Shown here piece after piece: positions 1 through 64,000 of a DNA stretch of 64,000 nt. How positions within the stretch are numbered: the first letter of the stretch is position 1; every line of letters begins with the position of its first letter. Both the position numbers and the translations under genes were made by a program. Location of the stretch: positions 1-64,000 of the forward strand of contig PLZA01000020.1 in the NCBI GenBank assembly GCA_003153505.1, in the 5' to 3' direction. The DNA is from Candidatus Dormiibacterota bacterium (GTDB lineage Bacteria; Chloroflexota; Dormibacteria; Aeolococcales; Aeolococcaceae). Under the pieces are notes generated by a model. The model saw nothing but the letters and a program-made list of their open reading frames with translations. It did not search any database and was not told the origin of the DNA.

Positions 1-465
1 AGCGTCAGCAAGGTCGGCGAGGATCAGATCTTCTACCTGACGTCGCGCGGCATCCCCGAGCAGGACGCGACAGCCCTGATCGTCAACGGATTCTTCGAGC
101 CCTTCGTCAAGGAGCTGCCGATGGAGTACGCGGTCGAGCTCAACCGGCTGCTCGCGCGCTCCATGGAGGGAGCGATCGGGCGACGACCCCGCTGGCCGAT
201 TCGCCCGCAGCGGCGCTCGGGCAGGAGGTCGCGGCAGCGCGGGCTGAGGTATCGCCGGCCTGGCTCGCGGCACGCCGGCGCATTGCGTGGGACGCCTACG
301 AGGCGATCCCCATGCCCTCGTCGCAACGCGATGAGGACTGGCGGCGCACCGATATCTCGTCGCTCCACCCCGATCGTTTCACGCCGATCGAGGTGGCTGA
401 TCCGGCTGTCGTCGACGCCATGCGCGCCCAGCGCGACAGCGCTGACCCGAAGGCGGCGTTCGTGA
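1..465 (+). CDS. sufB: SufB, Fe-S cluster scaffold subunit (C-terminal part; normal stop missing)
   Basis: Frame 1 is open from the window edge and gives a typical SufB C-terminus (FYLTSRGIP, then a stretch ending [13 protein letters not shown] and MEGAIG). SufB forms the SufBCD scaffold that assembles Fe-S clusters in the cytoplasm. Family members stop right after MEG(S/A)(V/I)G. Here that point (codon 181-183) is CGA rather than TGA, so the frame runs on for about 95 residues of Arg/Pro-rich sequence to a stop at 463-465. That tail is the out-of-frame reading of sufD and has no homology-like features. The SufB-like part ends near 180. The 5' part lies outside the window; sufC is presumably upstream. 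Confidence 0.75.
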
Positions 466-1523
466 TCGACTCGCCGACGCCGACCCCCGTCGAGGGCGCC
501 GACACGCTGCTCGCGCAGGGGATCATCCTCACCACCCTCGAAGAGGCCGCGATGGTGCACCCCGAGCTGGTGCAGCGCGCGTTGTCCTCGGTGCGTGTCG
601 ACGAGTCGAAGTTCACGGCCCTCTGGAACGCGTTGTGGCGCGGCGGCGTCTTCGTGTATGTCCCGCGCGGGGTCGAGGCCTTGGTCCCGGTGTGGGTCGC
701 GCACCCCGCCGGCGGTGAGGATCGTGCGACCTTTCCGTCCACGGTCGTCGTCCTCGACGAGGGCGCGGCGCTGACCGTCATCGACGCGTACGCATCGCCT
801 TCGGGCCCGGCGGCGCTGTTCAGCGACGCCATGGTGATCCTCTCGGCCGGGCGTGACGCGCGGCTCGACTACAACACCGTGCAGCAGTGGGGCGAGGGCG
901 TGTGGCACGTCGCCCTGCAGCGCGCCGTGCTCGACGCGAACGCGAAGCTCCGCTTCATGGGCGTCACGCTCGGTGCCCGCCTCCAGAAAGTGTGGTGGGA
1001 GGTGTTGCTCGACGGCATCGGCAGTGAGGCCGACATCCTGGGCATCTGCTTCGGCGACGGTACCCAGCATTTCGACCATCAGTCGCTGCAGGCACATGTC
1101 GGCGCCGAGACCCGCAGCAACCTGCTGCTCAAGGTTGCCGTCCGCGACCACGCTCGATCCGTCTACGGCGGCATGATCGACGTCGCGCCCACCGCAGTCC
1201 ACGCCGACGGGTATGTCGCAAACCGGAACCTCCTGCTCAGTCAGGGCGCCAAGGCGGATTCGATCCCGCGACTGGAGATCCGCGCCAACGACGTGAAGTG
1301 CGGACACGGCGCCACGGCCGGCCATATCGACTCCGACCAGCGCTTCTATCTCATGACGCGAGGCGTGCCCCCCGAAGAGGCGAGCTCGCTGATCGTGCGC
1401 GGCTTCATGGACGACGTCCTCGACCGCGTCCCCCATCGGGGCTTTGCGGAGCTCGCCGGAGCGCTGCTCGAGGCTGAGATCGCCGGCGGGTCCGTGGCCG
1501 GGGTCACGGCGGGCGCGCAGTGA
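183..1523 (+). CDS. sufD: SufD, Fe-S cluster assembly scaffold subunit (no canonical start at the expected place)
   Basis: Partner of SufB/SufC in Fe-S cluster assembly. The frame reads as SufD throughout: a [17 protein letters not shown] then [11 protein letters not shown]-terminal signature, the beta-helix core, and a C-terminal [21 protein letters not shown] stretch read in pieces. Homology-like sequence begins well before the first ATG at 312; the reading back to codon 183 (ACG ACC CCG) looks like the normal N-terminus of the family. No ATG, GTG or TTG exists in frame between 120 and 311. I place the start at ACG 183, where an ATG overlapping the sufB stop would be expected. If only ATG 312 is used, 43 residues are lost. 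The stop overlaps the next gene as GTGA. Confidence 0.85.
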
Positions 1524-1858
1524 GCGACTGGGTCGCCGTGGCCCGGACCAGCGACATCCCGCCCGGATGCGCCGCGCGAGTCGAGATCGATGAGACGCCG
1601 GTGGCGATCTTCAACGTCGGTGGAACGTTCTATGCGCTTGATGACACGTGCAGCCACGCGCAGGCCTCGCTGAGCGACGGCGACCTCGACCTGGACCGCT
1701 GCGTCATCGAATGTCCCCTGCACGGGTCGAGCTTCGATCTGCGCTCGGGAGACCCGCTGTCGCTCCCCGCGGTCGAGCCCGTCCGCGTCCATCGCATCGA
1801 GACCACGGACGACGGAGTGCTCCGGGTTGCGCTTGCCGACGAGGTCACCGCGCAATGA
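1520..1858 (+). CDS. Rieske-type [2Fe-2S] ferredoxin of the SUF operon
   Basis: A 112-residue protein consisting of one Rieske domain. The cluster ligands are visible as CSH (Cys44, His46) and CPLHG (Cys65, His68). Such small Rieske ferredoxins (often annotated as non-heme iron oxygenase ferredoxin subunit) are a common insertion between sufD and sufS in Actinobacteria and Chloroflexota, where they probably supply electrons or serve as a cluster acceptor. GTG start overlaps the sufD stop and its own stop overlaps the sufS ATG, so translation is coupled across the operon. Confidence 0.9.
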   Translation: MSDWVAVARTSDIPPGCAARVEIDETPVAIFNVGGTFYALDDTCSHAQASLSDGDLDLDRCVIECPLHGSSFDLRSGDPLSLPAVEPVRVHRIETTDDGVLRVALADEVTAQ

Positions 1859-3105
1859 GCACGCCGGTCGCCACCGACCCTGGGCTCGACGTCGCGCGCA
1901 TTCGCGCCGACTTTCCGATTCTCGAGCGGGAGATCGGGACCAATCCGCTCGTGTACCTGGACTCGGCCGCCACCTCGCAGAAGCCGCGCGCGGTGGTGGA
2001 CGCCGTCGACGCGTACTACGCGACCAGCAACGCCAACGTCCACCGCGGCGTCCACACCCTCGGCAACGAGGCGACCGACTCGTTCGAACGTGCCCGGCTT
2101 CGTGTCGCAGCGTTTCTCGACGCGCCGCCCGAGGGACTCGTCTTCGTGCGCAACACCACTGAGGCGATCAACCTGGTGGCATCGTCCTACGCGATGCAGC
2201 TGCTCGCGCCGGGCGACCGCATTGTGGTCACCGTCATGGAGCACCACAGCAACCTCGTTCCCTGGCAGCTGGCTGCGCAACGGCGGGGTCTGCAGCTGGC
2301 GGCGATCGACATCGACGAGGATGGCCGGCTCGACCTGAGCACGCTCGATGCGCTGCTCGCCGCGCCGACCCGGCTGCTGGCCATCGGGCATCAGTCCAAC
2401 GTCCTCGGCACGGTCAACGACATCCGCGCCATCACGGAACGCGCGCACGCGGCGGGCGCGCTCGTCTGCCTCGACGCCGCGCAATCGGTGCCGCACATGA
2501 GCGTGTCGGCACGCGATCTCGACTGCGACTTCATCGCTTTCAGCGGCCACAAGATGTGCGGCCCCATGGGGATCGGCGTCCTCTGGGCGCGGCCGGAGCT
2601 CCTCGAGTTGATGCCGCCGTTTCTCGGCGGCGGGAGCATGATCAGCCGGGTCACCCTCGAGCGCAGCACGTGGAACACGGTGCCCCACAAGTTCGAGGCG
2701 GGAACGCCGGACGTCGCCGGTGCCGTCGGGCTCGCCGCGGCCTGCGACTACATCGACGCCATCGGTCGCGACCGCATCCACGCCCACGAGATGTCCCTGA
2801 CCCGCCATCTCCTCGATGTTTTGGACGAGGTTGGCGATATCACGATCTTCGGTCCGCGCGATCTCGAAGCCCGCGGCGGCGTCGTGAGCTTCAACCTCGC
2901 CGACGTGCACGCCCATGATGTCGGCACCATCCTGGATCGACGCGGCATCGCCGTCCGTGCCGGGCACCACTGCGCCCAGCCGCTGATGGCCCGCTACGAC
3001 GTGCCTTCGATGGCGCGCGCGTCGGTGTACCTGTACACGACGCACGAGGAGATCGACGCCCTCGGCGAGGGGCTCGGTGAGGTGCGCCGGGTCTTTCGGG
3101 TCTAG
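1855..3105 (+). CDS. sufS: SufS cysteine desulfurase
   Basis: A 416-residue fold-type I PLP enzyme that removes sulfur from cysteine and passes it to SufU. The N-terminus shows the group II signature YLDSAATSQKP and NVHRGVHTLG. The PLP lysine is Lys233 in SGHKMCGP, and the catalytic Cys373 lies in RAGHHCAQP, the loop typical of SufS rather than IscS. ATG overlaps the preceding stop as ATGA. It runs 3' to 3' into the hydrolase on the other strand with a few shared bases. Confidence 0.95.
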   Translation: MSTPVATDPGLDVARIRADFPILEREIGTNPLVYLDSAATSQKPRAVVDAVDAYYATSNANVHRGVHTLGNEATDSFERARLRVAAFLDAPPEGLVFVRNTTEAINLVASSYAMQLLAPGDRIVVTVMEHHSNLVPWQLAAQRRGLQLAAIDIDEDGRLDLSTLDALLAAPTRLLAIGHQSNVLGTVNDIRAITERAHAAGALVCLDAAQSVPHMSVSARDLDCDFIAFSGHKMCGPMGIGVLWARPELLELMPPFLGGGSMISRVTLERSTWNTVPHKFEAGTPDVAGAVGLAAACDYIDAIGRDRIHAHEMSLTRHLLDVLDEVGDITIFGPRDLEARGGVVSFNLADVHAHDVGTILDRRGIAVRAGHHCAQPLMARYDVPSMARASVYLYTTHEEIDALGEGLGEVRRVFRV

Positions 3106-3635
3106 GCTCGGCTGAGCAGGAACGCAGCGATGCGCGCGGCGGCGTCCGCGCGAACCGGCAGCACTCCGTGACCGAGGCCTGGATAGACGACGAGTTCCGC
3201 GTCGCGAAGTGAGCCGAGCTCGCGGCGCAGCAGGTCCACCTTCGCGAAGGGGTCGCGGTCGCCCGACAGCAGGAGCACTGGACACTCGATGCTCGGCCAG
3301 TGCTCGGTGCGCAACTCGTCGGGATGCCCCGGTCGGTGCAGCGGATAGCTGAGAAGGACGAGCGCGCTCACGGGCTCCTCCGCGGCGAGCAGGCTGGCCA
3401 TGCGTCCGCCGTACGAGTGCCCGCCGACGGCCGCGCCCGACCACTCCTCCAGCGCGCTGCGGAAAACGCCCACAGCCCGCTGGTTGTTCGACTTCGGGAG
3501 ATCGAGTGCATGTGCCCGGACGCCGTGGAGCGCGAGCTCGGTGACCCAGGGACGCATCGACGCCGCGGTGCCGGATGCGCCGTGACCGAGCAACAGGGAC
3601 GGGCCGCCCTCCGCCGGCACCTTATGCCTGCTCAC
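3102..3635 (-). CDS. Alpha/beta hydrolase of the KANL3/Tex30-like type
   Basis: A 177-residue alpha/beta hydrolase fold. The nucleophile elbow is GHSYGG (Ser near residue 93), an oxyanion-type LGHGASG motif sits near residue 17, and a late GDRDPFA and GLGHG supply the acid and the catalytic His. This layout matches the small dienelactone-hydrolase-related family (KANL3/Tex30) with unknown substrate. It is downstream of and overlaps the MFS gene by 14 nt, so the two probably form one leftward operon that splits the SUF cluster. Substrate cannot be inferred. Confidence 0.75.
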   Translation of the reverse strand: MSRHKVPAEGGPSLLLGHGASGTAASMRPWVTELALHGVRAHALDLPKSNNQRAVGVFRSALEEWSGAAVGGHSYGGRMASLLAAEEPVSALVLLSYPLHRPGHPDELRTEHWPSIECPVLLLSGDRDPFAKVDLLRRELGSLRDAELVVYPGLGHGVLPVRADAAARIAAFLLSRA

Positions 3636-4857
3636 GTTCGAGGATCTGGAACGCCGTCGGCTGGGGCTGGTGCGAGGGCACGGGTGGACGTCCCGGAAGC
3701 CACGAGGCGCAGACCAGTGCGCCGGCCAGGAGGATTCCGCTGCCGCACCAGAACGGCAACCCGGCGTTCACCCCGTAGAGCGAACCCAGCACCGCCGCGC
3801 CGAAGGCCATCCCGCTGAACTGATACAGGCCGCCGATGCCCATGGCGCGGCCGCGCACCGCTTCAGGCGTGCTGTCGCCGATAACCGCGAACAGGCTTGG
3901 CTCGAGGATCACGGTCGCAACCGCTTCGATCGCGCCGACGGTCAGGATCACGGCGAGGATCTGGAGGAATGGGTATGTGGCGGCGCATGCGGCCACCACC
4001 ACCAAACCCGCGGTTACGAGCTTGCGCCGGTCCGCCCGGTCTGCCAGCCGGCCTCCGGATCGCGCGAGGAGCAGGATCGGGAGTGCGAACAGGCTCACGG
4101 AGAGGCCGATGATCAGCGGACCGTAGCCACGGGCCGCCAGGTACTGCGGCCAGACCACGTCGTACATCGACCAGATGGTGCCGACCGTGAAAAGTGCGGC
4201 GATCGGCACGATGATGCCTCGGATCCGCCACCAGCGGAAACGCTCCTTCCTCTCGATGGTGCCGGTCGCCTCGGCACGCGTCTCCGGGACCCGAAGCATC
4301 GACCCGAGACCGATGAACATCGACAACCCGGTGATCCCGAAGACCGCCGAATCGCGCCAGAGCGCCGCGGCGCCGCCGATCAGCGGGCCGACCAGGAGCC
4401 CCACCATCTCGTACGCCTGGAGCTGCGAGAACCGCTGCGCTCGTTGCTCCGGCGCGCTCAGGTCGGTGAGCGCGGCGCGCAGCGCCGGAACGTAGGCGCC
4501 GGCGCAGGCCCCCATGACGATCCGGATCGCGGTGAGGATCGGGAGGCTCCCGAGGTTGAAGAACAGGAACAGGGACAGGAAGGCGTAGACGAGGCGCGGG
4601 CCGATCAGGAACGGCTTACGCCCCCATCGATCGCAGAGGCGCCCGGCGGGCACCTGAATCAGGGTGTTGGCGACCAGGGGCCCGGCGATGAAGATCGCCA
4701 CCGCGATGGAGTTGCCGCCTCGATGAGCGACGTACAGGGGAGCGATCGGAAAGACGGCGGCGACCCCGGTGAACATGATCAACTGCCCGATCAGCAGCCA
4801 GAACGCGGGGTCGGCTCTCCGCTTGCCGGTGCGCGCGAGGACGTCGATGCGAGCCAT
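3622..4857 (-). CDS. MFS transporter (probable drug/metabolite exporter)
   Basis: 411 residues with about 12 hydrophobic segments and the loop 2-3 signature GRLCDRWGRKPFLIGP, repeated in diverged form in the second half (GRLADRADRRK), the hallmark of two-fold MFS symmetry. Resembles DHA1-type efflux proteins; the substrate is unknown. Divergently transcribed from sufU with only 50 bp between them, so both promoters lie in that gap. Confidence 0.85.
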   Translation of the reverse strand: MARIDVLARTGKRRADPAFWLLIGQLIMFTGVAAVFPIAPLYVAHRGGNSIAVAIFIAGPLVANTLIQVPAGRLCDRWGRKPFLIGPRLVYAFLSLFLFFNLGSLPILTAIRIVMGACAGAYVPALRAALTDLSAPEQRAQRFSQLQAYEMVGLLVGPLIGGAAALWRDSAVFGITGLSMFIGLGSMLRVPETRAEATGTIERKERFRWWRIRGIIVPIAALFTVGTIWSMYDVVWPQYLAARGYGPLIIGLSVSLFALPILLLARSGGRLADRADRRKLVTAGLVVVAACAATYPFLQILAVILTVGAIEAVATVILEPSLFAVIGDSTPEAVRGRAMGIGGLYQFSGMAFGAAVLGSLYGVNAGLPFWCGSGILLAGALVCASWLPGRPPVPSHQPQPTAFQILEREQA

Positions 4858-4894
4858 GTCCCCATTCTCAGGTTTTGGGCGCGAACCGTTGGAC

Positions 4895-4900
4895 TACGAT
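4895..4900 (+). promoter_or_regulatory. -10 element for sufU, leaderless arrangement
   Basis: TACGAT ends 6 nt before the sufU ATG, placing the expected transcription start on or next to the start codon. No Shine-Dalgarno sequence is present. Confidence 0.55.
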
Positions 4901-4906
4901 GGTGCT

Positions 4907-5389
4907 ATGGCACTCGGCTATACGCCGGTCGACGATGACCTCTATCGCGAGATCATCCTCGACCACTACCGCAACCCCCGCCACCATCAGGCCGTGGACC
5001 CCGCCGACCGTGTGATCGAGGCGAACAATCCGCTCTGCGGTGACGAGATCGATCTGAGCTACCGGCTCGACAACGGCACTGTCGCTGCGATCGGATTCAT
5101 GGGACGCGGCTGCTCGATCAGCCAGGCCTCTGCGAGCATGCTCTGCGAGGCCGTCACGGGGATGAGTGTCGAAGGTGCGACGTCCCTCGCCGAGCGATTC
5201 CGGGCGATGTTGACCGGTGACGGCGCGACGCCGCCGGACGGTGACGATATCGGTGACCTCGAGGCGCTCCGCGGCGTGCGCGCGTACCCGGTTCGTGTGA
5301 AGTGCGCCACCCTGGTGTGGAATGCGCTCCTGGAGGGTCTGGCCGCAACCCCGGCGAGCCCCGCGCCTGCAACGAGGATCGAGAAATGA
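4907..5389 (+). CDS. sufU: SufU, Zn-dependent sulfur acceptor for SufS
   Basis: A 160-residue NifU N-terminal-like protein. SufU accepts persulfide from SufS through a zinc-ligand swap. The three zinc-binding cysteines are visible as Cys44 (NPLCGD, followed by the conserved Asp), Cys69 (GRGCSIS) and Cys133 (VKCATL). The 18-21 residue insertion between the second and third Cys that separates SufU from IscU is present (TGDGATPPDGDDIGDLEAL). ATG 4907 chosen because MALGYTPVDDDLYREIILDHYRNP is the family N-terminus; the longer frame to 4769 overlaps the MFS gene. Confidence 0.93.
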   Translation: MALGYTPVDDDLYREIILDHYRNPRHHQAVDPADRVIEANNPLCGDEIDLSYRLDNGTVAAIGFMGRGCSISQASASMLCEAVTGMSVEGATSLAERFRAMLTGDGATPPDGDDIGDLEALRGVRAYPVRVKCATLVWNALLEGLAATPASPAPATRIEK

Positions 5390-5745
5390 GCACTGCTGAA
5401 CCCGCATCGCCCACCGGACCCGCCGTGCAAAAAGAGGCGAAGGCGTCGGATGAGTTGATCCGTGCCGCGCTGAGCGAGGTGTATGACCCTGAGATCGGCA
5501 TCGACATCGTGTCCCTCGGGCTGATCTACGCCACCAACATCGACGACGAGGGTCTGCTCAGCATCGACATGACGCTCACGACCCCGTACTGCCCGATGGG
5601 GCCGATCATCGAGACGCAGGCGCATGCGGTCTGCGCGCCGCTGCCCGGTGTCCGCGACGTGCACATCAACCTGGTGTGGACGCCGCCCTGGGATCCGCGC
5701 ACGATGGCCTCGGACGAGGCCCAGCTCGAACTCGGCATCTACTGA
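5386..5745 (+). CDS. sufT: SufT-like MIP18/DUF59 Fe-S assembly factor
   Basis: 119 residues with a DUF59 domain: VYDPEIGIDIVSLGLIY near the N-terminus and TTPYCPMGPII carrying the conserved Cys. Family members help mature Fe-S proteins and are regularly the last gene of actinobacterial-type SUF operons. ATG overlaps the sufU stop (ATGA), so it is translationally coupled. Confidence 0.9.
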   Translation: MSTAEPASPTGPAVQKEAKASDELIRAALSEVYDPEIGIDIVSLGLIYATNIDDEGLLSIDMTLTTPYCPMGPIIETQAHAVCAPLPGVRDVHINLVWTPPWDPRTMASDEAQLELGIY

Positions 5746-5787
5746 CCTCGACGCCGGGACGGCCGGCCGGTCTGGCATGGTTGCTCC

Positions 5788-6156
5788 ATGGAGCGCGTCT
5801 TCACCCACGCCGAGGCGACGGCGCTGCTGCCGGGGCTCACCGAGTTGCTGACGGCGCTGCGCGACGCGCACCGCGCATCGCTGGACCAGGCCGCAGACCT
5901 CGACGACCGCGCTGTGTCCTCGAACGGGTCTGCCGCCGCCGCGATGCTCGCTTCGGGGCCGTTCCACGAGGCCCAGCGCCTGACAGCCGAGATCGATCAG
6001 CTCGGGGTGATCCTGCGCGACCCGGACACAGGCTTGGTGGACTTCGCCGCGATGCGTGAGGCCGAGCCCGTCTACCTGTGCTGGCGGCTCGGGGAGCCGC
6101 GGATCGGCTTCTGGCACCCCCGCGACACGGGCTTCATGGGTCGTCTGCCGCTCTGA
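5788..6156 (+). CDS. DUF2203 family protein
   Basis: A 122-residue soluble protein. It begins with the helical FTHAEATALLPGL segment and ends with VYLCWRLGEPRIGFWHP followed by GFMGR, both diagnostic of DUF2203. Function of the family is unknown. It lies 42 nt after sufT on the same strand; the gap may carry its own promoter, and a link to Fe-S assembly is only positional. Confidence 0.8.
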   Translation: MERVFTHAEATALLPGLTELLTALRDAHRASLDQAADLDDRAVSSNGSAAAAMLASGPFHEAQRLTAEIDQLGVILRDPDTGLVDFAAMREAEPVYLCWRLGEPRIGFWHPRDTGFMGRLPL

Positions 6157-6212
6157 TCGGAGTTCAGACGCGCAGGGCGACCCGACCCGTCACGCCAAAC
6201 GCCCGAACCGGG

Positions 6213-6218
6213 ATACAC
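6213..6218 (+). promoter_or_regulatory. Possible -10 element for a short transcript
   Basis: TACACT on the plus strand with transcription expected to begin near 6225. No start codon follows at leaderless distance, unlike most other -10 elements in this window, so the product would be an RNA or a leader. Confidence 0.35.
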
Positions 6219-6314
6219 TTTGCGGGCGTCTCTCGGCCCGGACCCGCCCCGCCTCACATACGACGCATGCGGACGCGGTGCCGTGGCACTCAGGCAAAAG
6301 GAGGAACCTAGCCC

Positions 6315-6371
6315 ATGACAGATTCTTCGAGTACCACCTCCTTCCCGACCAGCGCAGTGGTGGAGAGCTGA
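6315..6371 (+). CDS. 18-codon ORF with a strong ribosome binding site
   Basis: ATG 6315 to TGA 6371 encodes MTDSSSTTSFPTSAVVES. An AAAGGAGG sequence ends 10 nt before the ATG, one of the best Shine-Dalgarno matches in a window where most genes have none. It is Ser/Thr rich with no recognisable family. It sits within the candidate RNA, so it could be a leader peptide or a small protein; the purine run is also part of the riboswitch-like motif, so the RBS reading could be fortuitous. Confidence 0.3.
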   Translation: MTDSSSTTSFPTSAVVES

Positions 6372-6448
6372 CCGCAGGGAGCCAGGTCACCACTCCGAGA
6401 GAGGCGCAAACCGTCGCACTCGGCGGTCTCTCCACGCATGTGCGCTAA

Positions 6449-6465
6449 CCGCGGCCCAGCCGCGG
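6449..6465 (+). terminator. GC-rich palindrome, possible terminator without U-tract
   Basis: CCGCGGC and GCCGCGG form a perfect 7-bp stem with a 3-nt loop. It lies just past the candidate RNA and before the stop codon of the leftward gene, so it could serve either strand. No T run follows. Confidence 0.35.
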
Positions 6466-6487
6466 CCTGAGCCATTCACCGGCTTGA

Positions 6488-7132
6488 TTAGGTGAAGCGC
6501 GCCGTCTCGACCTGTGCCGCACGGGTCGAGACGGCCGGCGACGGGACGATCTGATCGCTCTCGACCCATCCCTCGTCGGCGCCGGCGACGCGTACCTTCA
6601 CGAACTGACCGCTGCGCTCGGCCAGCGCCTCAACCTCAGTGGCGGTGAGGATCTCGCGACCGCGAGGGGCGTCGTGGCGGGGCTCCACGAAGAGCCGGTA
6701 CGGGGTGCCGGCCCATGACGCGACCAGGGTCACCGGACCAGGGGGGATGCGTCGGTCGCGGTACACGGTCCGCGAGTCGGCAGCCCCGGCAGTCAGCAGC
6801 CGGATCACCTGCAGAGCCCTCGTCGTCGGTCCGCGGTCGGCCTTGCCCAGCGCCTTGGAGATCAGCCCACCTCCGGAGCTCGCTTCGATCTCGACCCACG
6901 TGCCTTCCGTGACAGCCACGGCGCGGCAGCGCACCCAGCGGGTGCGAACTTTGGGTCGCCCCCATTGCCCGAACAGGCCGCGACGCCGGTGCTCGACGAT
7001 TCGAGCCTCGCTCTCGCCAACCACCTCGAAGCGGTAGGGAGTGGTGCCGATCATCTGCTCCATCACCGCAAAGACCTCGCGCGGAGGCGCGGCGGAGAGC
7101 AGGCGCCAGGTCTGGGCGGAGGGGGCCAGCAT
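6488..7132 (-). CDS. Hypothetical protein with a C-terminal SH3-like segment
   Basis: 214 residues. I chose the ATG at 7132 (MLAPSAQTWRLLS) because longer versions overlap the upstream gene and turn Arg-rich. The first two thirds resemble a small START/SRPBCC-like or DUF fold (EVFAVMEQMIGTTPYRFEV, then strand-rich sequence) without a clear match. The last part (EVEALAERSGQFVKVRVAGADEGWV) looks like a bacterial SH3b domain. No signal peptide or membrane segment. A TACAAT -10 lies 9 nt before the ATG. Function unknown. Confidence 0.6.
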   Translation of the reverse strand: MLAPSAQTWRLLSAAPPREVFAVMEQMIGTTPYRFEVVGESEARIVEHRRRGLFGQWGRPKVRTRWVRCRAVAVTEGTWVEIEASSGGGLISKALGKADRGPTTRALQVIRLLTAGAADSRTVYRDRRIPPGPVTLVASWAGTPYRLFVEPRHDAPRGREILTATEVEALAERSGQFVKVRVAGADEGWVESDQIVPSPAVSTRAAQVETARFT

Positions 7133-7158
7133 CGCCCTCGGATTGTAGCGGGGAGCGC

Positions 7159-7602
7159 TCAGGCCTCCGACGAGGCGCCGACGCCCTCCCGGGCGATCGC
7201 GTAGCGCTCGCACATGGTGTCGAAGCGTGCCGCCGTGTAGGCGTCGAGCAACGAGCGGTGACGCTGCACGAGCGGCACGAGGTACTCCCGGAGATATCTG
7301 CCCCGAGCCGACCACTGGAAGTAGGAACGGCCGCCGTGGTGGTAGGGACCGTACAGCGCACTGCCTGGGTAGGTCCGGCGCAGCCATTCGAAGGTCTCCT
7401 CGTGGCGCACGTGCATGCGGAGGGTCACCTGCGGCTGGCGGCCGTCGCCACCGAAATGGCCCTCGCCCACCAGGAGTCCGAGCAGAAAGCCGACCGAGAG
7501 ATCCCCACCATCCGGCGAAGGGGTCGGAAATGCCGCGACGGGGCTGTCCTGCGCGTCACCGGCCACGAGGACACGGTAACCGGGGTGTTGTTTCACCGTC
7601 AA
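7159..7602 (-). CDS. Free-standing single-motif LAGLIDADG-like protein
   Basis: 147 residues from TTG 7602 (an in-frame GTG two codons later is an alternative). FLLGLLVGEGHFGGDGRQPQ matches one LAGLIDADG helix with its acidic residue (Glu in GEGHF) followed by the first strand; VTLRMHVRHEETFEWLRRTYPGS and YFQWSARG continue the alpha-beta fold. LAGLIDADG enzymes need two motifs, by homodimerisation or duplication, so a single copy implies a homodimer or a domesticated DNA-binding protein. It is not within an intron or intein and lies divergent to parA, 187 bp away. Confidence 0.7.
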   Translation of the reverse strand: MTVKQHPGYRVLVAGDAQDSPVAAFPTPSPDGGDLSVGFLLGLLVGEGHFGGDGRQPQVTLRMHVRHEETFEWLRRTYPGSALYGPYHHGGRSYFQWSARGRYLREYLVPLVQRHRSLLDAYTAARFDTMCERYAIAREGVGASSEA

Positions 7603-7618
7603 GTTCTGTGCGAAACAA
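7588..7618. repeat. Inverted repeat resembling split parS half-sites
   Basis: TTGTTTC (7588-7594) and GAAACAA (7612-7618) are exact inverted arms 17 nt apart. The left arm continues as TTGTTTCAC, a perfect parS half-site, and the right as GTGCGAAACAA, the other half with one extra base. A true parS is a continuous 16-bp palindrome, so this is at best a divergent or operator-type site at the start of the LAGLIDADG-like gene. Confidence 0.4.
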
Positions 7619-7649
7619 CCGTTTGAAGGCTGACTTCGCCCTCATGGAG

Positions 7650-7658
7650 TTTTCCACA
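7650..7658 (+). promoter_or_regulatory. DnaA-box-like 9-mer
   Basis: TTTTCCACA, one mismatch from TTATCCACA, in the LAGLIDADG-parA intergenic region. A single isolated box; could be fortuitous or tie parAB expression to DnaA. Confidence 0.35.
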
Positions 7659-7771
7659 GCTGGACGGAGCCGCCTTGGCATCTCCAACTCGCCGCACGGC
7701 CGACGGCGGCTGCGTTGCCTGGGGAAACACGGGATAACTCGGCGTCCCGCTGATGGGCGCGGCGATGCGGC

Positions 7772-7777
7772 CATAAT
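7772..7777 (+). promoter_or_regulatory. -10 element for parAB
   Basis: CATAAT lies 12 nt before the parA GTG, predicting a leader of only about five bases and no Shine-Dalgarno sequence. Confidence 0.45.
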
Positions 7778-7789
7778 CAGCCGCTAACC

Positions 7790-8599
7790 GTGCCTCCTAG
7801 CATTCTCGCGGTCGCCAATCAGAAGGGCGGTGTCGGAAAGACCACCACGGCTGTCAGCGTGGGCGCGTCGCTCGCCGAGATGGGCCGGAAGGTGCTCTTG
7901 ATCGACATCGACCCTCAGGCCAACGCCACGTCCGGGCTCGGCGTCGATCGAAGCAGCGTGCAGACCAGCATTTACGACGTCATCGTCATGGGGAGGTCGC
8001 TCGAGGAGGCGCGCCTGCACACCGCGGTTCCAGGACTTGATGTGGTGCCCTCTGACATCGCGCTTGCCGGCTCGGAGATCGAGCTGGTCGACCTTGCCCG
8101 CCGCGAACGCCGCCTCCAGTACGCACTCGAAGCCCTGGAGTCGGATGACGACTACGTGCTGATCGACTCGCCTCCGAGTCTCGGTTTGCTCGCCATCAAT
8201 GCGGTGGTCGCCGCTGACGCGCTCCTGATTCCCATCCAGTGCGAGTTCTACGCGCTGGAGGGGTTGGGGCTCCTCATGCACACGCTCGCGCTCCTCCGCA
8301 AAGACCTCAATCCCACGCTCGGAATTGCCGGCATCGTGATGACGCTCTTCGATGCGCGTCTGGCGCTCGCACACCAGGTTGTCGATGAGGTTCGGGCTCG
8401 TTTCGGCGACCAGCTGCTGACTCCCCTCATTCCTCGAAACGTTCGCCTGAGCGAGGCACCGAGCCACGGCGTGCCGATCACCCTCTACGACCCCACGTGC
8501 CGTGGGGCGATCGCCTACCGCGAGCTCAGCGCCAACCTCGATGCACGCATCAGGGGCGGCGCCGTCCTCACCGCAACCGGTATCCCGGACCGGGCGTGA
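7790..8599 (+). CDS. parA: ParA (Soj) chromosome-partitioning ATPase
   Basis: A 269-residue MinD/ParA-type deviant Walker ATPase. The P-loop KGGVGKTTT is at residues 11-19 with the signature lysine, followed by LIDIDPQANATSGLG (Walker A') and the switch DYVLIDSPPSLG. The short N-terminus without an HTH marks the chromosomal type Ib class. ParA gradients move ParB-bound origins to daughter cells. GTG start; its stop overlaps the parB GTG (GTGA). The position 10 kb from dnaA fits a chromosomal par system. Confidence 0.95.
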   Translation: MPPSILAVANQKGGVGKTTTAVSVGASLAEMGRKVLLIDIDPQANATSGLGVDRSSVQTSIYDVIVMGRSLEEARLHTAVPGLDVVPSDIALAGSEIELVDLARRERRLQYALEALESDDDYVLIDSPPSLGLLAINAVVAADALLIPIQCEFYALEGLGLLMHTLALLRKDLNPTLGIAGIVMTLFDARLALAHQVVDEVRARFGDQLLTPLIPRNVRLSEAPSHGVPITLYDPTCRGAIAYRELSANLDARIRGGAVLTATGIPDRA

Positions 8600-9501
8600 G
8601 CGACTCCGCACCGCCCCGCTCGTTCCGCCGCCGCGGTCTCGGCCGCGGCCTCGACGCACTGCTGACCAACGAGGCCGAAGCGGAGGAGGGGTCGCCGCTG
8701 ATCAGCGTCGACCCCGCGACTGTCGCGCCCAACCCAGAGCAGCCCCGCAGGGCGTTCGCACCCGACGCGCTCGCGGCGCTCGGAGAGTCGATCCGACTGC
8801 ACGGGCTGCTCCATCCCATCGTGGTCCAGCGCGAGGGCGACACCTACAGCCTGGTCGCGGGCGAGCGTCGCCTCCGAGCTGCTCAACTCGCCGGGGTCTC
8901 CAGCATTCCGGCGATCGTCCGGCCGGCCGCGGAGTCCAGCCGCCACCAGCTCGAGATGGCGCTCACCGAGAACCTGCTCCGAACCGACCTGAACCCGATG
9001 GAGGAAGCGGCGGCATACGCCCGCCTGTCGGACGCGTTCGGCCTGACTCACGAGGCGATTGCGCTCCGCCTCGGGCGCAGCCGTTCGGGGATCTCCAATG
9101 CCATCCGCCTGCTCGATTTGCCCGCCCCGGTCCAGGAGGCGGTCGCCGACTCCCGGCTCACCGCGAGCCACGCGCGGGCCCTGCTCGTGCTCCCCATGGC
9201 GGCGGATCAGGAGGCGCTGGCGGCCCTTGTGATCGCAGATAGCCTCAATGTGCGCGATACCGAGCGTGCCGTCCAGGAGCGCCTGACACGGGCGGCGCCA
9301 GGGCCACAGCGCGCGGCGAGCGCCGCCCAGGTGGAGGCCGCGCCTGACGATGTCGCCTTGCGCCGTGGCCTCGAGCACGCGCTCGGCGTGCCGGTGCGCC
9401 TCCAGCGCCGCAAGGGGGGTGGCGGCAGAATCGTCATCGACTGGGCCGACGAATCGGACCTCGACGCTCTCTATAGCAAGCTCGGAGGGCCGCCGCTCTA
9501 G
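8596..9501 (+). CDS. parB: ParB (Spo0J) centromere-binding CTPase
   Basis: 301 residues from GTG 8596. The family N-terminus RRRGLGRGLDALL that stimulates ParA is present, then the CTP-binding box with GERRLRAAQLAG, the ENLLRTDLNPMEEAAAY segment and the HTH LTHEAIALRLGRSRSGISNAIRLL that reads parS. The C-terminal dimerisation region follows a short linker. Earlier in-frame starts overlap parA and are unlikely. No canonical parS was seen by eye in the window. Confidence 0.95.
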   Translation: MSDSAPPRSFRRRGLGRGLDALLTNEAEAEEGSPLISVDPATVAPNPEQPRRAFAPDALAALGESIRLHGLLHPIVVQREGDTYSLVAGERRLRAAQLAGVSSIPAIVRPAAESSRHQLEMALTENLLRTDLNPMEEAAAYARLSDAFGLTHEAIALRLGRSRSGISNAIRLLDLPAPVQEAVADSRLTASHARALLVLPMAADQEALAALVIADSLNVRDTERAVQERLTRAAPGPQRAASAAQVEAAPDDVALRRGLEHALGVPVRLQRRKGGGGRIVIDWADESDLDALYSKLGGPPL

Positions 9502-9516
9502 GACACGCGCCCCGGC

Positions 9517-9999
9517 TCAGCTCGAAGTTCTGGGGTCGCCGGCGCCGTGACCGCCCCGCGTGTACCGCTCGACCGCGCGGTCATACGCCTCCCGCACCAG
9601 CGGTTGCAGCGCCTCGAGCGTTTCCTCGCTGGGATTGAGGACGCACACCCAGTGGTATTCCGCGTAGACCGGGTGTGGCATGAGCCGGTTGAGCGCGGCG
9701 AAGTCGTGCACAGCGCTCGCGTCGATGAGCGACTCGTACGTCTCCCCGCTCAGTCCGATGTTCAGACGGAAGACGTCCTCCCGGTCCAGGTTCGAGAGAT
9801 TGTCGAAATCGGCGTAGTTCTTCGTGACGATGGTGGCGAAGGGAAAGCGCTTGGCGCCCTCCAGAGCCCTGTCCGGGTCGTAGATGAAGAACGTGTCGCC
9901 CCAGGCGATCTCCGGCGCGCCGGATTCCATTGACGCGACGTCCGCGTCGACGCCCGCAAACGTGGTCGTGATCGACTCCACGATCGCGCGTTGGTCCAT
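9517..9999 (-). CDS. DUF6194 family protein
   Basis: A 160-residue protein whose PEIAWGDTFFIYDP, PFATIVTKNYADFDNLSNLDREDVFRLNIG (read as two blocks) and YAEYHWVCVLNP segments match DUF6194, a family of unknown function seen mainly in Actinobacteria. It recalls the MmcQ/YjbR-like fold. Convergent with parB, 15 bp apart. A TATCCG -10-like hexamer 6 nt before the ATG may drive it. Confidence 0.7.
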   Translation of the reverse strand: MDQRAIVESITTTFAGVDADVASMESGAPEIAWGDTFFIYDPDRALEGAKRFPFATIVTKNYADFDNLSNLDREDVFRLNIGLSGETYESLIDASAVHDFAALNRLMPHPVYAEYHWVCVLNPSEETLEALQPLVREAYDRAVERYTRGGHGAGDPRTSS

Positions 10000-10032
10000 C
10001 TGCGACGGATACCTGGCGCCCGGCCGCCAGGA

Positions 10033-10665
10033 TCAGCCGACGGGTCGGTCAGCTGCTCCCGTGAGGCGAGCCTCGGCTGCGTCGGCGTCGAAGTTTGCGA
10101 GGAAGGCCTCGATGTACTTCGGGCGGTCGGCCGGCTTGTAGTCGAGGAGAAAGGCGTGCTCCCACACGTCCATGACGACGATGGGCTTGAAGCCCGCGAT
10201 GTTGCCGTCCTCGTGGAGCGTGATCCAGTGGTTGCTCAGCCGGCCGGTGGCGGTGTCCAGGAAGGTCACCGCCCAGCCGACGCCGCGCATCCCGCCAATC
10301 GCTGTGAAGTCCTTGCGCCAGGTGTCGATGTCACCGAACGACTCGCCGAGCGCGCGTCCGAGCGCGGACGACGACGAGATGCCACCACCGCTCGCCTTGG
10401 TGAGGTTGCCGAAATACCACTCGTGGAGGACCATTCCGTTGTACTCGAAGCCGAGCCGTCTGGTGATCTCCGCGTAGGACGGGTTCGTCGACAGGCCCTG
10501 GCCCGCCTGCTGCAAGGTGACCAGCTGCTCGTTGAGCAGGTTCGTGTTTTTGACATAACCTGCATAAAGTCCGAAGTGGACCTCGAGGGTGTTGTCCGAG
10601 ATTCCGGTGAGTCCGGACAGGTCGAAGGTCTTCGCCTTGTACGGCGTCTGGGTCAGGAGGGCCAT
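10033..10665 (-). CDS. Superoxide dismutase, Fe/Mn family
   Basis: 210 residues. The metal ligands can be assigned: His in EVHFGLY, His in MVLHEWYF, Asp and His in MDVWEHAFLLDY. GMRGVGWAV carries the conserved Gly-Trp. It disproportionates superoxide. There is no signal peptide, so it is cytoplasmic. The HEWYF and GISSSSALGRAL segments are like the soil Chloroflexota/Actinobacteria subgroup; metal choice between Fe and Mn cannot be decided from the sequence. Monocistronic. Confidence 0.9.
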   Translation of the reverse strand: MALLTQTPYKAKTFDLSGLTGISDNTLEVHFGLYAGYVKNTNLLNEQLVTLQQAGQGLSTNPSYAEITRRLGFEYNGMVLHEWYFGNLTKASGGGISSSSALGRALGESFGDIDTWRKDFTAIGGMRGVGWAVTFLDTATGRLSNHWITLHEDGNIAGFKPIVVMDVWEHAFLLDYKPADRPKYIEAFLANFDADAAEARLTGAADRPVG

Positions 10666-10748
10666 CTTCTGCCTCGTGTTGCAAGCGGGTCAACGATCGT
10701 GGTTCGCTCACATTCTGGCAGCGTGGGACCGCATCGCGCAGGGCGGAA

Positions 10749-12809
10749 TCACCCAGCCGGAGCGGAGATGTCCACCGGTTTGTTGTAGCTCGTGTAGGTG
10801 TCGGTCATGAAGTGCCCAGGCGCGTCCATCGCCACCTGGCGGACGCGGCCCGCGGCGTCGATCCAGAACATGAACCATATCGGTGTGGACTGAGAATTCC
10901 CGAAGCTCGCGACCATGGTGGTGGGGATGCCGTCGAGCACCTGCTGGCCGATCACATGGGCGTTGGTCAGCGGCCGGAAGAAATCCCAGACGAACGACGG
11001 GACCGTGTTGGGGGACGCCGATGGCTGTTGCTGCCAGGGCTGCCCCGGGGCCTCCTGGGTGTAGAGCGTGCTGCCGATCCAGATGGTCCGGCCGCTGCTG
11101 TTGATGGTCCACGTGGTCCGGTCGGGCGCGTCCGACGCGAACTGACTGTGAACGGTGACCGAGCCTGAGTTGAGAACCTCGCTGACCTGGTACGCGGTGA
11201 GCGCGTTCATGGCCGCATCGAGCCTGGTGAGCAGCGCGTCGCCGGACGGCGCCGGCAGCGCCGGGAGCGTGAACTGGGCTTCACCACTCTGTGCGCCGTT
11301 GAGCACGTCGACCCAGATCCGGTCCCCCTGCTTGATATCGATCGACGCCCGCCGGCACGTATCGCCGCACGGCAGCAGTGGCTTGAACACGCCATTGACC
11401 GCGATGTTGGCGGCGATGCCCCTCGCCTGCGCCGACCCCGTGACCGGGAGCACATAGACGGTCGCCTGGTTCCGACCAGGAGTTCCCGGCGAAAGGCTCA
11501 GTCCTACCAGCACGCTTCCCGCCGGCCCGGCCATGGTCAGCTCGCCTGCCGTCGGAAGTCCGGCGGTCGGGGTCGCCGCCGCATCTTCCGCCGCCCGCTG
11601 CGCCGCAGCGCTCGGCGGGGTGGGGAAGGATGCCAGGAGGGCGGCCGCCGCGATCACGCCGGCGGCGAGCCCCGCCTCGACGCGCACATGCGGCCGTTTG
11701 AGCCGCCAGGCCATCGCCGACAGCGGCAGCATCACGGCCACGAGCGCCATCTTGACCAGCAGAACCCGGCCGTACGCCGTGCCGAACAGCGACTGGATCG
11801 AGCCGAGTTGCGTGACCGCTTCGAGCCCCCCGGCCACCACGGTGACTCCGAAGGCCGCAAGCGCCACCGGCGTGAACCGGCCAAGCAGGATGCGAGCTTC
11901 GAGCGATCGCCAACCACCCGGCGGGCGAAGTGCCGCAAGCGCCGCGATCCCACCCGCCCACAGTCCCGCGGCGAGGAGATGCACGGCATCCAGCCCGATC
12001 CCGAACCAGGCGGGGTTCACGCCGGCGGCGTGCCCACCCGCTGCGAGCATCACCAGCGCCCCCGCAACCCAGATCGGTAGCGTGCGCCACCCCTGGATCA
12101 CGGCGATCAGCGCCAGAGCCTCCAAGGCGAGCCTGGCGATCAGAGCGGCGCCCGAGAGGCCGCCGAAGTAGGCGATGTAGCTGGAGATGCTGTGCCCGCC
12201 GGATCCGACCGTGGCCTCGGCCCACACGACCACCAGGCCGGCGGACAAGGCGATGCTCGACGCGCGGTAGCCGGGCTTGATCCATTCCAGCAGCGGCGGC
12301 CGCCTGGCGAGCCTGCTGATCAGGAGTTGACCGGCCAGGAACAGCAGGGCGAGCGCCTCGATCCATTTGACGGCGCCGATCGCGATGTCCGATGGCTGGG
12401 GGCCTGGCACGGCGTTGGCGGCGACCTCCGGCGCAGCCGGTCCCGAGACGCCCACGTCGAAGGTGAAGCTGCCGCTGACGTGGTGGCCGTCGTCGGCACT
12501 CACCGAGGTCCAGTTCACCCGGTAGGCCCCCGGTGCATTGGTGGCCATGGGGATACGGATCTCCTGGGGGCTGTCGACCTGACCGCTCCAGACGTGCCCG
12601 GTGGGATCGAGGACGGTGGCGGATGACAGCGTCGCGTTGAGCTGCTGATCGAACTCCAGCGACACCACCCCGGGGGCGGTGCCGAGACGCGCGCCCGCCG
12701 GCGGCGACGATGCGCTCAGCAGCGCGTGAGCGGACGCTGCGACGGGTACGGCGAGCACGACGAACGTCGCGATCACCGCCGCGGCCAGGCGGCGCACCCC
12801 CGTTGTCAC
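10749..12809 (-). CDS. CopC-CopD fusion with extra C-terminal lipoprotein-like domain
   Basis: 686 residues from GTG 12809. A signal peptide ends at ASAHA, exposing the N-terminal His of a CopC domain (to about residue 125) with the second copper-site motif DDGHHVSGSF. An eight-helix CopD membrane domain follows (about 150-400). After a low-complexity Ala linker, the last 270 residues are extracytoplasmic and end in a beta-rich region (TTWTINSSGRTIWIGSTLY, IDAAGRVRQV) that recalls LppX/LprG-like carriers. CopC-CopD handles copper in the envelope. The third domain is unusual. Confidence 0.82.
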   Translation of the reverse strand: MTTGVRRLAAAVIATFVVLAVPVAASAHALLSASSPPAGARLGTAPGVVSLEFDQQLNATLSSATVLDPTGHVWSGQVDSPQEIRIPMATNAPGAYRVNWTSVSADDGHHVSGSFTFDVGVSGPAAPEVAANAVPGPQPSDIAIGAVKWIEALALLFLAGQLLISRLARRPPLLEWIKPGYRASSIALSAGLVVVWAEATVGSGGHSISSYIAYFGGLSGAALIARLALEALALIAVIQGWRTLPIWVAGALVMLAAGGHAAGVNPAWFGIGLDAVHLLAAGLWAGGIAALAALRPPGGWRSLEARILLGRFTPVALAAFGVTVVAGGLEAVTQLGSIQSLFGTAYGRVLLVKMALVAVMLPLSAMAWRLKRPHVRVEAGLAAGVIAAAALLASFPTPPSAAAQRAAEDAAATPTAGLPTAGELTMAGPAGSVLVGLSLSPGTPGRNQATVYVLPVTGSAQARGIAANIAVNGVFKPLLPCGDTCRRASIDIKQGDRIWVDVLNGAQSGEAQFTLPALPAPSGDALLTRLDAAMNALTAYQVSEVLNSGSVTVHSQFASDAPDRTTWTINSSGRTIWIGSTLYTQEAPGQPWQQQPSASPNTVPSFVWDFFRPLTNAHVIGQQVLDGIPTTMVASFGNSQSTPIWFMFWIDAAGRVRQVAMDAPGHFMTDTYTSYNKPVDISAPAG

Positions 12810-12882
12810 GTTCCCATGATGGAGCAGCGCGTCCAGGCCACAGACGTGGCGGCACTGGCGGTTCCCTGCATAATCGGCCCGA

Positions 12883-13665
12883 GTGGCTCAGGTACTCCCG
12901 CCCCCGGAAGCGACGAGCGCGCCAAGTCCCTGGTGGCGAGGATCATGGGTCCGAGACACCATCGAGGTGCTGCTGATCGCCGTGATCCTCTACGTCGCCA
13001 TCGCCTTCGCGCTGCAGACTGTGCGGGTCGACGGCGAGAGCATGGTGGGCACGTTGCAGAACCAGGATCTGCTGCTCGCCAGCAAGATCTCGTACGACTT
13101 CGGCGGTAATCCCCAACGCGGCGACATCGTGATCCTGATCCCGCCCGCGGATCCGTCGCAGGACTTCATCAAGCGGGTGATCGGCGTGCCTGGCGACGTC
13201 ATCGAGATCGACGGCGACCATACGCCCACCCAGGTGCTCATTAAGCCTGGTGGCAAGGGCGCGTTCCAGGTGCTGAACGAGCCCTACCTTCCGCAGCCGT
13301 GGGTCACCCTCAAGTACTGCTGCACCCCGTCCGGGATGGCCACCACGTCGAGCCCGCAACCCCTGACCATCCCCGCCGGCGACTACTTCGTCATGGGTGA
13401 CAACCGCAACTTCTCGAGCGACTCGCGCGTCTTCGGCCTCGTTCCGCGCAAGAACATCCTCGCCAAGGCCATCCTGCGCATCTGGCCGCTCGACCACTTC
13501 GGCGGCCTGGGCGCGGGACCGATCCTCGAGCCGGTCAGCACCACTGCGCTGGCGATTCCTGCGCTCGGTATCGCAGCTTTCGAGGCCTGGCGGTGGCGGC
13601 GCAGGCGGATGCGGCGATCAGCGGCGGCCCGGACGGCGCCGCCCGGCCCGGACCCGCTGAGCTAG
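12883..13665 (+). CDS. lepB: Signal peptidase I
   Basis: 260 residues. One N-terminal membrane helix (IEVLLIAVILYVAIAFAL), then box B with the catalytic Ser53 (GESMVGTL), box D with the general base Lys97 (DFIKRVIGVPGD) and box E GDNRNFSSDSR. It cleaves signal peptides on the outer face of the membrane. The C-terminus has an additional hydrophobic helix and a very basic tail (WRWRRRRMRR). CATAAT lies 8 nt before the GTG start, so transcription is nearly leaderless. Confidence 0.93.
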   Translation: MAQVLPPPEATSAPSPWWRGSWVRDTIEVLLIAVILYVAIAFALQTVRVDGESMVGTLQNQDLLLASKISYDFGGNPQRGDIVILIPPADPSQDFIKRVIGVPGDVIEIDGDHTPTQVLIKPGGKGAFQVLNEPYLPQPWVTLKYCCTPSGMATTSSPQPLTIPAGDYFVMGDNRNFSSDSRVFGLVPRKNILAKAILRIWPLDHFGGLGAGPILEPVSTTALAIPALGIAAFEAWRWRRRRMRRSAAARTAPPGPDPLS

Positions 13666-13673
13666 CGAGCAGC

Positions 13674-14147
13674 TCAGCCGTTCACCCACGAGGCGTCGGC
13701 ACCGCTCCACTCGACGAGCTCCGCCGGTTGGAAGAAGAGCGCAACCTCCTCCGCACCGCGCCCCGGCGAGTCGCTGCCGTGCACCACGTTATTGCCAATG
13801 CTGACCGCAAGATCGCCGCGGATGCTTCCCGGCGCGGCCGCTGACGGATTGGTGGCACCCATCATCGAGCGCACCTGCGCGACCGCGTCGTCGCCCTCCC
13901 ACACCATGGCGACGACGGGCGCCGACGTGATGAAGTCGACGAGCCCGGCGAAGAAGGGTTTGCCGCGATGTTCCGCGTAGTGGCGTTCCGCCAGCTCACG
14001 GTCGATACGCAGCAACTTCAGGGCGAGGAGGTGCAGGCCCCGCCGCTCGAAACGGGTGATCACCTCGCCGATGAGGCGGCGCTGCACGCCGTCGGGCTTG
14101 ACCAGGACGAGGGTTCGTTCGAGGGTCACGGCGCGCAAGTCTGACAT
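13674..14147 (-). CDS. ndk: Nucleoside diphosphate kinase
   Basis: 157 residues from ATG 14147; a longer frame upstream is noise. [14 protein letters not shown], the nucleotide-binding [11 protein letters not shown] stretch and the active-site His in [20 protein letters not shown] are all present. It equilibrates NTP pools. It is the last gene of the leftward M16-ndk pair, 7 nt after the protease stop. Confidence 0.94.
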
Positions 14148-14154
14148 GCGGGCA

Positions 14155-15429
14155 TCAGACCGCGATCGCCTTCTGGAACCGTGTCTCGCTGCGGAACGGC
14201 CCCACCACCGCCGCTCGGAGCCCGCCCGCAAGCACCCGCGCCGCGAGCTCGCTGACCTCGCCCGCTTCGACCGAGTCGAGGCGCGCCACGAGCTCCTCGG
14301 GCTCGACGATCGCGCCCTGGAGCAGGAGCTGCTGACCCGCGTACTCGCACAGGGCCGATGTGCTCTCCAGCTGCAGCAGGAGGCGTCCCTTTGCATACTC
14401 GCGTGCCTTGGTGAGCTCCGCGTCTCCCACCGGCCGCTCCGCGAGCTTGCGGAGCTCGCACACCGCCGCCTCGAGCGCGGTGGCAGCCTGCCTCGGCTCG
14501 CACGCGAGACCGATCCCGAGCACGCCCGTGTCCGACATCCGGCTCATGAACGAGTGCACGTCGTAGACCAGGCCGCGGCGCTCGCGGAGCTCGAGGAAGA
14601 GCCTGCTGGACATGCCCTCGCCGAGGATGACGTTGAGGATCTCGGCCACGTGGCGGTCCGGGTCGTTGTATGACGGCGCCCGAGCGCCGACCAGGATGTT
14701 GGCCTGCTCGGCGCTGCGCCGGATCACCTTGAGCGGCGGACCCGATGGTGGAGTCGCCGGCACCGCGGCGGTGGCCGGAGCCCGGCGCCTTTCGGCCCAG
14801 GGGCCGATCGCGTCGTCGATCATGCGGGTGGCCTGGGCGGTCTCGAAACCGCCGGCGATGCTGACGACAAGGGTCGACGGCAGCATGTGGCGTTCGAGAT
14901 GACGCCGGCAGTCTTCCGCTGTGAACGAGAGGACCGTCTCCTCGCGTCCGGCGACATCCCAGCCGAGCGGATGGTCGGGCCACATCAGCGCGTCGAATGC
15001 GATCTGCACGTAGTCCTGGGGGTTGTCCTGGTACATGCGGAGCTCTTCGATCACCACCTGGCGCTCCTTGACGACCTCCGCGTGTTCGAGAGCCGGGCTC
15101 AGCAGCATGTCCCCGAGCACCGACACGGCCAGGCCGAACTTTGCGACCGGAACTCGCGTCCAGAAGATCGTCGCCTCGCGATCGGTGGCGGCGTTGAGCA
15201 CCCCGCCGACTCCCTCGATTGCCTCGCTGATGTCGCGCGCGGTCGGATACGTCCTGCCGCCCTTGAACACCATGTGCTCGACGAAGTGGCTGATGCCGCT
15301 CTCTGACTCGCTCTCATGGCGGGATCCGACCCCGACCATGAACGCGATCGCAACCGAGGCGCGACCCGGCAGCGGCACCGCCGTCAGCCTGGTCCCCCCG
15401 GCCAGGGATTCGACGCCGAATTCGGTCAG
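14155..15429 (-). CDS. M16 family zinc peptidase (probable CTG start)
   Basis: 424 residues if started at the CTG overlapping the jag stop (CTGA). The inverted zinc motif HFVEH is at residues 48-52 with the downstream acidic ligand in the usual region (about residue 125). Half-size M16B protein, acting as a dimer, related to mitochondrial processing peptidase and bacterial YmxG/PqqL. The family N-terminus ([21 protein letters not shown]) precedes the first standard start, GTG 15378, which would delete strand one. No ATG, GTG or TTG lies between. Every neighbouring junction is a GTGA or ATGA overlap, so CTGA fits the pattern. Confidence 0.85.
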
Positions 15430-16181
15430 TACGACCGCCCGGATGACCGGCCCTGGCGGGCTCCTTCGAAGCGCTCTGGCGGGCCCCCCTGCGCCGGTCC
15501 GGTGGGATTGATGACCACTCGGCGCGCGGGCTCTCTGCCAGTGCTCTCGGTGGTCACGTCGGGATCCTCGGCGAGGGTCATGTGGATGACGCGCCGCTCG
15601 TAGGCGTGCATCGGGTCGAGCGTGTACGGCTCGCCGGTTCGCTTGACCCGCAGCGCAAGGCGCTCTGCCAGCTCGCGGACCTGATCCTCGCGGCGGGCGC
15701 GGTAGCGCTCCACGTCGAGGATGACCCGGCGGGTTTCGACACCCTCTTCACCCAGCATGAGGTTCACCGCGGTCTGCAGCGAGCGCAGGGTCTCACCCCG
15801 CCACCCGATGAGCAGGCCCAGATCGTCACCCGCGATGTCGAGGATGATCGGGCCTCCGGCAGAAGAGCCCGCGGTCCCCGTCCCGCGACGCACGCTGACC
15901 CGGCACGGCACCTCCATGCGCGTCAGCAGCTCCTCGAGGAGCGCGCGTGCGCCGGCAGCGTGCTCGTCGATCCTGTAGACGCGCACACGGCGCTCACCGG
16001 TCGACAAGCGCTCGCCGGGGAGGGCCCGGCTCTCCGGTGACAGCACCTGCACTTCCACCTGCTCACGGTTCGCGCCGAGCTGGCTGAGCGCATTGCTCAC
16101 AGCCTCCTCGATGGTCGCTCCGCGCGCCTCGACCCCATCCTCGGTCTCTGCTTCGGCCGACGTCACCCTGCTCTCGCTCAC
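15426..16181 (-). CDS. jag: Jag/KhpB RNA-binding protein (Jag-N, KH, R3H)
   Basis: 251 residues from the second of two tandem GTGs, with GGAG just upstream. A short Jag_N domain opens the protein (GATIEEAVSNALSQLGANREQVEVQV in part), then a KH domain with the GxxG loop in LIGWRGETLRSLQ, then an R3H domain (DPMHAYERRVIHMTLAED). KhpB-type proteins bind RNA and affect cell division and sporulation in Gram-positives. Its place after yidC is widely conserved. Confidence 0.93.
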   Translation of the reverse strand: MSESRVTSAEAETEDGVEARGATIEEAVSNALSQLGANREQVEVQVLSPESRALPGERLSTGERRVRVYRIDEHAAGARALLEELLTRMEVPCRVSVRRGTGTAGSSAGGPIILDIAGDDLGLLIGWRGETLRSLQTAVNLMLGEEGVETRRVILDVERYRARREDQVRELAERLALRVKRTGEPYTLDPMHAYERRVIHMTLAEDPDVTTESTGREPARRVVINPTGPAQGGPPERFEGARQGRSSGRSY

Positions 16182-16203
16182 CACTTCTCCCTCGACGCCG
16201 CGC

Positions 16204-17307
16204 TCAGCGGCGCCGCCTCCGTCTGTTCGGTCTGTTGGGTCGCGCCAGCGAGCGCGCGGTTGCGCTCTGTGATCGAGCCGGTGGCTCTTCCTCGGCTGCG
16301 TCGGGCTTGGTGCCGTTGGCGCTTGCCGGCTTGCTGCCGTTGGCGCTCGCAGCCTTGGTGCCGTTGCGCGTCCCGTTCTTGCCAGGTTTGACCACAATAG
16401 TGGTGCCTTTCCCCGATCCTGCACCGGTCTTGACGGGCGTGCGCGGAATCGTCAGCGCCGTCACGCGGTTGGCGCCCGGAAACCAGGAGGGAACCACCAG
16501 CCCGTTCCAGCCGAGCAGGTGGTACTGCTGCGCCACCATGAAGATCGTGCCCGTCGCCCAGTAGATGGCCAGTCCCTGCGGGAACAGGAAGCTGAACACG
16601 AAGATCATCACCGGGAAGATGAACGACATCTGCTTGGTGACGCCCTGCATCGAGCGCTCCTGGTCGGACATGTCCGGACGCGAGGGCGGCATCATCATGC
16701 GCGACTGCGCGAACGTGAACAGACCCGCGATGAGTGGGAGGATGAGCAGGGCCGGGTGCAGGAGGACGCTCGCGACCGTCGCTCCCTTGGCAGAGCAGCA
16801 CGCCTGCTGAGCGGACTGGGTCAGGTCGCTGATCCAGAGGAATCCCTTATCGCCGCCATGCAAGGTCGACGTGACCGACCGGATCGACTGGTAGAGGCCG
16901 ATGAGCACCGGCATCTGCACCAGCGCCGGAATGCATCCGGTCAGGCTCGAAAACGGGCTGATGCCGTGCTCCTTGTAGAGCGCGTTCATCTCCTGGCTCA
17001 GCCGCTGCGGCTCCTTCTTGTACTTCTTGCGCAGCTCCTGGAGTTGCGGCGCGACGAGCCGCTGCTCCGCCTGGATGCGCCGCGATGTACGCAACTGCCA
17101 GCCGAAGACCGGGAAGAGCACGGCGCGGATGCCGATCGTGAGCACGACGACCGCAAGGCCGAAGGCTCCGATCGCCTTGAGCGGTGGGACCTGCGTGAAT
17201 ATCTTGACCAGTTCCTGCAATACCCACGCGAACGGGTATTGCAGGATCGAGAAGATCGACAGCGGGTTGAAGCCGCTCGAGGTGGTGGTCGTTGCGGCAG
17301 CGATCAC
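16204..17307 (-). CDS. yidC: YidC/Oxa1 membrane protein insertase
   Basis: 367 residues from GTG 17307, which overlaps the yidD stop (GTGA). Five membrane segments of the short Gram-positive type without the large periplasmic domain. The hydrophilic-groove arginine lies in [10 protein letters not shown]. Hallmarks [21 protein letters not shown] and [17 protein letters not shown] are present. The C-terminal tail is long and repetitive, with [20 protein letters not shown]-type repeats and a final run of arginines, probably for ribosome contact. Confidence 0.95.
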
Positions 17308-17588
17308 GCGGCTCTCCCGGCTTGCGTCGTCTCGTGGTGAACCCGTCGCGCCGCTCGCCAGCTGATGTAGGTCTCCGGCACCAGGTCGATGCCGCCCTCG
17401 TGGAACGGGTGGCATCGGGCGATGCGGCGCACCGCGAGCCACCAGCCGCGGCGGGCGCCGAAGCGTTGAATCGCCTCATAGCCGTAGTGCGAGCAGGTCG
17501 GCTCGTAGCGGCAGGAGCTCATCATTCCGAAGAGCGGGCCGATGGTGACCTGGTAGATCCGGATGAAGACCAGGCTGGCGCGTCTCAC
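17304..17588 (-). CDS. yidD: YidD membrane protein insertion factor
   Basis: 94 residues with the DUF37 signature [15 protein letters not shown] and [17 protein letters not shown]. Assists YidC-dependent insertion. Both ends are coupled by 4-nt GTGA overlaps to rnpA and yidC. Confidence 0.96.
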
Positions 17589-17932
17589 GTCCGGGCTCGG
17601 AGTTGGACCGATCGCGACGCCGTGCTCATCGCCGATGACAGAGCGGCACGAAGGCTCACGAAGGGCATCTCGGTGGCCCGTCCGGGCAGGCTCACGACCA
17701 TGTCGAGCCCGGGGTGGTCGACCAGAACCGGTGCGATCGCAGCCCGGAGCCGGCGTCGCGCGCGATTCCGGCTCACCGCGCCGGTGGCGCCGGGCACAGC
17801 GAACGCCACCCGCGCAACCGCCGATTCACCAGGAAGGGCGCGGATGCGAACAGCACCCGAGCGAGCCTCGCTCCCGGACTCCCGCACCGCCGCAATCCGG
17901 CGTCGCCCGGGAAGGCGATGCCGCGGGTTCAT
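17585..17932 (-). CDS. rnpA: Ribonuclease P protein component
   Basis: 115 residues from ATG 17932, which overlaps the rpmH stop (ATGA). It has the [10 protein letters not shown] opening and the RNR motif ([13 protein letters not shown]) that contacts the RNase P RNA. The central segment is more diverged than usual; the FxxVxxxGRR region is replaced by [13 protein letters not shown]. Gene order and RNR motif make the call safe. Confidence 0.9.
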
Positions 17933-18075
17933 CGCGTGGGAGCCGGAGTCAGGCGCTTGCGGCCCTTGCGACGGCGTGCCTTGAGCACCTGGCGCCCGCC
18001 CGGCGTCGCCATACGTATGCGAAAGCCGTGCGTCTTGCGCCGGTAGCGCTTCTTGGGTTGGTACGTCCGCTTGAT
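17929..18075 (-). CDS. rpmH: Ribosomal protein bL34 with an ATC start codon
   Basis: 48 residues. The reading [20 protein letters not shown] then [21 protein letters not shown] is unmistakable L34. The codon before KRTYQP, where every homolog has Met, is ATC (18073-18075). In frame upstream there is GGA GAG ACG GCC, with no ATG, GTG or TTG, and GGAGAG at 8 nt spacing is a good Shine-Dalgarno sequence for initiation at the ATC. The only internal ATG (codon 22) would remove half of this essential protein. Confidence 0.92.
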
Positions 18076-18147
18076 GGCCGTCTCTCCGAGACCTGATCGC
18101 GTCGGGGGCGCTCGAGGCGCCGCTGAGCCCGACGGGGTTGCGTCGCG

Positions 18148-18156
18148 AGTATACCA
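18148..18156 (-). promoter_or_regulatory. Extended -10 promoter of the rpmH-rnpA-yidD-yidC-jag operon
   Basis: Read on the minus strand: TGG then TATACT, an extended -10 (TGN-TATACT). Transcription would start near 18141, leaving a 65-nt leader with a Shine-Dalgarno sequence before rpmH. Confidence 0.6.
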
Positions 18157-18232
18157 AGGCAGCGGTCGACCGCCCTTCCTCTGGCTGGTGTTGCCGGCGC
18201 GAGATCACAGGACCGTGGTGCGCTCGCTCCGC

Positions 18233-18261
18233 TTGTGACCGGGGCCGCGCATTGTTAGACT
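18233..18261 (+). promoter_or_regulatory. dnaA promoter
   Basis: TTGTGA (18233-18238) and TAGACT (18256-18261) separated by exactly 17 bp. The expected start is near 18268, about 134 nt before dnaA, so the DnaA boxes at 18336-18366 lie in the leader, suited to autoregulation. Confidence 0.6.
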
Positions 18262-18335
18262 CCCCAGGCTGCAGCGGGAGCGGGAAGCCCTTCCATTCGT
18301 CCTACCAAGCCCCCCGGCCACCAGCGGCCATGCGT

Positions 18336-18366
18336 TTATCCACTGATGTGCAGAAGCTGTGGATAA
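18336..18366. other. Paired DnaA boxes upstream of dnaA (part of oriC)
   Basis: TTATCCACT (18336-18344, plus) and a perfect TTATCCACA on the minus strand (18358-18366) face each other 13 bp apart. The whole 18076-18401 gap between rpmH and dnaA has no gene; besides the two promoters it holds these boxes. Together with 19842-20084 it forms a bipartite origin candidate flanking dnaA. Confidence 0.7.
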
Positions 18367-18401
18367 CTGCGCTGTGTTAGGTAGGCCAAGGCGAGGAACG
18401 A

Positions 18402-19841
18402 GTGGATCGAACAGTCGGAGTCGGAGTCGTCGGTGATCAGGCGCCACGCGTCGAACCCCTCATGGAAAGTGGGAACTCGACCGCGAGCATGGACCCTCAG
18501 CAGCTGTGGCAGGTCGCCCAGGAGGAACTCCGGTTCCAGGTGGTTCGCCCGGGGTACGAGGCGTGGCTCGCCAACGCGGTGCTCGTGGACTCCGACGGGC
18601 ACACCTTCACCGTGGGCGTGCCGACCATTTTCGCCCGTGACTGGGTCAGCGAGCGCTACGTCCCGCTGATCCGCGAAACCCTCTCCGGGGTGCTGGGGCG
18701 CGATTGCGAGGTCATCATCACCGTCGACCCGGAGCGATCCCCACCCCCTGAGGCGCCGCCGCACATCCCGGATCCGACGTACACGCATGTCAGCGAACCC
18801 GAGGACGGCGCCAACGACTCCCGGCTGAACCCGGCGTTCACCTTCAGCACCTTCGTGGTCGGGAACGCCAGCCGCTTCGCCCACGCCGCCTGTCGGGCCG
18901 TCGCCGAGGCGCCGGGCAAGGCCTACAACCCGCTGTTCCTCTACGGGGGCGTCGGTCTGGGCAAGACCCACCTCATGCATGCGATCGGTCACGCGGTCCG
19001 CGAGACGCACCCGAACGCGAAGGTGGCGTACGTGACCTCCGAGAAGTTCATGAACGAGATGGTGGCTTCGATCGTCGAGAACCGCCCGGCAGAATTCCGG
19101 ATGCGCTACCGCGGGGTCGATGTCCTGCTCATCGACGACATCCAGTTCCTGGCCGGCAAGGATCACACCCGAGAGGAGTTCTTCCACACGTTCAACGCGT
19201 TGCAGGAATTCCAGAAGCAGATCGTGGTGAGCAGCGACCGGCCGCCCAAGGACATCCCCACCCTCGAGGATCGCCTGCGGAGCCGGTTCGAGGGAGGGCT
19301 GATGGCGGACATCCAGCCCCCCGATTTCGAGACCCGCCTGGCGATCCTGACCACCAAGCTCGGGCCCTACAGCAAGCTCGTGCCCGACGAGGTCTGCTCG
19401 TTCATCGCTCATCGCATCCAGAAGAACATCCGCGAGCTCGAGGGTGCCCTCATCCGGGTGCTCGCCCACGCTTCGATCAACGGCCAGCAGATCACGCTCG
19501 AGACCGCGCAGCAGATCCTGCGCGACGTCATCCCCGTGCAGGACTCCACCCCGGTGAGCATCGAGACCATCCAGTTCACTGTCGCCGCGCATTACGCCAT
19601 CTCGGTCGAGGAGATGAAGGGCAAGCGTCGCGACAAGAACATCGTCTTTCCGCGTCAGGTCGCGATGTACATCATTCGCGAGGCGACGGAGTCATCGCTC
19701 CCGGTCATCGGCAGCGCCTTCGGCGGTCGGGACCACACCACAGCGCTGCACGCGATCGAAAAGATCACCGAGCTCATGCGTGAGGACGTGCGCCTCCAGG
19801 GCGAGGTGCGAGCGATCCGCGAACAGCTGCACAACCGTTGA
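18402..19841 (+). CDS. dnaA: Chromosomal replication initiator DnaA
   Basis: 479 residues from GTG 18402, chosen for the GAGGAA sequence 5 nt upstream; ATGs at 18462 and 18489 are alternatives, the last giving the common MDPQQLWQ start. Domain I is at about 30-105, then a short linker. The AAA+ domain shows Walker A GGVGLGKTH, Walker B VLLIDDIQFLAGK and the RLRSRFEGG arginine-finger box. Domain IV ends with the DNA-binding signature GGRDHTTALHAIEKI. It binds the boxes flanking the gene and unwinds oriC. Confidence 0.97.
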   Translation: MDRTVGVGVVGDQAPRVEPLMESGNSTASMDPQQLWQVAQEELRFQVVRPGYEAWLANAVLVDSDGHTFTVGVPTIFARDWVSERYVPLIRETLSGVLGRDCEVIITVDPERSPPPEAPPHIPDPTYTHVSEPEDGANDSRLNPAFTFSTFVVGNASRFAHAACRAVAEAPGKAYNPLFLYGGVGLGKTHLMHAIGHAVRETHPNAKVAYVTSEKFMNEMVASIVENRPAEFRMRYRGVDVLLIDDIQFLAGKDHTREEFFHTFNALQEFQKQIVVSSDRPPKDIPTLEDRLRSRFEGGLMADIQPPDFETRLAILTTKLGPYSKLVPDEVCSFIAHRIQKNIRELEGALIRVLAHASINGQQITLETAQQILRDVIPVQDSTPVSIETIQFTVAAHYAISVEEMKGKRRDKNIVFPRQVAMYIIREATESSLPVIGSAFGGRDHTTALHAIEKITELMREDVRLQGEVRAIREQLHNR

Positions 19842-19870
19842 CAACCCTGTTCCCGGAGCCCGGGACGGCA

Positions 19871-19936
19871 TGTGGACAAAGTGCGCAACCGCGCGTCCGG
19901 TGGACAACCGGTGCGCAACCCATGCCACTTGCGCAC
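19871..19936. repeat. Repeat cluster with DnaA boxes in the dnaA-dnaN gap
   Basis: Two DnaA-like boxes on the minus strand (TTGTCCACA at 19871-19879, TTGTCCACC at 19899-19907) each precede a GTGCGCAACC decamer (19881-19890 and 19911-19920), making a 30-bp direct repeat. A third, inverted copy TTGCGCAC is at 19929-19936. This ordered array in the dnaA-dnaN gap is a good oriC element; the GTGCGCAA word may bind another initiator-regulator. Confidence 0.65.
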
Positions 19937-20052
19937 AGGCCGGCGACGGCTGCGGGGCGGCGATGAGATCGCTTTTCGGGTTGTCCCCCATGTCCCCACC
20001 ACTACATCGTCTACTGATCTCTAGACTCTGCAGGTCATACTCATTGAGTCTG

Positions 20053-20088
20053 GTGATAACGCAGCCTCCAGAGAGGAATCGTCCATGA
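20053..20088 (+). CDS. Possible 11-codon leader ORF overlapping the dnaN start
   Basis: GTG 20053 to TGA 20086-20088 encodes MITQPPERNRP; its stop overlaps the dnaN ATG as ATGA. A CATACT hexamer ends 11 nt upstream, so the predicted leader is only a few bases. dnaN also has its own GAGAGGA ribosome site inside this ORF. The same architecture recurs at 34351, 42990 and 52399. Confidence 0.3.
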   Translation: MITQPPERNRP

Positions 20089-21200
20089 AAGCGACCGTCT
20101 CGTCCTCGACACTCAGTGGTGCTCTCGGGCTTGTGTCCCGTGCGGTCTCACCCAGGTCAACGCTGCCCGTGCTGAGCAATGTGTTGCTCGAGACCGGAGT
20201 GGATGGTCTTCGGGTGACGGCTACCAATCTCGATCTGACGATCTCGGTCGCGGTCCCGGCGACAGTGCTCGAGGAGGGGCGGATCACCGTGCCGGCGCGG
20301 CTCCTCGGCGAATTCGTCGCATCACTGGGTGACGCTCCGTGCACGATGGAGCTGGAGCCGACGACGCAGGTGTTGAAACTCGCCGGAGGCGTCCACCGCG
20401 CAAACGTCCACGGTATCGACGCCGTCGAATTCCCACCGCTCCCGACACGGGACACCGAGACGGCGATCGAGGTCGACGCGATCACGTTGCAGAACGCGAT
20501 CACGCAAACGGTGATGGCGGCGAGCTCCGACGAGGCGTCGCCGGTGCTCACCGGCGTGCTACTCCAGATGGAGGGCAACCGGCTCACGCTCGCGGCGACG
20601 GACCGCCACCGTCTCGCTGTCAAGACCATCGATGTGACCGTCCATGGCGCACCGCCGGTGACGTCGGTGATCGTTCCGTCCCGGCATCTCTCCGAGGTCG
20701 CACGCGCGGTCAATCCCAACCGTCCGACGGTCGGCATCGCCTTCGCCCACGCGCGCAACCAGGTGTTCTTCACGCTCAAGGATGTCGAGATCTCATCGCG
20801 CCTCATCGAAGGGACATATCCAAATTACAACCAGGTGATTCCCGGTGAGTCGACGACAACGGTGAGCCTTTCGACGGCTTCATTGCTGCGCGAGGCGAAG
20901 ACGGCGGCGGTGCTCGCGCGTGACGCCGCAAACCCGGTTCGCCTGCGCATCGGTGATGGCACGCTGACGTTGCTCGCGCAGACAGCGGAGGTCGGTGACG
21001 ACGAAGCGCCGCTCACCGCCAACGTCCAGGGCGACGACGTGCAGATCGCCTTCAATGCGCGCTATATGCTGGACGCGTTGTCGGCGCTCGACTCTGACGA
21101 GGTGCAGCTTTCCTTCAACGGCTCGCTGCAGCCGGGAGTCATCCGTCCCGTGGGCAAGGACGACTACCTCTGCATCATCATGCCGGTGCGGGTCGCCTGA
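20085..21200 (+). CDS. dnaN: DNA polymerase III beta sliding clamp
   Basis: 371 residues, three clamp domains. MKATVSSSTLSGALGLVSRAVSPRSTLPVLSNVLLE (in part) and the C-terminal PGVIRPVGKDDYLCIIMPVR are typical. The ring tethers polymerase III to DNA. It is downstream of dnaA in the usual order. It meets dciA tail to tail 3 bp away, so unlike most relatives recF does not follow it. Confidence 0.97.
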   Translation: MKATVSSSTLSGALGLVSRAVSPRSTLPVLSNVLLETGVDGLRVTATNLDLTISVAVPATVLEEGRITVPARLLGEFVASLGDAPCTMELEPTTQVLKLAGGVHRANVHGIDAVEFPPLPTRDTETAIEVDAITLQNAITQTVMAASSDEASPVLTGVLLQMEGNRLTLAATDRHRLAVKTIDVTVHGAPPVTSVIVPSRHLSEVARAVNPNRPTVGIAFAHARNQVFFTLKDVEISSRLIEGTYPNYNQVIPGESTTTVSLSTASLLREAKTAAVLARDAANPVRLRIGDGTLTLLAQTAEVGDDEAPLTANVQGDDVQIAFNARYMLDALSALDSDEVQLSFNGSLQPGVIRPVGKDDYLCIIMPVRVA

Positions 21201-21203
21201 CGT

Positions 21204-21491
21204 TCACATCGCCTTGAAACGGATGCGGCGCACGAGGTCCTGGCCGACCCGCTGATTCAGTGCCTCGATGACCCGGGGCGCGTCCATCTGGAGTTGATGC
21301 GCAAGTGCGCTGTTGGTAGTGGCGATCACCAGCACGCCGCGATCCAGCCGCTCCGCGCGGCACAGGGCGGCGAGTCCATCACCGACGACTTCGGCCAGCG
21401 CGAGACGCAGCCGCTCCTCGCGCACCTGAACGCGGACGCCCAACCCGCGCAGCGCTGGGTCGATGATGTCGGAGAGGCGCTGCTCGGTCAT
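21204..21491 (-). CDS. dciA: DciA (DUF721), replicative helicase operator
   Basis: A 95-residue DUF721 protein: basic N-terminal region around LRGLGVRVQVREERLRLALAEVVG, then GVLVIATTNSALAHQLQMDAPRVIEALNQRVG in two blocks and a closing VRRIRF. DciA loads or regulates DnaB in bacteria lacking DnaC/DnaI. ATG shares one base with the recF stop (TGATG), so the two are coupled. Confidence 0.88.
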   Translation of the reverse strand: MTEQRLSDIIDPALRGLGVRVQVREERLRLALAEVVGDGLAALCRAERLDRGVLVIATTNSALAHQLQMDAPRVIEALNQRVGQDLVRRIRFKAM

Positions 21492-22687
21492 CAGCGTTCG
21501 TCCTGGGTGACCACGCCGCCGTGCACGGTGAAGTGGAGCACCTCCTTGAAACCGGCTACCTCGGTGAGCGGTTCGGTGGTGGTCACCAGCACCTGGTGTG
21601 CTCCGGCTGCAAGGAGGGCGAGCAGGCGCCCGCGTCGCTCGGGATCGAGCTCGCTGAGCACATCATCGAGAAGGATGACCGGCGCGACGCCGGCGCGGTC
21701 CTGCAGGTACCGGACCTCGGCGAGCTTGCACGCCAGCACGATGCTTCGCTGCTGTCCCTGTGATGCGGTTCCCCGCGCGGCGCGGCCATCGAGGTCGAAC
21801 GCGACATCGTCGCGGTGAGGACCCGCGAGCGTCATACCCCGAGCGACCTCCTCGGTGCCCCGCTCGCGAAGGGTGTCGAGAAGGACCCGCTCGGCGGCAT
21901 CCACGGAATCCGGAATCGAGTCGACGTGGACGGGCGCGTAGCGCAGCGTGATGCGTTCACGCTGGCCGCTCAGATCGTGCAGCGACTGCGCTGCAAGCGG
22001 AGCCAGCGCATCGACGAGTCGCGAGCGAGCCACACTGAGCCAGGCGCCGTGGTGGGCGAGCTCGGTCGTGAAACTGTTCAGGGAGTCGGGTGCCCCGCCA
22101 CCCACGCGGAGCTGATGGAGCAGCGCATTGCGTTGCTCGAGCACACGGCGATATCGCGACATGTGCGCCACCGCCTGCTGGTCAGTCTGGGCGAGGATCA
22201 CATCGAGGAAGCGCCGGCGTCCGTCGGGCCCACCGCGCACGAGGGCGAGGTCCTCGGGCCAGAAGAGCACGACGGGGCACACCCCGAGCATCGCGCGCGC
22301 CGGACGCGGCTTGGCGTCCACCGCGGTGACCCGTGAGACCCGAGCGGTCGACGGGTCTCGTTGAAACCTGACCGAGAGCGTCACACCCGCAGGAGGGCGT
22401 GACACATCCGCCTCGGCCAGCGCCGCGTCCTCGCTCCAGCGGAGGAGATCGCCGCTGCTCGTCGTCCGCGGCGACCGCGTCAGTGCGAGGGTTGCGATCG
22501 CCTCGAGCAGGTTCGTCTTGCCTTGTGCGTTTTGGCCATGAATGACATTGAGTCCCGGACCGAAGTGGACGGTCGCCTCGGCATAGTTTCGAAAGCAGTG
22601 GACGCGCAGGCGGGTGATCGTGCATCGCGGTGCGGGCGTCGCAGCGGGCTCCGCCACGACGTCGACAGATGGAGCGTCGACGCTCAT
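21491..22687 (-). CDS. recF: RecF recombination/repair ATPase
   Basis: 398 residues. The SMC-like ATPase has Walker A GQNAQGKTNLLEA, the signature SQGQQRS and Walker B VILLDDVLSELDPERR. LRVHCFRNYAEATVHFGPGLNVI is the family opening; about 25 extra residues precede it. It loads RecA at gaps with RecO/RecR. It sits in a leftward operon with dciA downstream and a glycosyltransferase upstream (ATGA overlap), an inversion of the usual dnaA-dnaN-recF order. Confidence 0.95.
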   Translation of the reverse strand: MSVDAPSVDVVAEPAATPAPRCTITRLRVHCFRNYAEATVHFGPGLNVIHGQNAQGKTNLLEAIATLALTRSPRTTSSGDLLRWSEDAALAEADVSRPPAGVTLSVRFQRDPSTARVSRVTAVDAKPRPARAMLGVCPVVLFWPEDLALVRGGPDGRRRFLDVILAQTDQQAVAHMSRYRRVLEQRNALLHQLRVGGGAPDSLNSFTTELAHHGAWLSVARSRLVDALAPLAAQSLHDLSGQRERITLRYAPVHVDSIPDSVDAAERVLLDTLRERGTEEVARGMTLAGPHRDDVAFDLDGRAARGTASQGQQRSIVLACKLAEVRYLQDRAGVAPVILLDDVLSELDPERRGRLLALLAAGAHQVLVTTTEPLTEVAGFKEVLHFTVHGGVVTQDER

Positions 22688-23859
22688 CGCGTGGCTCCGG
22701 CCGACGACCGCGAGGCCGCCGACTCGGCGGCCATCGCTGCGATCAACTCGGCAATGCGCCGGGTTGCGTCAGGCCGTGCTGCCGCCACCACCGCCGCCCG
22801 CATCGTCGCGAGCGCCGCCGACCCAGGCTCGGCGAGCTCGGCAACAGCGTCGACGAGCTGTTCATCGCGCGGGACGTACCTGCCTGCGCCGATGTCCACG
22901 ACCCATTCCACGTTGCCGCGCTCCTGGCCGGGGAGATACCACACCAGCAGGAGCGGCAGCCCGCAGCAGAGCGCCTCGGCGATGGTTCCTGGCCCCGCCT
23001 TCGAGACGACAACATCACTCGCGCGCATCCACTCGGCCATGTTGTTCACGTAGCCGAGCACCGTGACCGGGCGTCCCGCTGCCGTGCGCAAGCCGGTCAG
23101 GGCCGCGCGGGCGCGCTCATTGCGTCCGCAGATGACCACCACGTCCACGTCGAGCGACCCCGCCGCGATCGCCCGCGCATGCTTGACCAGACCTCCCGAT
23201 CCGTCGGCACCGCCGCAGACCAGCACAACGAAGCCGCCGGCGCGCACGCCGAGGCGCTCACGGATGGCGGCGATGCCGGCGGGGTCGCTCGGGAGTTCCG
23301 TGAAACGCCGGTCGACTGCCAGGCCGAAATCGTGACACCGCGACGCGGGAATGCCGGCGCGGCGGCAGTGATCCAGCCCGCCGGGAGACGGCACGACCAC
23401 GGCATCGACGTCCCGGCATGCCCATGCGACGTGGATATCGACGAGGTCGGTGATCACCGTGACCACGGGAATTGTGGGAGACCGGGTGCGTACGGCGCGC
23501 ACGCTGATGTGATTCAGCAGGGGATGGAAGGAGACGACGCAATCTGGCGCGATCCGTTCGACCGCCCCGGCCACCGCCGCGGTCACCGATCGGAGGACGG
23601 TCCTCTCGAGGAGGGCGACAGCAGAACGGCTGTTGGTGGAGTGATACAGACCTCCCCACAGCCATCGCGCGTGCCGCGTGATCGGACCGTAGAGCCCCGC
23701 CGTGCCGCCGATGACCCGTGGCTTGGCACTCGTGAAGGGGTCGAGCGTCGTGATCTCGAATTGATCCGGCGATGTCGCCAGCAACTGGCGTTCGACGGCG
23801 GCTGCCGCAGCGCGATGGCCGCCGCCGGTGTCGGCGATGAGAAAGAGCAGACGCTTCAT
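22684..23859 (-). CDS. MGDG-synthase-like glycosyltransferase (GT28)
   Basis: 391 residues. N-terminal LIADTGGGHRAAAAAVERQL is the acceptor-lipid motif of monogalactosyldiacylglycerol synthase and diglucosyl-diacylglycerol synthases. The C-terminal half carries CGGADGSGG and DVVVSKAGPGTIAEALCCGLPLLL, the GT-B nucleotide-sugar site. It likely glycosylates diacylglycerol at the membrane. Coupled by overlaps to recF downstream and to the lipoprotein gene upstream. Confidence 0.8.
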   Translation of the reverse strand: MKRLLFLIADTGGGHRAAAAAVERQLLATSPDQFEITTLDPFTSAKPRVIGGTAGLYGPITRHARWLWGGLYHSTNSRSAVALLERTVLRSVTAAVAGAVERIAPDCVVSFHPLLNHISVRAVRTRSPTIPVVTVITDLVDIHVAWACRDVDAVVVPSPGGLDHCRRAGIPASRCHDFGLAVDRRFTELPSDPAGIAAIRERLGVRAGGFVVLVCGGADGSGGLVKHARAIAAGSLDVDVVVICGRNERARAALTGLRTAAGRPVTVLGYVNNMAEWMRASDVVVSKAGPGTIAEALCCGLPLLLVWYLPGQERGNVEWVVDIGAGRYVPRDEQLVDAVAELAEPGSAALATMRAAVVAAARPDATRRIAELIAAMAAESAASRSSAGATR

Positions 23860-25562
23860 GCGCTCACGGCCACGGACTCCGCAACCAGCGTTCTCGGCGC
23901 GAATCCGGTGATGGCCAGGACGTTGCTCCCGTCGGCGTTCTCGACATACGCCTGGACGATGCCGTTCGCGTCCGCATTGAGATACACGAGCTGGCGCCCG
24001 GACGGGGCGACCACCGCCGTCGCGAGTGTGCCGGGCCCGGGCCCTGCGGCGACCGGGATCTGTTCATCACCCGCAACACTGACGAGCACGAGGGTGGGGG
24101 TGCCGGCGGCCGGCCGGTTGATGCCGAGCAGCGTGCCGGTCGCGGTGAATCCCACCGGCTGGAGGAACGGATCGAGCAATCGCGGAGCAGACGACGACGG
24201 GCCGATTCCGGCGATCCATGTCCCCTGCGCAGCGGGCGCCGAACGCAGGAATGCGAGCTGAGCGCCGTCCGGTGAGATCGCCGGGAGGCTCGACGCCCCG
24301 GTGACACCGGGCACCGGGTAGCGGGCGAGCACCACTGCATCCGCGAGCTCGAGGTGCTCGATGTCCGAGGTGCCGACGACATCAAGGACGAGCTGCTCGC
24401 CGAGCGGGCTCCAGACGGCCGGCGCAACCAGCTGGTCACCCGCCGGCAGAGAGGTCAGAGTGCTCGTCTCAGGATTGAAGAAGGAGACCTTCCCAGCCCT
24501 CGAGAACGCCAGGGTCGACCCGTCCGGCGACCAGGACGGCAGTGAGGAGTCGGCGAAGCTGGTGATCACGGTCCCGGTTGCTGGATCGAGCACGAGCAGC
24601 ACGGGTCCCGAGGCGGGCACCGTGGTGTCGCGCTCGACGACGGCGAGCCATCCGCCCCCGGGCGCCAGTGCGGCTGCGCCGTAGGTGTAGAGCGGGGCGC
24701 CCGACGCGGCGGCTCCGCATCCCGACGCGCGCGGACAGCGAGGCGCGACGAGCACAGCCTCGGTCGAGATCGGCTCACCTGCCTCGGCGGGAGCCAGCGG
24801 CGACACGAGCACCGTGCTCGCCCCTTCGCCGGGGACCCCTGCCAGCACCACGACATGGGCCCCCGGCGACATGCCGCCGGTCGTGAACGTCGACGTCGCT
24901 CCGGTCACCAGCGGCTGATCGTCGACGTCGGTTGCGTTCGCGGCCACCGTGAGGCTGTAGGTGACGCCCGCCTGCAGGGTGGTGCCCGGGAGCACGACAA
25001 AGCGGGTGGGGTCGCGACGGTTGCGAACCACCACGGTACCCGGCACGGGCGGATTCAAGCTGATCGCGCCCTCGGTCGTCTCCGCAGCCATGGCGGTCGA
25101 GAAGCTCACCGAGATCGGAGTGTCGACGGGCACACCGTGAGAGCCGTCGCCCGGTTGCAGAGCACGGATCACCGGCGCCGGTCCTGTGGTGATCGTCCAG
25201 TGGTGGTCGACGGAGTTGACGACTCCGCCGGGATCGCGAATGCCGCCGGCGAGCGTGAACGTGTACGAGGTGCTGGGCGCGAAGATCGCTCGCGGGTGGA
25301 GGAGCGTGAAGGCGGTGTCCCCCGAGAGCCAGACGATCCGGCAGGGTGCCAGGGGACCGGCATCAAAGGCCGCCTCGAGATCGCAGCCGTGAATCGGGTG
25401 GCTCACCGAGAACCGTCCCTTGACGGATCCGATGACGACCGCCCGGTCGAACTCCACAGTGACTGCAGCGTCGGCGGGGACGCCGACGGCTCCGCGATTG
25501 GGGGTCAGTTGGATGATCTGTGGCGGGCTGCTGAAGCACCCCGACAGGGAGGCGCACAGCAC
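23856..25562 (-). CDS. Lipoprotein with Ig-like (Big_5) domains and a TolB-like propeller
   Basis: A lipobox LSGC with preceding hydrophobic ALWAAAGVLCAS marks a lipoprotein. Then follow two SbsA/Big_5-type Ig domains (PNRGAVGVPADAAVTVEFDRAV; PGDGSHGVPVDTPISVSFSTAM), and a C-terminal beta-propeller-like half with repeated SPDGSTLAFSR, SPDGAQLAFLR and APSGRQLVYLN motifs. The signal peptide extends to about 25615, but the only standard start near it is GTG 25562, inside the hydrophobic core; coordinates here use that codon. Upstream starts lie deep in the DUF4388 gene. Probable extracytoplasmic binding or sensing protein. Confidence 0.7.
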   Translation of the reverse strand: MLCASLSGCFSSPPQIIQLTPNRGAVGVPADAAVTVEFDRAVVIGSVKGRFSVSHPIHGCDLEAAFDAGPLAPCRIVWLSGDTAFTLLHPRAIFAPSTSYTFTLAGGIRDPGGVVNSVDHHWTITTGPAPVIRALQPGDGSHGVPVDTPISVSFSTAMAAETTEGAISLNPPVPGTVVVRNRRDPTRFVVLPGTTLQAGVTYSLTVAANATDVDDQPLVTGATSTFTTGGMSPGAHVVVLAGVPGEGASTVLVSPLAPAEAGEPISTEAVLVAPRCPRASGCGAAASGAPLYTYGAAALAPGGGWLAVVERDTTVPASGPVLLVLDPATGTVITSFADSSLPSWSPDGSTLAFSRAGKVSFFNPETSTLTSLPAGDQLVAPAVWSPLGEQLVLDVVGTSDIEHLELADAVVLARYPVPGVTGASSLPAISPDGAQLAFLRSAPAAQGTWIAGIGPSSSAPRLLDPFLQPVGFTATGTLLGINRPAAGTPTLVLVSVAGDEQIPVAAGPGPGTLATAVVAPSGRQLVYLNADANGIVQAYVENADGSNVLAITGFAPRTLVAESVAVSA

Positions 25563-25626
25563 CCCCGCGGCAGCCCAGAGTGCGGTCCGGCGCGCGCCGC
25601 CGGCGAGACGGGGGCGCCCGGCCGGG

Positions 25627-26925
25627 CTAGTACGCGCGGTTGAGCGCGGCGTCGACGTCGATGGCCGCGATGGCGCCGTCGCCGCCCTTGACCTCGATGA
25701 CCGACTGCCGATCGGTGGCCAGGGATGCCACCGCCGCGGTCGCCTTGTCGAGGGATCGCTGGGATTCGGTGTACGTGCCGAGGATGTCGCCATCGCGAAG
25801 CAGGATGATCCCTGCCTCACTCGGCGTCTGCACCACGACCGAGCCGCTCACGTGCTCCTCGGCGAGGTATTCGAGCAGCGCCTCGAGGTTGACGAAGCGG
25901 CCGAGCAACCCGCTGTACAGATACGGCGACGTGAACAGCTGCGCGAGCGCGGTCACGGTGTCACTCTCCAGCTCGATGACGTCGATCACGCCATCGCCGG
26001 CGTCCATGTGCCGGCGGATCTGCAGGAATGCCGCCTCACCCTGAACGGCCGTGCCGTTGGTGGAAAGCGCCTGGAGCGCCTGTCCGTCGTTGAGCAGGAT
26101 GACCCCGCTGTAGCCGCTGCCGCTGAGGTTCACGTACCCCGTGTGGCGGTCCGAGCGCAGGGTGCGAAGCAGCCGCGGAAAGTCGACGAAGGCGCTCTTG
26201 AGGCCTTCGTAGTGGGCCCGTCCCGAGGGAAGCGGGTAGACGCGCACGTTCGGCGTCCCCGAGTTGGCACCGCCGGGGGACACCGTGAGCGGGCGATCCG
26301 GTGCGGCTGCGGGCGCCGTCGCGGCCGGCGCGGGCTGATACGAGACCGGTTCTGGCGCCGGCTGGTAGGCGACGGGTTCTGGCGCCGGGGTCGCCGGCGC
26401 CGGCTGGAATTCGGGCATCGGTGCGGGCTCCGGCTCAGCGAGGGCGGGAGAGGAGGTCTCCACAACCGGCTCTGCAGCCGGCGTGGGGGCAGCGATTGCG
26501 TATGCGGGCTCCTCGATCGGCTCGGGGAGGCTCGCTGCGGGCGCAGGCGCGTAGGTGTCGGCATTCGAATAGGCCGGGGCCTCGGGCCACGTCGACGCAC
26601 CGCCCGACGGCGCTGCCGCAGGCGTTTCTCGGCTCTCGGCTGCGGCAATCAACTCAGCCGGCGAGGCCTTGATCGTCTCCTCGGCAGGAAGCTTGGCGCG
26701 AGGATCGAACTGGTAGGAGCCATCGTCCCAGCCGAGTGCGTCGATGACCACCTCCTCGCCCTGTCCGCCCGGGCCGTTCGCATGGAACAGGTGTCCGAAC
26801 AGGAAGTACAGCGAGCAGTTGTCGCCACCGTTGTCGATGGTCAGGGTGCCGGTGGCTCGCTCTGCCTGCATCGATTGGAGCAGCGTCGCGAGCCCGCCGT
26901 CACGAAGGGAACCCTGGGTCTGCAC
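25627..26925 (-). CDS. DUF4388 (PATAN-like) protein
   Basis: 432 residues from GTG 26925, preceded by GGAG. The N-terminal DUF4388 reads GSLRDGGLATLLQSMQAERATGTL and LYFLFGHLFHA. A second related region starts near residue 230 (LKSAFVDFPRLLRTLRSDRHTGYVNL, in blocks), then GSVVVQTPSEAGIILLRDG. The two are joined by an 80-residue Pro/Ala/Glu linker with YQPAPEPV repeats. DUF4388 occurs in signalling proteins of Cyanobacteria (PatA) and Myxobacteria. It is divergent from a response regulator gene 150 bp away, suggesting a common pathway. Confidence 0.8.
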   Translation of the reverse strand: MQTQGSLRDGGLATLLQSMQAERATGTLTIDNGGDNCSLYFLFGHLFHANGPGGQGEEVVIDALGWDDGSYQFDPRAKLPAEETIKASPAELIAAAESRETPAAAPSGGASTWPEAPAYSNADTYAPAPAASLPEPIEEPAYAIAAPTPAAEPVVETSSPALAEPEPAPMPEFQPAPATPAPEPVAYQPAPEPVSYQPAPAATAPAAAPDRPLTVSPGGANSGTPNVRVYPLPSGRAHYEGLKSAFVDFPRLLRTLRSDRHTGYVNLSGSGYSGVILLNDGQALQALSTNGTAVQGEAAFLQIRRHMDAGDGVIDVIELESDTVTALAQLFTSPYLYSGLLGRFVNLEALLEYLAEEHVSGSVVVQTPSEAGIILLRDGDILGTYTESQRSLDKATAAVASLATDRQSVIEVKGGDGAIAAIDVDAALNRAY

Positions 26926-27042
26926 GGGTGCGGGTCTCCAGTTTTTGTGTATGAGGACCGTCCCGAACGAGGCGGTCCGAATTGGAGTCGGCCCGTATAG
27001 TAGCAACCCTTCACCGTTCCGAACGAGGTTGGATACTCCAGA

Positions 27043-27090
27043 ATGACGCGAGCTCACTTCGAGGAATTGGTGTGGATGGACAGCAGGTAA
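27043..27090 (+). CDS. Possible 15-codon ORF overlapping the response regulator start
   Basis: ATG 27043 to TAA 27090 encodes MTRAHFEELVWMDSR in a different frame from the regulator and runs across its GTG at 27072. GATACT (27032-27037) ends 5 nt before the ATG, as for a leaderless message. The regulator has its own GAGGA site inside the mini-ORF. Confidence 0.25.
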   Translation: MTRAHFEELVWMDSR

Positions 27091-27785
27091 GGGTGCTCGT
27101 GGTCGATGACGACCCGCTCGTGCGGCGAGCTGTGCGCCTCACCTGCGAGAGCGAGGGGTATACGGTCCAGGAGGCTGAGCGCGCCGGCGAGGCCCTAGCC
27201 CGACTCGAGGTCTTCCACCCGGACGTGGTGGTGCTCGACATCGTGCTTCCCGACCTCTCGGGTTTCGACGTCTGCCGCGAGATCCGGCGCGCGGGTCACA
27301 GGATGCCGGTGATCATCCTGAGCGCCAAACATGACGAGATCGACGTCGTCCTTGGGCTCGAGATCGGCGCCGACGACTACATCGCCAAGCCCTTCCGCCC
27401 GCGCGAGTTGCTCGCCCGGATCGGCGCTCACCTGCGCAGAGCCAGGGAGCAACGCGGTGACGACAAACCCTCGGACGGCCGCCTGATCTTCCGCGACCTG
27501 GTCATCGATACCGCCGAACGCCGAGTGACCCGCGCCGATCGCGACATCGTCCTGACCCACACCGAGTTCGACCTCCTCTCGTACCTGGCCTCGAACGCCG
27601 GGAAGGTGCTCTCCCGGGAGCGGATCCTCAGCGCCGTGTGGGGATACGAGCATCCGATCGAAACCAGGGTGATCGACGTGCATGTGCGCAACCTCCGGCG
27701 CAAGATCGAGCCCGACCCGGCCCAACCCCGCCACATCCTCGCCGTCCCGGGAATCGGCTATCGCTTCGCCGGGGTCCGGCGCTGA
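27072..27785 (+). CDS. OmpR/PhoB-family response regulator
   Basis: 237 residues from GTG 27072, with GAGGA at 6 nt spacing. Receiver domain with VVDDDP, phosphoacceptor Asp in VVVLDIVLPDLSG, Lys in IAKPFRPRELLAR. Winged-helix output domain with HTEFDLLSYLASNAGKVLSRERIL and IDVHVRNLRRKIEPD. No histidine kinase is adjacent; the divergent DUF4388 protein is the nearest signalling partner. Target genes unknown. Confidence 0.92.
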   Translation: MDGQQVRVLVVDDDPLVRRAVRLTCESEGYTVQEAERAGEALARLEVFHPDVVVLDIVLPDLSGFDVCREIRRAGHRMPVIILSAKHDEIDVVLGLEIGADDYIAKPFRPRELLARIGAHLRRAREQRGDDKPSDGRLIFRDLVIDTAERRVTRADRDIVLTHTEFDLLSYLASNAGKVLSRERILSAVWGYEHPIETRVIDVHVRNLRRKIEPDPAQPRHILAVPGIGYRFAGVRR

Positions 27786-27816
27786 CGATCCTCGCTGATG
27801 TGAGGTGGCCGCAAAG

Positions 27817-27822
27817 TACACT
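27817..27822 (+). promoter_or_regulatory. -10 element for the small membrane protein gene
   Basis: TACACT ends 4 nt before ATG 27827 and 7 nt before the next codon, GTG 27830, so a leaderless start at GTG 27830 is as likely as ATG 27827. Confidence 0.45.
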
Positions 27823-27826
27823 CGGC

Positions 27827-28087
27827 ATGGTGCGCACTCCTCCGATGCTCGACCCCCGCGAGGCCGCCGTCCAGAGCCGGCAGAAGGATCCCGTCTCGGC
27901 GATCACGGTCGGCGCGCTCTCGGTGATCGCCGTGGCCCTGTTCGCGGCTGCGGTGCTGGCGACGTACACCTACGCGACCCCCAACGTTGAGCTGCCCCTG
28001 GTCATCGCCATCGCGCTGTTCTTCGTGGTCGTGCTCGGCGCCAATCTCCTCCGGTTCGCGGTGCGCCACCTGCGTCCGGGGCGCTGA
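27827..28087 (+). CDS. Small two-helix membrane protein
   Basis: 86 residues. About 20 polar N-terminal residues, then two hydrophobic helices (ITVGALSVIAVALFAAAVLA and LPLVIAIALFFVVVLGANLL) and a basic C-terminus (RFAVRHLRPGR), predicting both ends in the cytoplasm. No family recognised. It lies 3 nt before the next gene and is probably cotranscribed with it. Confidence 0.65.
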   Translation: MVRTPPMLDPREAAVQSRQKDPVSAITVGALSVIAVALFAAAVLATYTYATPNVELPLVIAIALFFVVVLGANLLRFAVRHLRPGR

Positions 28088-28090
28088 GCG

Positions 28091-28750
28091 ATGAGCGAGC
28101 ATCCCGGCGCCGGCCAGGCGGGGTCCGAGCCGGCAGGAGCCGACCGGCCGACGTTTCCGTCCTACGAGGAGTTCGCATCGGATCTGCTCGAGGCGGTGGA
28201 TGCGGCGGGCCTCAGCATCGAGGACGTCCGCCATCATCTCGAGCCAGGGCTTGGCGAGCGTCGCTTCGAGTGCACCGTCCGGCTCACCGGCGACCCGCCG
28301 CCGCGCTATCACGTGCATGTGAGCTATACGTGGGACGCGCTGCTCACGTTCATCTCGGCCTACGGGCCGGGTGCGGACTGCGAGCTGTATCACGACGACG
28401 ACGAGGCGCAGGACTGTCCGCACCAGCAGATCACCCCGCAGGCATTCGTCGACGTCGAGGCCGAGTTCGTGCTCGGAGACGGCGGTTACGAGCTGCACGA
28501 TCTCGACGAGGTCGGCGGCTGGGTCGAGACGGTGCAGTCGTTGCTGGGCAAGGCTTTTCCAGAGGACGACCGGCCGAGCGTGCACGTCGGCATCGCCGTG
28601 CTCGGGACCACCACACTGGTCGAGAAGTTCACCGCCGAGCACTCCTGGTTCCTCGACTTCGAGAAGCAACCGGACCTGGCGACGCTCGCCAAGCAGATCG
28701 ATGCCGCGCTCAAGCTGGTGCCGCAGCTGGCCGACCGCCTGCCGATCTAG
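28091..28750 (+). CDS. Hypothetical acidic cytoplasmic protein
   Basis: 219 residues with no signal or membrane segment. Recognisable features: RFECTVRLTGDPPPRYHVHVSYTWDALLTF (in blocks), an acidic stretch YHDDDEAQDCPH, and a helical C-terminus (LATLAKQIDAALKLVPQLADRL). It does not match a family I know. Good codon bias, few alternatives and close packing after the membrane protein gene support it as real. Tail to tail with folK. Confidence 0.6.
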   Translation: MSEHPGAGQAGSEPAGADRPTFPSYEEFASDLLEAVDAAGLSIEDVRHHLEPGLGERRFECTVRLTGDPPPRYHVHVSYTWDALLTFISAYGPGADCELYHDDDEAQDCPHQQITPQAFVDVEAEFVLGDGGYELHDLDEVGGWVETVQSLLGKAFPEDDRPSVHVGIAVLGTTTLVEKFTAEHSWFLDFEKQPDLATLAKQIDAALKLVPQLADRLPI

Positions 28751-29205
28751 GGTGGTGTCGCGCCGGGCTGAAAGCCCGCCGCGATCAGGAGCTGCCGCTC
28801 GAAGGGGCGGTTGTCGAGCTCAGGGTGCGGAACGGTGAGGCCGGCTTCGTGGACGTGGATCTCGCCGTGTGCGCCCAGCAGCAGGATGTCGGCATCGGCG
28901 ACCCGCGGACCCCAGCGGTAGGTCGGCCGCCTGCCGGCCACCACCTCCGCCCGCTTGCAGTGCTCAAGCCAGCGATCGGGTGCCCATGGGTCTGGGCTGC
29001 GCAGCCGGACCACCTGGTTGTGGAAGTCGGGTTGCGCCGTCACGCCGACCGGACGGGTGAGGACCTCGGGCGAGGCGGCCGCGATCGAGACACCGCCGGC
29101 GGTGAGCGCCTCGCGAACCCGTGCGAGATTGATGCCCCGGCGACCCAGGTTGCTCCCCAGCGACACCCAGGCCGTATCGGTCGAAATGGCGCCGGTTGCG
29201 GTCAC
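28747..29205 (-). CDS. folK: HPPK, 6-hydroxymethyl-dihydropterin pyrophosphokinase
   Basis: 152 residues. SLGSNLGRRGINL, FHNQVVRL, RWGPRVADADILLLG (with the Mg-binding Asp pair) and HPELDNRPF outline the HPPK active site. It pyrophosphorylates the pterin in folate synthesis, just before the FolP step. GTG overlaps the folP stop (GTGA). folB is not adjacent. Confidence 0.93.
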   Translation of the reverse strand: MTATGAISTDTAWVSLGSNLGRRGINLARVREALTAGGVSIAAASPEVLTRPVGVTAQPDFHNQVVRLRSPDPWAPDRWLEHCKRAEVVAGRRPTYRWGPRVADADILLLGAHGEIHVHEAGLTVPHPELDNRPFERQLLIAAGFQPGATPP

Positions 29206-30446
29206 CCGGTCGGGGCGGGAATCGGCAGGCCACGGAGCGCCTCGGGTGTCCCGCGCACCACCGCGTCCGCCGCGCGCAGGGCGCGCACCGTCTCGGCGAC
29301 GTCGTGGACGCGAACCATGTGGGCCCCCGCCTGAACCGAGAGCACGGCGAGGGCGAGGCTCGGCTCGAGCCGGTGAGTCTGATCGGTCTCACCGATCAGC
29401 ACGCCGATCGTCGACTTCCGCGAGGGGCCGATGAGCACGGCGTGACCCATGCCGAGGAGTTCGCCGAGCCGCCGCAGCAGCTCCAGGTTGTGTGCAGGCG
29501 TCTTGGCAAAGCCGAAGCCGGGGTCGATGATCACCTGCTCTGGGGCGATGCCGGCTTTCTCGGCCACAGCGAGGCTCGTGCGGAGGCCGAAGCACACGTC
29601 CTCGAGCAGGTCGCCGTACTCCGTGCCGTGCTGGTTGTGCATGGCGATGACGCCGGTTCCCGGGTGTGCGGCGATCGCTGCAGCCATGTCCGGGTCGCCG
29701 CGCAACCCCCAGACGTCGTTGACGATCGATGCCCCTGCCTGCAGCGCAGCCGACGCCACCGCCGCCTTGCGCGTGTCGATGCTCATCGGGACAGGGAGAC
29801 GACCCGCAAGCTCGCGAATCACGGGGAGCACTCGCGACATCTCGACCGCCGCTGAGACCTCTTCCCGGGTCCGGGACGGCCGGGTGCTCTCGCCCCCGAT
29901 GTCGACCACGTCGGCGCCCGCGTCGACCAGCGCCAGCGCCCGGGTCACAGCCGCCGCGACGTCGTCCCCCACACCGTCCCCGGAGAACGAGTCCGGGGTG
30001 ACGTTGAGGATCCCCATGACGAGCGTCCGCTTGCCAAACTCCAGGCGGTGTCCCGCGGCGACCAGCGGCGGCGGCGGTCCGCCGCGCGCCATGAGCACCG
30101 ATCCGATCGCCGCGCCGACCTCACCGGCGTTGTCGCTCCAGGCGGCGAGCTCCATCGGCAGCGAGCCCGCGGTCATGAGCGGCATCAGCAGCACTGCCCG
30201 GTCTCCGTTCGCGTTGCTCAGAACCTCACCGCCGCCTTCGGCGATGAAGCGCTCGAGAACCCGGATCTGATCCGAGCTCAGACCCTGGAGCGCGAGTGCC
30301 TCCACCGCACCGCGCTCCGCGAGGACGGTGAGCCTCTCCGGAGGCAGGCCGAGCCGGAGCACGGCGTCGCGCAGCGCCTCGGCGGGGCCGGGCAGCAGCG
30401 GCCGCACGCTGTACCGAGCCGCGGTCTCAGCGCTCCCGGCGCCCAT
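29202..30446 (-). CDS. folP: Dihydropteroate synthase with an N-terminal extension
   Basis: 414 residues, about 135 longer than classical DHPS. The TIM barrel shows GILNVTPDSFSGDG, IGGESTRPS, SIDTRKA, DPGFGFAKT and GPSRKS. The N-terminal 135 residues (MGAGSAETAARYSVRPL onward, with AAWSDNAGEVGAAIG) form a separate domain also seen in some archaeal and clostridial DHPS-related proteins; its role is unknown. Follows the MaoC gene directly and is coupled to folK. Confidence 0.92.
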   Translation of the reverse strand: MGAGSAETAARYSVRPLLPGPAEALRDAVLRLGLPPERLTVLAERGAVEALALQGLSSDQIRVLERFIAEGGGEVLSNANGDRAVLLMPLMTAGSLPMELAAWSDNAGEVGAAIGSVLMARGGPPPPLVAAGHRLEFGKRTLVMGILNVTPDSFSGDGVGDDVAAAVTRALALVDAGADVVDIGGESTRPSRTREEVSAAVEMSRVLPVIRELAGRLPVPMSIDTRKAAVASAALQAGASIVNDVWGLRGDPDMAAAIAAHPGTGVIAMHNQHGTEYGDLLEDVCFGLRTSLAVAEKAGIAPEQVIIDPGFGFAKTPAHNLELLRRLGELLGMGHAVLIGPSRKSTIGVLIGETDQTHRLEPSLALAVLSVQAGAHMVRVHDVAETVRALRAADAVVRGTPEALRGLPIPAPTG

Positions 30447-30447
30447 G

Positions 30448-30942
30448 TCAGCTTCCGCCGGCAGGGATGTCCGCCGGCTGCAATTCGCCGGCCTCGCGCT
30501 TGGGCACCAGGACGTGGCGCTTGAAGATGCACACGCGCTCGCCTCGCTGGTTGAACGCTCGCGTCTCGACGGTGATGATCCCTCGGTCGGGCTTGCTCGT
30601 CGATTCCCGCTTGCCGAGCACCGTCGTCTCCGCGTAGATCGTGTCGCCGTGAAAGGTCGGGTTCTCGTGCTTGAGCGATTCGACCTCGAGATTGGCGATC
30701 GCCTTGCCGCTGATGTCCGCCACGCTCATCCCGAGGGCGAGGCTGTAGACCAGGTTGCCGACCACCACATTGCGCTTGAACTCCGTTCTTGTCTCGGCGT
30801 AGTGCGCGTCGCTATGGAGAGGATGGTGGTTCATCGTCAGCAGGCAGAAGAGATGGTCGTCGGACTCGGTGATGGTCTTGCCCGGCCAGTGTTTGTACGT
30901 GGCGCCGACGTCGAACTCCTCGTAATAGCGGCCGAACTGCAT
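30448..30942 (-). CDS. MaoC-like hotdog dehydratase
   Basis: 164 residues. The hydratase 2 motif with the catalytic Asp/His pair is represented by NHHPLHSDAHYA, followed by NVVVGNLVYSLALGMSV. FGRYYEEFDVGATYKHWPGKTITESDDHLF (in blocks) resembles the mesaconyl-CoA hydratase/MaoC group. Predicted to hydrate an enoyl-CoA; together with the CitE-like lyase near 36 kb it could serve C5 dicarboxylate or glyoxylate metabolism. ATG 30942 fits the family N-terminus. Confidence 0.82.
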   Translation of the reverse strand: MQFGRYYEEFDVGATYKHWPGKTITESDDHLFCLLTMNHHPLHSDAHYAETRTEFKRNVVVGNLVYSLALGMSVADISGKAIANLEVESLKHENPTFHGDTIYAETTVLGKRESTSKPDRGIITVETRAFNQRGERVCIFKRHVLVPKREAGELQPADIPAGGS

Positions 30943-30947
30943 CCGCG

Positions 30948-31493
30948 TCAAGCCCCGATGGGGAGCGCCGCCGCCTCGAGCGCGTTGAGAACCGCGGAGA
31001 TCGGCGCGTGGTCCCCGGCTGCGCTGCTGATGTGCTGGTAGAGCACCTTGTTGCGGGGAGCCATGATCACGAGACCGCCCTGCTGATAGGGGTGGCCTTT
31101 GGTGGTGGACTGACGGGAGCCGGATCGGAACGCTCGGATGCCGGCGCCCCAGGCCTGCGGGCCGAGCGTGGTCAGCAGCCCGGAGCGTGCCCCGATCGCT
31201 TTGTAGGAGAGGAGATCGGGGTCCGTGAGCACCGTCGAATCTGCGGCGAAACGCTTCTGGAACCATGCGGCAGCGCGGGGGGTCCCGTTGCCGACAAACG
31301 CGATCCCGGCGCCGAGCGCCTCGATATCGGCGCGACGAGCGCGGACCTCGGCGACCTGCTCGCGGCAGAACACGCAACCGAAATGGCGTAGCCAGACGAT
31401 CACGGCGGGCTGATCGTGCCACTGATCAGCAAGCCGAACCGGAGTGCCGTCGGTGTCGAGGACGCTCACGGTGGCAAGCGCGCGTGTGTCCAT
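30948..31493 (-). CDS. Peroxiredoxin-like (AhpC/TSA_2, PRXL2-type) protein
   Basis: 181 residues with a thioredoxin fold. The redox site is CVFCREQ at about residues 39-45, and the late GGLVIMAPRNKVLYQHIS strand resembles the PRXL2/SelL-like group. Probably a thiol oxidoreductase or peroxidase. It is the first gene of a leftward operon with MaoC, folP and folK. Divergent from a DNA methyltransferase 17 bp away. Confidence 0.78.
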   Translation of the reverse strand: MDTRALATVSVLDTDGTPVRLADQWHDQPAVIVWLRHFGCVFCREQVAEVRARRADIEALGAGIAFVGNGTPRAAAWFQKRFAADSTVLTDPDLLSYKAIGARSGLLTTLGPQAWGAGIRAFRSGSRQSTTKGHPYQQGGLVIMAPRNKVLYQHISSAAGDHAPISAVLNALEAAALPIGA

Positions 31494-31510
31494 GGTGCAA
31501 CCTACTCTAC

Positions 31511-32383
31511 GTGGCTGCGCAGCGATTCCGCCCCGACGCGTCGATCGTCACAGCGGCGATCGTTCAAGGGGAGGCGCTCGAGGTGTTGCGCACGCTGCCT
31601 GATGGGTGCGCGGGACTCGTCTACGTCGATCCGCCTTTCAACACCGGGGGTGCGCGAAGCGGGGTGCGAACCACCGCGACCGCCGATGCAACCGCGACGC
31701 GCCTGGGGTTTGCCGGACGCCGCTATCGCGTTGAACGCGAGCAGGGAGCTCGCTACGACGACCGCTTCGACGACTACATCGGCTGGCTTCGTCCTCGCCT
31801 CGAGGAGACCCGAAGAGTCCTCACCCCCCAGGGCACCCTGTACTTCCACATCGATCCGCGGGAGTCGCATTACTGCAAGGTGCTGCTCGACGAGATCTTC
31901 GGGCGCGCGTGCTTCCTCAACGAGGTGGTGTGGGCGTATGACTACGGCGCGCGGTCCACGCGGCGATGGCCCGCGAAGCACGACGTGATCCTCGTCTACG
32001 TGAAGGATCCCCGCCGCTATCACTTCGACGCTTCGGAGGTGGCGCGCGAGCCGTACATGGCACCCCGCCTGCAGACGCCTGAGCGTGCGGCACGCGGCAA
32101 GCTGCCCACCGATGTGTGGTGGCACACGATCGTGCCGACAACGTCGCGGGAGCGGACCGGGTACCCGACCCAGAAACCGCTCGGCATCGTGCGCCGGATC
32201 CTGGCCGCGTCGTCGCGTCCAGGAGATCTCGTCGTTGACTGGTGCGCCGGAAGCGGCACCACGGGAGCTGCGGCGGCGGAGCTGGGTCGTCGATTCCTGC
32301 TCGTCGATGATCAGCCGGCCGCGATCGAGGTGATGCAACGCCGTCTCGCCGGCGTCCCCGGGCTGGAGGTGTTCAGCCGCTGA
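31511..32383 (+). CDS. DNA methyltransferase, beta class (N4-C or N6-A), orphan 1
   Basis: 290 residues. The catalytic motif IV YVDPPFNTGG comes near residue 35 and the SAM-binding motif I DWCAGSGTTG near residue 245, the beta-class order. YFHIDPRESHYCKVLLDEIFG and RTGYPTQKP are family hallmarks. The target-recognition region lies between residues 60 and 190. No restriction endonuclease is adjacent, so it is likely a solitary, possibly regulatory, methylase. GTG start with no Shine-Dalgarno; a TACTCT -10-like hexamer is only 2 nt upstream. Confidence 0.85.
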   Translation: MAAQRFRPDASIVTAAIVQGEALEVLRTLPDGCAGLVYVDPPFNTGGARSGVRTTATADATATRLGFAGRRYRVEREQGARYDDRFDDYIGWLRPRLEETRRVLTPQGTLYFHIDPRESHYCKVLLDEIFGRACFLNEVVWAYDYGARSTRRWPAKHDVILVYVKDPRRYHFDASEVAREPYMAPRLQTPERAARGKLPTDVWWHTIVPTTSRERTGYPTQKPLGIVRRILAASSRPGDLVVDWCAGSGTTGAAAAELGRRFLLVDDQPAAIEVMQRRLAGVPGLEVFSR

Positions 32384-33536
32384 CGCGGTAGCGCTCGAGC
32401 AACCCCTTCGCGATGATCACACGCTGAATCTCATTGGTTCCCTCGCCGATGATCAGCAACGGTGCGTCCCGGTAGAGCCGCTCGACTTCGTACTCCTTGG
32501 AGAAGCCGTACCCCCCATGGACGCGAAGTGCTTCGCTGACCACCTCGAAGCAGGTTTCGCTGGCGAAGAGCTTGGCCATGCCGCATTCCACGTCGGCGCG
32601 CTCACCCGCGTCCTTCTTGCGAGCCGCAGAGTTGGTGAGCAGCCGCGCGGCCTGAATCTTGGTGGCCATGTCCGCGAGCTTGAACTGGATCGCCTGGTGC
32701 TGCGCGATGGGCACCCCGAATGCGTGTCGCTGCTGCGCGTAGGCGATCGAGAGCTCGAATGCGCGCTGCGCGACTCCGACGCCTCGAGCAGCGACGTTGA
32801 CTCGGCCGACCTCGATCGCAGCCATCATCTGTTTGAACCCCTGCCCCTCGACCCCGCCGAGGAGGTTCGCAGCCGGCTGGCGGTTGTCCTCGAAGACGAG
32901 CTCTGTCGTCTCGACACCCTTGTACCCGAGCTTCTCGATCCGGCGCGATGACGTGAACCCTGGGTACTGCTTCTCGGCGAGGATGCATGACATGCCGCGG
33001 TGTGGCGGCACGGCGTCCGGGTCGGTCTTGACGAGCGTTGCCACGACCGTCGAATGCTCGCCGTTGGTGGCCCACATCTTGGTGCCATTGATGACGTACT
33101 CGTCGTTGTCGCGGACGGCGCGAGTCTGGATCGCCTGCACGTCCGAGCCGCAGTTGGGCTCGCTCATCGAGAACCCGCCGTGGAACTCGCCCGTGGCCAT
33201 GCGGGGCAGGAAGCGCTGCTTCTGCTCCGTCGTTCCGAAGTTCTCGATCAGGAAGCTCACGATGAAATGGGTGTTGATGATGCCGGTGATCGACATCCAT
33301 CCCCGGGCGATCTCTTCGCAGACCATCGCGTAGGTCGCGTAGTCGAGGCCGGCGCCGCCGTACTCCTCTGGGATGGCGAAGCCGAAGAATCCGAGCTGCT
33401 TCATCTGCGCCACGATCTTGTCGGGGTAGACGTCGTCGTGGTCCAGGTCGTGCGCCACCGGGATGATCTCGCGCTCCACAAAATCGCGGACCATGCCGAC
33501 GATCTCGCGCTGCTCGGTAGTCATGTCGATCGACAC
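32373..33536 (-). CDS. Acyl-CoA dehydrogenase
   Basis: 387 residues. GFAIPEEYGGAGLDY, GGFSMSEPNCGSDVQAIQTRA (in part), and the C-terminal EVERLYRDAPLLIIGEGTNEIQR carrying the catalytic Glu are typical. FAD enzyme of the short/medium or branched-chain class; the substrate is not assignable. GTG start with TAGACT 8 nt upstream. Overlaps the 3' end of the methyltransferase by 11 bp, convergent. Confidence 0.93.
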   Translation of the reverse strand: MSIDMTTEQREIVGMVRDFVEREIIPVAHDLDHDDVYPDKIVAQMKQLGFFGFAIPEEYGGAGLDYATYAMVCEEIARGWMSITGIINTHFIVSFLIENFGTTEQKQRFLPRMATGEFHGGFSMSEPNCGSDVQAIQTRAVRDNDEYVINGTKMWATNGEHSTVVATLVKTDPDAVPPHRGMSCILAEKQYPGFTSSRRIEKLGYKGVETTELVFEDNRQPAANLLGGVEGQGFKQMMAAIEVGRVNVAARGVGVAQRAFELSIAYAQQRHAFGVPIAQHQAIQFKLADMATKIQAARLLTNSAARKKDAGERADVECGMAKLFASETCFEVVSEALRVHGGYGFSKEYEVERLYRDAPLLIIGEGTNEIQRVIIAKGLLERYRVSG

Positions 33537-33544
33537 GAGCGGAC

Positions 33545-33550
33545 AGTCTA
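33545..33550 (-). promoter_or_regulatory. -10 element for the acyl-CoA dehydrogenase
   Basis: TAGACT on the minus strand, 8 nt before the GTG start; leaderless arrangement. Confidence 0.5.
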
Positions 33551-33567
33551 CCGTCGGGGGTTGCGCG

Positions 33568-34320
33568 TCAGGCTCGGGCGACTCCCAGGATGTGGACCTG
33601 CGCGCGCTGGAGTGCCGGCGTGGTGAGGACCCGCTCGATGCCGAACGACGCTTCGAGCAGCGGTCGGTTGAAGGCGATGTACGACGGGTCGCCGTTGTAG
33701 GTCAGCGCGGTGCTCGCAAACCCCGCGGCGCTGGTGAGCCGGTGCAGGCGGGCGCCGGTGTTGGCGCGATAGCGGACCGGGTAGGCGTCACCCGCGCCGC
33801 GTCCGTAGAGGCGCCTTGTCAGAGGCGCGTGCCCGCGATGCGGGATCGCGCGGATCATCCAGGCGTTGTAATTCCAGGCATTCGGTGTCAGGAACACGAA
33901 ATGCCCGCCGGTCACGAGCACCCGGCGAACCTCGGAGAACACGAGGCCGGGATGCTCGAGATGTTCGAGCACCCACGCCGAGGCGACGACGTCGAACGTC
34001 CCGGCGTCGAAGGGCAGCTCCTCGCCGGACGCCACGACACGGGACTCGATCACGGCGTTGCGCGCCAGTGGCTCCGGATCTGGATCGACACCGAACACCG
34101 TCGCCCCGGGCGCGCACGAGAGGTCCTCGCCGTGCAGTCCGTTGCGCCCGCAGCCGAGGTCGAGGACTCGTGCTCCCCGCGACGAGACACTTTCGATCAA
34201 TGCGCGATACTGGCTCACGCTGTCCACCCAGGAAGGGTTGCGACGTTGATACTCCGCGCGGGCGCGCACCTGCCGCTCGAAGCCTCCAGCCATGCGGGCG
34301 GCAGTGTAATCGGCGGTCAT
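33568..34320 (-). CDS. SAM-dependent methyltransferase (type 11)
   Basis: 250 residues from ATG 34320; ATG 34293 is an alternative. Class I motifs VLDLGCGRNG, GVDPDPEPL, LPFDAGTFDVVASAWVLEHLEHPG and the small-molecule-type C-terminal half (HPGLVFSEVRRVL, FLTPNAWNYNA). The N-terminal FERQVRARAEYQRRNPSWVDSV resembles methyltransferases near glycan and lipid genes. Substrate unknown. Confidence 0.8.
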   Translation of the reverse strand: MTADYTAARMAGGFERQVRARAEYQRRNPSWVDSVSQYRALIESVSSRGARVLDLGCGRNGLHGEDLSCAPGATVFGVDPDPEPLARNAVIESRVVASGEELPFDAGTFDVVASAWVLEHLEHPGLVFSEVRRVLVTGGHFVFLTPNAWNYNAWMIRAIPHRGHAPLTRRLYGRGAGDAYPVRYRANTGARLHRLTSAAGFASTALTYNGDPSYIAFNRPLLEASFGIERVLTTPALQRAQVHILGVARA

Positions 34321-34337
34321 GCCGGCGGTTGCGCTGT

Positions 34338-34343
34338 TAGAGT
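34338..34343 (+). promoter_or_regulatory. -10 element for a leaderless mini-ORF before methyltransferase 2
   Basis: TAGAGT ends 7 nt before ATG 34351, which starts an 8-codon ORF rather than the methyltransferase itself. Confidence 0.5.
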
Positions 34344-34350
34344 TGCCGCA

Positions 34351-34377
34351 ATGAGCGAACGGCCGTTCGAGCGATGA
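34351..34377 (+). CDS. Leaderless 8-residue upstream ORF (MSERPFER)
   Basis: ATG 34351 to TGA 34375-34377. The start is at exact leaderless distance from a -10 element, and the stop overlaps the ATG of the DNA methyltransferase (ATGA). The methyltransferase has no Shine-Dalgarno sequence, so termination-reinitiation at this overlap would be the simplest way to translate it. Confidence 0.45.
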   Translation: MSERPFER

Positions 34378-35141
34378 TCGCCCGCACCGCCGGCAACGAC
34401 TCCGCGCCGGCGGCATCCGTCCGTGCGCTCGGCACCTTCGACATCCGGACTCAGGACTGCATCGACTTCCTTCGCGGCCTCCCCGACGCCTCAGTCGATC
34501 TGATCGTCACGGACCCGGCGTACTCGGGCATGAACCGTCACCTCCGTTTCGGGCACGGGCGCATCGTCGGCCACTACGGGAAACCCGACAACGACCGCTG
34601 GTTTCACGAGTTTTCGGACGACCCGGAGTCCTACGCGGTCTTTCTCGGAGAGTGCCATCGCGTGCTCCGCCAGGATCGCCACGTCTACATCATGTTCGAC
34701 ACCTTCTCGATGCTCTCGCTGGGCGCGTTGGTCCGCGACTTCTTCGATGTCAAAGGTGTCGTGGTCTGGGACAAGATGCACCTCGGCATGGGCCACTACT
34801 TCCGGCGGCGCCACGAGCAGATCGTGTTCGCCAGCAAGGGACGCCGGAAGCTCTCGCGCCGCGATCTGCCGGACGTGTGGGCGGTCCCTCGCATCCACCG
34901 CGCGGCGTATCCGACTCAGAAACCTGTGAAGCTCTTCGAGCTCATGGTGCAGGCAAGCGCCGAGCCGGGCTTCCTAGTCTGCGACCCATTCTGCGGCAGC
35001 GGGTCGTCCGGGGTCGCGGCGCTGCTCACGGGTTGCGATTTCATCGGCGCGGATGTCGACGCCCGTGCGGTGGACATCGCAGAGGATCGGCTGACCCGTT
35101 TCGTCGCTACGGGCCAGGATCCTCTCGAACCTGCGCGCTGA
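34374..35141 (+). CDS. DNA methyltransferase, beta class, orphan 2
   Basis: 255 residues. Motif IV is VTDPAYSGMNRH (a DPAY variant of DPPY, residues 43-46 region); motif I is CDPFCGSGSSGVAA near residue 205; AAYPTQKPVKLFELM is the usual connector. A very short target-recognition region separates them. Resembles phage and chromosomal N6-adenine or N4-cytosine methylases. No endonuclease is nearby. Translation appears coupled to the mini-ORF at 34351. Confidence 0.85.
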   Translation: MIARTAGNDSAPAASVRALGTFDIRTQDCIDFLRGLPDASVDLIVTDPAYSGMNRHLRFGHGRIVGHYGKPDNDRWFHEFSDDPESYAVFLGECHRVLRQDRHVYIMFDTFSMLSLGALVRDFFDVKGVVVWDKMHLGMGHYFRRRHEQIVFASKGRRKLSRRDLPDVWAVPRIHRAAYPTQKPVKLFELMVQASAEPGFLVCDPFCGSGSSGVAALLTGCDFIGADVDARAVDIAEDRLTRFVATGQDPLEPAR

Positions 35142-35222
35142 CGGGGTCGAGGACCGCCGCCGATCTACCGGGGCGCCGACGGCCTGACCCACCGCCCGAA
35201 CGGGCAAGCGGCCAACGGCGCC

Positions 35223-35606
35223 TCAGTGCGCGAACTGCGTCAGCGAGAGCAGGTTCCCGTCGAGATCCTCGAACCAAGCAACGCGATCGCCACCGGGCGA
35301 CGTCCAGATGCCCGCGTCGTCGACCTCCATCCCGCGGTAGCGCACGAACCCGATTCCCGAGGTCGCGAGCGCCGCAACCGCAGACGTGATGTCATCGACA
35401 CCCCAGCCGAGCACGGTGTAACGAACGCGCTGCAGCTTCCGCACCGGCGTCAGACGCAGCATCGTTCCGTTGGCGTCGAAGACGCACGCGTACGGGCTCT
35501 CCTCGACGACTCGTAAGCCCAGTGTCTCCGCATAGAACGCACGAGCACGCACCAGGTCGGTCGTCGGAACAAACGCGATCACGCGTCCGTGATCGAGGGC
35601 GCCCAT
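35223..35606 (-). CDS. VOC (glyoxalase/bleomycin-resistance fold) protein
   Basis: 127 residues with two beta-alpha-beta-beta-beta units: VIAFVPTTDLVRARAFYAETLGLRVVEE (in part), a YACVFDANGTMLRLT strand, then GIWTSPGGDRVAWFEDLDGNLLSL. The final Glu-Asp-Leu-Asp-Gly segment is the usual metal-ligand region. Substrate unknown. Cotranscribed after the CitE-like lyase. Confidence 0.82.
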   Translation of the reverse strand: MGALDHGRVIAFVPTTDLVRARAFYAETLGLRVVEESPYACVFDANGTMLRLTPVRKLQRVRYTVLGWGVDDITSAVAALATSGIGFVRYRGMEVDDAGIWTSPGGDRVAWFEDLDGNLLSLTQFAH

Positions 35607-35607
35607 C

Positions 35608-36558
35608 TCAGCCGGCAGCGGATTCCTCGCCGGGCGCCGGCGACGGCGTCAACCCGGCGGCGACACCGCGTGCATAGAACTGCAGCGCGATCTTTCGCGA
35701 CGCCTCGTCGATCATCTCGTCGCCGAGCATGACAGCCCCCTTGTGGTCGACCTCGGTGGCCTGGCGGTATGCCTCGAGCATGCGCGCGGCCTTGTCGAAG
35801 TCGGCCTGCGCGGGGGTGAACGTTTGGTTGGCAGGCTCGATCTGGACTGGATGGAGCACCCATTTCCCGTCGTAGCCGAGGGCGGCCGCGCGTGACGCCG
35901 CAGCCCGATAGCCCTCCACGTCGTGAATCGCGAGGTACGGCCCGTCGATGACCTGGATTCCGGCGGCACGCGCCGCGACGGCCAGCTTGAAGAGCACGTA
36001 GTGAAAGATGTCGCCGGGGTAGTTGTATTCGTTGCGAACCGAGAGCGACGGCAAATGCATCGACGCGGAGAAATCCGCCGGACCATACGTCAGCGTCTCG
36101 AGGCGATTGCTGGAAAAGGCAATCTCATCAGCCCGCATCAAGCCTTCGGCGTCCTCGATCTGCGCCTCGATGCCGATACGCCCGACCTCGTAGCCCAGCG
36201 ACTGCTCGAGCTGCATCAACGCCCGGTCGACGAACGCGATGTCGCCCGAGTTGCGCACCTTGGGGACCATGATGCAGTCGAGGGCATCGCCGGCCCCGGT
36301 CACGACCTCGCGCAGATCGTCGAAGGCGAACTGGCTGGTCACCTGGTTGATGCGCACCACCCGCGTCTTGCCGTGCCAGTCGTGGGTCCGCAGCGCCTCG
36401 ACCACCTTGGCACGCGCGGCGGGCTTCTCGAGCGGCGCGCATGCATCCTCGAGATCCAGGAAGACCTCGTCCGCGACGCTCGCCGCTGCCTTCTCCATCA
36501 TTCGCGGGTTGCTGCCAGGAACGGCGAGAACCGAACGCCGGAGTCGGGCTGTGGCCAC
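35608..36558 (-). CDS. HpcH/HpaI-type CoA lyase (CitE / malyl-CoA lyase family)
   Basis: 316 residues, TIM barrel. PGSNPRMMEKAAASVADEV with FLDLEDACAPLEKPAAR, the metal Glu/Asp in IGIEAQIEDAEG, and the C-terminal GYDGKWVLHPVQIEPANQTF (in part) fit the citrate lyase beta / malyl-CoA lyase (Mcl) group. Likely cleaves a beta-hydroxyacyl-CoA such as malyl- or methylmalyl-CoA. Context with MaoC hydratase, acyl-CoA dehydrogenase and acyl-CoA carboxylase genes in the window is supportive but loose. Confidence 0.85.
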   Translation of the reverse strand: MATARLRRSVLAVPGSNPRMMEKAAASVADEVFLDLEDACAPLEKPAARAKVVEALRTHDWHGKTRVVRINQVTSQFAFDDLREVVTGAGDALDCIMVPKVRNSGDIAFVDRALMQLEQSLGYEVGRIGIEAQIEDAEGLMRADEIAFSSNRLETLTYGPADFSASMHLPSLSVRNEYNYPGDIFHYVLFKLAVAARAAGIQVIDGPYLAIHDVEGYRAAASRAAALGYDGKWVLHPVQIEPANQTFTPAQADFDKAARMLEAYRQATEVDHKGAVMLGDEMIDEASRKIALQFYARGVAAGLTPSPAPGEESAAG

Positions 36559-36566
36559 AGCTCCTG

Positions 36567-37085
36567 CTAGTCCTTCGAAGGGGTGGGCCGGTCGCTGGGC
36601 GGGGTCGGATTGTCCTTCGGCGGAGCCGTGCGGTCGTCAGGAGGGATCGTGCGGTCGTCAGGAGGGATCGGACGGTCGTCGGGTGGGATGTCGGTCCCCT
36701 CCGGCGCCATGCCCCCGAAACCTCCCATGCCGCCGAAGAGCCCGCCGAGCATCTGCTGGAACTGCTCGGGCCCGCCGAGGTCGTCCTGGACGCGTTCGAA
36801 CATGCGGGCCATCAACTCCTGGAGCTGGGGATCCTCGGAGAGCTTCTCCTGGAGGCCGCCGAGCTGCCCCATGAGCTGCTCCATCTGCACCTCCTGCGCC
36901 ACCTGCATGAGCACCGGCTGCGATGCCGCAGCCGCAACCACCTGCACCTGCTGGCGGATGACCTCGAATCCCTTGCAGGCCATGCAGGTGCCCTGGTGCT
37001 GGCACCGGCAGAGCCGGGACTTGAGTTTGTCGAGCTCCGAGTGGATACCGCTCAGGTCCACCCCAGGTTGAGAAGCGTCGCCCAT
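36567..37085 (-). CDS. Cys-rich protein with tandem IPPDDR repeats
   Basis: 172 residues from ATG 37085, chosen because TACGAT lies exactly 6 nt upstream; ATG 37154 would be the longer option. The N-terminal part has CRCQHQGTCMACKGF, a possible metal site with four Cys. The middle is Gln/Met-rich amphipathic helix (VQVVAAAASQPVLMQVAQEV). The C-terminus is four or five copies of a 7-residue unit (IPPDDRP, IPPDDRT, TPPSDRP) from imperfect 21-bp DNA repeats. No known family; conserved partner unknown. Confidence 0.55.
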   Translation of the reverse strand: MGDASQPGVDLSGIHSELDKLKSRLCRCQHQGTCMACKGFEVIRQQVQVVAAAASQPVLMQVAQEVQMEQLMGQLGGLQEKLSEDPQLQELMARMFERVQDDLGGPEQFQQMLGGLFGGMGGFGGMAPEGTDIPPDDRPIPPDDRTIPPDDRTAPPKDNPTPPSDRPTPSKD

Positions 37086-37091
37086 GGTGTG

Positions 37092-37097
37092 ATCGTA
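37092..37097 (-). promoter_or_regulatory. -10 element for the Cys-rich repeat protein
   Basis: TACGAT on the minus strand, 6 nt before ATG 37085; decides the start in favour of 37085. Confidence 0.5.
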
Positions 37098-37196
37098 GTG
37101 GACATACGGGTTCGCACCGCACGTTGCATCCTCGCCGGGATCGGGTATAGTCATTCGCAGACGGGAGGCCTCGCGCATCCCCGCGGTTGACGTCGA

Positions 37197-39923
37197 TTGA
37201 TCGTCGCCCCGCGTCAAAGAGCACCGCCCGAGGCCGTCCCGAAGTCCAGTAATTGCGCCGGTGCACAGGGTCACCGCGCATCCGAGGTTGACAGTCCGCT
37301 GATAGCCCCAGACCTCGCGCTCGATCGTCTGCACCTCATCGTGCCCGACGGCAGCGATGCCATGGTCGTCCTGGAAGCATGGGCGAATGGCGCGCAGCCC
37401 GGTGCCGATCCACGCACCGTGTTTGCGGAGCGCATCGGCGAGGTCGGTCACGTCTCCGTGTCGTTCGGCGACGAGGACCCGATCCAGCTGCGCCTTGATC
37501 TTCCCGACCTGGTCCTGCAGTGCGTCGCGCAGGCAGGCGATGACGGCTCTCGCGACCACCTCGGTCTGCGCGTGCTCTCCATCCGACCCACCGGCGGCCA
37601 GCCGGAGGGCGCGAAGCTGCTGACCATCACCACCCGCGAGCCGGTCGTGACCGCCGCCAACGGCGTGGTGAGCGACACTTTCCGCCTGCTCGACTGGCGG
37701 ATCTCCACGCAGCACGCGGCGCGCTCCGAGCAGCTCTACGCCACGCTGAAGCTGGTCGACAGCCTCGAGCGAGCAGAGAAGCAGCGCGCGCAGTCCCAGC
37801 GCACCCGTTTCAACGGCGCCCGTGAGTTCTGGCGCTGCCGAACCTGCCGGGCGCTGTGGCGCCCCGAGAGCCAGGAGCGCTGCCCGTCGTGCGGTCGCGA
37901 GTTCACCGATTCGGATCGGAAGTCTCCCGAGGTCGGCAAGGTCGAATTCCAGATCCCGGCCGGCGAGCCCATCAATCTGACCCCCGACGCGGCGGTGCTG
38001 ATCGAGCCGGACGACGAGACCAACTTCGTCGGCCGGGTTGCCCGCATCGACCACCTGCGGCACGTGGTCGAGATCGTCACGCGCACCTTCGAGCACTCGG
38101 GAAGCGAAGGCTACATCGCGCCCTCCTTCAACAAGGCGCTCTATCAAGCGAAACGATCGGTGCTCGCAGCCATCGCCACCAAGGACTTCGGCGTCGGACT
38201 GCTCGCCCAGGTGCTGGTGAGCCCGGAGACGATCGTTGCGCCCAAGGACGAATCGGACGCCGAATCCTCATGGCTGACCAGCGGGATGCGCCCGAACAAA
38301 CCGCAGAACCGGGCCGTCGGACTGCTCAGCCGGCTGAGCGCGGGACAGGCCGTCTTCATTCAGGGACCTCCCGGTACCGGCAAGACGACGGTCATCGTCG
38401 AGGCGGTCAAACGCCGCCTCGCCGCGAATCCCGATGAGCGGATCCTGGTCACGTCACACAGCAACCTCGCGGTCGACAACGCGCTCGAGCGGCTCGCCGG
38501 CACACCCGGCATGCGCGCCGTCCGCGTTGCCCGCGCCGAGCGAGTGCACGCCGCCGTCGACAAGTTCCGGTGCGACGACGAGGACGACCCGCGTCTGCTC
38601 GAGGCCAACTGCTACTTCGCGACCTGCGCGACGGCCGCGACGTCGGGCATCACCGACATGAACTTCGACATCGTCATCCTCGATGAGGCCAACAAGGCCC
38701 GCGCCGACGAGGCGCTCCCCGCGCTGCGACTCGGCAGAAGCCTCGCGCTCGTGGGGGATCACAAGCAGCTGCCGCCGGTCGAGGACGACGCGCTCTACGG
38801 CATCGTCGAGATCGACCCGGCGCTGGAGGATCTGGTCAACCGGAGCCTGTTCGAGCAGTGCTGGGACGGGGGGCTGCCGGCAGAGGCGCAGTGCCTGCTC
38901 ACCATCCAGCACCGCATGCACCCCGACATCGCGGCCTACGTGTCGGCGGCGTCGTACGACAGCCAGCTCGAGAACGCGCCGGAGGTCGAGGCGTACGAGT
39001 ACGTCACCCGGAAGCCGTTCCCGGTCGCATTGCACTTCGTCGATACCGAGGGGATGCGCGGCGGCCGCGAGCGCCGCGGCCCAGGTGGCGCGCTGCGCAA
39101 CGAGGCTGAGGTGCGGGTCGCGGCACAGGTCGTCCGCCTGCTCGATGAGCGCGCGCCGCGCGAGCTGAGCATGGCGGTCATCGCGATGTACGCCGAGCAG
39201 GTGGAACGCCTCCGCCAGGCGCTCGGACGCCGGCGTTTCAAGCGCACGGTGAAGATCGACACCGTCGACTCGTTCGAGGGCCGCGAGGAGGACATCGTGG
39301 TCATCTCGCTGGTCCGCTCCAACGAACGCGGGCGCATCGGCTTCCTCAGGGTCCCCAACCGCCTCAACGTCGCAATTTCCCGGGCGAAACGCCTGGTTGC
39401 CTGCATCGGTGACAGCGCGACCCTGCGCAGCGGTGACGAGTCGATGTACGGGATGCTCGTCGAGGCGTCGCGCTCGACCGGTGGGTGGCTCAGCGCCCTC
39501 GAACTCGTCTCGCAGCCCAAGCCGCGCCGTGGCGAGCAACGCCCTGGTGGGCAGCCGTCTGGAGGCGAGGGCGGCGATGAGACCGATCCCGAGCGGGCGG
39601 CGAAGCGCCGCCGCCGCCGCCGCCGCGGTCGCCGGGGTGCGCCTGCGCCCGTGACCGCCTCCACGGAAGCTGGTTCCGAGCCGGCGGCTGCCGCGCCGGC
39701 CGCCGAGGGTCAGCCGCAGGAAGGTGCTCAGCGGCGCCGCCGTCGCCGTCGCCGGCGTGGACGTGGCCGCGGAGCCGGCGCCGCACAGCCCGCCGCCGAG
39801 ACGGGAGATACCCCCGACACGATCACGGAAGGCCAGCCTGCTATCGCACCCCCCGCCGAGCAGGCGCCCGCCGAACAGCCGACCGTCGCTCCGGCCGCGA
39901 TCGGTGACGCCCCCGAGGTCTGA
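37197..39923 (+). CDS. UPF1-like SF1 helicase with zinc ribbon and Arg-rich tail
   Basis: 908 residues from TTG 37197; the true start is uncertain, as a TGA at 37188 closes the frame upstream and the only other early start is GTG 37341. Order: an N-terminal domain of unknown type, a CxxC zinc ribbon (CRTC..CPSC, residues 214-232), an OB-like segment, Walker A GPPGTGKTT (near 389), DEAN box (ILDEANKARADE), QHRMHPDIAAYVS, VDSFEGREEDIVVISLVRSN and NRLNVAISRAKRL. These are DNA2/NAM7/UPF1 motifs. The last 140 residues hold two runs of eight to ten arginines in an Ala/Pro/Glu tail, probably RNA-binding. Confidence 0.85.
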   Translation: MIVAPRQRAPPEAVPKSSNCAGAQGHRASEVDSPLIAPDLALDRLHLIVPDGSDAMVVLEAWANGAQPGADPRTVFAERIGEVGHVSVSFGDEDPIQLRLDLPDLVLQCVAQAGDDGSRDHLGLRVLSIRPTGGQPEGAKLLTITTREPVVTAANGVVSDTFRLLDWRISTQHAARSEQLYATLKLVDSLERAEKQRAQSQRTRFNGAREFWRCRTCRALWRPESQERCPSCGREFTDSDRKSPEVGKVEFQIPAGEPINLTPDAAVLIEPDDETNFVGRVARIDHLRHVVEIVTRTFEHSGSEGYIAPSFNKALYQAKRSVLAAIATKDFGVGLLAQVLVSPETIVAPKDESDAESSWLTSGMRPNKPQNRAVGLLSRLSAGQAVFIQGPPGTGKTTVIVEAVKRRLAANPDERILVTSHSNLAVDNALERLAGTPGMRAVRVARAERVHAAVDKFRCDDEDDPRLLEANCYFATCATAATSGITDMNFDIVILDEANKARADEALPALRLGRSLALVGDHKQLPPVEDDALYGIVEIDPALEDLVNRSLFEQCWDGGLPAEAQCLLTIQHRMHPDIAAYVSAASYDSQLENAPEVEAYEYVTRKPFPVALHFVDTEGMRGGRERRGPGGALRNEAEVRVAAQVVRLLDERAPRELSMAVIAMYAEQVERLRQALGRRRFKRTVKIDTVDSFEGREEDIVVISLVRSNERGRIGFLRVPNRLNVAISRAKRLVACIGDSATLRSGDESMYGMLVEASRSTGGWLSALELVSQPKPRRGEQRPGGQPSGGEGGDETDPERAAKRRRRRRRGRRGAPAPVTASTEAGSEPAAAAPAAEGQPQEGAQRRRRRRRRRGRGRGAGAAQPAAETGDTPDTITEGQPAIAPPAEQAPAEQPTVAPAAIGDAPEV

Positions 39924-39928
39924 TTGAC

Positions 39929-40513
39929 GTGAGCGATGCCGTCACGGTCTTTGTCCGCGCCGGAGATCCCGCCTCCGACGCAACGCTTCGCTACCTCGAC
40001 CAGCGCGGCATCACCTATACGAAGCGCGACGTCCTCAGCGATCCCTCGGCGACCGCGATCCTCTTCGGCAGGCTCGGCAGAGTGGTCGTTCCCGTGGTCC
40101 AGGTGGGAGAGCGGCTGCTGGTCGGCCATGACCCGGTGCAGCTGGCGCGCTTTCTGCCCCGGGTGGACACTGAGGATCAGCACGTCTCATTCGGAGCCTC
40201 GGTGCGGACGGTGACCAGCGAGATCGCCACTGCGAAGCAGCTCCCGGCGACCTATGGCGTCGAGGTCGGCCAGGTCAAGCCGGAGTCCCCTGCGGAGGCG
40301 GCCGGGATCCTGCCCGGCGACGTGATCACCGGCATCGGTCCGTACACGGTGAACGGCGGTGCCGACCAGTTCCGGCGCGCCGTGTCGCTCCGCCAGCCCG
40401 GCGACACCATGCTGCTCACGATCTGGCGCGAGGGCGATATCTCGGAGCTCGCCGTGGTCTTCCCGGCCGAAGCACCCGCCGACGTGCCCGCCCCGGAACC
40501 GCCGCCCGACTGA
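39929..40513 (+). CDS. Glutaredoxin-like domain fused to a PDZ domain
   Basis: 194 residues. The N-terminal 75 residues follow the glutaredoxin fold (VTVFVRAGDPASDATLRYLDQRGI, then the cis-Pro VVPVVQVGERLLVGHD), but the redox CxxC position reads AGDPASD, so it cannot do thiol chemistry. A PDZ domain follows (VKPESPAEAAGILPGDVITGIG, ending REGDISELAVVF). No signal peptide or membrane helix, so a cytoplasmic PDZ. Five nt after the helicase stop, probably the same operon. Function unknown. Confidence 0.75.
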   Translation: MSDAVTVFVRAGDPASDATLRYLDQRGITYTKRDVLSDPSATAILFGRLGRVVVPVVQVGERLLVGHDPVQLARFLPRVDTEDQHVSFGASVRTVTSEIATAKQLPATYGVEVGQVKPESPAEAAGILPGDVITGIGPYTVNGGADQFRRAVSLRQPGDTMLLTIWREGDISELAVVFPAEAPADVPAPEPPPD

Positions 40514-40561
40514 GCTGGGGCGACGGCTCACAGCCGCACCGGCACCGGCGTTTGGTATGCA

Positions 40562-41044
40562 GTGAGCACGATGAGACCGACAGCGCTGCCTCCGTTCCAA
40601 TTGGTGTTCGACGACCACGCGCAGGCAGTGCTGAACTTCCTCACCGGTGCCGTTGGCGCGTCGGAGGCCGAGGACTGTTTCCAGGAGACGATGCTCAGCG
40701 CCCTGCGCGCCTACCCGCGGCTCGGGGATTCCTCCAACCTGCGCGGCTGGCTGTTCACGATCGCGCGGCGCAAGGCGATCGACGCGTATCGGGCTCGGGT
40801 ACGCCGGCCGGTACCGGTCGCCGATCCCGACCCCGGATCCGCGCTCGACACGCACCCCGACAGCGACGACGGGCTCTGGGATCAGGTTCGGAGCCTTCCG
40901 AGCAAGCAGCGCAAGGCTGTGGTCCTCCGCTACGCCGGCGACAGGAGCTATCCGGAGATCGCGGCGGCGATGTCGACCACGCAGGACTCGGCGCGCCAGA
41001 GCGTGCACGAGGGTCTGAAAAAGCTCAGAAGGGAACTCCGATGA
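40562..41044 (+). CDS. ECF-type sigma factor
   Basis: 160 residues with sigma2 (AEDCFQETMLSALRAYPRL and NLRGWLFTIARRKAIDAYR) and sigma4 (LPSKQRKAVVLRYAGDRSYPEIAAAMSTTQDSARQSVHEGLKKL in blocks). No anti-sigma gene is adjacent. Its stop overlaps the ogt ATG, a pairing seen repeatedly in Actinobacteria and Chloroflexota, which suggests a role in an alkylation or stress response. GTG 40562; ATG 40571 is an alternative. Confidence 0.88.
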   Translation: MSTMRPTALPPFQLVFDDHAQAVLNFLTGAVGASEAEDCFQETMLSALRAYPRLGDSSNLRGWLFTIARRKAIDAYRARVRRPVPVADPDPGSALDTHPDSDDGLWDQVRSLPSKQRKAVVLRYAGDRSYPEIAAAMSTTQDSARQSVHEGLKKLRRELR

Positions 41045-41598
41045 CGATTGACGCGGCGCTGACCGACCGATTCCTGGAGCGCGCAGAGGCCAGCCGGCTC
41101 GTCGACGTGGCGGTGACGACCATGGACACGCCGATCGGCACGCTGCTGCTGATGGCGACCACGAAGGGCCTCGTTCGCATCGCCTTCGAGGACGAGAACC
41201 GCGACGACGTGCTCGGCGAGGTCGCTGCGGGGGTGTCGCCGCGCATCCTCGACTCACCGCGCAGGCTCGACGCCGTCCGACGCGAGCTCGAGAGGTACTT
41301 CGCGGGCACGCTTCGCGACTTCGAGGTCCCCATCGACTGGTCGCTCACCGGGGCATTCGCACGCAAGGTGCTCCACCGCACGGCGCGGATCCCGTACGGC
41401 TCGGTGGCGAGCTATGGGGAAGTCGCCTTCGGCGTCGGCACCCCACGGGGTGCCCGAGCGGTCGGCAACGCGCTCGGCTCCAATCCGATCCCGGTCGTGG
41501 TCCCCTGCCATCGCGTGGTCCGCACGGGCGGAGCGATCGGCGGGTACGGGGGTGGCCTGCCCCGTAAGCGGTGGCTGCTCGCCCTGGAAGCCGGCTGA
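41041..41598 (+). CDS. ogt: Methylated-DNA--protein-cysteine methyltransferase
   Basis: 185 residues. The suicide Cys156 is in the invariant PCHRV box; ARIPYGSVASYGEVA supplies the HTH entry and GAIGGYGGGLPRKRWLL the C-terminal end. Removes alkyl groups from O6-guanine. ATGA overlap with the ECF sigma factor couples their translation. The N-terminal domain is short and lacks the Ada DNA-binding part. Confidence 0.94.
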   Translation: MTIDAALTDRFLERAEASRLVDVAVTTMDTPIGTLLLMATTKGLVRIAFEDENRDDVLGEVAAGVSPRILDSPRRLDAVRRELERYFAGTLRDFEVPIDWSLTGAFARKVLHRTARIPYGSVASYGEVAFGVGTPRGARAVGNALGSNPIPVVVPCHRVVRTGGAIGGYGGGLPRKRWLLALEAG

Positions 41599-41601
41599 AC
41601 G

Positions 41602-41856
41602 CTACCAGCCGGGGGGTGGCTCGGACCGGTTGAGCAGCCGGACGAAATCCTCGGCGCGCGCGACCGCTTCCCAGCGTCGCGAGAAGAAGTCCTGGGTGAT
41701 CATCCGGTTGTCGGCGAGCGAGGTCACCGTGACGGCCCACTGGTTGAGCGCCCGGGACACCTCGACCTCGTGAGTGGCGGCTTCGTTGCGCATGACAACA
41801 CCGCTCGCCGCCGGACGGCGGCCACGGTCGTTGCGTCGAGAGGACGCCATAGCCAT
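41602..41856 (-). CDS. Hypothetical small basic protein
   Basis: 84 residues from ATG 41856, which has GGAGG at 8 nt spacing; a longer frame to 41910 lacks this. N-terminal stretch is basic and polar (MAMASSRRNDRGRRPAAS); the rest is a compact fold with AVTVTSLADNRMITQDFFSRRWEAVARAEDFV (in blocks). No family recognised. Confidence 0.55.
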   Translation of the reverse strand: MAMASSRRNDRGRRPAASGVVMRNEAATHEVEVSRALNQWAVTVTSLADNRMITQDFFSRRWEAVARAEDFVRLLNRSEPPPGW

Positions 41857-41929
41857 CGCAAAGACCTCCAATACAATCCCGGCAGGCATACGCCTCGCCG
41901 CCCAAGCCATTGTCCCCCAAATGGGTGCC

Positions 41930-42916
41930 TCAGAGCGAGAGGGTCAACTGGCTCCCGCTTTCCCGTTCGACGTGCTCGTCAGCGGGCTCCTGCCCCGGGT
42001 GGGCCACCGGGGCCGACGCCTCCACCCATTCGGGGAGGCGACCATCGCGTTGCCGGAGGGTCTCGATCACCGGCTCCGGCGGGCGGGGCAGCCCCAACCC
42101 GAGCAGCGCTCCGAAATCGAAGGCGTTGACCACCGCGTAGTTGCTCCGGTTGTTGTTCAGAAGGATATGGAGCGGCACCCCGCTCTCACTGGCGGCGCGC
42201 ATCGCAGGGACCCATTCAGCGAACTCGGCCGGTGTGTACAGGTAATTGAATCGATCCCCACTCGTCGGTCCACCCGAATACCACGTGTCCCGGTTGCGAC
42301 CGTGAAACCTCGCAATGCACAGGCGAGGTGAGGTGATTGCGAGCAGTGGCGGGGCCGTGCCGCTGCCGATCTGCGGCGCATCGACGCCGACGTAGACGCA
42401 TTCGAGCTCCCGGAGCAGGTCCTCGGTGGCAGGCCAGGCATCGTGGTCGAACCACGATCGATGCCGGAACTCGATGGCGAGCAGGTCATCGGGATGGCGA
42501 TCTCGCGCCGCGAGCAGCCACTCGCGAGCCTCCGGTCGATTGGTCATCCATGGCGGGAACTGGTAGTGCACCGCGACGAGCTTGCCGCTGGAACGCAGCG
42601 GCACCAGCGCGGCCATGAAATCGCGCTCCTCGTCGGCGGTGGGTTTGCGCGGAATCCGGTCCTCACGCTCGTGTCCCGTCAGGCTCCGATAGGCCTTGAT
42701 GTTGAAGCGAAAGTGCTCCGGTGTGCGCTCGACCCAAGCCTCGACAACGGGCGGTCGCGGGATACCGTAAAAGGTCGTGTCGATCTCGACGAGCGGGAAG
42801 TACTCGGCGTAGAAGGACAGCTTCTCCTTCTGCCGGCCGCCGCGTTCCAGCTCGGGGGGATAGAAGTCCGTGTGGTCGGCCCAATTGCAGGTCCCGACAG
42901 CAATCGGCGCGCCCAT
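41930..42916 (-). CDS. DUF72 (YecE-like) family protein
   Basis: 328 residues, TIM-barrel-like. VGTCNWADHTDFYPPE, YAEYFPLVEIDTTFYGIPRP, FRFNIKAYRSLTG, and FRHRSWFDHD are DUF72 hallmarks; FHGRNRDTWY and YLYTPAEFAEWV complete it. Function unknown, though structure suggests a hydrolase or isomerase-like barrel. An ORF continuing upstream into 43-44 kb is the antisense of the GGDEF gene. ATG 42916 has TACTGT 8 nt upstream. Confidence 0.88.
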   Translation of the reverse strand: MGAPIAVGTCNWADHTDFYPPELERGGRQKEKLSFYAEYFPLVEIDTTFYGIPRPPVVEAWVERTPEHFRFNIKAYRSLTGHEREDRIPRKPTADEERDFMAALVPLRSSGKLVAVHYQFPPWMTNRPEAREWLLAARDRHPDDLLAIEFRHRSWFDHDAWPATEDLLRELECVYVGVDAPQIGSGTAPPLLAITSPRLCIARFHGRNRDTWYSGGPTSGDRFNYLYTPAEFAEWVPAMRAASESGVPLHILLNNNRSNYAVVNAFDFGALLGLGLPRPPEPVIETLRQRDGRLPEWVEASAPVAHPGQEPADEHVERESGSQLTLSL

Positions 42917-42924
42917 ATGTGCAA

Positions 42925-42930
42925 ACAGTA
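42925..42930 (-). promoter_or_regulatory. -10 element for the DUF72 gene
   Basis: TACTGT on the minus strand, 8 nt before ATG 42916; leaderless arrangement. Confidence 0.4.
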
Positions 42931-42976
42931 ACGAAGCTGTCACCGAAGCTGACGAGACGCACGGCGCAACTCGCCA

Positions 42977-42982
42977 TACGAT
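42977..42982 (+). promoter_or_regulatory. -10 element for a leaderless mini-ORF before the GGDEF-EAL gene
   Basis: TACGAT ends 7 nt before GTG 42990. The main gene starts 32 nt further on. Confidence 0.5.
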
Positions 42983-42989
42983 CCCGGCG

Positions 42990-43025
42990 GTGGAGAGTAC
43001 GGCGGAGTTTTCCGAGCCACGATGA
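42990..43025 (+). CDS. Leaderless 11-residue upstream ORF
   Basis: GTG 42990 to TGA 43023-43025 encodes MESTAEFSEPR. The start lies at leaderless distance from TACGAT; the stop overlaps the ATG of the GGDEF-EAL gene (ATGA). Same design as 34351 and 52399. Confidence 0.45.
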   Translation: MESTAEFSEPR

Positions 43026-45625
43026 CGCCTGTCGTGCGTCGTCTCAGGGCCGGTTGGACCCGGCGGTCGCGCATCGACACGCGACTCTGGGTTCTGGGCG
43101 CCGTCATGCTCGCCGCGGCCGTGGCGCTCTGGGTGGGGTATGCAGCGTCGCTGCCGGCGTTCGCGCCGCCCAACCTGCCCTGGTGGGTCTACGCCATCGG
43201 ATTCTTTGCTGCCTCCCGCCTCGCGTCGATCGACAGTCCGCGCCGCGGCACCCAGGCGATCACGCTCGCGGCTGCTCCTTTCGTGATCGGGCTCTTCCAC
43301 GCGACGCCACTCGAGCTGCTCGCCGGCTATGCGGCCGGCACCGCGGCGGCCGCCGCGACCCGACGGCCGCTGGCCGTGCTCCAGACCGGTTTCGACATCC
43401 TCCGGTTCGCGGTCGTCGGCGCGATCGGGATCTGGGCCTTTCGAACGATCGCGGGAAGCCCGAACCTTCCCGTCTGGCACAGCGCGATCGCGGCCATCAT
43501 CGCCACTGCAATCACCGTGCTCAGACGCGGAGTCTCCGAGAGCATCGTGCTCCGGCCGCGCGACCGAGACTCGTGGATCAACGTCGCCAACCACCTCCGG
43601 GCCGCGTATGTGGCAGCTGCCGCGTCGACATGCATCGGGCTGATCGCCGTCCGGCTGATTCCCGTCGATCGTCTCGCGTTGGTGCCGCTCACGATCGTCA
43701 CCTTCGCCGTCCTCCTGACCCATCGGGCGTGGGTGCGCGAGCGATACGACCACGAGGCAGCGGAATTCCTGATCGGCGCGGTCGATGCCCTGGCCGGACG
43801 CGAGCTCGAGCCGTCGATCGTTCTGCTCCTCAACCGCGCCCGCGCCATCTTCCACGCGGATATGGCGCAGCTCACCGTGTTCCCGTCGCAGCCGGCCGAG
43901 AAGGCGTTTCGCACCACCGTCCGTCACGGCCAGCCCAACGAGGTGATGGTGGCGCTCGGCCTCGGCGAGCTCGACGACGTGCTCGAAGCGGAAACCGCCG
44001 GGGTCATCGTGCGCGCGGGCAACGCGGACGACCCGAGCTCGCAGATGCTGGCGCATCGCGGCGTGGGTGAAGCGATGGTCGCACTGCTGCGCGGTGAAGC
44101 GCGGATGATCGGCAGCCTGATGGTGGGGGGCCATCTCGACGCGCGCTCCTTCGACCTGCGCGACCTGCGTCTGTTCCGCACACTTGCCACCCGGACGACG
44201 GCCATCCTCGAGAACAGCCGCATGGAACGGTCGATCGCCCGGCTCACCGAGCTGCAGGAGCAGCTGACGCATCAGGCGTATCACGACTCGCTCACCGATC
44301 TCGCCAACCGCTCGCTGTTCGGTCAGCAGATCGACCATGCGCTGCGGCGCAGCGCGGAAGGCACCGCGAGTGTGGCGGTGATCTTCCTCGACATCGACGA
44401 TTTCAAGGGAGTCAACGACACGCTCGGCCACGCCGCCGGCGATGCGCTCCTCGTCGAGGTGGCGTCGCGGATTCGCGGGTGCCTGCGCCGTCCGGACACC
44501 GCCGCCCGCCTCGGCGGGGACGAGTTCGCGCTGCTGATCGAGGGAGTCGACAGCGCGATCGAGGCCGAGCACGTCGCGCGGCGCGTGCTCGACGTGCTCC
44601 GGGAGCCGTTCACGGTTTCGGGGACCTCGGTGATCGTGCGCGCGTCACTCGGCATCGCTGTTGCAGACAAGAATGACGCTAACGCGACGATCCTGATGCG
44701 CCAGGCCGACGTCGCCATGTACGTCGCCAAGGGCGCCGGCAGGAACCGTTACGTCCTCTTCGCGCCGGGGATGGAAAGCGACGTCGTGCAGCGGCGCAAG
44801 CTTCGTGGCGAGCTCGAGCGCGCGATGGAGCTGAACCAGTTCATCCTGCACTACCAGCCGGTCGTCAACCTGATCACCGGTGAGATCACCGCGGTCGAGG
44901 CCCTGGTGCGCTGGCATCATCCGCTCCGCGGGATCGTCGCTCCGGGAGAGTTCATCGGCGTCGCCGAGGAGAGCGGCCTGATCATGCAGCTCGGAGAATT
45001 CGTGCTGCGCACCGCCTGCGCGACGACGCTCCAGTTCCAGCGCCTGCAGTCGACGCCGCTCGCCGTGTGCGTCAACGTCTCGGTGGTACAGCTCAACACG
45101 CCGACATTCGTCGAGGACGTGCTCGCCATCGTCCAGGAGACCGGGCTCGCCCCCGATACCCTGATCCTCGAGCTCACCGAGTCGATGTTCGTCGAGGACA
45201 CCGCGATCGTGACCGCGAAGCTCGAGGCGCTCCGCAAGGCCGGGATCCGCGTCGCCATCGACGATTTCGGCACCGGCTACTCGTCGCTGAGCTATTTGCG
45301 CCGGCTCCCCGTCGACATCCTGAAGATCGCCAAGCCGTTCGTGGACGATCTCGCCGACGGCGCGGAGGAGGACTTCACCCGCGCCATCGTCACCATCGCG
45401 GATGCGCTCCAGCTGCACGTCATCGCCGAAGGCATCGAGGCGGCGTCGCAGGTGGGCAGGCTGCTCAGCCTCGGCTGCCTGGCCGGGCAGGGATACCACC
45501 TCTGCCACCCGTTGCCCCCGGTGGGGATCGAGCAGCTGTTGCGCCATGGCGGGATCGACCGGGCCAGGCTCGAATCCTTGCCCGACCCGTCGGAGCAGCT
45601 CGTGCCGCTGCGCTTGCTGGGGTAG
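43022..45625 (+). CDS. Membrane GGDEF-EAL c-di-GMP protein 1
   Basis: 867 residues. Seven or so N-terminal membrane helices (to about residue 245), a GAF-like region (250-410), GGDEF (about 430-590; LGGDEFALL with the Mg site in FLDIDDFKGVND) and EAL (about 605-860). The EAL domain keeps VEALVRW, NVSVVQL, LELTES, IDDFGTGYSS, LKIAKPF, IAEGIE and the GQGY glutamine, so both cyclase and phosphodiesterase look intact. Translation appears coupled to the mini-ORF. Followed by a paralogue. Confidence 0.92.
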   Translation: MTPVVRRLRAGWTRRSRIDTRLWVLGAVMLAAAVALWVGYAASLPAFAPPNLPWWVYAIGFFAASRLASIDSPRRGTQAITLAAAPFVIGLFHATPLELLAGYAAGTAAAAATRRPLAVLQTGFDILRFAVVGAIGIWAFRTIAGSPNLPVWHSAIAAIIATAITVLRRGVSESIVLRPRDRDSWINVANHLRAAYVAAAASTCIGLIAVRLIPVDRLALVPLTIVTFAVLLTHRAWVRERYDHEAAEFLIGAVDALAGRELEPSIVLLLNRARAIFHADMAQLTVFPSQPAEKAFRTTVRHGQPNEVMVALGLGELDDVLEAETAGVIVRAGNADDPSSQMLAHRGVGEAMVALLRGEARMIGSLMVGGHLDARSFDLRDLRLFRTLATRTTAILENSRMERSIARLTELQEQLTHQAYHDSLTDLANRSLFGQQIDHALRRSAEGTASVAVIFLDIDDFKGVNDTLGHAAGDALLVEVASRIRGCLRRPDTAARLGGDEFALLIEGVDSAIEAEHVARRVLDVLREPFTVSGTSVIVRASLGIAVADKNDANATILMRQADVAMYVAKGAGRNRYVLFAPGMESDVVQRRKLRGELERAMELNQFILHYQPVVNLITGEITAVEALVRWHHPLRGIVAPGEFIGVAEESGLIMQLGEFVLRTACATTLQFQRLQSTPLAVCVNVSVVQLNTPTFVEDVLAIVQETGLAPDTLILELTESMFVEDTAIVTAKLEALRKAGIRVAIDDFGTGYSSLSYLRRLPVDILKIAKPFVDDLADGAEEDFTRAIVTIADALQLHVIAEGIEAASQVGRLLSLGCLAGQGYHLCHPLPPVGIEQLLRHGGIDRARLESLPDPSEQLVPLRLLG

Positions 45626-45632
45626 CGGGCAG

Positions 45633-47648
45633 ATGTCCTCGTGGCTCGCCGCCCTGGTGCTCTCGGTGGTCGCCGTCGCCATCGCCGGCATCTCGTGGGC
45701 CGCGGTTCGCCGCGAGAAGGCCCGGCTCGGGTTCCTCCACTCGACGTCGCTGGGGCTTCTCGAATCCCGCGACCTCGAGGCCGCATCTGTCGACGTGCTC
45801 CGGCGCGCGAGCATGCGCTTTACGGCGGAGTGCGCCGAATTGACCCTGATCCCCGAGACCGGCACGGCTGCGGCCTTCCGCACCACGGTTCGTGGGGGTG
45901 AGCCCGTCGACGTCATGCGCTCGACCGACCTGGAGGACGACGAGGACGGCGCGCTCACGCCGCCGATCTACGGCGTCGTCCACATCGCCGAGGCGGCCGC
46001 CGACCCGTGGGTCGCGCGCCTCTGTTCGCGGCTCGGAGTTTCCCGCGGGCTCGCGGTCACCCTGCGCTACCGGACCCGCACCGTCGGCTACCTGGGGCTC
46101 GGCATGCGGGCGTCTGAAGCGCGCGAGCCTCGCGCCGACGACCAGCGGCTCCAGGAGTTCGCGGATCTGGTGGCCCTGACCATCGAGCGGAGCCGCCTTC
46201 AGGAAGGGCTGCTCAGGCTTGCCGCCCTCCAGAGCGAGCTCGCCGACCGCGCGTTTCACGACCCGCTGACCCAGCTTGCGAACCGCGTGCTCTTCATCGA
46301 TCGCATCGAGCGGGCGCTCCTCGAGCGCGACCCGGAGCGGCACGTGGTCAGCGTCATCTCGGTCGATCTCGAGGACTTCCGACGGATCAATGCAGAGCAC
46401 GGACACGCGACCGGCGACTCGGTGCTCGTCGAGGTTGCCCGGCGCCTCCACGAGTGCCTTCGCCGCACCGACACCGCCGCTCGACTCGGTGGAGACGAAT
46501 TCGCGCTCCTGCTTCCCGAGGTGTCGCATCCTCGTGAGGCGGAGCTCATCGCCCAGCGTGTGGTCGAGGCACTCGCCACGCCGATTGCGACCGAGGGTGC
46601 CACCGTGTCGGTCCGGGCATCGGTGGGTCTCGTCTGCGCGAGCGCCTCGGACGTCTCGGCCGCGGTGCTGCTCCGCCACGCAACGGCGGCTGCTCAAGAG
46701 GCGCGCGAGGCCGGGTCCGGCACGTATCGCATCCACGGCGGTACGGGGGCGGGCTCTGCAGACCCTGACCTGGCGAAGGAGCTCGAGTCGGCGCTGAACA
46801 AGGGCGAGCTGGTCCTCCATTACCAGCCGATCGTGGAGTTGCGCACCGGCAAGATCCTCGGCGCTGAGGCATTGGTGCGCTGGCAGCACCCTGAGCGTGG
46901 CCTGATCGCGCCGCTGCACTTCCTGCCCGTGGCAGTGGAGTGCGGGCTCATTGATCGCATCCAGGAATACGTGATGCGCACCGCCTGCGAGCAACTCCGG
47001 CGCTGGCAGCACGCATATCCCGCCACACCGGAGCTGGCCATGTCCGTCAACGTCGCCGCGGGCGAGCTCCGCGGCGGCACGCTTGTCGACCGCGTGACCC
47101 GGTGCCTCGCCCGGGTCGACGTCGACCCGGGGTGCCTCATTCTCGAGGTCACCGAGAACGCCGTGCTCGAGAATCTCCACGGTGCCATCGCCACGTTCGA
47201 CGCCCTGCAACGAGCCGGCGTCCATGTGGCGGTCGACGACGTCGGCACCGGGTACACATCGCTCGCCTACCTCCGGCGTCTGCCCATCGACATCCTCAAG
47301 ATCGCGCGTCCCCTGGTCGCGGAGCTCGGCGATCCGAACTCGAGCGGGGAGCTGGCACGGACGGTCGTTCGCCACGGCGAGGCACTGCGCCTCGCGCTGG
47401 TTGCGGAAGGCGTCGAGCTGCCGCTGCAGGTCAAGCGTCTCAACGAGCTCGGCTGCGGCATGGCGCAGGGTTTCCTGCTCGCGCGCCCCTGCGAGGCCGA
47501 GGTGATGGAGGGACTGCTCGGCAAGGGCGGGCTCGACCCGCGTCTCTTCGCCCGCCCGGCTGCCGCACCTCGTCCGGCGGCAAAGCGCAAGCCGCCGCGG
47601 CCTCGGCGCGTACCCTCGTCGGGTGCCCCAGCGCGAAACTCTGCGTGA
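45633..47648 (+). CDS. Membrane-anchored GGDEF-EAL c-di-GMP protein 2
   Basis: 671 residues. One N-terminal membrane helix, a GAF-like domain (about 35-195), GGDEF (215-370, LGGDEFALL) and EAL (390-640). EAL motifs: AEALVRWQHP, NVAAGEL, LEVTEN, VDDVGTGYTSL (Val in place of Phe), LKIARPL, VAEGVE, MAQGFL. The GGDEF substrate segment is VDLEDFRRINAEHGH, a little diverged. The Pro/Lys/Arg tail (RPAAKRKPPRPRR) overlaps the next gene. Same domain order as its upstream neighbour, so an old tandem duplication with a reduced sensor. Confidence 0.9.
   Translation: MSSWLAALVLSVVAVAIAGISWAAVRREKARLGFLHSTSLGLLESRDLEAASVDVLRRASMRFTAECAELTLIPETGTAAAFRTTVRGGEPVDVMRSTDLEDDEDGALTPPIYGVVHIAEAAADPWVARLCSRLGVSRGLAVTLRYRTRTVGYLGLGMRASEAREPRADDQRLQEFADLVALTIERSRLQEGLLRLAALQSELADRAFHDPLTQLANRVLFIDRIERALLERDPERHVVSVISVDLEDFRRINAEHGHATGDSVLVEVARRLHECLRRTDTAARLGGDEFALLLPEVSHPREAELIAQRVVEALATPIATEGATVSVRASVGLVCASASDVSAAVLLRHATAAAQEAREAGSGTYRIHGGTGAGSADPDLAKELESALNKGELVLHYQPIVELRTGKILGAEALVRWQHPERGLIAPLHFLPVAVECGLIDRIQEYVMRTACEQLRRWQHAYPATPELAMSVNVAAGELRGGTLVDRVTRCLARVDVDPGCLILEVTENAVLENLHGAIATFDALQRAGVHVAVDDVGTGYTSLAYLRRLPIDILKIARPLVAELGDPNSSGELARTVVRHGEALRLALVAEGVELPLQVKRLNELGCGMAQGFLLARPCEAEVMEGLLGKGGLDPRLFARPAAAPRPAAKRKPPRPRRVPSSGAPARNSA
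47611..47616 (+). promoter_or_regulatory. -10 element for the inositol-phosphatase family gene
   Basis: TACCCT lies 6 nt before GTG 47623, inside the 3' end of the preceding gene; leaderless arrangement allowing independent transcription. Confidence 0.4.
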
Positions 47649-48402
47649 GCTCGCCGTCGCGGCCGCCTCGGCGGCGGGAGAGCTGGTCGCCAGGGCGCAC
47701 GCCCGTCCGGGGACGCTGACCGCCGAGGTCAAAAGCCCCGGCGATTACGTCACCGAGGTCGATCGGGCCGCCGAGCAGGCGGCGATCCGGGTGCTCCGGG
47801 AAGGGGCGCCCGACATCGCGATCCTCGCTGAGGAATCGGGCGGCACTCGCCACGAGCGCATGTGGGTGATCGATCCGGTGGATGGGACCACCAACTTCGT
47901 CCGCGGGTTTCCGGTCGTCGGCGTCAGCGTCGCCCTCGTGGAGGAGGGGCGGCCGGTCGTCGGTGCCGTGATCGCGCCACTTCTCGGCAGGGCGTGGAGC
48001 GCGGCCGAGGGCGAGGGGGCGATGGACCGCGAGGGACGGCGCCTGTCCGTCTCCACGCACCCGGGTTCGGGAGTCGTGGCCACCGGGTTCCCGTTTCGAC
48101 GCAAGGAGCGATTGCCGCGCTACCTGGCGGTGATGAGCGCGGCGCTGCAGCGCTTCGAGGACCTTCGACGCGCCGGCGCCGCAAGTCTCGACCTCGCCTA
48201 CGTGGGCGCCGGTTCGTTCGACGGGTTCTTCGAGCTCGGCCTCGGCATCTGGGACATCGCGGCCGGCGCTCTGCTGGTTCGCGAGGCGGGCGGGGTGGTG
48301 ACCGACTGGGCCGGCGATCCCGATGCCGTGTTCGTCAGCGGCGACATCCTGGCGGGCACGCCGGCATGGCACGAGGCCATGCTGGAGATCGTTGCTGCGT
48401 AA
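47623..48402 (+). CDS. suhB: Inositol monophosphatase family phosphatase
   Basis: 259 residues. Metal-site motifs are complete: DYVTEVDRAAE, AILAEESG (Glu), WVIDPVDGTTNFVRGFP, and the C-terminal GIWDIAAGALLVREAGG. Mg-dependent, Li-sensitive family; could act on inositol phosphate, histidinol phosphate or related esters. Starts 26 nt inside the previous gene. Confidence 0.9.
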   Translation: MPQRETLRELAVAAASAAGELVARAHARPGTLTAEVKSPGDYVTEVDRAAEQAAIRVLREGAPDIAILAEESGGTRHERMWVIDPVDGTTNFVRGFPVVGVSVALVEEGRPVVGAVIAPLLGRAWSAAEGEGAMDREGRRLSVSTHPGSGVVATGFPFRRKERLPRYLAVMSAALQRFEDLRRAGAASLDLAYVGAGSFDGFFELGLGIWDIAAGALLVREAGGVVTDWAGDPDAVFVSGDILAGTPAWHEAMLEIVAA

Positions 48403-48441
48403 CTGCGCAGCCCCGCTCGAGCCTTATAAGGTACGTCGCCT

Positions 48442-49269
48442 GTGAGTACCCAGAATCCGTCGAACCCGGCACGAGGCCTGCTCGCTGGCAAGCGCGTCGT
48501 GGTCACCGGTGTCCTGACCCCGAAGAGCATCGCGTATGCCATCGCTGCCGCCGCGCAGGGCGCGGGCGCTGAGGTCATGCTCACGTCATTCGGACGGGCG
48601 ATGAGCCTGACTCGCAAGAGCGCCCAGCGCCTCAGCCCGGAACCCGAAGTCCTCGAGATGGATGTCACCGACGTGGCTCAGGTGCGTGCGGTCGCAGAGC
48701 ACGCGCGGGCCACCTGGGGCGGCGTCGACGGGGTCGTGCATGCCGTCGGCTTCGCCCCCGCGGACTGCCTGGGCGGGGGCTTCCTCGACGCTCCCTGGAG
48801 CTCGGTGAGCACCGCGTTCCAGGTGAGCAGCTACTCGCTGCAGACGCTCGCCGCGGCATTCGCGCCACTCATGCCAGAGGGCGGCTCGATCGTCACCCTC
48901 ACATTCGACGCACGGGTCGCGTGGCCGGTCTACGACTGGATGGGCCCCGCGAAGGCGGCGCTCGAGGCGATCGCGCGGTATCTCGCCCGCGACCTGGGCC
49001 CGCGCGGCATCCGCGTGAACACCATCTCCGCCGGCCCGCTCGAGACCATCGCGGCGCGCTCGATCCCGGGGTTCGAAACCCTCAAGGCATCGTGGGGGCT
49101 GCACTCGCCGCTCGGGTGGGACAGCTCGGACAGCGGACCGGTCGCCGACACGACCGCATTTCTGCTCAGCGACCTCTCCCGAGCGATCACGGGCGAGATG
49201 ATTCACGTCGACGGTGGCTACCACTCACAGGGAGCACCGACAATCGAGACCGCGGAGGCGACAACATGA
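48442..49269 (+). CDS. fabI: Enoyl-ACP reductase FabI
   Basis: 275 residues, SDR fold. The divergent N-terminal motif GKRVVVTGVLTPKSIAYAIA replaces the usual SDR glycine pattern as in FabI. Catalytic Tyr/Lys lie in PVYDWMGPAKAALEA (Tyr-x6-Lys). The C-terminus ends with LSRAITGEMIHVDGGYH. Performs the last step of fatty acid elongation. GTG start with TAAGGT 9 nt upstream; operon with fabF. Confidence 0.94.
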   Translation: MSTQNPSNPARGLLAGKRVVVTGVLTPKSIAYAIAAAAQGAGAEVMLTSFGRAMSLTRKSAQRLSPEPEVLEMDVTDVAQVRAVAEHARATWGGVDGVVHAVGFAPADCLGGGFLDAPWSSVSTAFQVSSYSLQTLAAAFAPLMPEGGSIVTLTFDARVAWPVYDWMGPAKAALEAIARYLARDLGPRGIRVNTISAGPLETIAARSIPGFETLKASWGLHSPLGWDSSDSGPVADTTAFLLSDLSRAITGEMIHVDGGYHSQGAPTIETAEATT

Positions 49270-50522
49270 GCGGCAGCAACGGCAGCCCGCGTGTGGCGAT
49301 CACTGGCATCGGCGCCGTGACCCCTCTGGGACTGGACGCCGAGACGACGTGGCAGTCGTGCCGGCGTGGCCAGGGTGGCATCGGGCCGATCACTGCCTTT
49401 GATGCGTCCCACCTGACGACGCAGATCGCCGGCCAGGTCAAGGGTTTCGACCCCGACGCGGTGCTGGGCAAGAAGGAAGCGCGTCGCACCAGTCGATGCA
49501 CGCAGCTCGCGCTCTTCGCGGCACGCCAGGCGATCGACGACTCCGGCCTGGACATCCGGCCGATCGCCGAGGACGTGGGGGTGCTCGTGGCGTCCGGGGT
49601 CGGTGGTATCGAGGTTATCGAGCGCAACGTCCTCGCGCTGTACAACCAGGGCCCGCGGCGCGTCTCGCCGTTCACCGTGCCCTCGATGATCATCGACATG
49701 CCGGCAGGCGCAATCGCCATCGACTGCGGCGCCAAAGGGGTGAACTACGCGATCGTCAGCGCGTGCTCGTCGTCCGGCCACGCGATCGGCGAGGCCGCGG
49801 AATGGATCCGACGCGGGGAGGCGACGGCGATCATCACCGGCGGCACCGAGGCATCGATCACCAACATCAGCGTCGCTGCCTTCGACGCCATGCAGGCGCT
49901 GTCGACCCGAAATGACGAGCCCGAACGCGCGTCGCGCCCGTTCGACAAGGATCGGGACGGTTTCGTGATGGGCGAAGGCGCCGGCATGTTCGTGGTCGAG
50001 GACTGGGGCCACGCGGTGGCTCGCGGTGCGCACATCTACGGCGAGGTCGCCGGGTACGGCGCGACCGCCGACGCCTTTCACATCACTCAGCCCGACGCGC
50101 AAGGTGACGGCGCACGCCGTTGCATCCTGCGGTCACTCAAACGGGCGGGCCGCGAGCCCGACGAGGTGGACTACATCAACGCTCACGGGACGTCCACGCA
50201 GATGAACGACGCTGCCGAGACCCGTGCCGTGAAGGCGGCCTTCGGCCCGCAGGCGAGCACGATCCCGATGTCGTCGACAAAGTCGATGCATGGACACCTG
50301 CTCGGCGCGGCCGGCGCCGTCGAGGCGGTCATCACGATCTTGGCCATTCGCGACCAGTTCGTGCCGCCGACGATCAACCTCGATGAGCCCGATCCCGAGT
50401 GCGATTTGGATTACGTGCCCAACCACGGCCGCGCCGCCCGGATTGACTTCGCGCTCAGCACGTCGTACGGGTTTGGCGGACACAACGTGTGCCTCGCCCT
50501 CGCCCGTTCGGATGGAGCCTGA
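49266..50522 (+). CDS. fabF: Beta-ketoacyl-ACP synthase II
   Basis: 418 residues. Catalytic triad Cys167 (VSACSSSGHAI), His in NAHGTSTQMND and His in KSMHGHLLGAAG. ITGIGAVTPLGLD opens the thiolase fold. Condenses malonyl-ACP with acyl-ACP. ATG overlaps the fabI stop (ATGA). The C-terminus overlaps the macrodomain gene by 11 nt. Confidence 0.95.
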   Translation: MSGSNGSPRVAITGIGAVTPLGLDAETTWQSCRRGQGGIGPITAFDASHLTTQIAGQVKGFDPDAVLGKKEARRTSRCTQLALFAARQAIDDSGLDIRPIAEDVGVLVASGVGGIEVIERNVLALYNQGPRRVSPFTVPSMIIDMPAGAIAIDCGAKGVNYAIVSACSSSGHAIGEAAEWIRRGEATAIITGGTEASITNISVAAFDAMQALSTRNDEPERASRPFDKDRDGFVMGEGAGMFVVEDWGHAVARGAHIYGEVAGYGATADAFHITQPDAQGDGARRCILRSLKRAGREPDEVDYINAHGTSTQMNDAAETRAVKAAFGPQASTIPMSSTKSMHGHLLGAAGAVEAVITILAIRDQFVPPTINLDEPDPECDLDYVPNHGRAARIDFALSTSYGFGGHNVCLALARSDGA

Positions 50523-51051
50523 GCCCCTCACCCGGGCGGTCGCCGGCGGCAGCATCGTGCTCCGCCGCGCCGACATCACGACCCTGAACGTGGATGCGCT
50601 GATCAACGCGGCGAACGCTTCGCTCGCCGGCGGCGGCGGGGTCGACGGGGCGATGCACCGCGCGGCGGGCCCCGATCTGATGCGCGAGCTGTCGGAACGC
50701 CACCGCGGCTGTCCGACTGGGTCTGCTGTGATCACCGGCGGCGGTCGCCTGGCAGCGCGCCACGTCATCCACGCGGTCGGGCCGCGGTGGCGCGATGGGC
50801 ATCACGGTGAGCCAGAGCTGCTGGCGTCCGCGTACAGGAGCGCATTCGCGCTGGCGGCGGACCACGGCTGCGCGACGGTCGCAGCGCCGGCCATCAGCAC
50901 CGGGATCTATGGATTCCCCATCGAGCTCGCGGCGCCGATCGCCGTCGGTGAGGCGAAGCGGGCGCTCGAGACCACAGGGACCTCCCTTCGCGAGATCACG
51001 TTCGCGCTGTTCTCCGATCCCGATCTGGAGGTGTTCGCGAGGGCCCTGTGA
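50512..51051 (+). CDS. Macrodomain ADP-ribose hydrolase
   Basis: 179 residues forming a single macrodomain: ADITTLNVDALINAANASLAGGGGVDGAMHRAAGPDL (in blocks) gives the NAAN and GGGVDGA adenine/ribose loops; TGGGRLAARHVIHAVGPRW and AISTGIYGFPIELAA complete the site. MacroD-type; removes ADP-ribose from proteins or deacetylates O-acetyl-ADP-ribose. Starts inside fabF, so likely cotranscribed. Confidence 0.92.
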   Translation: MEPEPLTRAVAGGSIVLRRADITTLNVDALINAANASLAGGGGVDGAMHRAAGPDLMRELSERHRGCPTGSAVITGGGRLAARHVIHAVGPRWRDGHHGEPELLASAYRSAFALAADHGCATVAAPAISTGIYGFPIELAAPIAVGEAKRALETTGTSLREITFALFSDPDLEVFARAL

Positions 51052-51101
51052 CGGCGGCTTGACGGTGGCGTGGGCGGCGTGGCCATACAGTGGGCAGCGC
51101 C

Positions 51102-52355
51102 GTGATCGATCGCTCCCGCTGGTTCGCCGCCGCCCTCATCGCCATCGCCGCGATCGTCCTCGCCCACTACGTGCAGGTGTGGACGGTGGTGCCCGCGTCG
51201 CTTGCGCCCACCAGCGACTTCGCGGGAACGTATGTCGCGTCGACGCTGATCCGCGCCGGTCAGGCCGCGCAGATCTACGACCCCGCAACCGAGCGCCGGA
51301 CGCTCGTCGCGAGCGGCGCTCCGATCGGCCACGACAACATCCCGTTCGAAAACCCCCCGGCCGCGGCGGTGGTCGCCGTTCCCTTCTCGCTGCTCGGCGC
51401 GGGTGCGGCCTGGCGGGCATGGTCGCTGCTGCAGCTTGCGCTCATGGCGCTGGCGCTCCTCCTGGTCACAGGAACGGCTCCATGGCCGACCGCGTTCCCA
51501 AGGCTGCCTCGTGCGGCGGTCCTGCTGGTGGCACTCGCCGGTTTCGGCACGGGCCTGCTCTTCGTCGAAGGCCAGTGGGATGGTGTCCCCGCGCTCGGGA
51601 TCGCGGTGGCGTACGCCCTGTGGCGGCGGGATCGGCCGGCGCTCGCCGGCTTCGCGCTGGGGTTCACGGCTGCGATCGCCAAACCACAGCTGGTCATCGG
51701 TGTCGCCGCCTACATGATCGGGCGTCACGACTGGCGTGCGGTCGGGGGCGCGCTGGCCGGCGCGGGGGTCACGATCGTGATCGGATTGATCGGGGCCGGA
51801 CCCCGGGCGCTGGCGTCCTTTATCGCGGCAATCGCGACGCCGAGCAACTCACCGACGGCTCAGATGCAGGGGACCAGCGGGCTGTTCGGCTCCCTGCTCG
51901 GCCATGCCCCGGGCGTGTTCCTCTTCGCCGTGGGCGCCGGGGTTGCCGCAGCGGCTGTCGCCGGATGGCTCGGAACCGTCGCCCACCGCCGCCCTGATCT
52001 CTTCGAGCCGTCGCTCTGCGGGGCAGTGGCGCTCTCCCTCTTCGCCTCGCCGCACCTGCTCGGACATGATCTGACGCTCATGGCCCCCATGGTGGTCGCC
52101 GGAGCAGCCTGGCTGGCCGGCCGACCAAGCAAATTCCACTGGCCGGGCCCGGCAACCCTCAGCGTGCTCGGGTTGTGGGTGCTGCTCTCGCTCGCCAGTC
52201 TGGGCGACCTCTCCAAGAACACTGTCGGCTTCCCGGGGCGAGCGACTCCGTGGGTGCTCCTGCTCACCGCAGGCGGTTGGTGCGCCGTCGTGGCGCGAGC
52301 GTCCCGGCCCGAATACGCCGGCCGCCGGCGAGCGTCGCGCTCGGCCGTCGCGTAG
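51102..52355 (+). CDS. GT87 (DUF2029) polyprenol-linked mannosyltransferase-like membrane protein
   Basis: 417 residues with about ten membrane helices. The first extracytoplasmic loop has TSDFAGTYVAST and the conserved FENPPAAAVV motif of DUF2029/GT87; GHDLTLMAPMVV is in the last third. Family members add alpha-mannose (or arabinose) to lipoglycans from polyprenyl-phosphate sugars. GTG 51102 preferred over GTG 51090, which would fall inside the TACAGT -10 (51086-51091). Confidence 0.8.
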   Translation: MIDRSRWFAAALIAIAAIVLAHYVQVWTVVPASLAPTSDFAGTYVASTLIRAGQAAQIYDPATERRTLVASGAPIGHDNIPFENPPAAAVVAVPFSLLGAGAAWRAWSLLQLALMALALLLVTGTAPWPTAFPRLPRAAVLLVALAGFGTGLLFVEGQWDGVPALGIAVAYALWRRDRPALAGFALGFTAAIAKPQLVIGVAAYMIGRHDWRAVGGALAGAGVTIVIGLIGAGPRALASFIAAIATPSNSPTAQMQGTSGLFGSLLGHAPGVFLFAVGAGVAAAAVAGWLGTVAHRRPDLFEPSLCGAVALSLFASPHLLGHDLTLMAPMVVAGAAWLAGRPSKFHWPGPATLSVLGLWVLLSLASLGDLSKNTVGFPGRATPWVLLLTAGGWCAVVARASRPEYAGRRRASRSAVA

Positions 52356-52385
52356 CGCGCGGCGTTGAATCGACGGCCTCATGGG

Positions 52386-52391
52386 TACGGT
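52386..52391 (+). promoter_or_regulatory. -10 element for a leaderless mini-ORF before the site-2 protease
   Basis: TACGGT ends 7 nt before ATG 52399. Confidence 0.45.
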
Positions 52392-52398
52392 CATGCAC

Positions 52399-52437
52399 AT
52401 GAAAGGCGTCCAGAGCACCATAGGGACGACACCATGA
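52399..52437 (+). CDS. Leaderless 12-residue upstream ORF
   Basis: ATG 52399 to TGA 52435-52437 encodes MKGVQSTIGTTP. The stop overlaps the protease ATG (ATGA). In-frame ATGs at 52381 and 52393 lie at or before the -10 and would not be used on that transcript. Confidence 0.4.
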   Translation: MKGVQSTIGTTP

Positions 52438-53579
52438 ACAGAGGCGGCGTCCCGATCGCTCGTATCGCCGGGATCAGGATCTCGGCGGACTGGAGCGTGC
52501 TGCTGATCGGCGCGCTCCTCGCATGGGGCGTGGCCGGCGGCGCGGTGCCAGGTCAGGTTCCCGGGACACCGGTCTGGCTCGCCTGGATCGTCGGGGTCAT
52601 CGCCGCGGCCCTCCTGATCGCCTCCCTGGTCGCCCACGAGCTGGGGCACGCGCTGCTCGCCCGCCGTCGCGGCGTCCCCGTCGACGGCATCAGGCTCTGG
52701 CTGTTCGGTGGCATCGCACAGATGAACGGTGACCAGATGACCGGCAGAACCGAGATGCTTGTCGCCGCCGTCGGACCGGCCGTCACCCTGCTGCTTGCCG
52801 GTGCATTCATCGGGTTCTCATGGCTCCTCGTGCAGGCCGGCGCGCCGCCGCTCGTGATCGTCGTCACCGAGTGGCTCGCCGCCGTGAACCTTGCACTGCT
52901 CGTCTTCAACCTGGTGCCCGCGTTCCCGCTCGATGGCGGGCGGATCCTGCGCGGCTTCCTCTGGACCCGGACCAAGAACCGGATGACCGCGACTGTCGCG
53001 GCGGCCCGGGCCGGACGCTTCTTCGCGGTCCTCCTGATCGGAGCCGGCGTGCTCGATCTGTTCTTCTTCGATCCTGTCGCCGGCCTGTGGCTGATGCTCA
53101 CCGGCTGGTTCCTCGACACCGCCGCGCGAGGCGAGGCCACCGGCGAGCAGGCTCGCCACGCACTCGAAGGCGTCCTGGTTGGTGAGGTCATGTCGAAGAA
53201 CCCGGTGATCGTCCCCTCTTGGATCACCGTCGAATTGCTCGTCGACCAATACGTCATGGGCCACGAGTTCACGTCGTTCCCCACCCACAGCATCGACGGG
53301 CGCATCGACGGCCTGGTGACCATGCGCGGCATCAAGCAGGTGCCCCCGCAGCAGCGGGGCAACCGCCGCGCCATCGACATCGCGATCCCAGTTGAGCGGG
53401 TGCCCATCGCCCGCCAGGACGAACCCGTCACCGACCTGCTCAAGCGCATCGGCACGGCGTCCGACGGCCGGGCGATGGTCTACGACGGCGGGACGCTGGT
53501 CGGGATCGTCTCCCCGAGCGACATCGCGCGCCTCTTCCAGGGCGGCCCAGGCAGGCGGTCCGCGACCGTGGCGGCCTAG
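52434..53579 (+). CDS. Site-2-type intramembrane zinc protease with CBS domains
   Basis: 381 residues. Zinc motif AHELGHALLA (near residue 70) and the third ligand in NLVPAFPLDGGRILRG. Six or so membrane helices, then two C-terminal CBS modules (VGEVMSKNPVIVPSWITV; DGRAMVYDGGTLVGIVSPSDIARLF in blocks) likely binding adenosyl ligands. Resembles the Rip3/SpoIVFB-type group. AGGGA lies 9 nt before the ATG within the mini-ORF. Confidence 0.92.
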   Translation: MNRGGVPIARIAGIRISADWSVLLIGALLAWGVAGGAVPGQVPGTPVWLAWIVGVIAAALLIASLVAHELGHALLARRRGVPVDGIRLWLFGGIAQMNGDQMTGRTEMLVAAVGPAVTLLLAGAFIGFSWLLVQAGAPPLVIVVTEWLAAVNLALLVFNLVPAFPLDGGRILRGFLWTRTKNRMTATVAAARAGRFFAVLLIGAGVLDLFFFDPVAGLWLMLTGWFLDTAARGEATGEQARHALEGVLVGEVMSKNPVIVPSWITVELLVDQYVMGHEFTSFPTHSIDGRIDGLVTMRGIKQVPPQQRGNRRAIDIAIPVERVPIARQDEPVTDLLKRIGTASDGRAMVYDGGTLVGIVSPSDIARLFQGGPGRRSATVAA

Positions 53580-54616
53580 CCGGCGTCCCCGGCCACGCTC
53601 AGGATCAGCTTTCCGAAGTTCGCGCCGCTGTAGAGCCGGAGCAACGTCGCGGGGAATTGCTCCATCCCAGTGACCATGTCCTCCACCGATTTGAGCCGTC
53701 CCTCGGCCATCCAGCCGGCCATCTCCTTGGCGGCTTCGGGATAGCGCTTCGCGTAATCGAAGACCAGGAAGCCCTCCATGCGCGCGCGGTCGACGAGCAG
53801 CGCCATGTAATTGGCCGGACCACGGGCGGGGCCCTCGTTGTTGTACTGCGAGATCGAGCCACAGATGACGATCCGCGCGTGGCGAGCCAGCCTGGTGAGC
53901 ACGGTGTCGAGGATCTCGCCGCCCACATTGTCGAAGTAGACATTCACCCGGTCCGGACAGCGCTCTCGGAGCGCCGCGCGAACGTCCTCGTTCTTGTAGT
54001 CGACCGCTGCGTCGAAGCCCAGATCGTCGACGATGAAGCGGCATTTCTCCTCGCCACCGGCGATCCCCACCACCCGGCAGCCCCTGATCTTGGCGATCTG
54101 ACCGACGACCTGGCCCACCGCGCCGGCGGCGGCTGAGACGACGACGGTCTCGCCCTCGACTGGGCGGCCGATGTCGAGCAGGCCAAAATACGCTGTCATT
54201 CCGGGCATGCCCAGCATGCTCAGGTACTTCGGGAGGGGCGCCGTCTCGGCTGACACGCGGACGACCCCCCGGCCGTCGCTGAGCGCGTAGTCCTGCACGC
54301 CGAAGACGCCGCTGACGTGGTTGCCGACGGCGAAGTCGGGATGCCGCGACGCGACCACGCGTCCCACACCGCCCGCCCGCATGACCTCGCCGATGCCGAC
54401 TGGTGGTACGTACGAGCGAGCATCGTTCATCCAGCCGCGCATTGCGGGATCGAGCGAGATGTACATGACTCGGACGAGGAACTGTCCCTCGCCCGGCTCG
54501 GGCACCGGCTCGGTGCGGAACGCCCAGTCGGTCGCCACCGGGAGCCCCTTCGGGCGCGCCGCAAGGCGCCATTGGCGGTTGGCAGAGGGGCCGGCGGAGA
54601 GGGCTGCGGAACTCAT
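53576..54616 (-). CDS. NADP-dependent medium-chain oxidoreductase (CurA/PTGR-like)
   Basis: 346 residues. Zinc-free MDR fold: LPKYLSMLGMPGMTAYFGLLDIGRP, then the cofactor motif VSAAAGAVGQVVGQIAKIRGCRVVGIAGG (in blocks) and DRVNVYFDNVGGEI. Matches leukotriene B4 dehydrogenase / curcumin reductase-type enzymes reducing alpha,beta-unsaturated carbonyls. Divergent from uppP with two back-to-back leaderless promoters in 40 bp. Confidence 0.9.
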   Translation of the reverse strand: MSSAALSAGPSANRQWRLAARPKGLPVATDWAFRTEPVPEPGEGQFLVRVMYISLDPAMRGWMNDARSYVPPVGIGEVMRAGGVGRVVASRHPDFAVGNHVSGVFGVQDYALSDGRGVVRVSAETAPLPKYLSMLGMPGMTAYFGLLDIGRPVEGETVVVSAAAGAVGQVVGQIAKIRGCRVVGIAGGEEKCRFIVDDLGFDAAVDYKNEDVRAALRERCPDRVNVYFDNVGGEILDTVLTRLARHARIVICGSISQYNNEGPARGPANYMALLVDRARMEGFLVFDYAKRYPEAAKEMAGWMAEGRLKSVEDMVTGMEQFPATLLRLYSGANFGKLILSVAGDAG

Positions 54617-54622
54617 CGCATC

Positions 54623-54628
54623 AGACTA
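54623..54628 (-). promoter_or_regulatory. -10 element for the oxidoreductase
   Basis: TAGTCT on the minus strand, 6 nt before ATG 54616; leaderless. Confidence 0.5.
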
Positions 54629-54643
54629 CGCGCAGGGGGCTGG

Positions 54644-54649
54644 TAGGCT
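54644..54649 (+). promoter_or_regulatory. -10 element for uppP
   Basis: TAGGCT, 7 nt before ATG 54657; leaderless. Confidence 0.5.
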
Positions 54650-54656
54650 CTGGCCA

Positions 54657-55532
54657 ATGTTGAGCGCCGGATTGATCCTCTTCCTGGCAGCGCTCCAGGG
54701 AGTCACCGAACTCTTTCCCGTGTCGTCGCTCGGCCATGCGGTGGTCGTCCCGCCGCTCATCGGGCTCAACTTTCGCGAGACCAGCCCGGCCTTCGTCCCG
54801 GTGCTCGCCGTGCTGCACCTCGGCACCGCCTCGGCACTGCTCTTCCTCTACCGTCGCGATTGGGCACGAATCATCCTCGGGTTCTTCCGCGCCGCCGCGA
54901 AGGGTCGCATCAGCGACCCGGACGAGCGCCTCGCGGTCATGTTGATCGTTGGAACGATCCCCGCCGGGATCATCGGCTTTCTCCTCCAGGATCCGCTCAA
55001 GTCACTCTTCGGCGATCCCCGCGCCGCGTCGGCGTTCCTCATCGTCAACGGGGCGATCCTCTTCGCCGCTGAGATGTTCCGGCGTCGCGACGAACGTCGC
55101 CGCGCCGTTGGGAGCGCACCGGTGCTCGCGCACGAGGAGGACGACCCCGCGTACGCGCGCATCGAGGGGCTCAGCCTTCGCACCACGGTGATCGTCGGCA
55201 TCTTTCAGGCCGGGGCGCTCCTGCCCGGGATCTCTCGCTCCGGCATCACCATGGCGGCAGGCTTGGTGGCCGGCCTGCGTCACGAGGAGGCAGCGCGATT
55301 CTCGTTCCTGCTCGCCACGCCGATCATCGCCGCCGCCGGGCTGCTCGAGCTGCCCTCGCTCGGGTCCGATGCGCCGACGCTCGGAGTGGCAATTGGCGCT
55401 GCGGTCCTCGCCGGGGTGGTGGCGTACGCCAGCGCCCGCTTCCTACTCAGGTATCTTCGACTCGGACGCCTGGACCCCTTCGCGTATTACTGTGCCGCTC
55501 TCGGGGCTGCAGGCCTCGTCTTCATCCACTGA
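54657..55532 (+). CDS. uppP: Undecaprenyl-diphosphatase
   Basis: 291 residues, eight membrane helices. The catalytic LQGVTELFPVSSLGHAVV (Glu and His) and the PGISRSGITMAAGL loop are both present. Regenerates undecaprenyl phosphate for peptidoglycan synthesis and gives bacitracin tolerance. A 30-residue hydrophilic insertion (RRRDERRRAVGSAPVLAHEEDD in part) lies between helices 4 and 5. Confidence 0.93.
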   Translation: MLSAGLILFLAALQGVTELFPVSSLGHAVVVPPLIGLNFRETSPAFVPVLAVLHLGTASALLFLYRRDWARIILGFFRAAAKGRISDPDERLAVMLIVGTIPAGIIGFLLQDPLKSLFGDPRAASAFLIVNGAILFAAEMFRRRDERRRAVGSAPVLAHEEDDPAYARIEGLSLRTTVIVGIFQAGALLPGISRSGITMAAGLVAGLRHEEAARFSFLLATPIIAAAGLLELPSLGSDAPTLGVAIGAAVLAGVVAYASARFLLRYLRLGRLDPFAYYCAALGAAGLVFIH

Positions 55533-55607
55533 AGGTCGTCGACCGATTGTTGAACTCAGGAACGTGTTCGCAGCGGGCGAACGGCCGGACTCACCGGGGG
55601 ATCTCTC

Positions 55608-55817
55608 ATGCGGGGTAGCCGCCCACTAGCGCTTGTGCTGCTCGTTCTGGCCGTAGTGTTCGCCCTCGCGGCGATCTTCTATTTCACGCAGAAGACCAGC
55701 TTCCTGGCGTCCGGACGGCCGGCGCTGCACTGGAAGCACGCGATCGTCTTCACCGTGCTCACGCTACTCGCCGTCATCGCGGCAAACTTCGCGCGCCCGA
55801 AGTCGATCAAGGCCTGA
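55608..55817 (+). CDS. Small membrane protein
   Basis: 69 residues with two hydrophobic helices (LALVLLVLAVVFALAAIFYF and AIVFTVLTLLAVIAANF) separated by a short loop with HWKH. No family recognised. Lies 75 bp after uppP and 13 bp before another membrane protein gene on the same strand; possibly one envelope operon. Confidence 0.65.
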   Translation: MRGSRPLALVLLVLAVVFALAAIFYFTQKTSFLASGRPALHWKHAIVFTVLTLLAVIAANFARPKSIKA

Positions 55818-55830
55818 GTCCGGGCCGCCG

Positions 55831-56319
55831 TTGACCCCCGACCGCGCTGCGGAGATCTATCGCCAGGAATTCAGCGATACACGCCGGGAGCGGTTGTTTC
55901 TGTCGTCAGTGTCATTTTTCACGACGTTCGCGGCAACCCGTGCGATCACGCATGCGATCCGCGCCAACGTGGGGCCGTTCCACAACCTCACCGTGGGCGG
56001 CCGCCACTTCCATCATCTGGTCCTCGGCATCGCCGGTCTGCTGGGCACCGGCTATCTCTGGTTGATCGAGGTCGACACCGCGATCACGACCAAAGGCACC
56101 GACGACATGCTCGCGAAGTTCACGTCGGTGCTCTATGGCGGGGCGTCGGCGCTCACGCTCGATGAGTTCGCGCTCTGGCTCGACCTCGAGGACGTGTACT
56201 GGACCAAACAGGGGCGCGCGAGCGTCGATGCGGTGGTGCTGTTCGGCGGAGTCCTCTCGATCGGACTCTGGGGTGGTCCCTTCTTCCGGCGGCTCTTTCG
56301 CGAGCTCTCACATATCTGA
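55831..56319 (+). CDS. Integral membrane protein of unknown function
   Basis: 162 residues from TTG 55831. After a polar N-terminus come about four membrane segments; GGRHFHHLVLGIAGLLGTGYLW and ALTLDEFALWLDLEDVYWTKQGRASVDAVVL (in blocks) are motifs of a family common in Actinobacteria and Chloroflexota, with conserved His and acidic residues in the membrane. Function unknown. Confidence 0.72.
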   Translation: MTPDRAAEIYRQEFSDTRRERLFLSSVSFFTTFAATRAITHAIRANVGPFHNLTVGGRHFHHLVLGIAGLLGTGYLWLIEVDTAITTKGTDDMLAKFTSVLYGGASALTLDEFALWLDLEDVYWTKQGRASVDAVVLFGGVLSIGLWGGPFFRRLFRELSHI

Positions 56320-56322
56320 GGC

Positions 56323-57900
56323 TCACCAGGAGTCGACATAGCGACGCGTCCGCGGTGCCGCCGGTAGCTCCGGCGGACCCAACAGGACAGCGGCGACGAG
56401 CGCTCGTGTTGCAGCGGGGTCGACGACGTCGTCGACCTCGAAATACGTTGCGGTGTTGAGGGCCGTGCCTCGTTCGTACGCGTGCGCCACCATCTCGTCG
56501 AACCGCGCCTTGCGCGCCTCGGCGTCCCCGATCGCCTCCAGTTCCTTGCGATAGGCGAGTTTCACCGCACCCTCGAGGCCCATGCCGCCGAATTCGCCGG
56601 TCGGCCATGCGACGGTCATCAGTGTGGCGCGGAAGCTGCCACCCGCCATCGCCTGCGCTCCGAGCCCGTATCCCTTGCGCAGGACCACGGTCATGAACGG
56701 CACCGTGAGCGCAGCGCCGGCGAGAAACAGACGGCTTGCGTGGCGTACCAGCGCGGTCTTCTCGGCGTCGGGTCCGACCATGATCCCTGGGGTGTCGCAG
56801 AGGAAGAGCACGGGCAGCCGGAAGGCCTCGCACAGCTGCAGGAAGCGGGCCGCCTTGTCGGCGCCGTCGCTCGTGATCGCGCCGGCGAGATGCATGGGAT
56901 TGTTGGCGACAATCCCGACTGGACGGCCTTCGATACGCGCCAGGGTGGTGACCATGCCGCGCCCGAACCTGGGGCGCAACTCGAGCGACGACCCGGAATC
57001 GACGAGGATTCCGATGGCGCGATGCACGTCATACGCACGCCGGCGATTCTCCGGGACCACGTCGCGGAGCGCGTCCTGATCCGGAGACTCCCATTCGGCG
57101 ATGGGACCCTGGAAGAACGACAGTGCGTGGCGTGCGAGGCGCACCGCATCGGCCTCGTCGGTGGCGGCGATATCGATGACGCCGTTCTGCACCTGCACGT
57201 CAAACGGGCCGACCTGGTCGGCGTCCACGATGCCCAGCCCGCCGCCTTCGATCATCGCCGGGCCGCCCATGCCGATGCTCGCCTCTGGCGTGGCGATGAT
57301 CAGGTCGGAGCACCCGAGCAGCGCCGCGTTGCCGGCGAAACAGCGACCCGATGCGATCCCGATGCGCGGCACCACGCCCGAGAGGCGCGCCCAGAGTGCG
57401 AACGCCATGACGTCGAGACCGGCCACCATCGCATGGTCGGTGTCACCCGGCCTCCCACCGCCGCCCTCCGCGAAGAGCACGACCGGCAAGCGGCGGCGCT
57501 CGATGACGTCGAAGAGCCGGTCCTTCTTTCGGTGCCCCATGACGCCCTGGGTCCCCGCCAGCACCGTGTAGTCATACGAGAGGACAGCGCAGTGGGCATG
57601 CTCCTCACCGACCAGGGCGCTGTTGACCGTGGCGGTACCGGCGATCAGGCCGTCAGCGGGGGTGCGCTGGACGAGATCGTCGACGGTGCGACGTCCGCGC
57701 TGTGCCGCGATGGCGAGACCACCGTACTCGACGAAGCTGCCGTCGTCGCACAGCGCGGCGAGATTCTCTCGCGCAGTTCGGCGGGCGCCCGAATGGCGAG
57801 CCGCAACCACTTCGCCACGGCTCTCGTCCTGGATCAGCTTTCTGCGCCGAAGGGTTTCGGCGAGATCGGCACGCATGCTCTCGGGTTCCTGCTCGGGCAT
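56323..57900 (-). CDS. Acyl-CoA carboxylase carboxyltransferase subunit
   Basis: 525 residues with the two crotonase-like halves of the carboxyltransferase (AccD5/PccB type): GVMGHRKKDRLF, FAEGGGGRPGDTD, then PVGIVANNPMHLAGAITSDGADKAARFLQL (in blocks) and AMAGGSFRATLMTVAWPTGEFGGMGLEGAV. Transfers CO2 from biotin to acetyl-, propionyl- or related acyl-CoA. No biotin carboxylase subunit is adjacent. The second half deviates from the family GG(A/S)YG signature, so substrate is open. Confidence 0.9.
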   Translation of the reverse strand: MPEQEPESMRADLAETLRRRKLIQDESRGEVVAARHSGARRTARENLAALCDDGSFVEYGGLAIAAQRGRRTVDDLVQRTPADGLIAGTATVNSALVGEEHAHCAVLSYDYTVLAGTQGVMGHRKKDRLFDVIERRRLPVVLFAEGGGGRPGDTDHAMVAGLDVMAFALWARLSGVVPRIGIASGRCFAGNAALLGCSDLIIATPEASIGMGGPAMIEGGGLGIVDADQVGPFDVQVQNGVIDIAATDEADAVRLARHALSFFQGPIAEWESPDQDALRDVVPENRRRAYDVHRAIGILVDSGSSLELRPRFGRGMVTTLARIEGRPVGIVANNPMHLAGAITSDGADKAARFLQLCEAFRLPVLFLCDTPGIMVGPDAEKTALVRHASRLFLAGAALTVPFMTVVLRKGYGLGAQAMAGGSFRATLMTVAWPTGEFGGMGLEGAVKLAYRKELEAIGDAEARKARFDEMVAHAYERGTALNTATYFEVDDVVDPAATRALVAAVLLGPPELPAAPRTRRYVDSW

Positions 57901-57906
57901 TCGCTG

Positions 57907-57912
57907 AGCTTA
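57907..57912 (-). promoter_or_regulatory. -10 element for the carboxyltransferase gene
   Basis: TAAGCT on the minus strand, 6 nt before ATG 57900; leaderless. Confidence 0.45.
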
Positions 57913-58222
57913 GGGGCGTCGGTAAGCTGTCGGCAGTGTTCACTCAAGGCAGCTGCTGACGGAGGATCGGCACAGTTGCAACCGGCGCGTCGCATCAGCG
58001 ATCAGCACTGACCGGCCGGGCAACGCCCTCCTCGACGAACCTACAATTTTGCCGGGCGAATCGCGGAGCAGGGCCGGGTGATCATCGACTGGGACGCCGC
58101 GGTGGCAGCGGCGACCCACCAGCCGGCCACCTGACCGAAGGGCGACTGGCGCCCGATCGTCACCTCAACGACTCAGCACCAGCACGCCAGGGTCGTCTCC
58201 AGCGCGAACACTCAGTGTATCC
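57913..58222. other. Intergenic region without a clear gene
   Basis: About 310 bp between the divergent carboxyltransferase and histidine kinase genes. I see a TACAAT hexamer at 58042-58047 that could be a plus-strand -10, and a 18-codon GTG-started frame (58078-58134) with no ribosome site. Nothing else is supportable; it probably holds the promoter of the two-component operon. Confidence 0.4.
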
Positions 58223-59956
58223 ATGGGCCGGCGATCCTTTCTTCTGCTCGTCTTGGCGGTGGCTGTGGTGGGCGTGGTCAACGCAGTCCTGCTCGTCCAG
58301 ACACCGGTGCGTCAGCAAACGATCGTCATCGATGACATCTCCGAGACCATGTCGGCTTTGCTGGCAGCCGCGGCCTGCCTCTTCACCGCTGCCCGAGGCT
58401 CGGGCCGGACCCGGCAGGCGTGGGGGCTCATCGGGATCGGCGCGGCTCTGTGGGGGCTCGGCCAGGCCGCGTGGACCGTTCAGGAGGTATTCCTCGGCCT
58501 CTCACCGGCCAGCCTCTTTCCGTCATATCCGGACCTCGGCTATCTCCTGTCAGTCCCGTTCGCGATCGCCGGGCTGTTGCGGCTCCCTGGAGCGTCGACA
58601 AACAACGAAGCGCGCATTCGATCGGTGCTCGACGGCCTGCTGATCGCCGGGTCGCTGCTGTTCATCAGCTGGGATGTCGTCCTGGGTCCGGTCTACGCAG
58701 CGTCCTCGACCGACGCCTTTGCGCAGATCGTCGGCCTTGCCTATCCGGTCAGTGACATCGCGATGGTCACCATCCTGGTGCTGACGCTCTCCCGACTACG
58801 GGTCGGTCAACGACTGCCCCTGATGCTGCTCGCGGGTGGCGTTCTCCTCAACGCGGTGGCCGACAGTTCATTCGCGTTCCTGACCACCTTGCAGAGCTAC
58901 ACATCGGTGAACTTTCCCGACCTCGGCTGGACCATGGGCTACGCGTTGATCGGCCTCGCCGCGGTGCGCACCCTGGGGTCGGCGGCGCACCGCGAGGGCG
59001 GCGAGGTGCGCCAGCCTAGGTGGACGTCGCTGCTGCCCTATTTCACGGTTGCCGCGGCAGGCGTTGCGGCAGTGGTGACCGAATTCGTTGCCGGGTCGCT
59101 CAGTCGCGTGCTGGAGTGGGACCTCATCGTCACCACTTCGGTGGTGCTGGTCAGACAGTTCCTGTTCGTCCGCGAGACACGCTCGTTGAATGAGCAGGTT
59201 GCGCGCGAGAACGACGACCTTGATGTGAAGGTGCGCGAGCGCACCCAGGCACTCGTGGAGAGCCTCGAGGATCTCTATCGGTCCAACGACGAACGGACGA
59301 GGCTGCTGCTGCGGCTCGTCACCGTGCAGGAGCAGGAGCGTCAGAACATCGCCGGCATCATCCACGACGACATGCTGCAATCCATGATCGCGGCGAAGAT
59401 GCGCATGTTCCTGCTGCAAGGGGACGACGAAACCAATGATGCGACCGCGGCCTCGATCGAATCATCGATAGAGGGGGCCATCGTGCGCATGCGGACAATG
59501 CTGAGCGACCTGCATCCGCACATCCTCGAACTCGGCCTGATCGCCGCGGTGCAGCAGTCGATCTCGGAGTTCAATGACGAAGGCACTCTCGTCGTCGTCA
59601 TGGAGAACGAACTCTTCGGCGAGCCGTCGCCGATCGTCGCCACAACTCTGTATCGCATCGTCCGCGAGAGCCTTAACAATGCGAACAAGCACGCGCGTGG
59701 AGCCGCGGTCGCGGTGCTCCTGAGCGGCAACCAGGACAGCGGCTTCGGCGCCCGCGTGAGCGACAACGGGCCTGGATTCGCTCCCCGAGGCGACGGCAGA
59801 TCGCCCCAGGGCCATCTGGGTCTGAGTTCCATGCATGAACGTGCCGAGGCGCTCGGTGGATGGGTTCGCATAGACAGCGCCGTTGGAACGGGCACGATCG
59901 TTGAGGTCTGGCTGCCCCAGAGACCGGCAGCCATCGCCGAGGTGCCAGCGGCATGA
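58223..59956 (+). CDS. NarL-type sensor histidine kinase with polytopic membrane sensor
   Basis: 577 residues. About nine membrane helices (1-330) form the sensor, then a coiled coil (SLNEQVARENDDLDVKVRERTQALVESL in part), HisKA_3 with phosphoacceptor His381 in GIIHDDMLQSMIA, and HATPase_c with RESLNNANKHARG, VSDNGPGFAPRGDG and GLSSMHERAEALGG. The signal is unknown. A receiver-only protein follows 63 nt downstream. Confidence 0.9.
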   Translation: MGRRSFLLLVLAVAVVGVVNAVLLVQTPVRQQTIVIDDISETMSALLAAAACLFTAARGSGRTRQAWGLIGIGAALWGLGQAAWTVQEVFLGLSPASLFPSYPDLGYLLSVPFAIAGLLRLPGASTNNEARIRSVLDGLLIAGSLLFISWDVVLGPVYAASSTDAFAQIVGLAYPVSDIAMVTILVLTLSRLRVGQRLPLMLLAGGVLLNAVADSSFAFLTTLQSYTSVNFPDLGWTMGYALIGLAAVRTLGSAAHREGGEVRQPRWTSLLPYFTVAAAGVAAVVTEFVAGSLSRVLEWDLIVTTSVVLVRQFLFVRETRSLNEQVARENDDLDVKVRERTQALVESLEDLYRSNDERTRLLLRLVTVQEQERQNIAGIIHDDMLQSMIAAKMRMFLLQGDDETNDATAASIESSIEGAIVRMRTMLSDLHPHILELGLIAAVQQSISEFNDEGTLVVVMENELFGEPSPIVATTLYRIVRESLNNANKHARGAAVAVLLSGNQDSGFGARVSDNGPGFAPRGDGRSPQGHLGLSSMHERAEALGGWVRIDSAVGTGTIVEVWLPQRPAAIAEVPAA

Positions 59957-60019
59957 CGTTCGCGTGACGAATCGTCCCTGGATGAAGGAACGCCGCGCAA
60001 GCGTCCACAGTGAGGGCTG

Positions 60020-60415
60020 ATGAACGGGACGCCACTGCGTGTGATCATCGTCGACGACAGCGGAGAGGTTCTCTCCGCGCTCGGTCGGATCATCGACAAG
60101 CAGGTCGACATGGAGTTGATCGGCGTGGCATCGGGCGTTGACGACGGCGTCATGCTGGTGCGCCAGTACCAGCCGGATGTTGTCGTCCTCGACGTCAACA
60201 TGCCCGATGGCGGCGGCCTTCGAGCCGCGCGGGAGATGGTTGTTGCTGCTCCTGGCGCCCGTCTGGTTGCGTTCTCGGCCTTCGACAAGATGTTGATTCG
60301 CAAGGCGATGACTGCGGCCGGGGTTTCCGCGTACGTCTCGAAGTCAGGCGACATTCGTGAGCTCCTCACCGAAATACGCGCTGGGCGAGACGTCGACGCG
60401 ATGACGATCCGATAG
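60020..60415 (+). CDS. Stand-alone response regulator receiver
   Basis: 131 residues: IIVDDSG, phosphoacceptor Asp in VVVLDVNMPDGGG, Thr/Ser in FSAFD and Lys in VSKSGDIRELL. It stops right after the receiver, where NarL-type partners of HisKA_3 kinases normally carry a LuxR HTH. Either it acts by protein contact or the output is elsewhere. GAGGG lies close to the ATG. Confidence 0.88.
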   Translation: MNGTPLRVIIVDDSGEVLSALGRIIDKQVDMELIGVASGVDDGVMLVRQYQPDVVVLDVNMPDGGGLRAAREMVVAAPGARLVAFSAFDKMLIRKAMTAAGVSAYVSKSGDIRELLTEIRAGRDVDAMTIR

Positions 60416-60427
60416 AGGTCAGCCGGC

Positions 60428-61075
60428 TCAGCGCCGCGACGGACGCTCCTGCGCCGGGAGGAACCTGAAGAGCTGCACGTCCGGATCGAATGCATGCGGG
60501 TCACTCGTGAGCTGGTTGGCGCCGACACCCACCGTCGTCTTCGGGATCGCCACGAACCCGACCTCGAAGAAGCCCGACTCCGTGAACCACGCACGAATAG
60601 TCGGTGTCAGATCTGGCGCGAACGTCCCACGCGTCCAGATCACGGTCGCACTGGGTGCGCAGAGCGACGGCAGGTGAGAGACGGTGTTGTGAATGTCGTC
60701 ATCGCTGACGTTGCCGAAGATGCCGCACGCCAGCACCAGATTGGCAGGCAGCGCTCCTGCGAAGTTGGCGGTGAGAGACGCGTCGCCTGTGACCACATCG
60801 ATCGCCGGCGCGACCTCGGCGGCCTGATCGCGAGCACGTTGGGCGAGCTCAGGGTCGAGCTCCACCAACCGCCCGCGGACGTCTGGCCCTCGAGGGTGAC
60901 CGGGGAGCGCGCCGAGGATGTCGCGCCCATCTCCCGCGCAGAGGCTGATCAGGTCGATCGGGCCTGGCGCGCATTGATCCAGGGCGGTGCGGATGAAGCG
61001 CTGCACGACGGTGAGGCGGAGCGTGAGAGGCGTGCCGGGGCCATAGCCCTCGTGCCACGCAACCCACTCGCTCAC
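60428..61075 (-). CDS. Class I SAM-dependent methyltransferase-like protein
   Basis: 215 residues. Motif I is LISLCAGDGRDILGAL; RLVELDPELAQRARDQ gives the ribose-binding acid; VTGDASLTANF follows. The rest (LACGIFGNVSDDDIHNTVSHLPSLCAPSATVIWTRGT in blocks) matches an uncharacterised methyltransferase family found in Actinobacteria. Substrate unknown. GTG start. Confidence 0.75.
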   Translation of the reverse strand: MSEWVAWHEGYGPGTPLTLRLTVVQRFIRTALDQCAPGPIDLISLCAGDGRDILGALPGHPRGPDVRGRLVELDPELAQRARDQAAEVAPAIDVVTGDASLTANFAGALPANLVLACGIFGNVSDDDIHNTVSHLPSLCAPSATVIWTRGTFAPDLTPTIRAWFTESGFFEVGFVAIPKTTVGVGANQLTSDPHAFDPDVQLFRFLPAQERPSRR

Positions 61076-61129
61076 CAGTGCCGGAGAACGTTATGCGAAC
61101 TCATCAACAAAATCGAAACCACAACGAGA

Positions 61130-61205
61130 TGGTGCCCGCTCAGGGATTCGAACCCTGGACCTTGGGATTAAGAGTCCCCTGCTCTACCAACTGAGCTAAA
61201 CGGGC
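61130..61205 (-). tRNA. tRNA-Lys (CTT)
   Basis: 76 nt on the minus strand. Acceptor GCCCGTT pairs with AGCGGGC (one G-U), discriminator A, CCA encoded. D loop GCTCAGTTGGTAGAGC, anticodon loop CTCTTAA with CTT at the anticodon, T arm GGGTTCGAATCCC. All stems close. Confidence 0.97.
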
Positions 61206-61214
61206 CGGGTCCCG

Positions 61215-61220
61215 ATTCTA
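61215..61220 (-). promoter_or_regulatory. -10 element for tRNA-Lys
   Basis: TAGAAT on the minus strand, 9 nt before the mature tRNA 5' end. Its first three bases are the stop codon of the PHP gene. Confidence 0.5.
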
Positions 61221-62021
61221 ACCGGGGGTTACCGCCCCTCCGGACGGACCGGCGCCGCCGCCGACACGCCCCGCGCGACGTTCACCGCCAAGCCACACCA
61301 TCGACCGGTACTGTTGGGAGAGCCGCATTCGGAGCGGCGGAGGCGAGGGCTCGACGGCGCCGGACAGCGGTGACGTGGTCCGATCCTCGATCGCGCGGCG
61401 GAGGTCTGCCGACCCCTTTCCGGGGAACACGGTCAGCACCCGGCCGAGGTCGTGGGCGCCGAAGTGGCTGTCCCCGGCTCCGAGCGCCGCCCCCACCTTG
61501 TCGCGATGCTCGGCGTAGAACGTGTCGAGGAGGCCCCAGGTCCTCGGCAGCACCGGCGCCGTGTGGCGGATTTCGATGCCGTCGACCCTGCGGCTCTCGA
61601 GCAGGCTCCGGGCCTTCCCAGGGGTCATCGAAGCGAACCAGGTCGGCATGAACGGATGGGCGATCACCGCCAGGCCGCCGGCGTCGTGGATCGCGTCAAC
61701 CGTGTCCTCAACGGACATGTGCATGCGGATCTGGCGTTCCAGGAACAGGCCGACGATGTGGATGCCGGGCGGGAAGGACGCAGTGACCTCCTCGCCCCGG
61801 ACCACATCGACTCCGAGCGCGGCGCCGGCATCGCTCGCCGGGCCGAGGTCCGAGACCGTGTCGTGATCGGTGATGCAGAGCACGTTCAGGCCGATCGCGG
61901 CAGCAGCCTGGACAAGTTCGACGGCGCTCACCATCCCGTCGCTGGCCAGCGTGTGGGCGTGCACCTCGGCCACGCCGAGCCCATCGGCGACGCGCACGCG
62001 AGCAGCGGAACTCTGGCCCAT
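61218..62021 (-). CDS. PHP-domain phosphoesterase
   Basis: 267 residues. Metal ligands of a PHP domain: HAHTLASDGMVS, LCITDHDTVSD, GEEVTASF, VIAHPFMP, and a late GAGDSHFGAHDLGRV. Similar to the YciV/RnaseAM-like TrpH family (3',5'-nucleotide phosphatase or 5'-3' exonuclease of RNA 5' ends). The start is ATG 62021, with TAGACT 7 nt upstream; a longer frame runs into the divergent promoter. Confidence 0.85.
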   Translation of the reverse strand: MGQSSAARVRVADGLGVAEVHAHTLASDGMVSAVELVQAAAAIGLNVLCITDHDTVSDLGPASDAGAALGVDVVRGEEVTASFPPGIHIVGLFLERQIRMHMSVEDTVDAIHDAGGLAVIAHPFMPTWFASMTPGKARSLLESRRVDGIEIRHTAPVLPRTWGLLDTFYAEHRDKVGAALGAGDSHFGAHDLGRVLTVFPGKGSADLRRAIEDRTTSPLSGAVEPSPPPLRMRLSQQYRSMVWLGGERRAGRVGGGAGPSGGAVTPG

Positions 62022-62028
62022 CGATCTC

Positions 62029-62034
62029 AGTCTA
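62029..62034 (-). promoter_or_regulatory. -10 element for the PHP gene
   Basis: TAGACT on the minus strand, 7 nt before ATG 62021; leaderless. Confidence 0.55.
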
Positions 62035-62108
62035 GTGGGCGGCTGAGAGTGCGCTGAGAAGAACCCGGTTGCGATCATCTTGTGGCGGAGCCGTCGCGAG
62101 TCGACTCA

Positions 62109-62114
62109 TATACT
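62109..62114 (+). promoter_or_regulatory. -10 element for the OmpR-type two-component operon
   Basis: TATACT, one of the best -10 matches in the window, 7 nt before ATG 62122; leaderless, no Shine-Dalgarno. Confidence 0.6.
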
Positions 62115-62121
62115 CGAAGCA

Positions 62122-62826
62122 ATGAGTGGGCCGACTCGCATCCTCGTCGTCGACGACGAGCAGAGCATCACCGACTTCATCGCGCTCGGTTTGCGCCATG
62201 AGGGTTTCGAGGTCCGCACCGCCCCCGACGGCCACGTGGCGCTGCGAGTCGTCGATGAGTTCAAGCCACACCTGGTCGTGCTCGACCTGATGATGCCTCG
62301 TGTCGACGGATGGCAGCTCTGCCGCGCGCTGTCGGGTGACCGATCGCGCGGGATCATCATCCTGAGCGCACGCGACGAGACGAGCGATCGCATCCAGGGC
62401 CTCGAGCTCGGCGCCGACGACTATCTCGTCAAGCCCTTCGATTTCGCTGAGCTGCTCGCCCGCATCCGCGCGGTGCTTCGCCGCCGCAACCCGGATCTGA
62501 CGCGCGTGATCCACGCCGGGGACCTGAGCATTGACACGGCGACCCGTGAAGTCCGCGCCGGGAAACGCACCGTCGACCTCTCGGTTCGGGAATACGATCT
62601 GCTCCTCTATCTCGCGAGCAACGTGGACCAGGTCCTGCCGCGCCAGCGCATCCTCGACGAAGTGTGGGGCTACAACTTCTTCGGCGACGAGAACAACATC
62701 GAGGTCTACATCCGCTACCTGCGCACCAAGCTCGGCGACAGCGCGCACGAGCGGATTCAGACGGTTCGCGGCGTCGGCTACCGGCTGCGCAGCACGATCA
62801 GTGGGAACGACGCCGCGGCGCGGTAG
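62122..62826 (+). CDS. OmpR/PhoB-family response regulator
   Basis: 234 residues. Receiver: VVDDEQS, phosphoacceptor Asp in VVLDLMMPRVDGW, Lys in LVKPFDFAELLARI. Winged helix: LSVREYDLLLYLASNVDQVLPRQRIL, EVYIRYLRTKL and VRGVGYRLR. Pairs with the kinase 3 nt downstream. Resembles the MprA/TcrA-type group. Confidence 0.94.
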   Translation: MSGPTRILVVDDEQSITDFIALGLRHEGFEVRTAPDGHVALRVVDEFKPHLVVLDLMMPRVDGWQLCRALSGDRSRGIIILSARDETSDRIQGLELGADDYLVKPFDFAELLARIRAVLRRRNPDLTRVIHAGDLSIDTATREVRAGKRTVDLSVREYDLLLYLASNVDQVLPRQRILDEVWGYNFFGDENNIEVYIRYLRTKLGDSAHERIQTVRGVGYRLRSTISGNDAAAR

Positions 62827-62829
62827 GAC

Positions 62830-64000
62830 GTGCGTCGCATCGGACACGCTCTCGCATCGCTGCGCTGGCGGCTGACACTCACCTTCATCGCGCTGCTCCT
62901 GCCGCTGCTCGTTCTGCTGGCCGGCTACCAGTACTTCACGCTGCGGGCGAGTTTGATCAGCAATCGCGTCGGTGAGTTGCAGGGCGACTTCAACTCATCA
63001 AAGCGCCTGATCGCAGCCAGGGAAAAGCAGTTGGGCGCCACGACGACGGGGACCCTGCGCCTGTGTGCCACGCATCCCGCGCTGGTCGGAGCCGCGGTGG
63101 CCAGCGCCGTGTCGACGGTCACCGGTCAGACGGTGCAGGTGGTCGTCTACGACAGCAGTCTCACCCAGGAAGCGATCATGCCCGTGGGCGCGAGCCCGCC
63201 AACCCTCGATGCAGCGGTGCTGCAGGGGGTGCTGGACCGAGGCACGCGGTCGGGCGCGCAGCAGATCGCCACCAGCAGCGGCGACCAGCTCGTTGTCGGC
63301 TTTCCGGTCGTCGCCGGAACGGGCGCGTGTGGCGTCGTCCAGCTCTCGGTGTCGATGGCGCCGATCACCAGTGTCCTGCACGACGAGATTCTGCTGATCA
63401 CGGCCGGCGGCCTCGTCATCCTGCTGCTCGCGCTGGTGCTCGGCGTCCTGCTCACCGGGCGCACGCTCCGCCCGATGCGCCGTCTGACCGCCACCGCCGA
63501 GCAGCTGGCGGCGGGTGACCTCACCGCGCGAAGCCGGCTGAGTCCGAGCAATGACGAGGTGGGTCAGCTTGCGAGCAGCTTCGACCACATGGCCGATCGC
63601 ATCCAGGAAGCCTTTGCTGCACAACAGGATTCCGAGGCGCAGGTCCGGCGTTTCATCGCCGATGCGTCCCACGAGCTGCGCACCCCGCTGACCGCGCTCA
63701 AGGGCTACATCGACGTGTTGCGCCGGGGGGCGGGCCGTGAGCCAGCGGCGCTCGACGCCGCGCTCGAGGCGATGAGCACCGAGTCAGAGCGCATGCGCGT
63801 GCTGGTGCTCGATCTCCTGACCCTGGCCCGCCTCGACGCACGACGCGAGTCGCATAGGGAGGACTTCGACCTCAACGCCACAGTGAACGGACTGCTCGAC
63901 GAAGGTGTGCCGGGTATGCCCGCTGCACTGGAGCGCACCTTCACCCCGATGCCGCTCATCGTGCGCGCCGACCGAAGCGCGGTGAGCACCGTCGTGCGCA
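62830..64000 (+). CDS. Sensor histidine kinase (cut by the window end)
   Basis: 390 residues visible from GTG 62830; no stop before 64000. Two membrane helices (residues 16-36 and about 183-207) flank an extracytoplasmic sensor domain with two Cys (LRLCATHP, GACGVV). HAMP follows (RTLRPMRRLTATAEQLAAGDL), then HisKA with the phosphoacceptor His in ADASHELRTPLTALKGY. The ATPase domain has only begun. GTG is 3 nt after the regulator stop, so the pair is an operon. Confidence 0.92.
   Translation, partial: MRRIGHALASLRWRLTLTFIALLLPLLVLLAGYQYFTLRASLISNRVGELQGDFNSSKRLIAAREKQLGATTTGTLRLCATHPALVGAAVASAVSTVTGQTVQVVVYDSSLTQEAIMPVGASPPTLDAAVLQGVLDRGTRSGAQQIATSSGDQLVVGFPVVAGTGACGVVQLSVSMAPITSVLHDEILLITAGGLVILLLALVLGVLLTGRTLRPMRRLTATAEQLAAGDLTARSRLSPSNDEVGQLASSFDHMADRIQEAFAAQQDSEAQVRRFIADASHELRTPLTALKGYIDVLRRGAGREPAALDAALEAMSTESERMRVLVLDLLTLARLDARRESHREDFDLNATVNGLLDEGVPGMPAALERTFTPMPLIVRADRSAVSTVVR

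Follow-up and report, generated by a model that had tools for sequence, protein, structure and literature searches.

The window analysed here is a 64,000-nucleotide stretch of DNA from a Candidatus Dormiibacterota-type MAG of the Chloroflexota (3.96 Mb, 92.5% complete). It carries a two-gene unit on the plus strand, to which all coordinates below refer. A helicase gene at 37299-39923 is followed, after five bases, by a gene at 39929-40513 that encodes a glutaredoxin domain fused to a PDZ domain (Grx-PDZ). No promoter or terminator pattern was found in 36900-40700. A GAGGT within the last helicase codons (39915-39919) is the likely ribosome-binding site of the Grx-PDZ gene, and genus relatives have the same arrangement of GAGG, stop codon and short gap. 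We refer to the window's family as f1 and to the sister family within its order as f2.

The first gene encodes an 874-residue SF1B helicase of the UPF1/IGHMBP2 type, as indicated by Pfam, by PDB sequences and by a structure match from model residue 136. Pfam identified AAA_11 (E 1.8e-34) and AAA_12 (E 1.6e-45) and, at E 0.01, no other family beyond the ATPase/helicase core. Walker A (GPPGTGKT, 38364-38387) and motif II (DEAN, 38682-38693) are invariant in the helicase alignment. Among PDB sequences, IGHMBP2 is the best relative (3.8e-37) and UPF1 the second, with Dna2 and Sen1 lower. The AlphaFold2 model (pLDDT 76.6, pTM 0.71), whose second half is poor in places, aligns from about residue 136 onward to IGHMBP2 4b3f (Z 26.1, rmsd 8.6, 502 aligned), and UPF1 chains score Z 23-24. 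The aligned part includes the beta-barrel and stalk that lie ahead of RecA1 in UPF1-like SF1B helicases; the barrel, which we take to be the one named 1B, spans 37932-38123 (model strands 212-275). With TIGR00376, the model of the IGHMBP2 family helicase, the protein scores 217.3 bits, below the cut-off of 348.9.

The RecA core, 1B barrel and stalk are thus common to IGHMBP2 (Smubp-2), UPF1 and the window helicase, whereas the latter has its own N-terminal region, a ribbon between the stalk helix and 1B, and tails with arginine runs. The N-terminal region (model residues 1-135, 37299-37703) is conserved across f1 and f2. No Pfam family passes its cut-off there, structure matches barely cover it, as the core fills the lists, and its best PDB sequence match, a viral glycoprotein entry at E 0.0031, is chance-like. 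The first-pass annotation had described a new-looking domain at this place, and as far as classification by sequence goes this description stands. The zinc-ribbon-like motif, CxxC-(11)-CxxC, lies at 37836-37892, and its cysteines (C180, C183, C195 and C198, numbered from CTG 37299) are invariant in 23/23 aligned sequences, the window's included. Two arginine-rich blocks occupy the tail (39603-39638 and 39732-39772). Among 28 relatives examined, two tails run off their contigs and all 26 complete ones, from f1 and f2, contain Arg/Lys runs of 5-11; the window's tail has such runs too. A run of seven Arg codons was found four times in the window (three of them overlapping) against 0.13 expected by shuffling; genome-wide, the search gave 11 forward sites at 7 separate places, compared with 6 for a control pattern. 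The UPF1-like core, the ribbon and the Arg-rich tails, all proposed earlier from the letters of this DNA, were therefore borne out.

The tails are probably disordered and should bind nucleic acid. A role of the helicase in RNA processing, also proposed earlier, is plausible by homology, which favours RNA as the substrate without telling it apart from DNA. No match to RNase E/G was found in the window's genome.

The helicase likely starts at CTG 37299, behind a Shine-Dalgarno-like GAGGT at 37284-37288. A GAGGT in f1, or a GGAGGA in f2, is conserved 7-12 nt 5' of this codon, and CTG itself stands at the start of the conserved protein in the window and in 30 of the 31 homologues with readable starts, the lone exception being CTC; three further loci, where the start is not covered, were skipped. 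An in-frame stop precedes the CTG by 9 nt in L051 and L054, by 18 nt in L052 and L053, and by 30-36 nt in L136, L139, L042 and L132, and in none of these eight loci does an ATG, GTG or TTG lie between stop and CTG. Counter-evidence comes from an in-frame TTG 12-33 nt upstream in L040, L044, L047, L049 and L141, and from an ATG 57 nt upstream in L035 and L038. In the f1 loci listed, the next GTG lies 42 nt inside the gene, after the conserved LIAPDLALDRLHLI. Since CTG and Shine-Dalgarno are conserved and a GTG appears only past this conserved stretch, the interpretation that most simply suits all loci is a CUG start. The TTG at 37197, annotated at first as the start, was rejected: in each of the six relatives fetched from the same genus this codon reads Trp or Arg, and in some other relatives stops fall between the TTG place and the conserved part. 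IF3 discriminates against such starts, as in infC and pcnB.

The helicase is vertically inherited, specific to the order and older than the gene pair. Among 400 genomes sampled across the phylum, a profile of its N-terminal third matched 24, of which f1 and f2 account for 12 each; it also matched 29 loci of a genome collection, all labelled as Dormiibacterota-type, Chloroflexi or bacterium MAGs. The second-best match to the helicase in its own genome is only 30% identical (E 2.5e-16). Within f1 it is present in 28/32 genomes and absent from G004, G009, G012 and G014 (58-89% complete); the G012 copy is cut by a contig start (locus L055).

The second gene encodes a protein of 194 residues without any cysteine. 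Pfam detects PDZ_2 (1.2e-11) and Glutaredoxin (1.9e-6), and the model has a pLDDT of 85.5 and a pTM of 0.51. Its YruB-like glutaredoxin domain (residues 4-78, 39938-40162) matches cGrx1 7c12 (Z 13.2, rmsd 1.3, 73 aligned). The HtrA/DegP-type PDZ domain (residues 82-184, 40172-40480) matches DegP 3otp (Z 15.9, rmsd 2.1, 98 aligned) and shares the fold of DegP/HtrA PDZ1, but comes without a protease domain. The dN/dS values of about 0.03-0.25 over seven pairs, one of them with saturated dS, establish purifying selection and thus a working gene. Grx-PDZ was found in 29/32 f1 genomes. It is absent from G018 (98% complete), G015 (71%) and G009 (68%), the last of which has no helicase either. The G015 helicase is apparently L079, by its matching place; that contig stops 230 nt past the helicase core, so the absence in G015 proves nothing.

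At the active site, D-P-A-S (39965-39976) replaces U/C-P-x-C. A catalytic glutaredoxin carries Cys or Sec at the first position of CxxC/CxxS, whereas Asp13 occupies it in every f1 row with a covered active site (23/23; of 13 codons checked, 10 are GAT and 3 are GAC). Position 16 is Ser in 12 rows and Cys in 11, giving the motif D(P/A)x(S/C). The presumed cis-Pro is kept in 59/59 Grx-PDZ sequences from f1 and other classes. A glutaredoxin fold fused to PDZ and redox-dead, as the first-pass annotation had it, is what we find. Its wording that the domain lacks its cysteines fits the window protein but not the family at large, in which 11/23 rows keep the second Cys. The invariance of Asp13 beside a varying position 16 could also mean that the domain is changed rather than dead, with Asp13 (together with Ser or Cys16) serving another chemistry or binding a metal, glutathione or a thiol ligand. 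We consider this improbable, as the window protein has no Cys at all and we know of no catalytic role for Asp at the active-site position of a glutaredoxin.

With an f1 profile, full-length Grx-PDZ homologues with one TGA in the frame were detected in other Chloroflexota classes (best listed E 8.9e-33). From the listing we took the 39 places outside f1 whose match begins within the first seven profile positions, plus one other, a selection and not a census; 36 of the 40 are full-length. The window protein is collinear with this family through glutaredoxin and PDZ, and 11 relatives are 24-37% identical to it. In the CxxC motif, the TGA occupies position one. Of the 36 active sites, 29 carry U (UPHC 9, UPWC 9, UPYC 9, UPFC 2) and seven carry Cys; DPAS has neither, and we therefore describe the window's branch of this (seleno)Grx-PDZ family as redox-dead. 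By a criterion for SECIS-like stems (stem 7-8, loop 3-5, start at a distance of 15-21 nt from the codon's first base), devised after a hairpin had been seen in folding-energy output, a stem with 7 or more pairs stands at the SECIS place in 28/29 U, 1/7 C and 3/23 D forms. Among the 28 stem-bearing U forms, 18 share the position of the best stem, each with a 3-nt loop. Folding energy downstream of the Sec codon, compared with within-gene controls, gave no clear separation of U forms (below the control mean in 18/29 U and 1/7 C forms); the positioned stem alone set them apart. We regard the TGA forms as selenoproteins. The standalone glutaredoxins of f2 were also considered as selenoproteins and rejected, because their active site is Cys and the one TGA comes after the gene end.

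In a tree of the Grx-PDZ proteins, in which the window and 22 of 28 relatives represent f1, the f1 rows form a single clade on one side of a branch with a support of 100/100 and a length of 1.67. As this tree is unrooted, the direction from Sec/Cys to Asp, which we infer, rests on function, Asp being the residue that does not fit a redox fold. SelB was over the cut-off in 16/16 tested genomes of other classes, with Sec and Cys forms alike, and so does not separate the two. The window's genome itself encodes a SelB scoring 264 bits (cut-off 242) and, about 1.3 kb away, a tRNA-Sec scoring 66 bits, and SelB passes in 6/11 tested f1 genomes. In the five f1 genomes without SelB, tRNA-Sec scores do not exceed 48.5 bits, a value that other tRNA matches in these genomes also attain, although three of the five reach the 47-bit threshold. 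The Asp form is present in f1 genomes both with and without SelB. We therefore rejected the idea that Asp is a mere by-product of lost Sec machinery: since several f1 genomes, including the window's, keep this machinery, its loss alone cannot explain the Asp.

Within f1, the two genes stay together. We fetched 28 loci, five of which lie on contigs that end before the helicase place; in all 23 testable relatives the helicase lies directly upstream of Grx-PDZ on the same strand. The distance from helicase stop to Grx-PDZ start is -8 to 53 nt in 22/23, the remaining one having a broken helicase frame. The flanking genes are kept less faithfully: within 2 kb of the helicase, up153 is present in 12/28 loci and an ECF sigma gene in 11/28, although some loci are short. 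Outside f1 the genes are separated: none of the eight f2 loci with visible DNA has Grx-PDZ downstream of the helicase, and two more reach the contig end. The gene that follows in f2 is a 3HCDH in L135, and in L134 the ORF tested has no Pfam match. A search of the class (110 genomes, E up to 1e-12) gave no match spanning both Grx and PDZ outside f1. Moreover, G018 (locus L141) keeps up153 and the helicase without Grx-PDZ. The pair noted in the first-pass annotation is thus stable in f1, G018 excepted, and outside f1 the separation in relatives that the annotation had set as its counter-evidence is what we see. Two changes of Grx-PDZ state are needed on the helicase tree in 99% of 200 bootstrap trees, so that a loss in G018 explains the pattern simply, with the caveat of an unresolved base of f1. 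The helicase C-terminus was considered as a conserved PDZ ligand and rejected, since the C-termini are not conserved (the last residue in f1 is V, A, G, D or E).

Grx-PDZ may have landed behind the helicase once and simply borrow its transcription and translation for an unrelated job. This would fit a helicase that does without Grx-PDZ in f2 and G018, and also the DUF72 gene, which likewise stays nearby in 20/28 loci. The Sec/Cys relatives, moreover, adjoin many unrelated genes: 20 neighbour proteins from 15 of their 40 loci include MutS, POR subunits, HAD, DnaJ, SRP54, an aminotransferase and others, and among those tested there is thus no inherited link to this helicase. Set against this, the pair is kept in 23/23 testable relatives, down to 67% identity of the helicase and about 50% of Grx-PDZ, and also in L052, whose 12 kb contain the pair alone out of eight usable window genes searched for. 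A mere convenience of this kind is a serious contender, to which we give somewhat less than even odds.

We favor the explanation that Grx-PDZ is a redox-dead, PDZ-bearing accessory or adaptor that is co-translated with, and serves, the order-specific SF1B helicase, with a probability of roughly 0.5. In this model, the two genes would be translated together; the ribbon and the Arg tails would hold nucleic acid, possibly RNA, while the UPF1-type core moves along it. Replacement of Sec/Cys by Asp throughout f1 would have removed thiol exchange, while selection continued to act on the PDZ domain and, in the Grx domain, on the fold and the cis-Pro. As the reactive residue is lost, the protein is probably now a binding adaptor, whose Grx fold and PDZ may offer binding surfaces for contact with the helicase complex as a non-redox adaptor or regulator. 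A more specific version seems doubtful to us: that a change from Sec/Cys to Asp turned a selenoprotein lineage into a pseudoenzyme dedicated, as PDZ adaptor, to a bacterial UPF1-type RNA helicase whose amount is kept low and regulated by its conserved CUG start.

Several known systems resemble parts of this unit. Bacterial UPF1-like helicases are known from defence systems, such as CnuH of CoCoNuT (in the part of PMC11090510 available to us), and the PADLOC model of Mokosh MkoA matches the window helicase at 340 bits, with the best stretch over the core. In contrast to CoCoNuT and Mokosh, the window helicase gene spans two families of one order and has Grx-PDZ as its partner, and none of the neighbours tested with Pfam, which were some of those present, is a defence partner gene. 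The Grx fold is common to YruB-type TIGR02196 and Uxx-star NF041212. Among the relatives scanned, both cut-offs are exceeded by the Sec forms L154 and L149; the Sec form L143 exceeds that of YruB only, and the Cys form L167 stays below both. The window protein differs from both in its Asp at the Sec/Cys site and its fused PDZ; it scores 37.9 bits with TIGR02196 (1.9e-9) and 23.1 bits with NF041212 (cut-off 66), below cut-off in each case, and thus falls outside Uxx-star.

Among the families covered by a 2026 review (PMC13188914) are Sec-Grx, Uxx-star and Trx7/PDZ, and no Grx-PDZ entry was found in its accessible part. The Trx7/PDZ (seleno)protein NF041199 likewise joins a redox fold to PDZ in a selenoprotein family, according to the same part of that review. 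However, NF041199 is a longer model (390 positions) and matches the window protein over the PDZ part only, at 21.9 against a cut-off of 300. A 2006 census, as far as its text was available, counts three selenoproteins in Chloroflexi (PMC1794560). The name glutaredoxin-PDZ is absent from the NCBIfam rows listed for four scanned Grx-PDZ relatives. In the open literature, we found no paper on a Chloroflexi glutaredoxin-PDZ selenoprotein, on a Dormibacterota helicase or on Candidatus Dormibacterota selenocysteine, which does not prove absence elsewhere.

Each module is thus of a known kind; what is new is that one branch is redox-dead and stands paired with this helicase. The locus adds a bacterial helicase with a likely CUG start codon that is conserved and, if the TGA forms are indeed selenoproteins, a Grx-PDZ selenoprotein family in Chloroflexota. 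Moreover, it offers a case, open to testing, in which a redox enzyme based on selenium or cysteine may have turned into a non-redox partner.

The SF1B helicase gene (37299-39923, plus strand) probably starts with a CTG codon accompanied by a Shine-Dalgarno sequence (the two together span 37284-37301), and this arrangement is kept in 31 of 32 homologues, the window's own copy counted, spanning two families. A search for RNase E/G in the window's own genome, which is 92% complete, returned no match.

The Chloroflexota glutaredoxin-PDZ family (loci L142-L177) is read as a selenoprotein family with a UPxC active site (U, selenocysteine) and a SECIS-like stem, and Cys forms make up some of its members. 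The window's own genome encodes selenocysteine machinery, namely SelB and tRNA-Sec, at locus L201 (G000:C1:67500-75000).

Elsewhere in the window, 34374-35141 encodes an N6/N4 DNA methylase-type protein (Pfam, 2.7e-27), and two GGDEF-EAL proteins adjoin on the same strand (43022-45625 and 45402-47648). As listed, these two ORFs overlap by more than 200 bases, and therefore the true start of the second probably lies further in.

Upstream of the helicase, a divergent gene on the minus strand (36567-37085) encodes a Cys-rich protein (CxC..CxxC) that had no match in Pfam. The gene is present in 16/28 window-family loci, and also in L141, a locus whose genome has the helicase without glutaredoxin-PDZ. 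The Cys-rich gene and the helicase could share common regulation.
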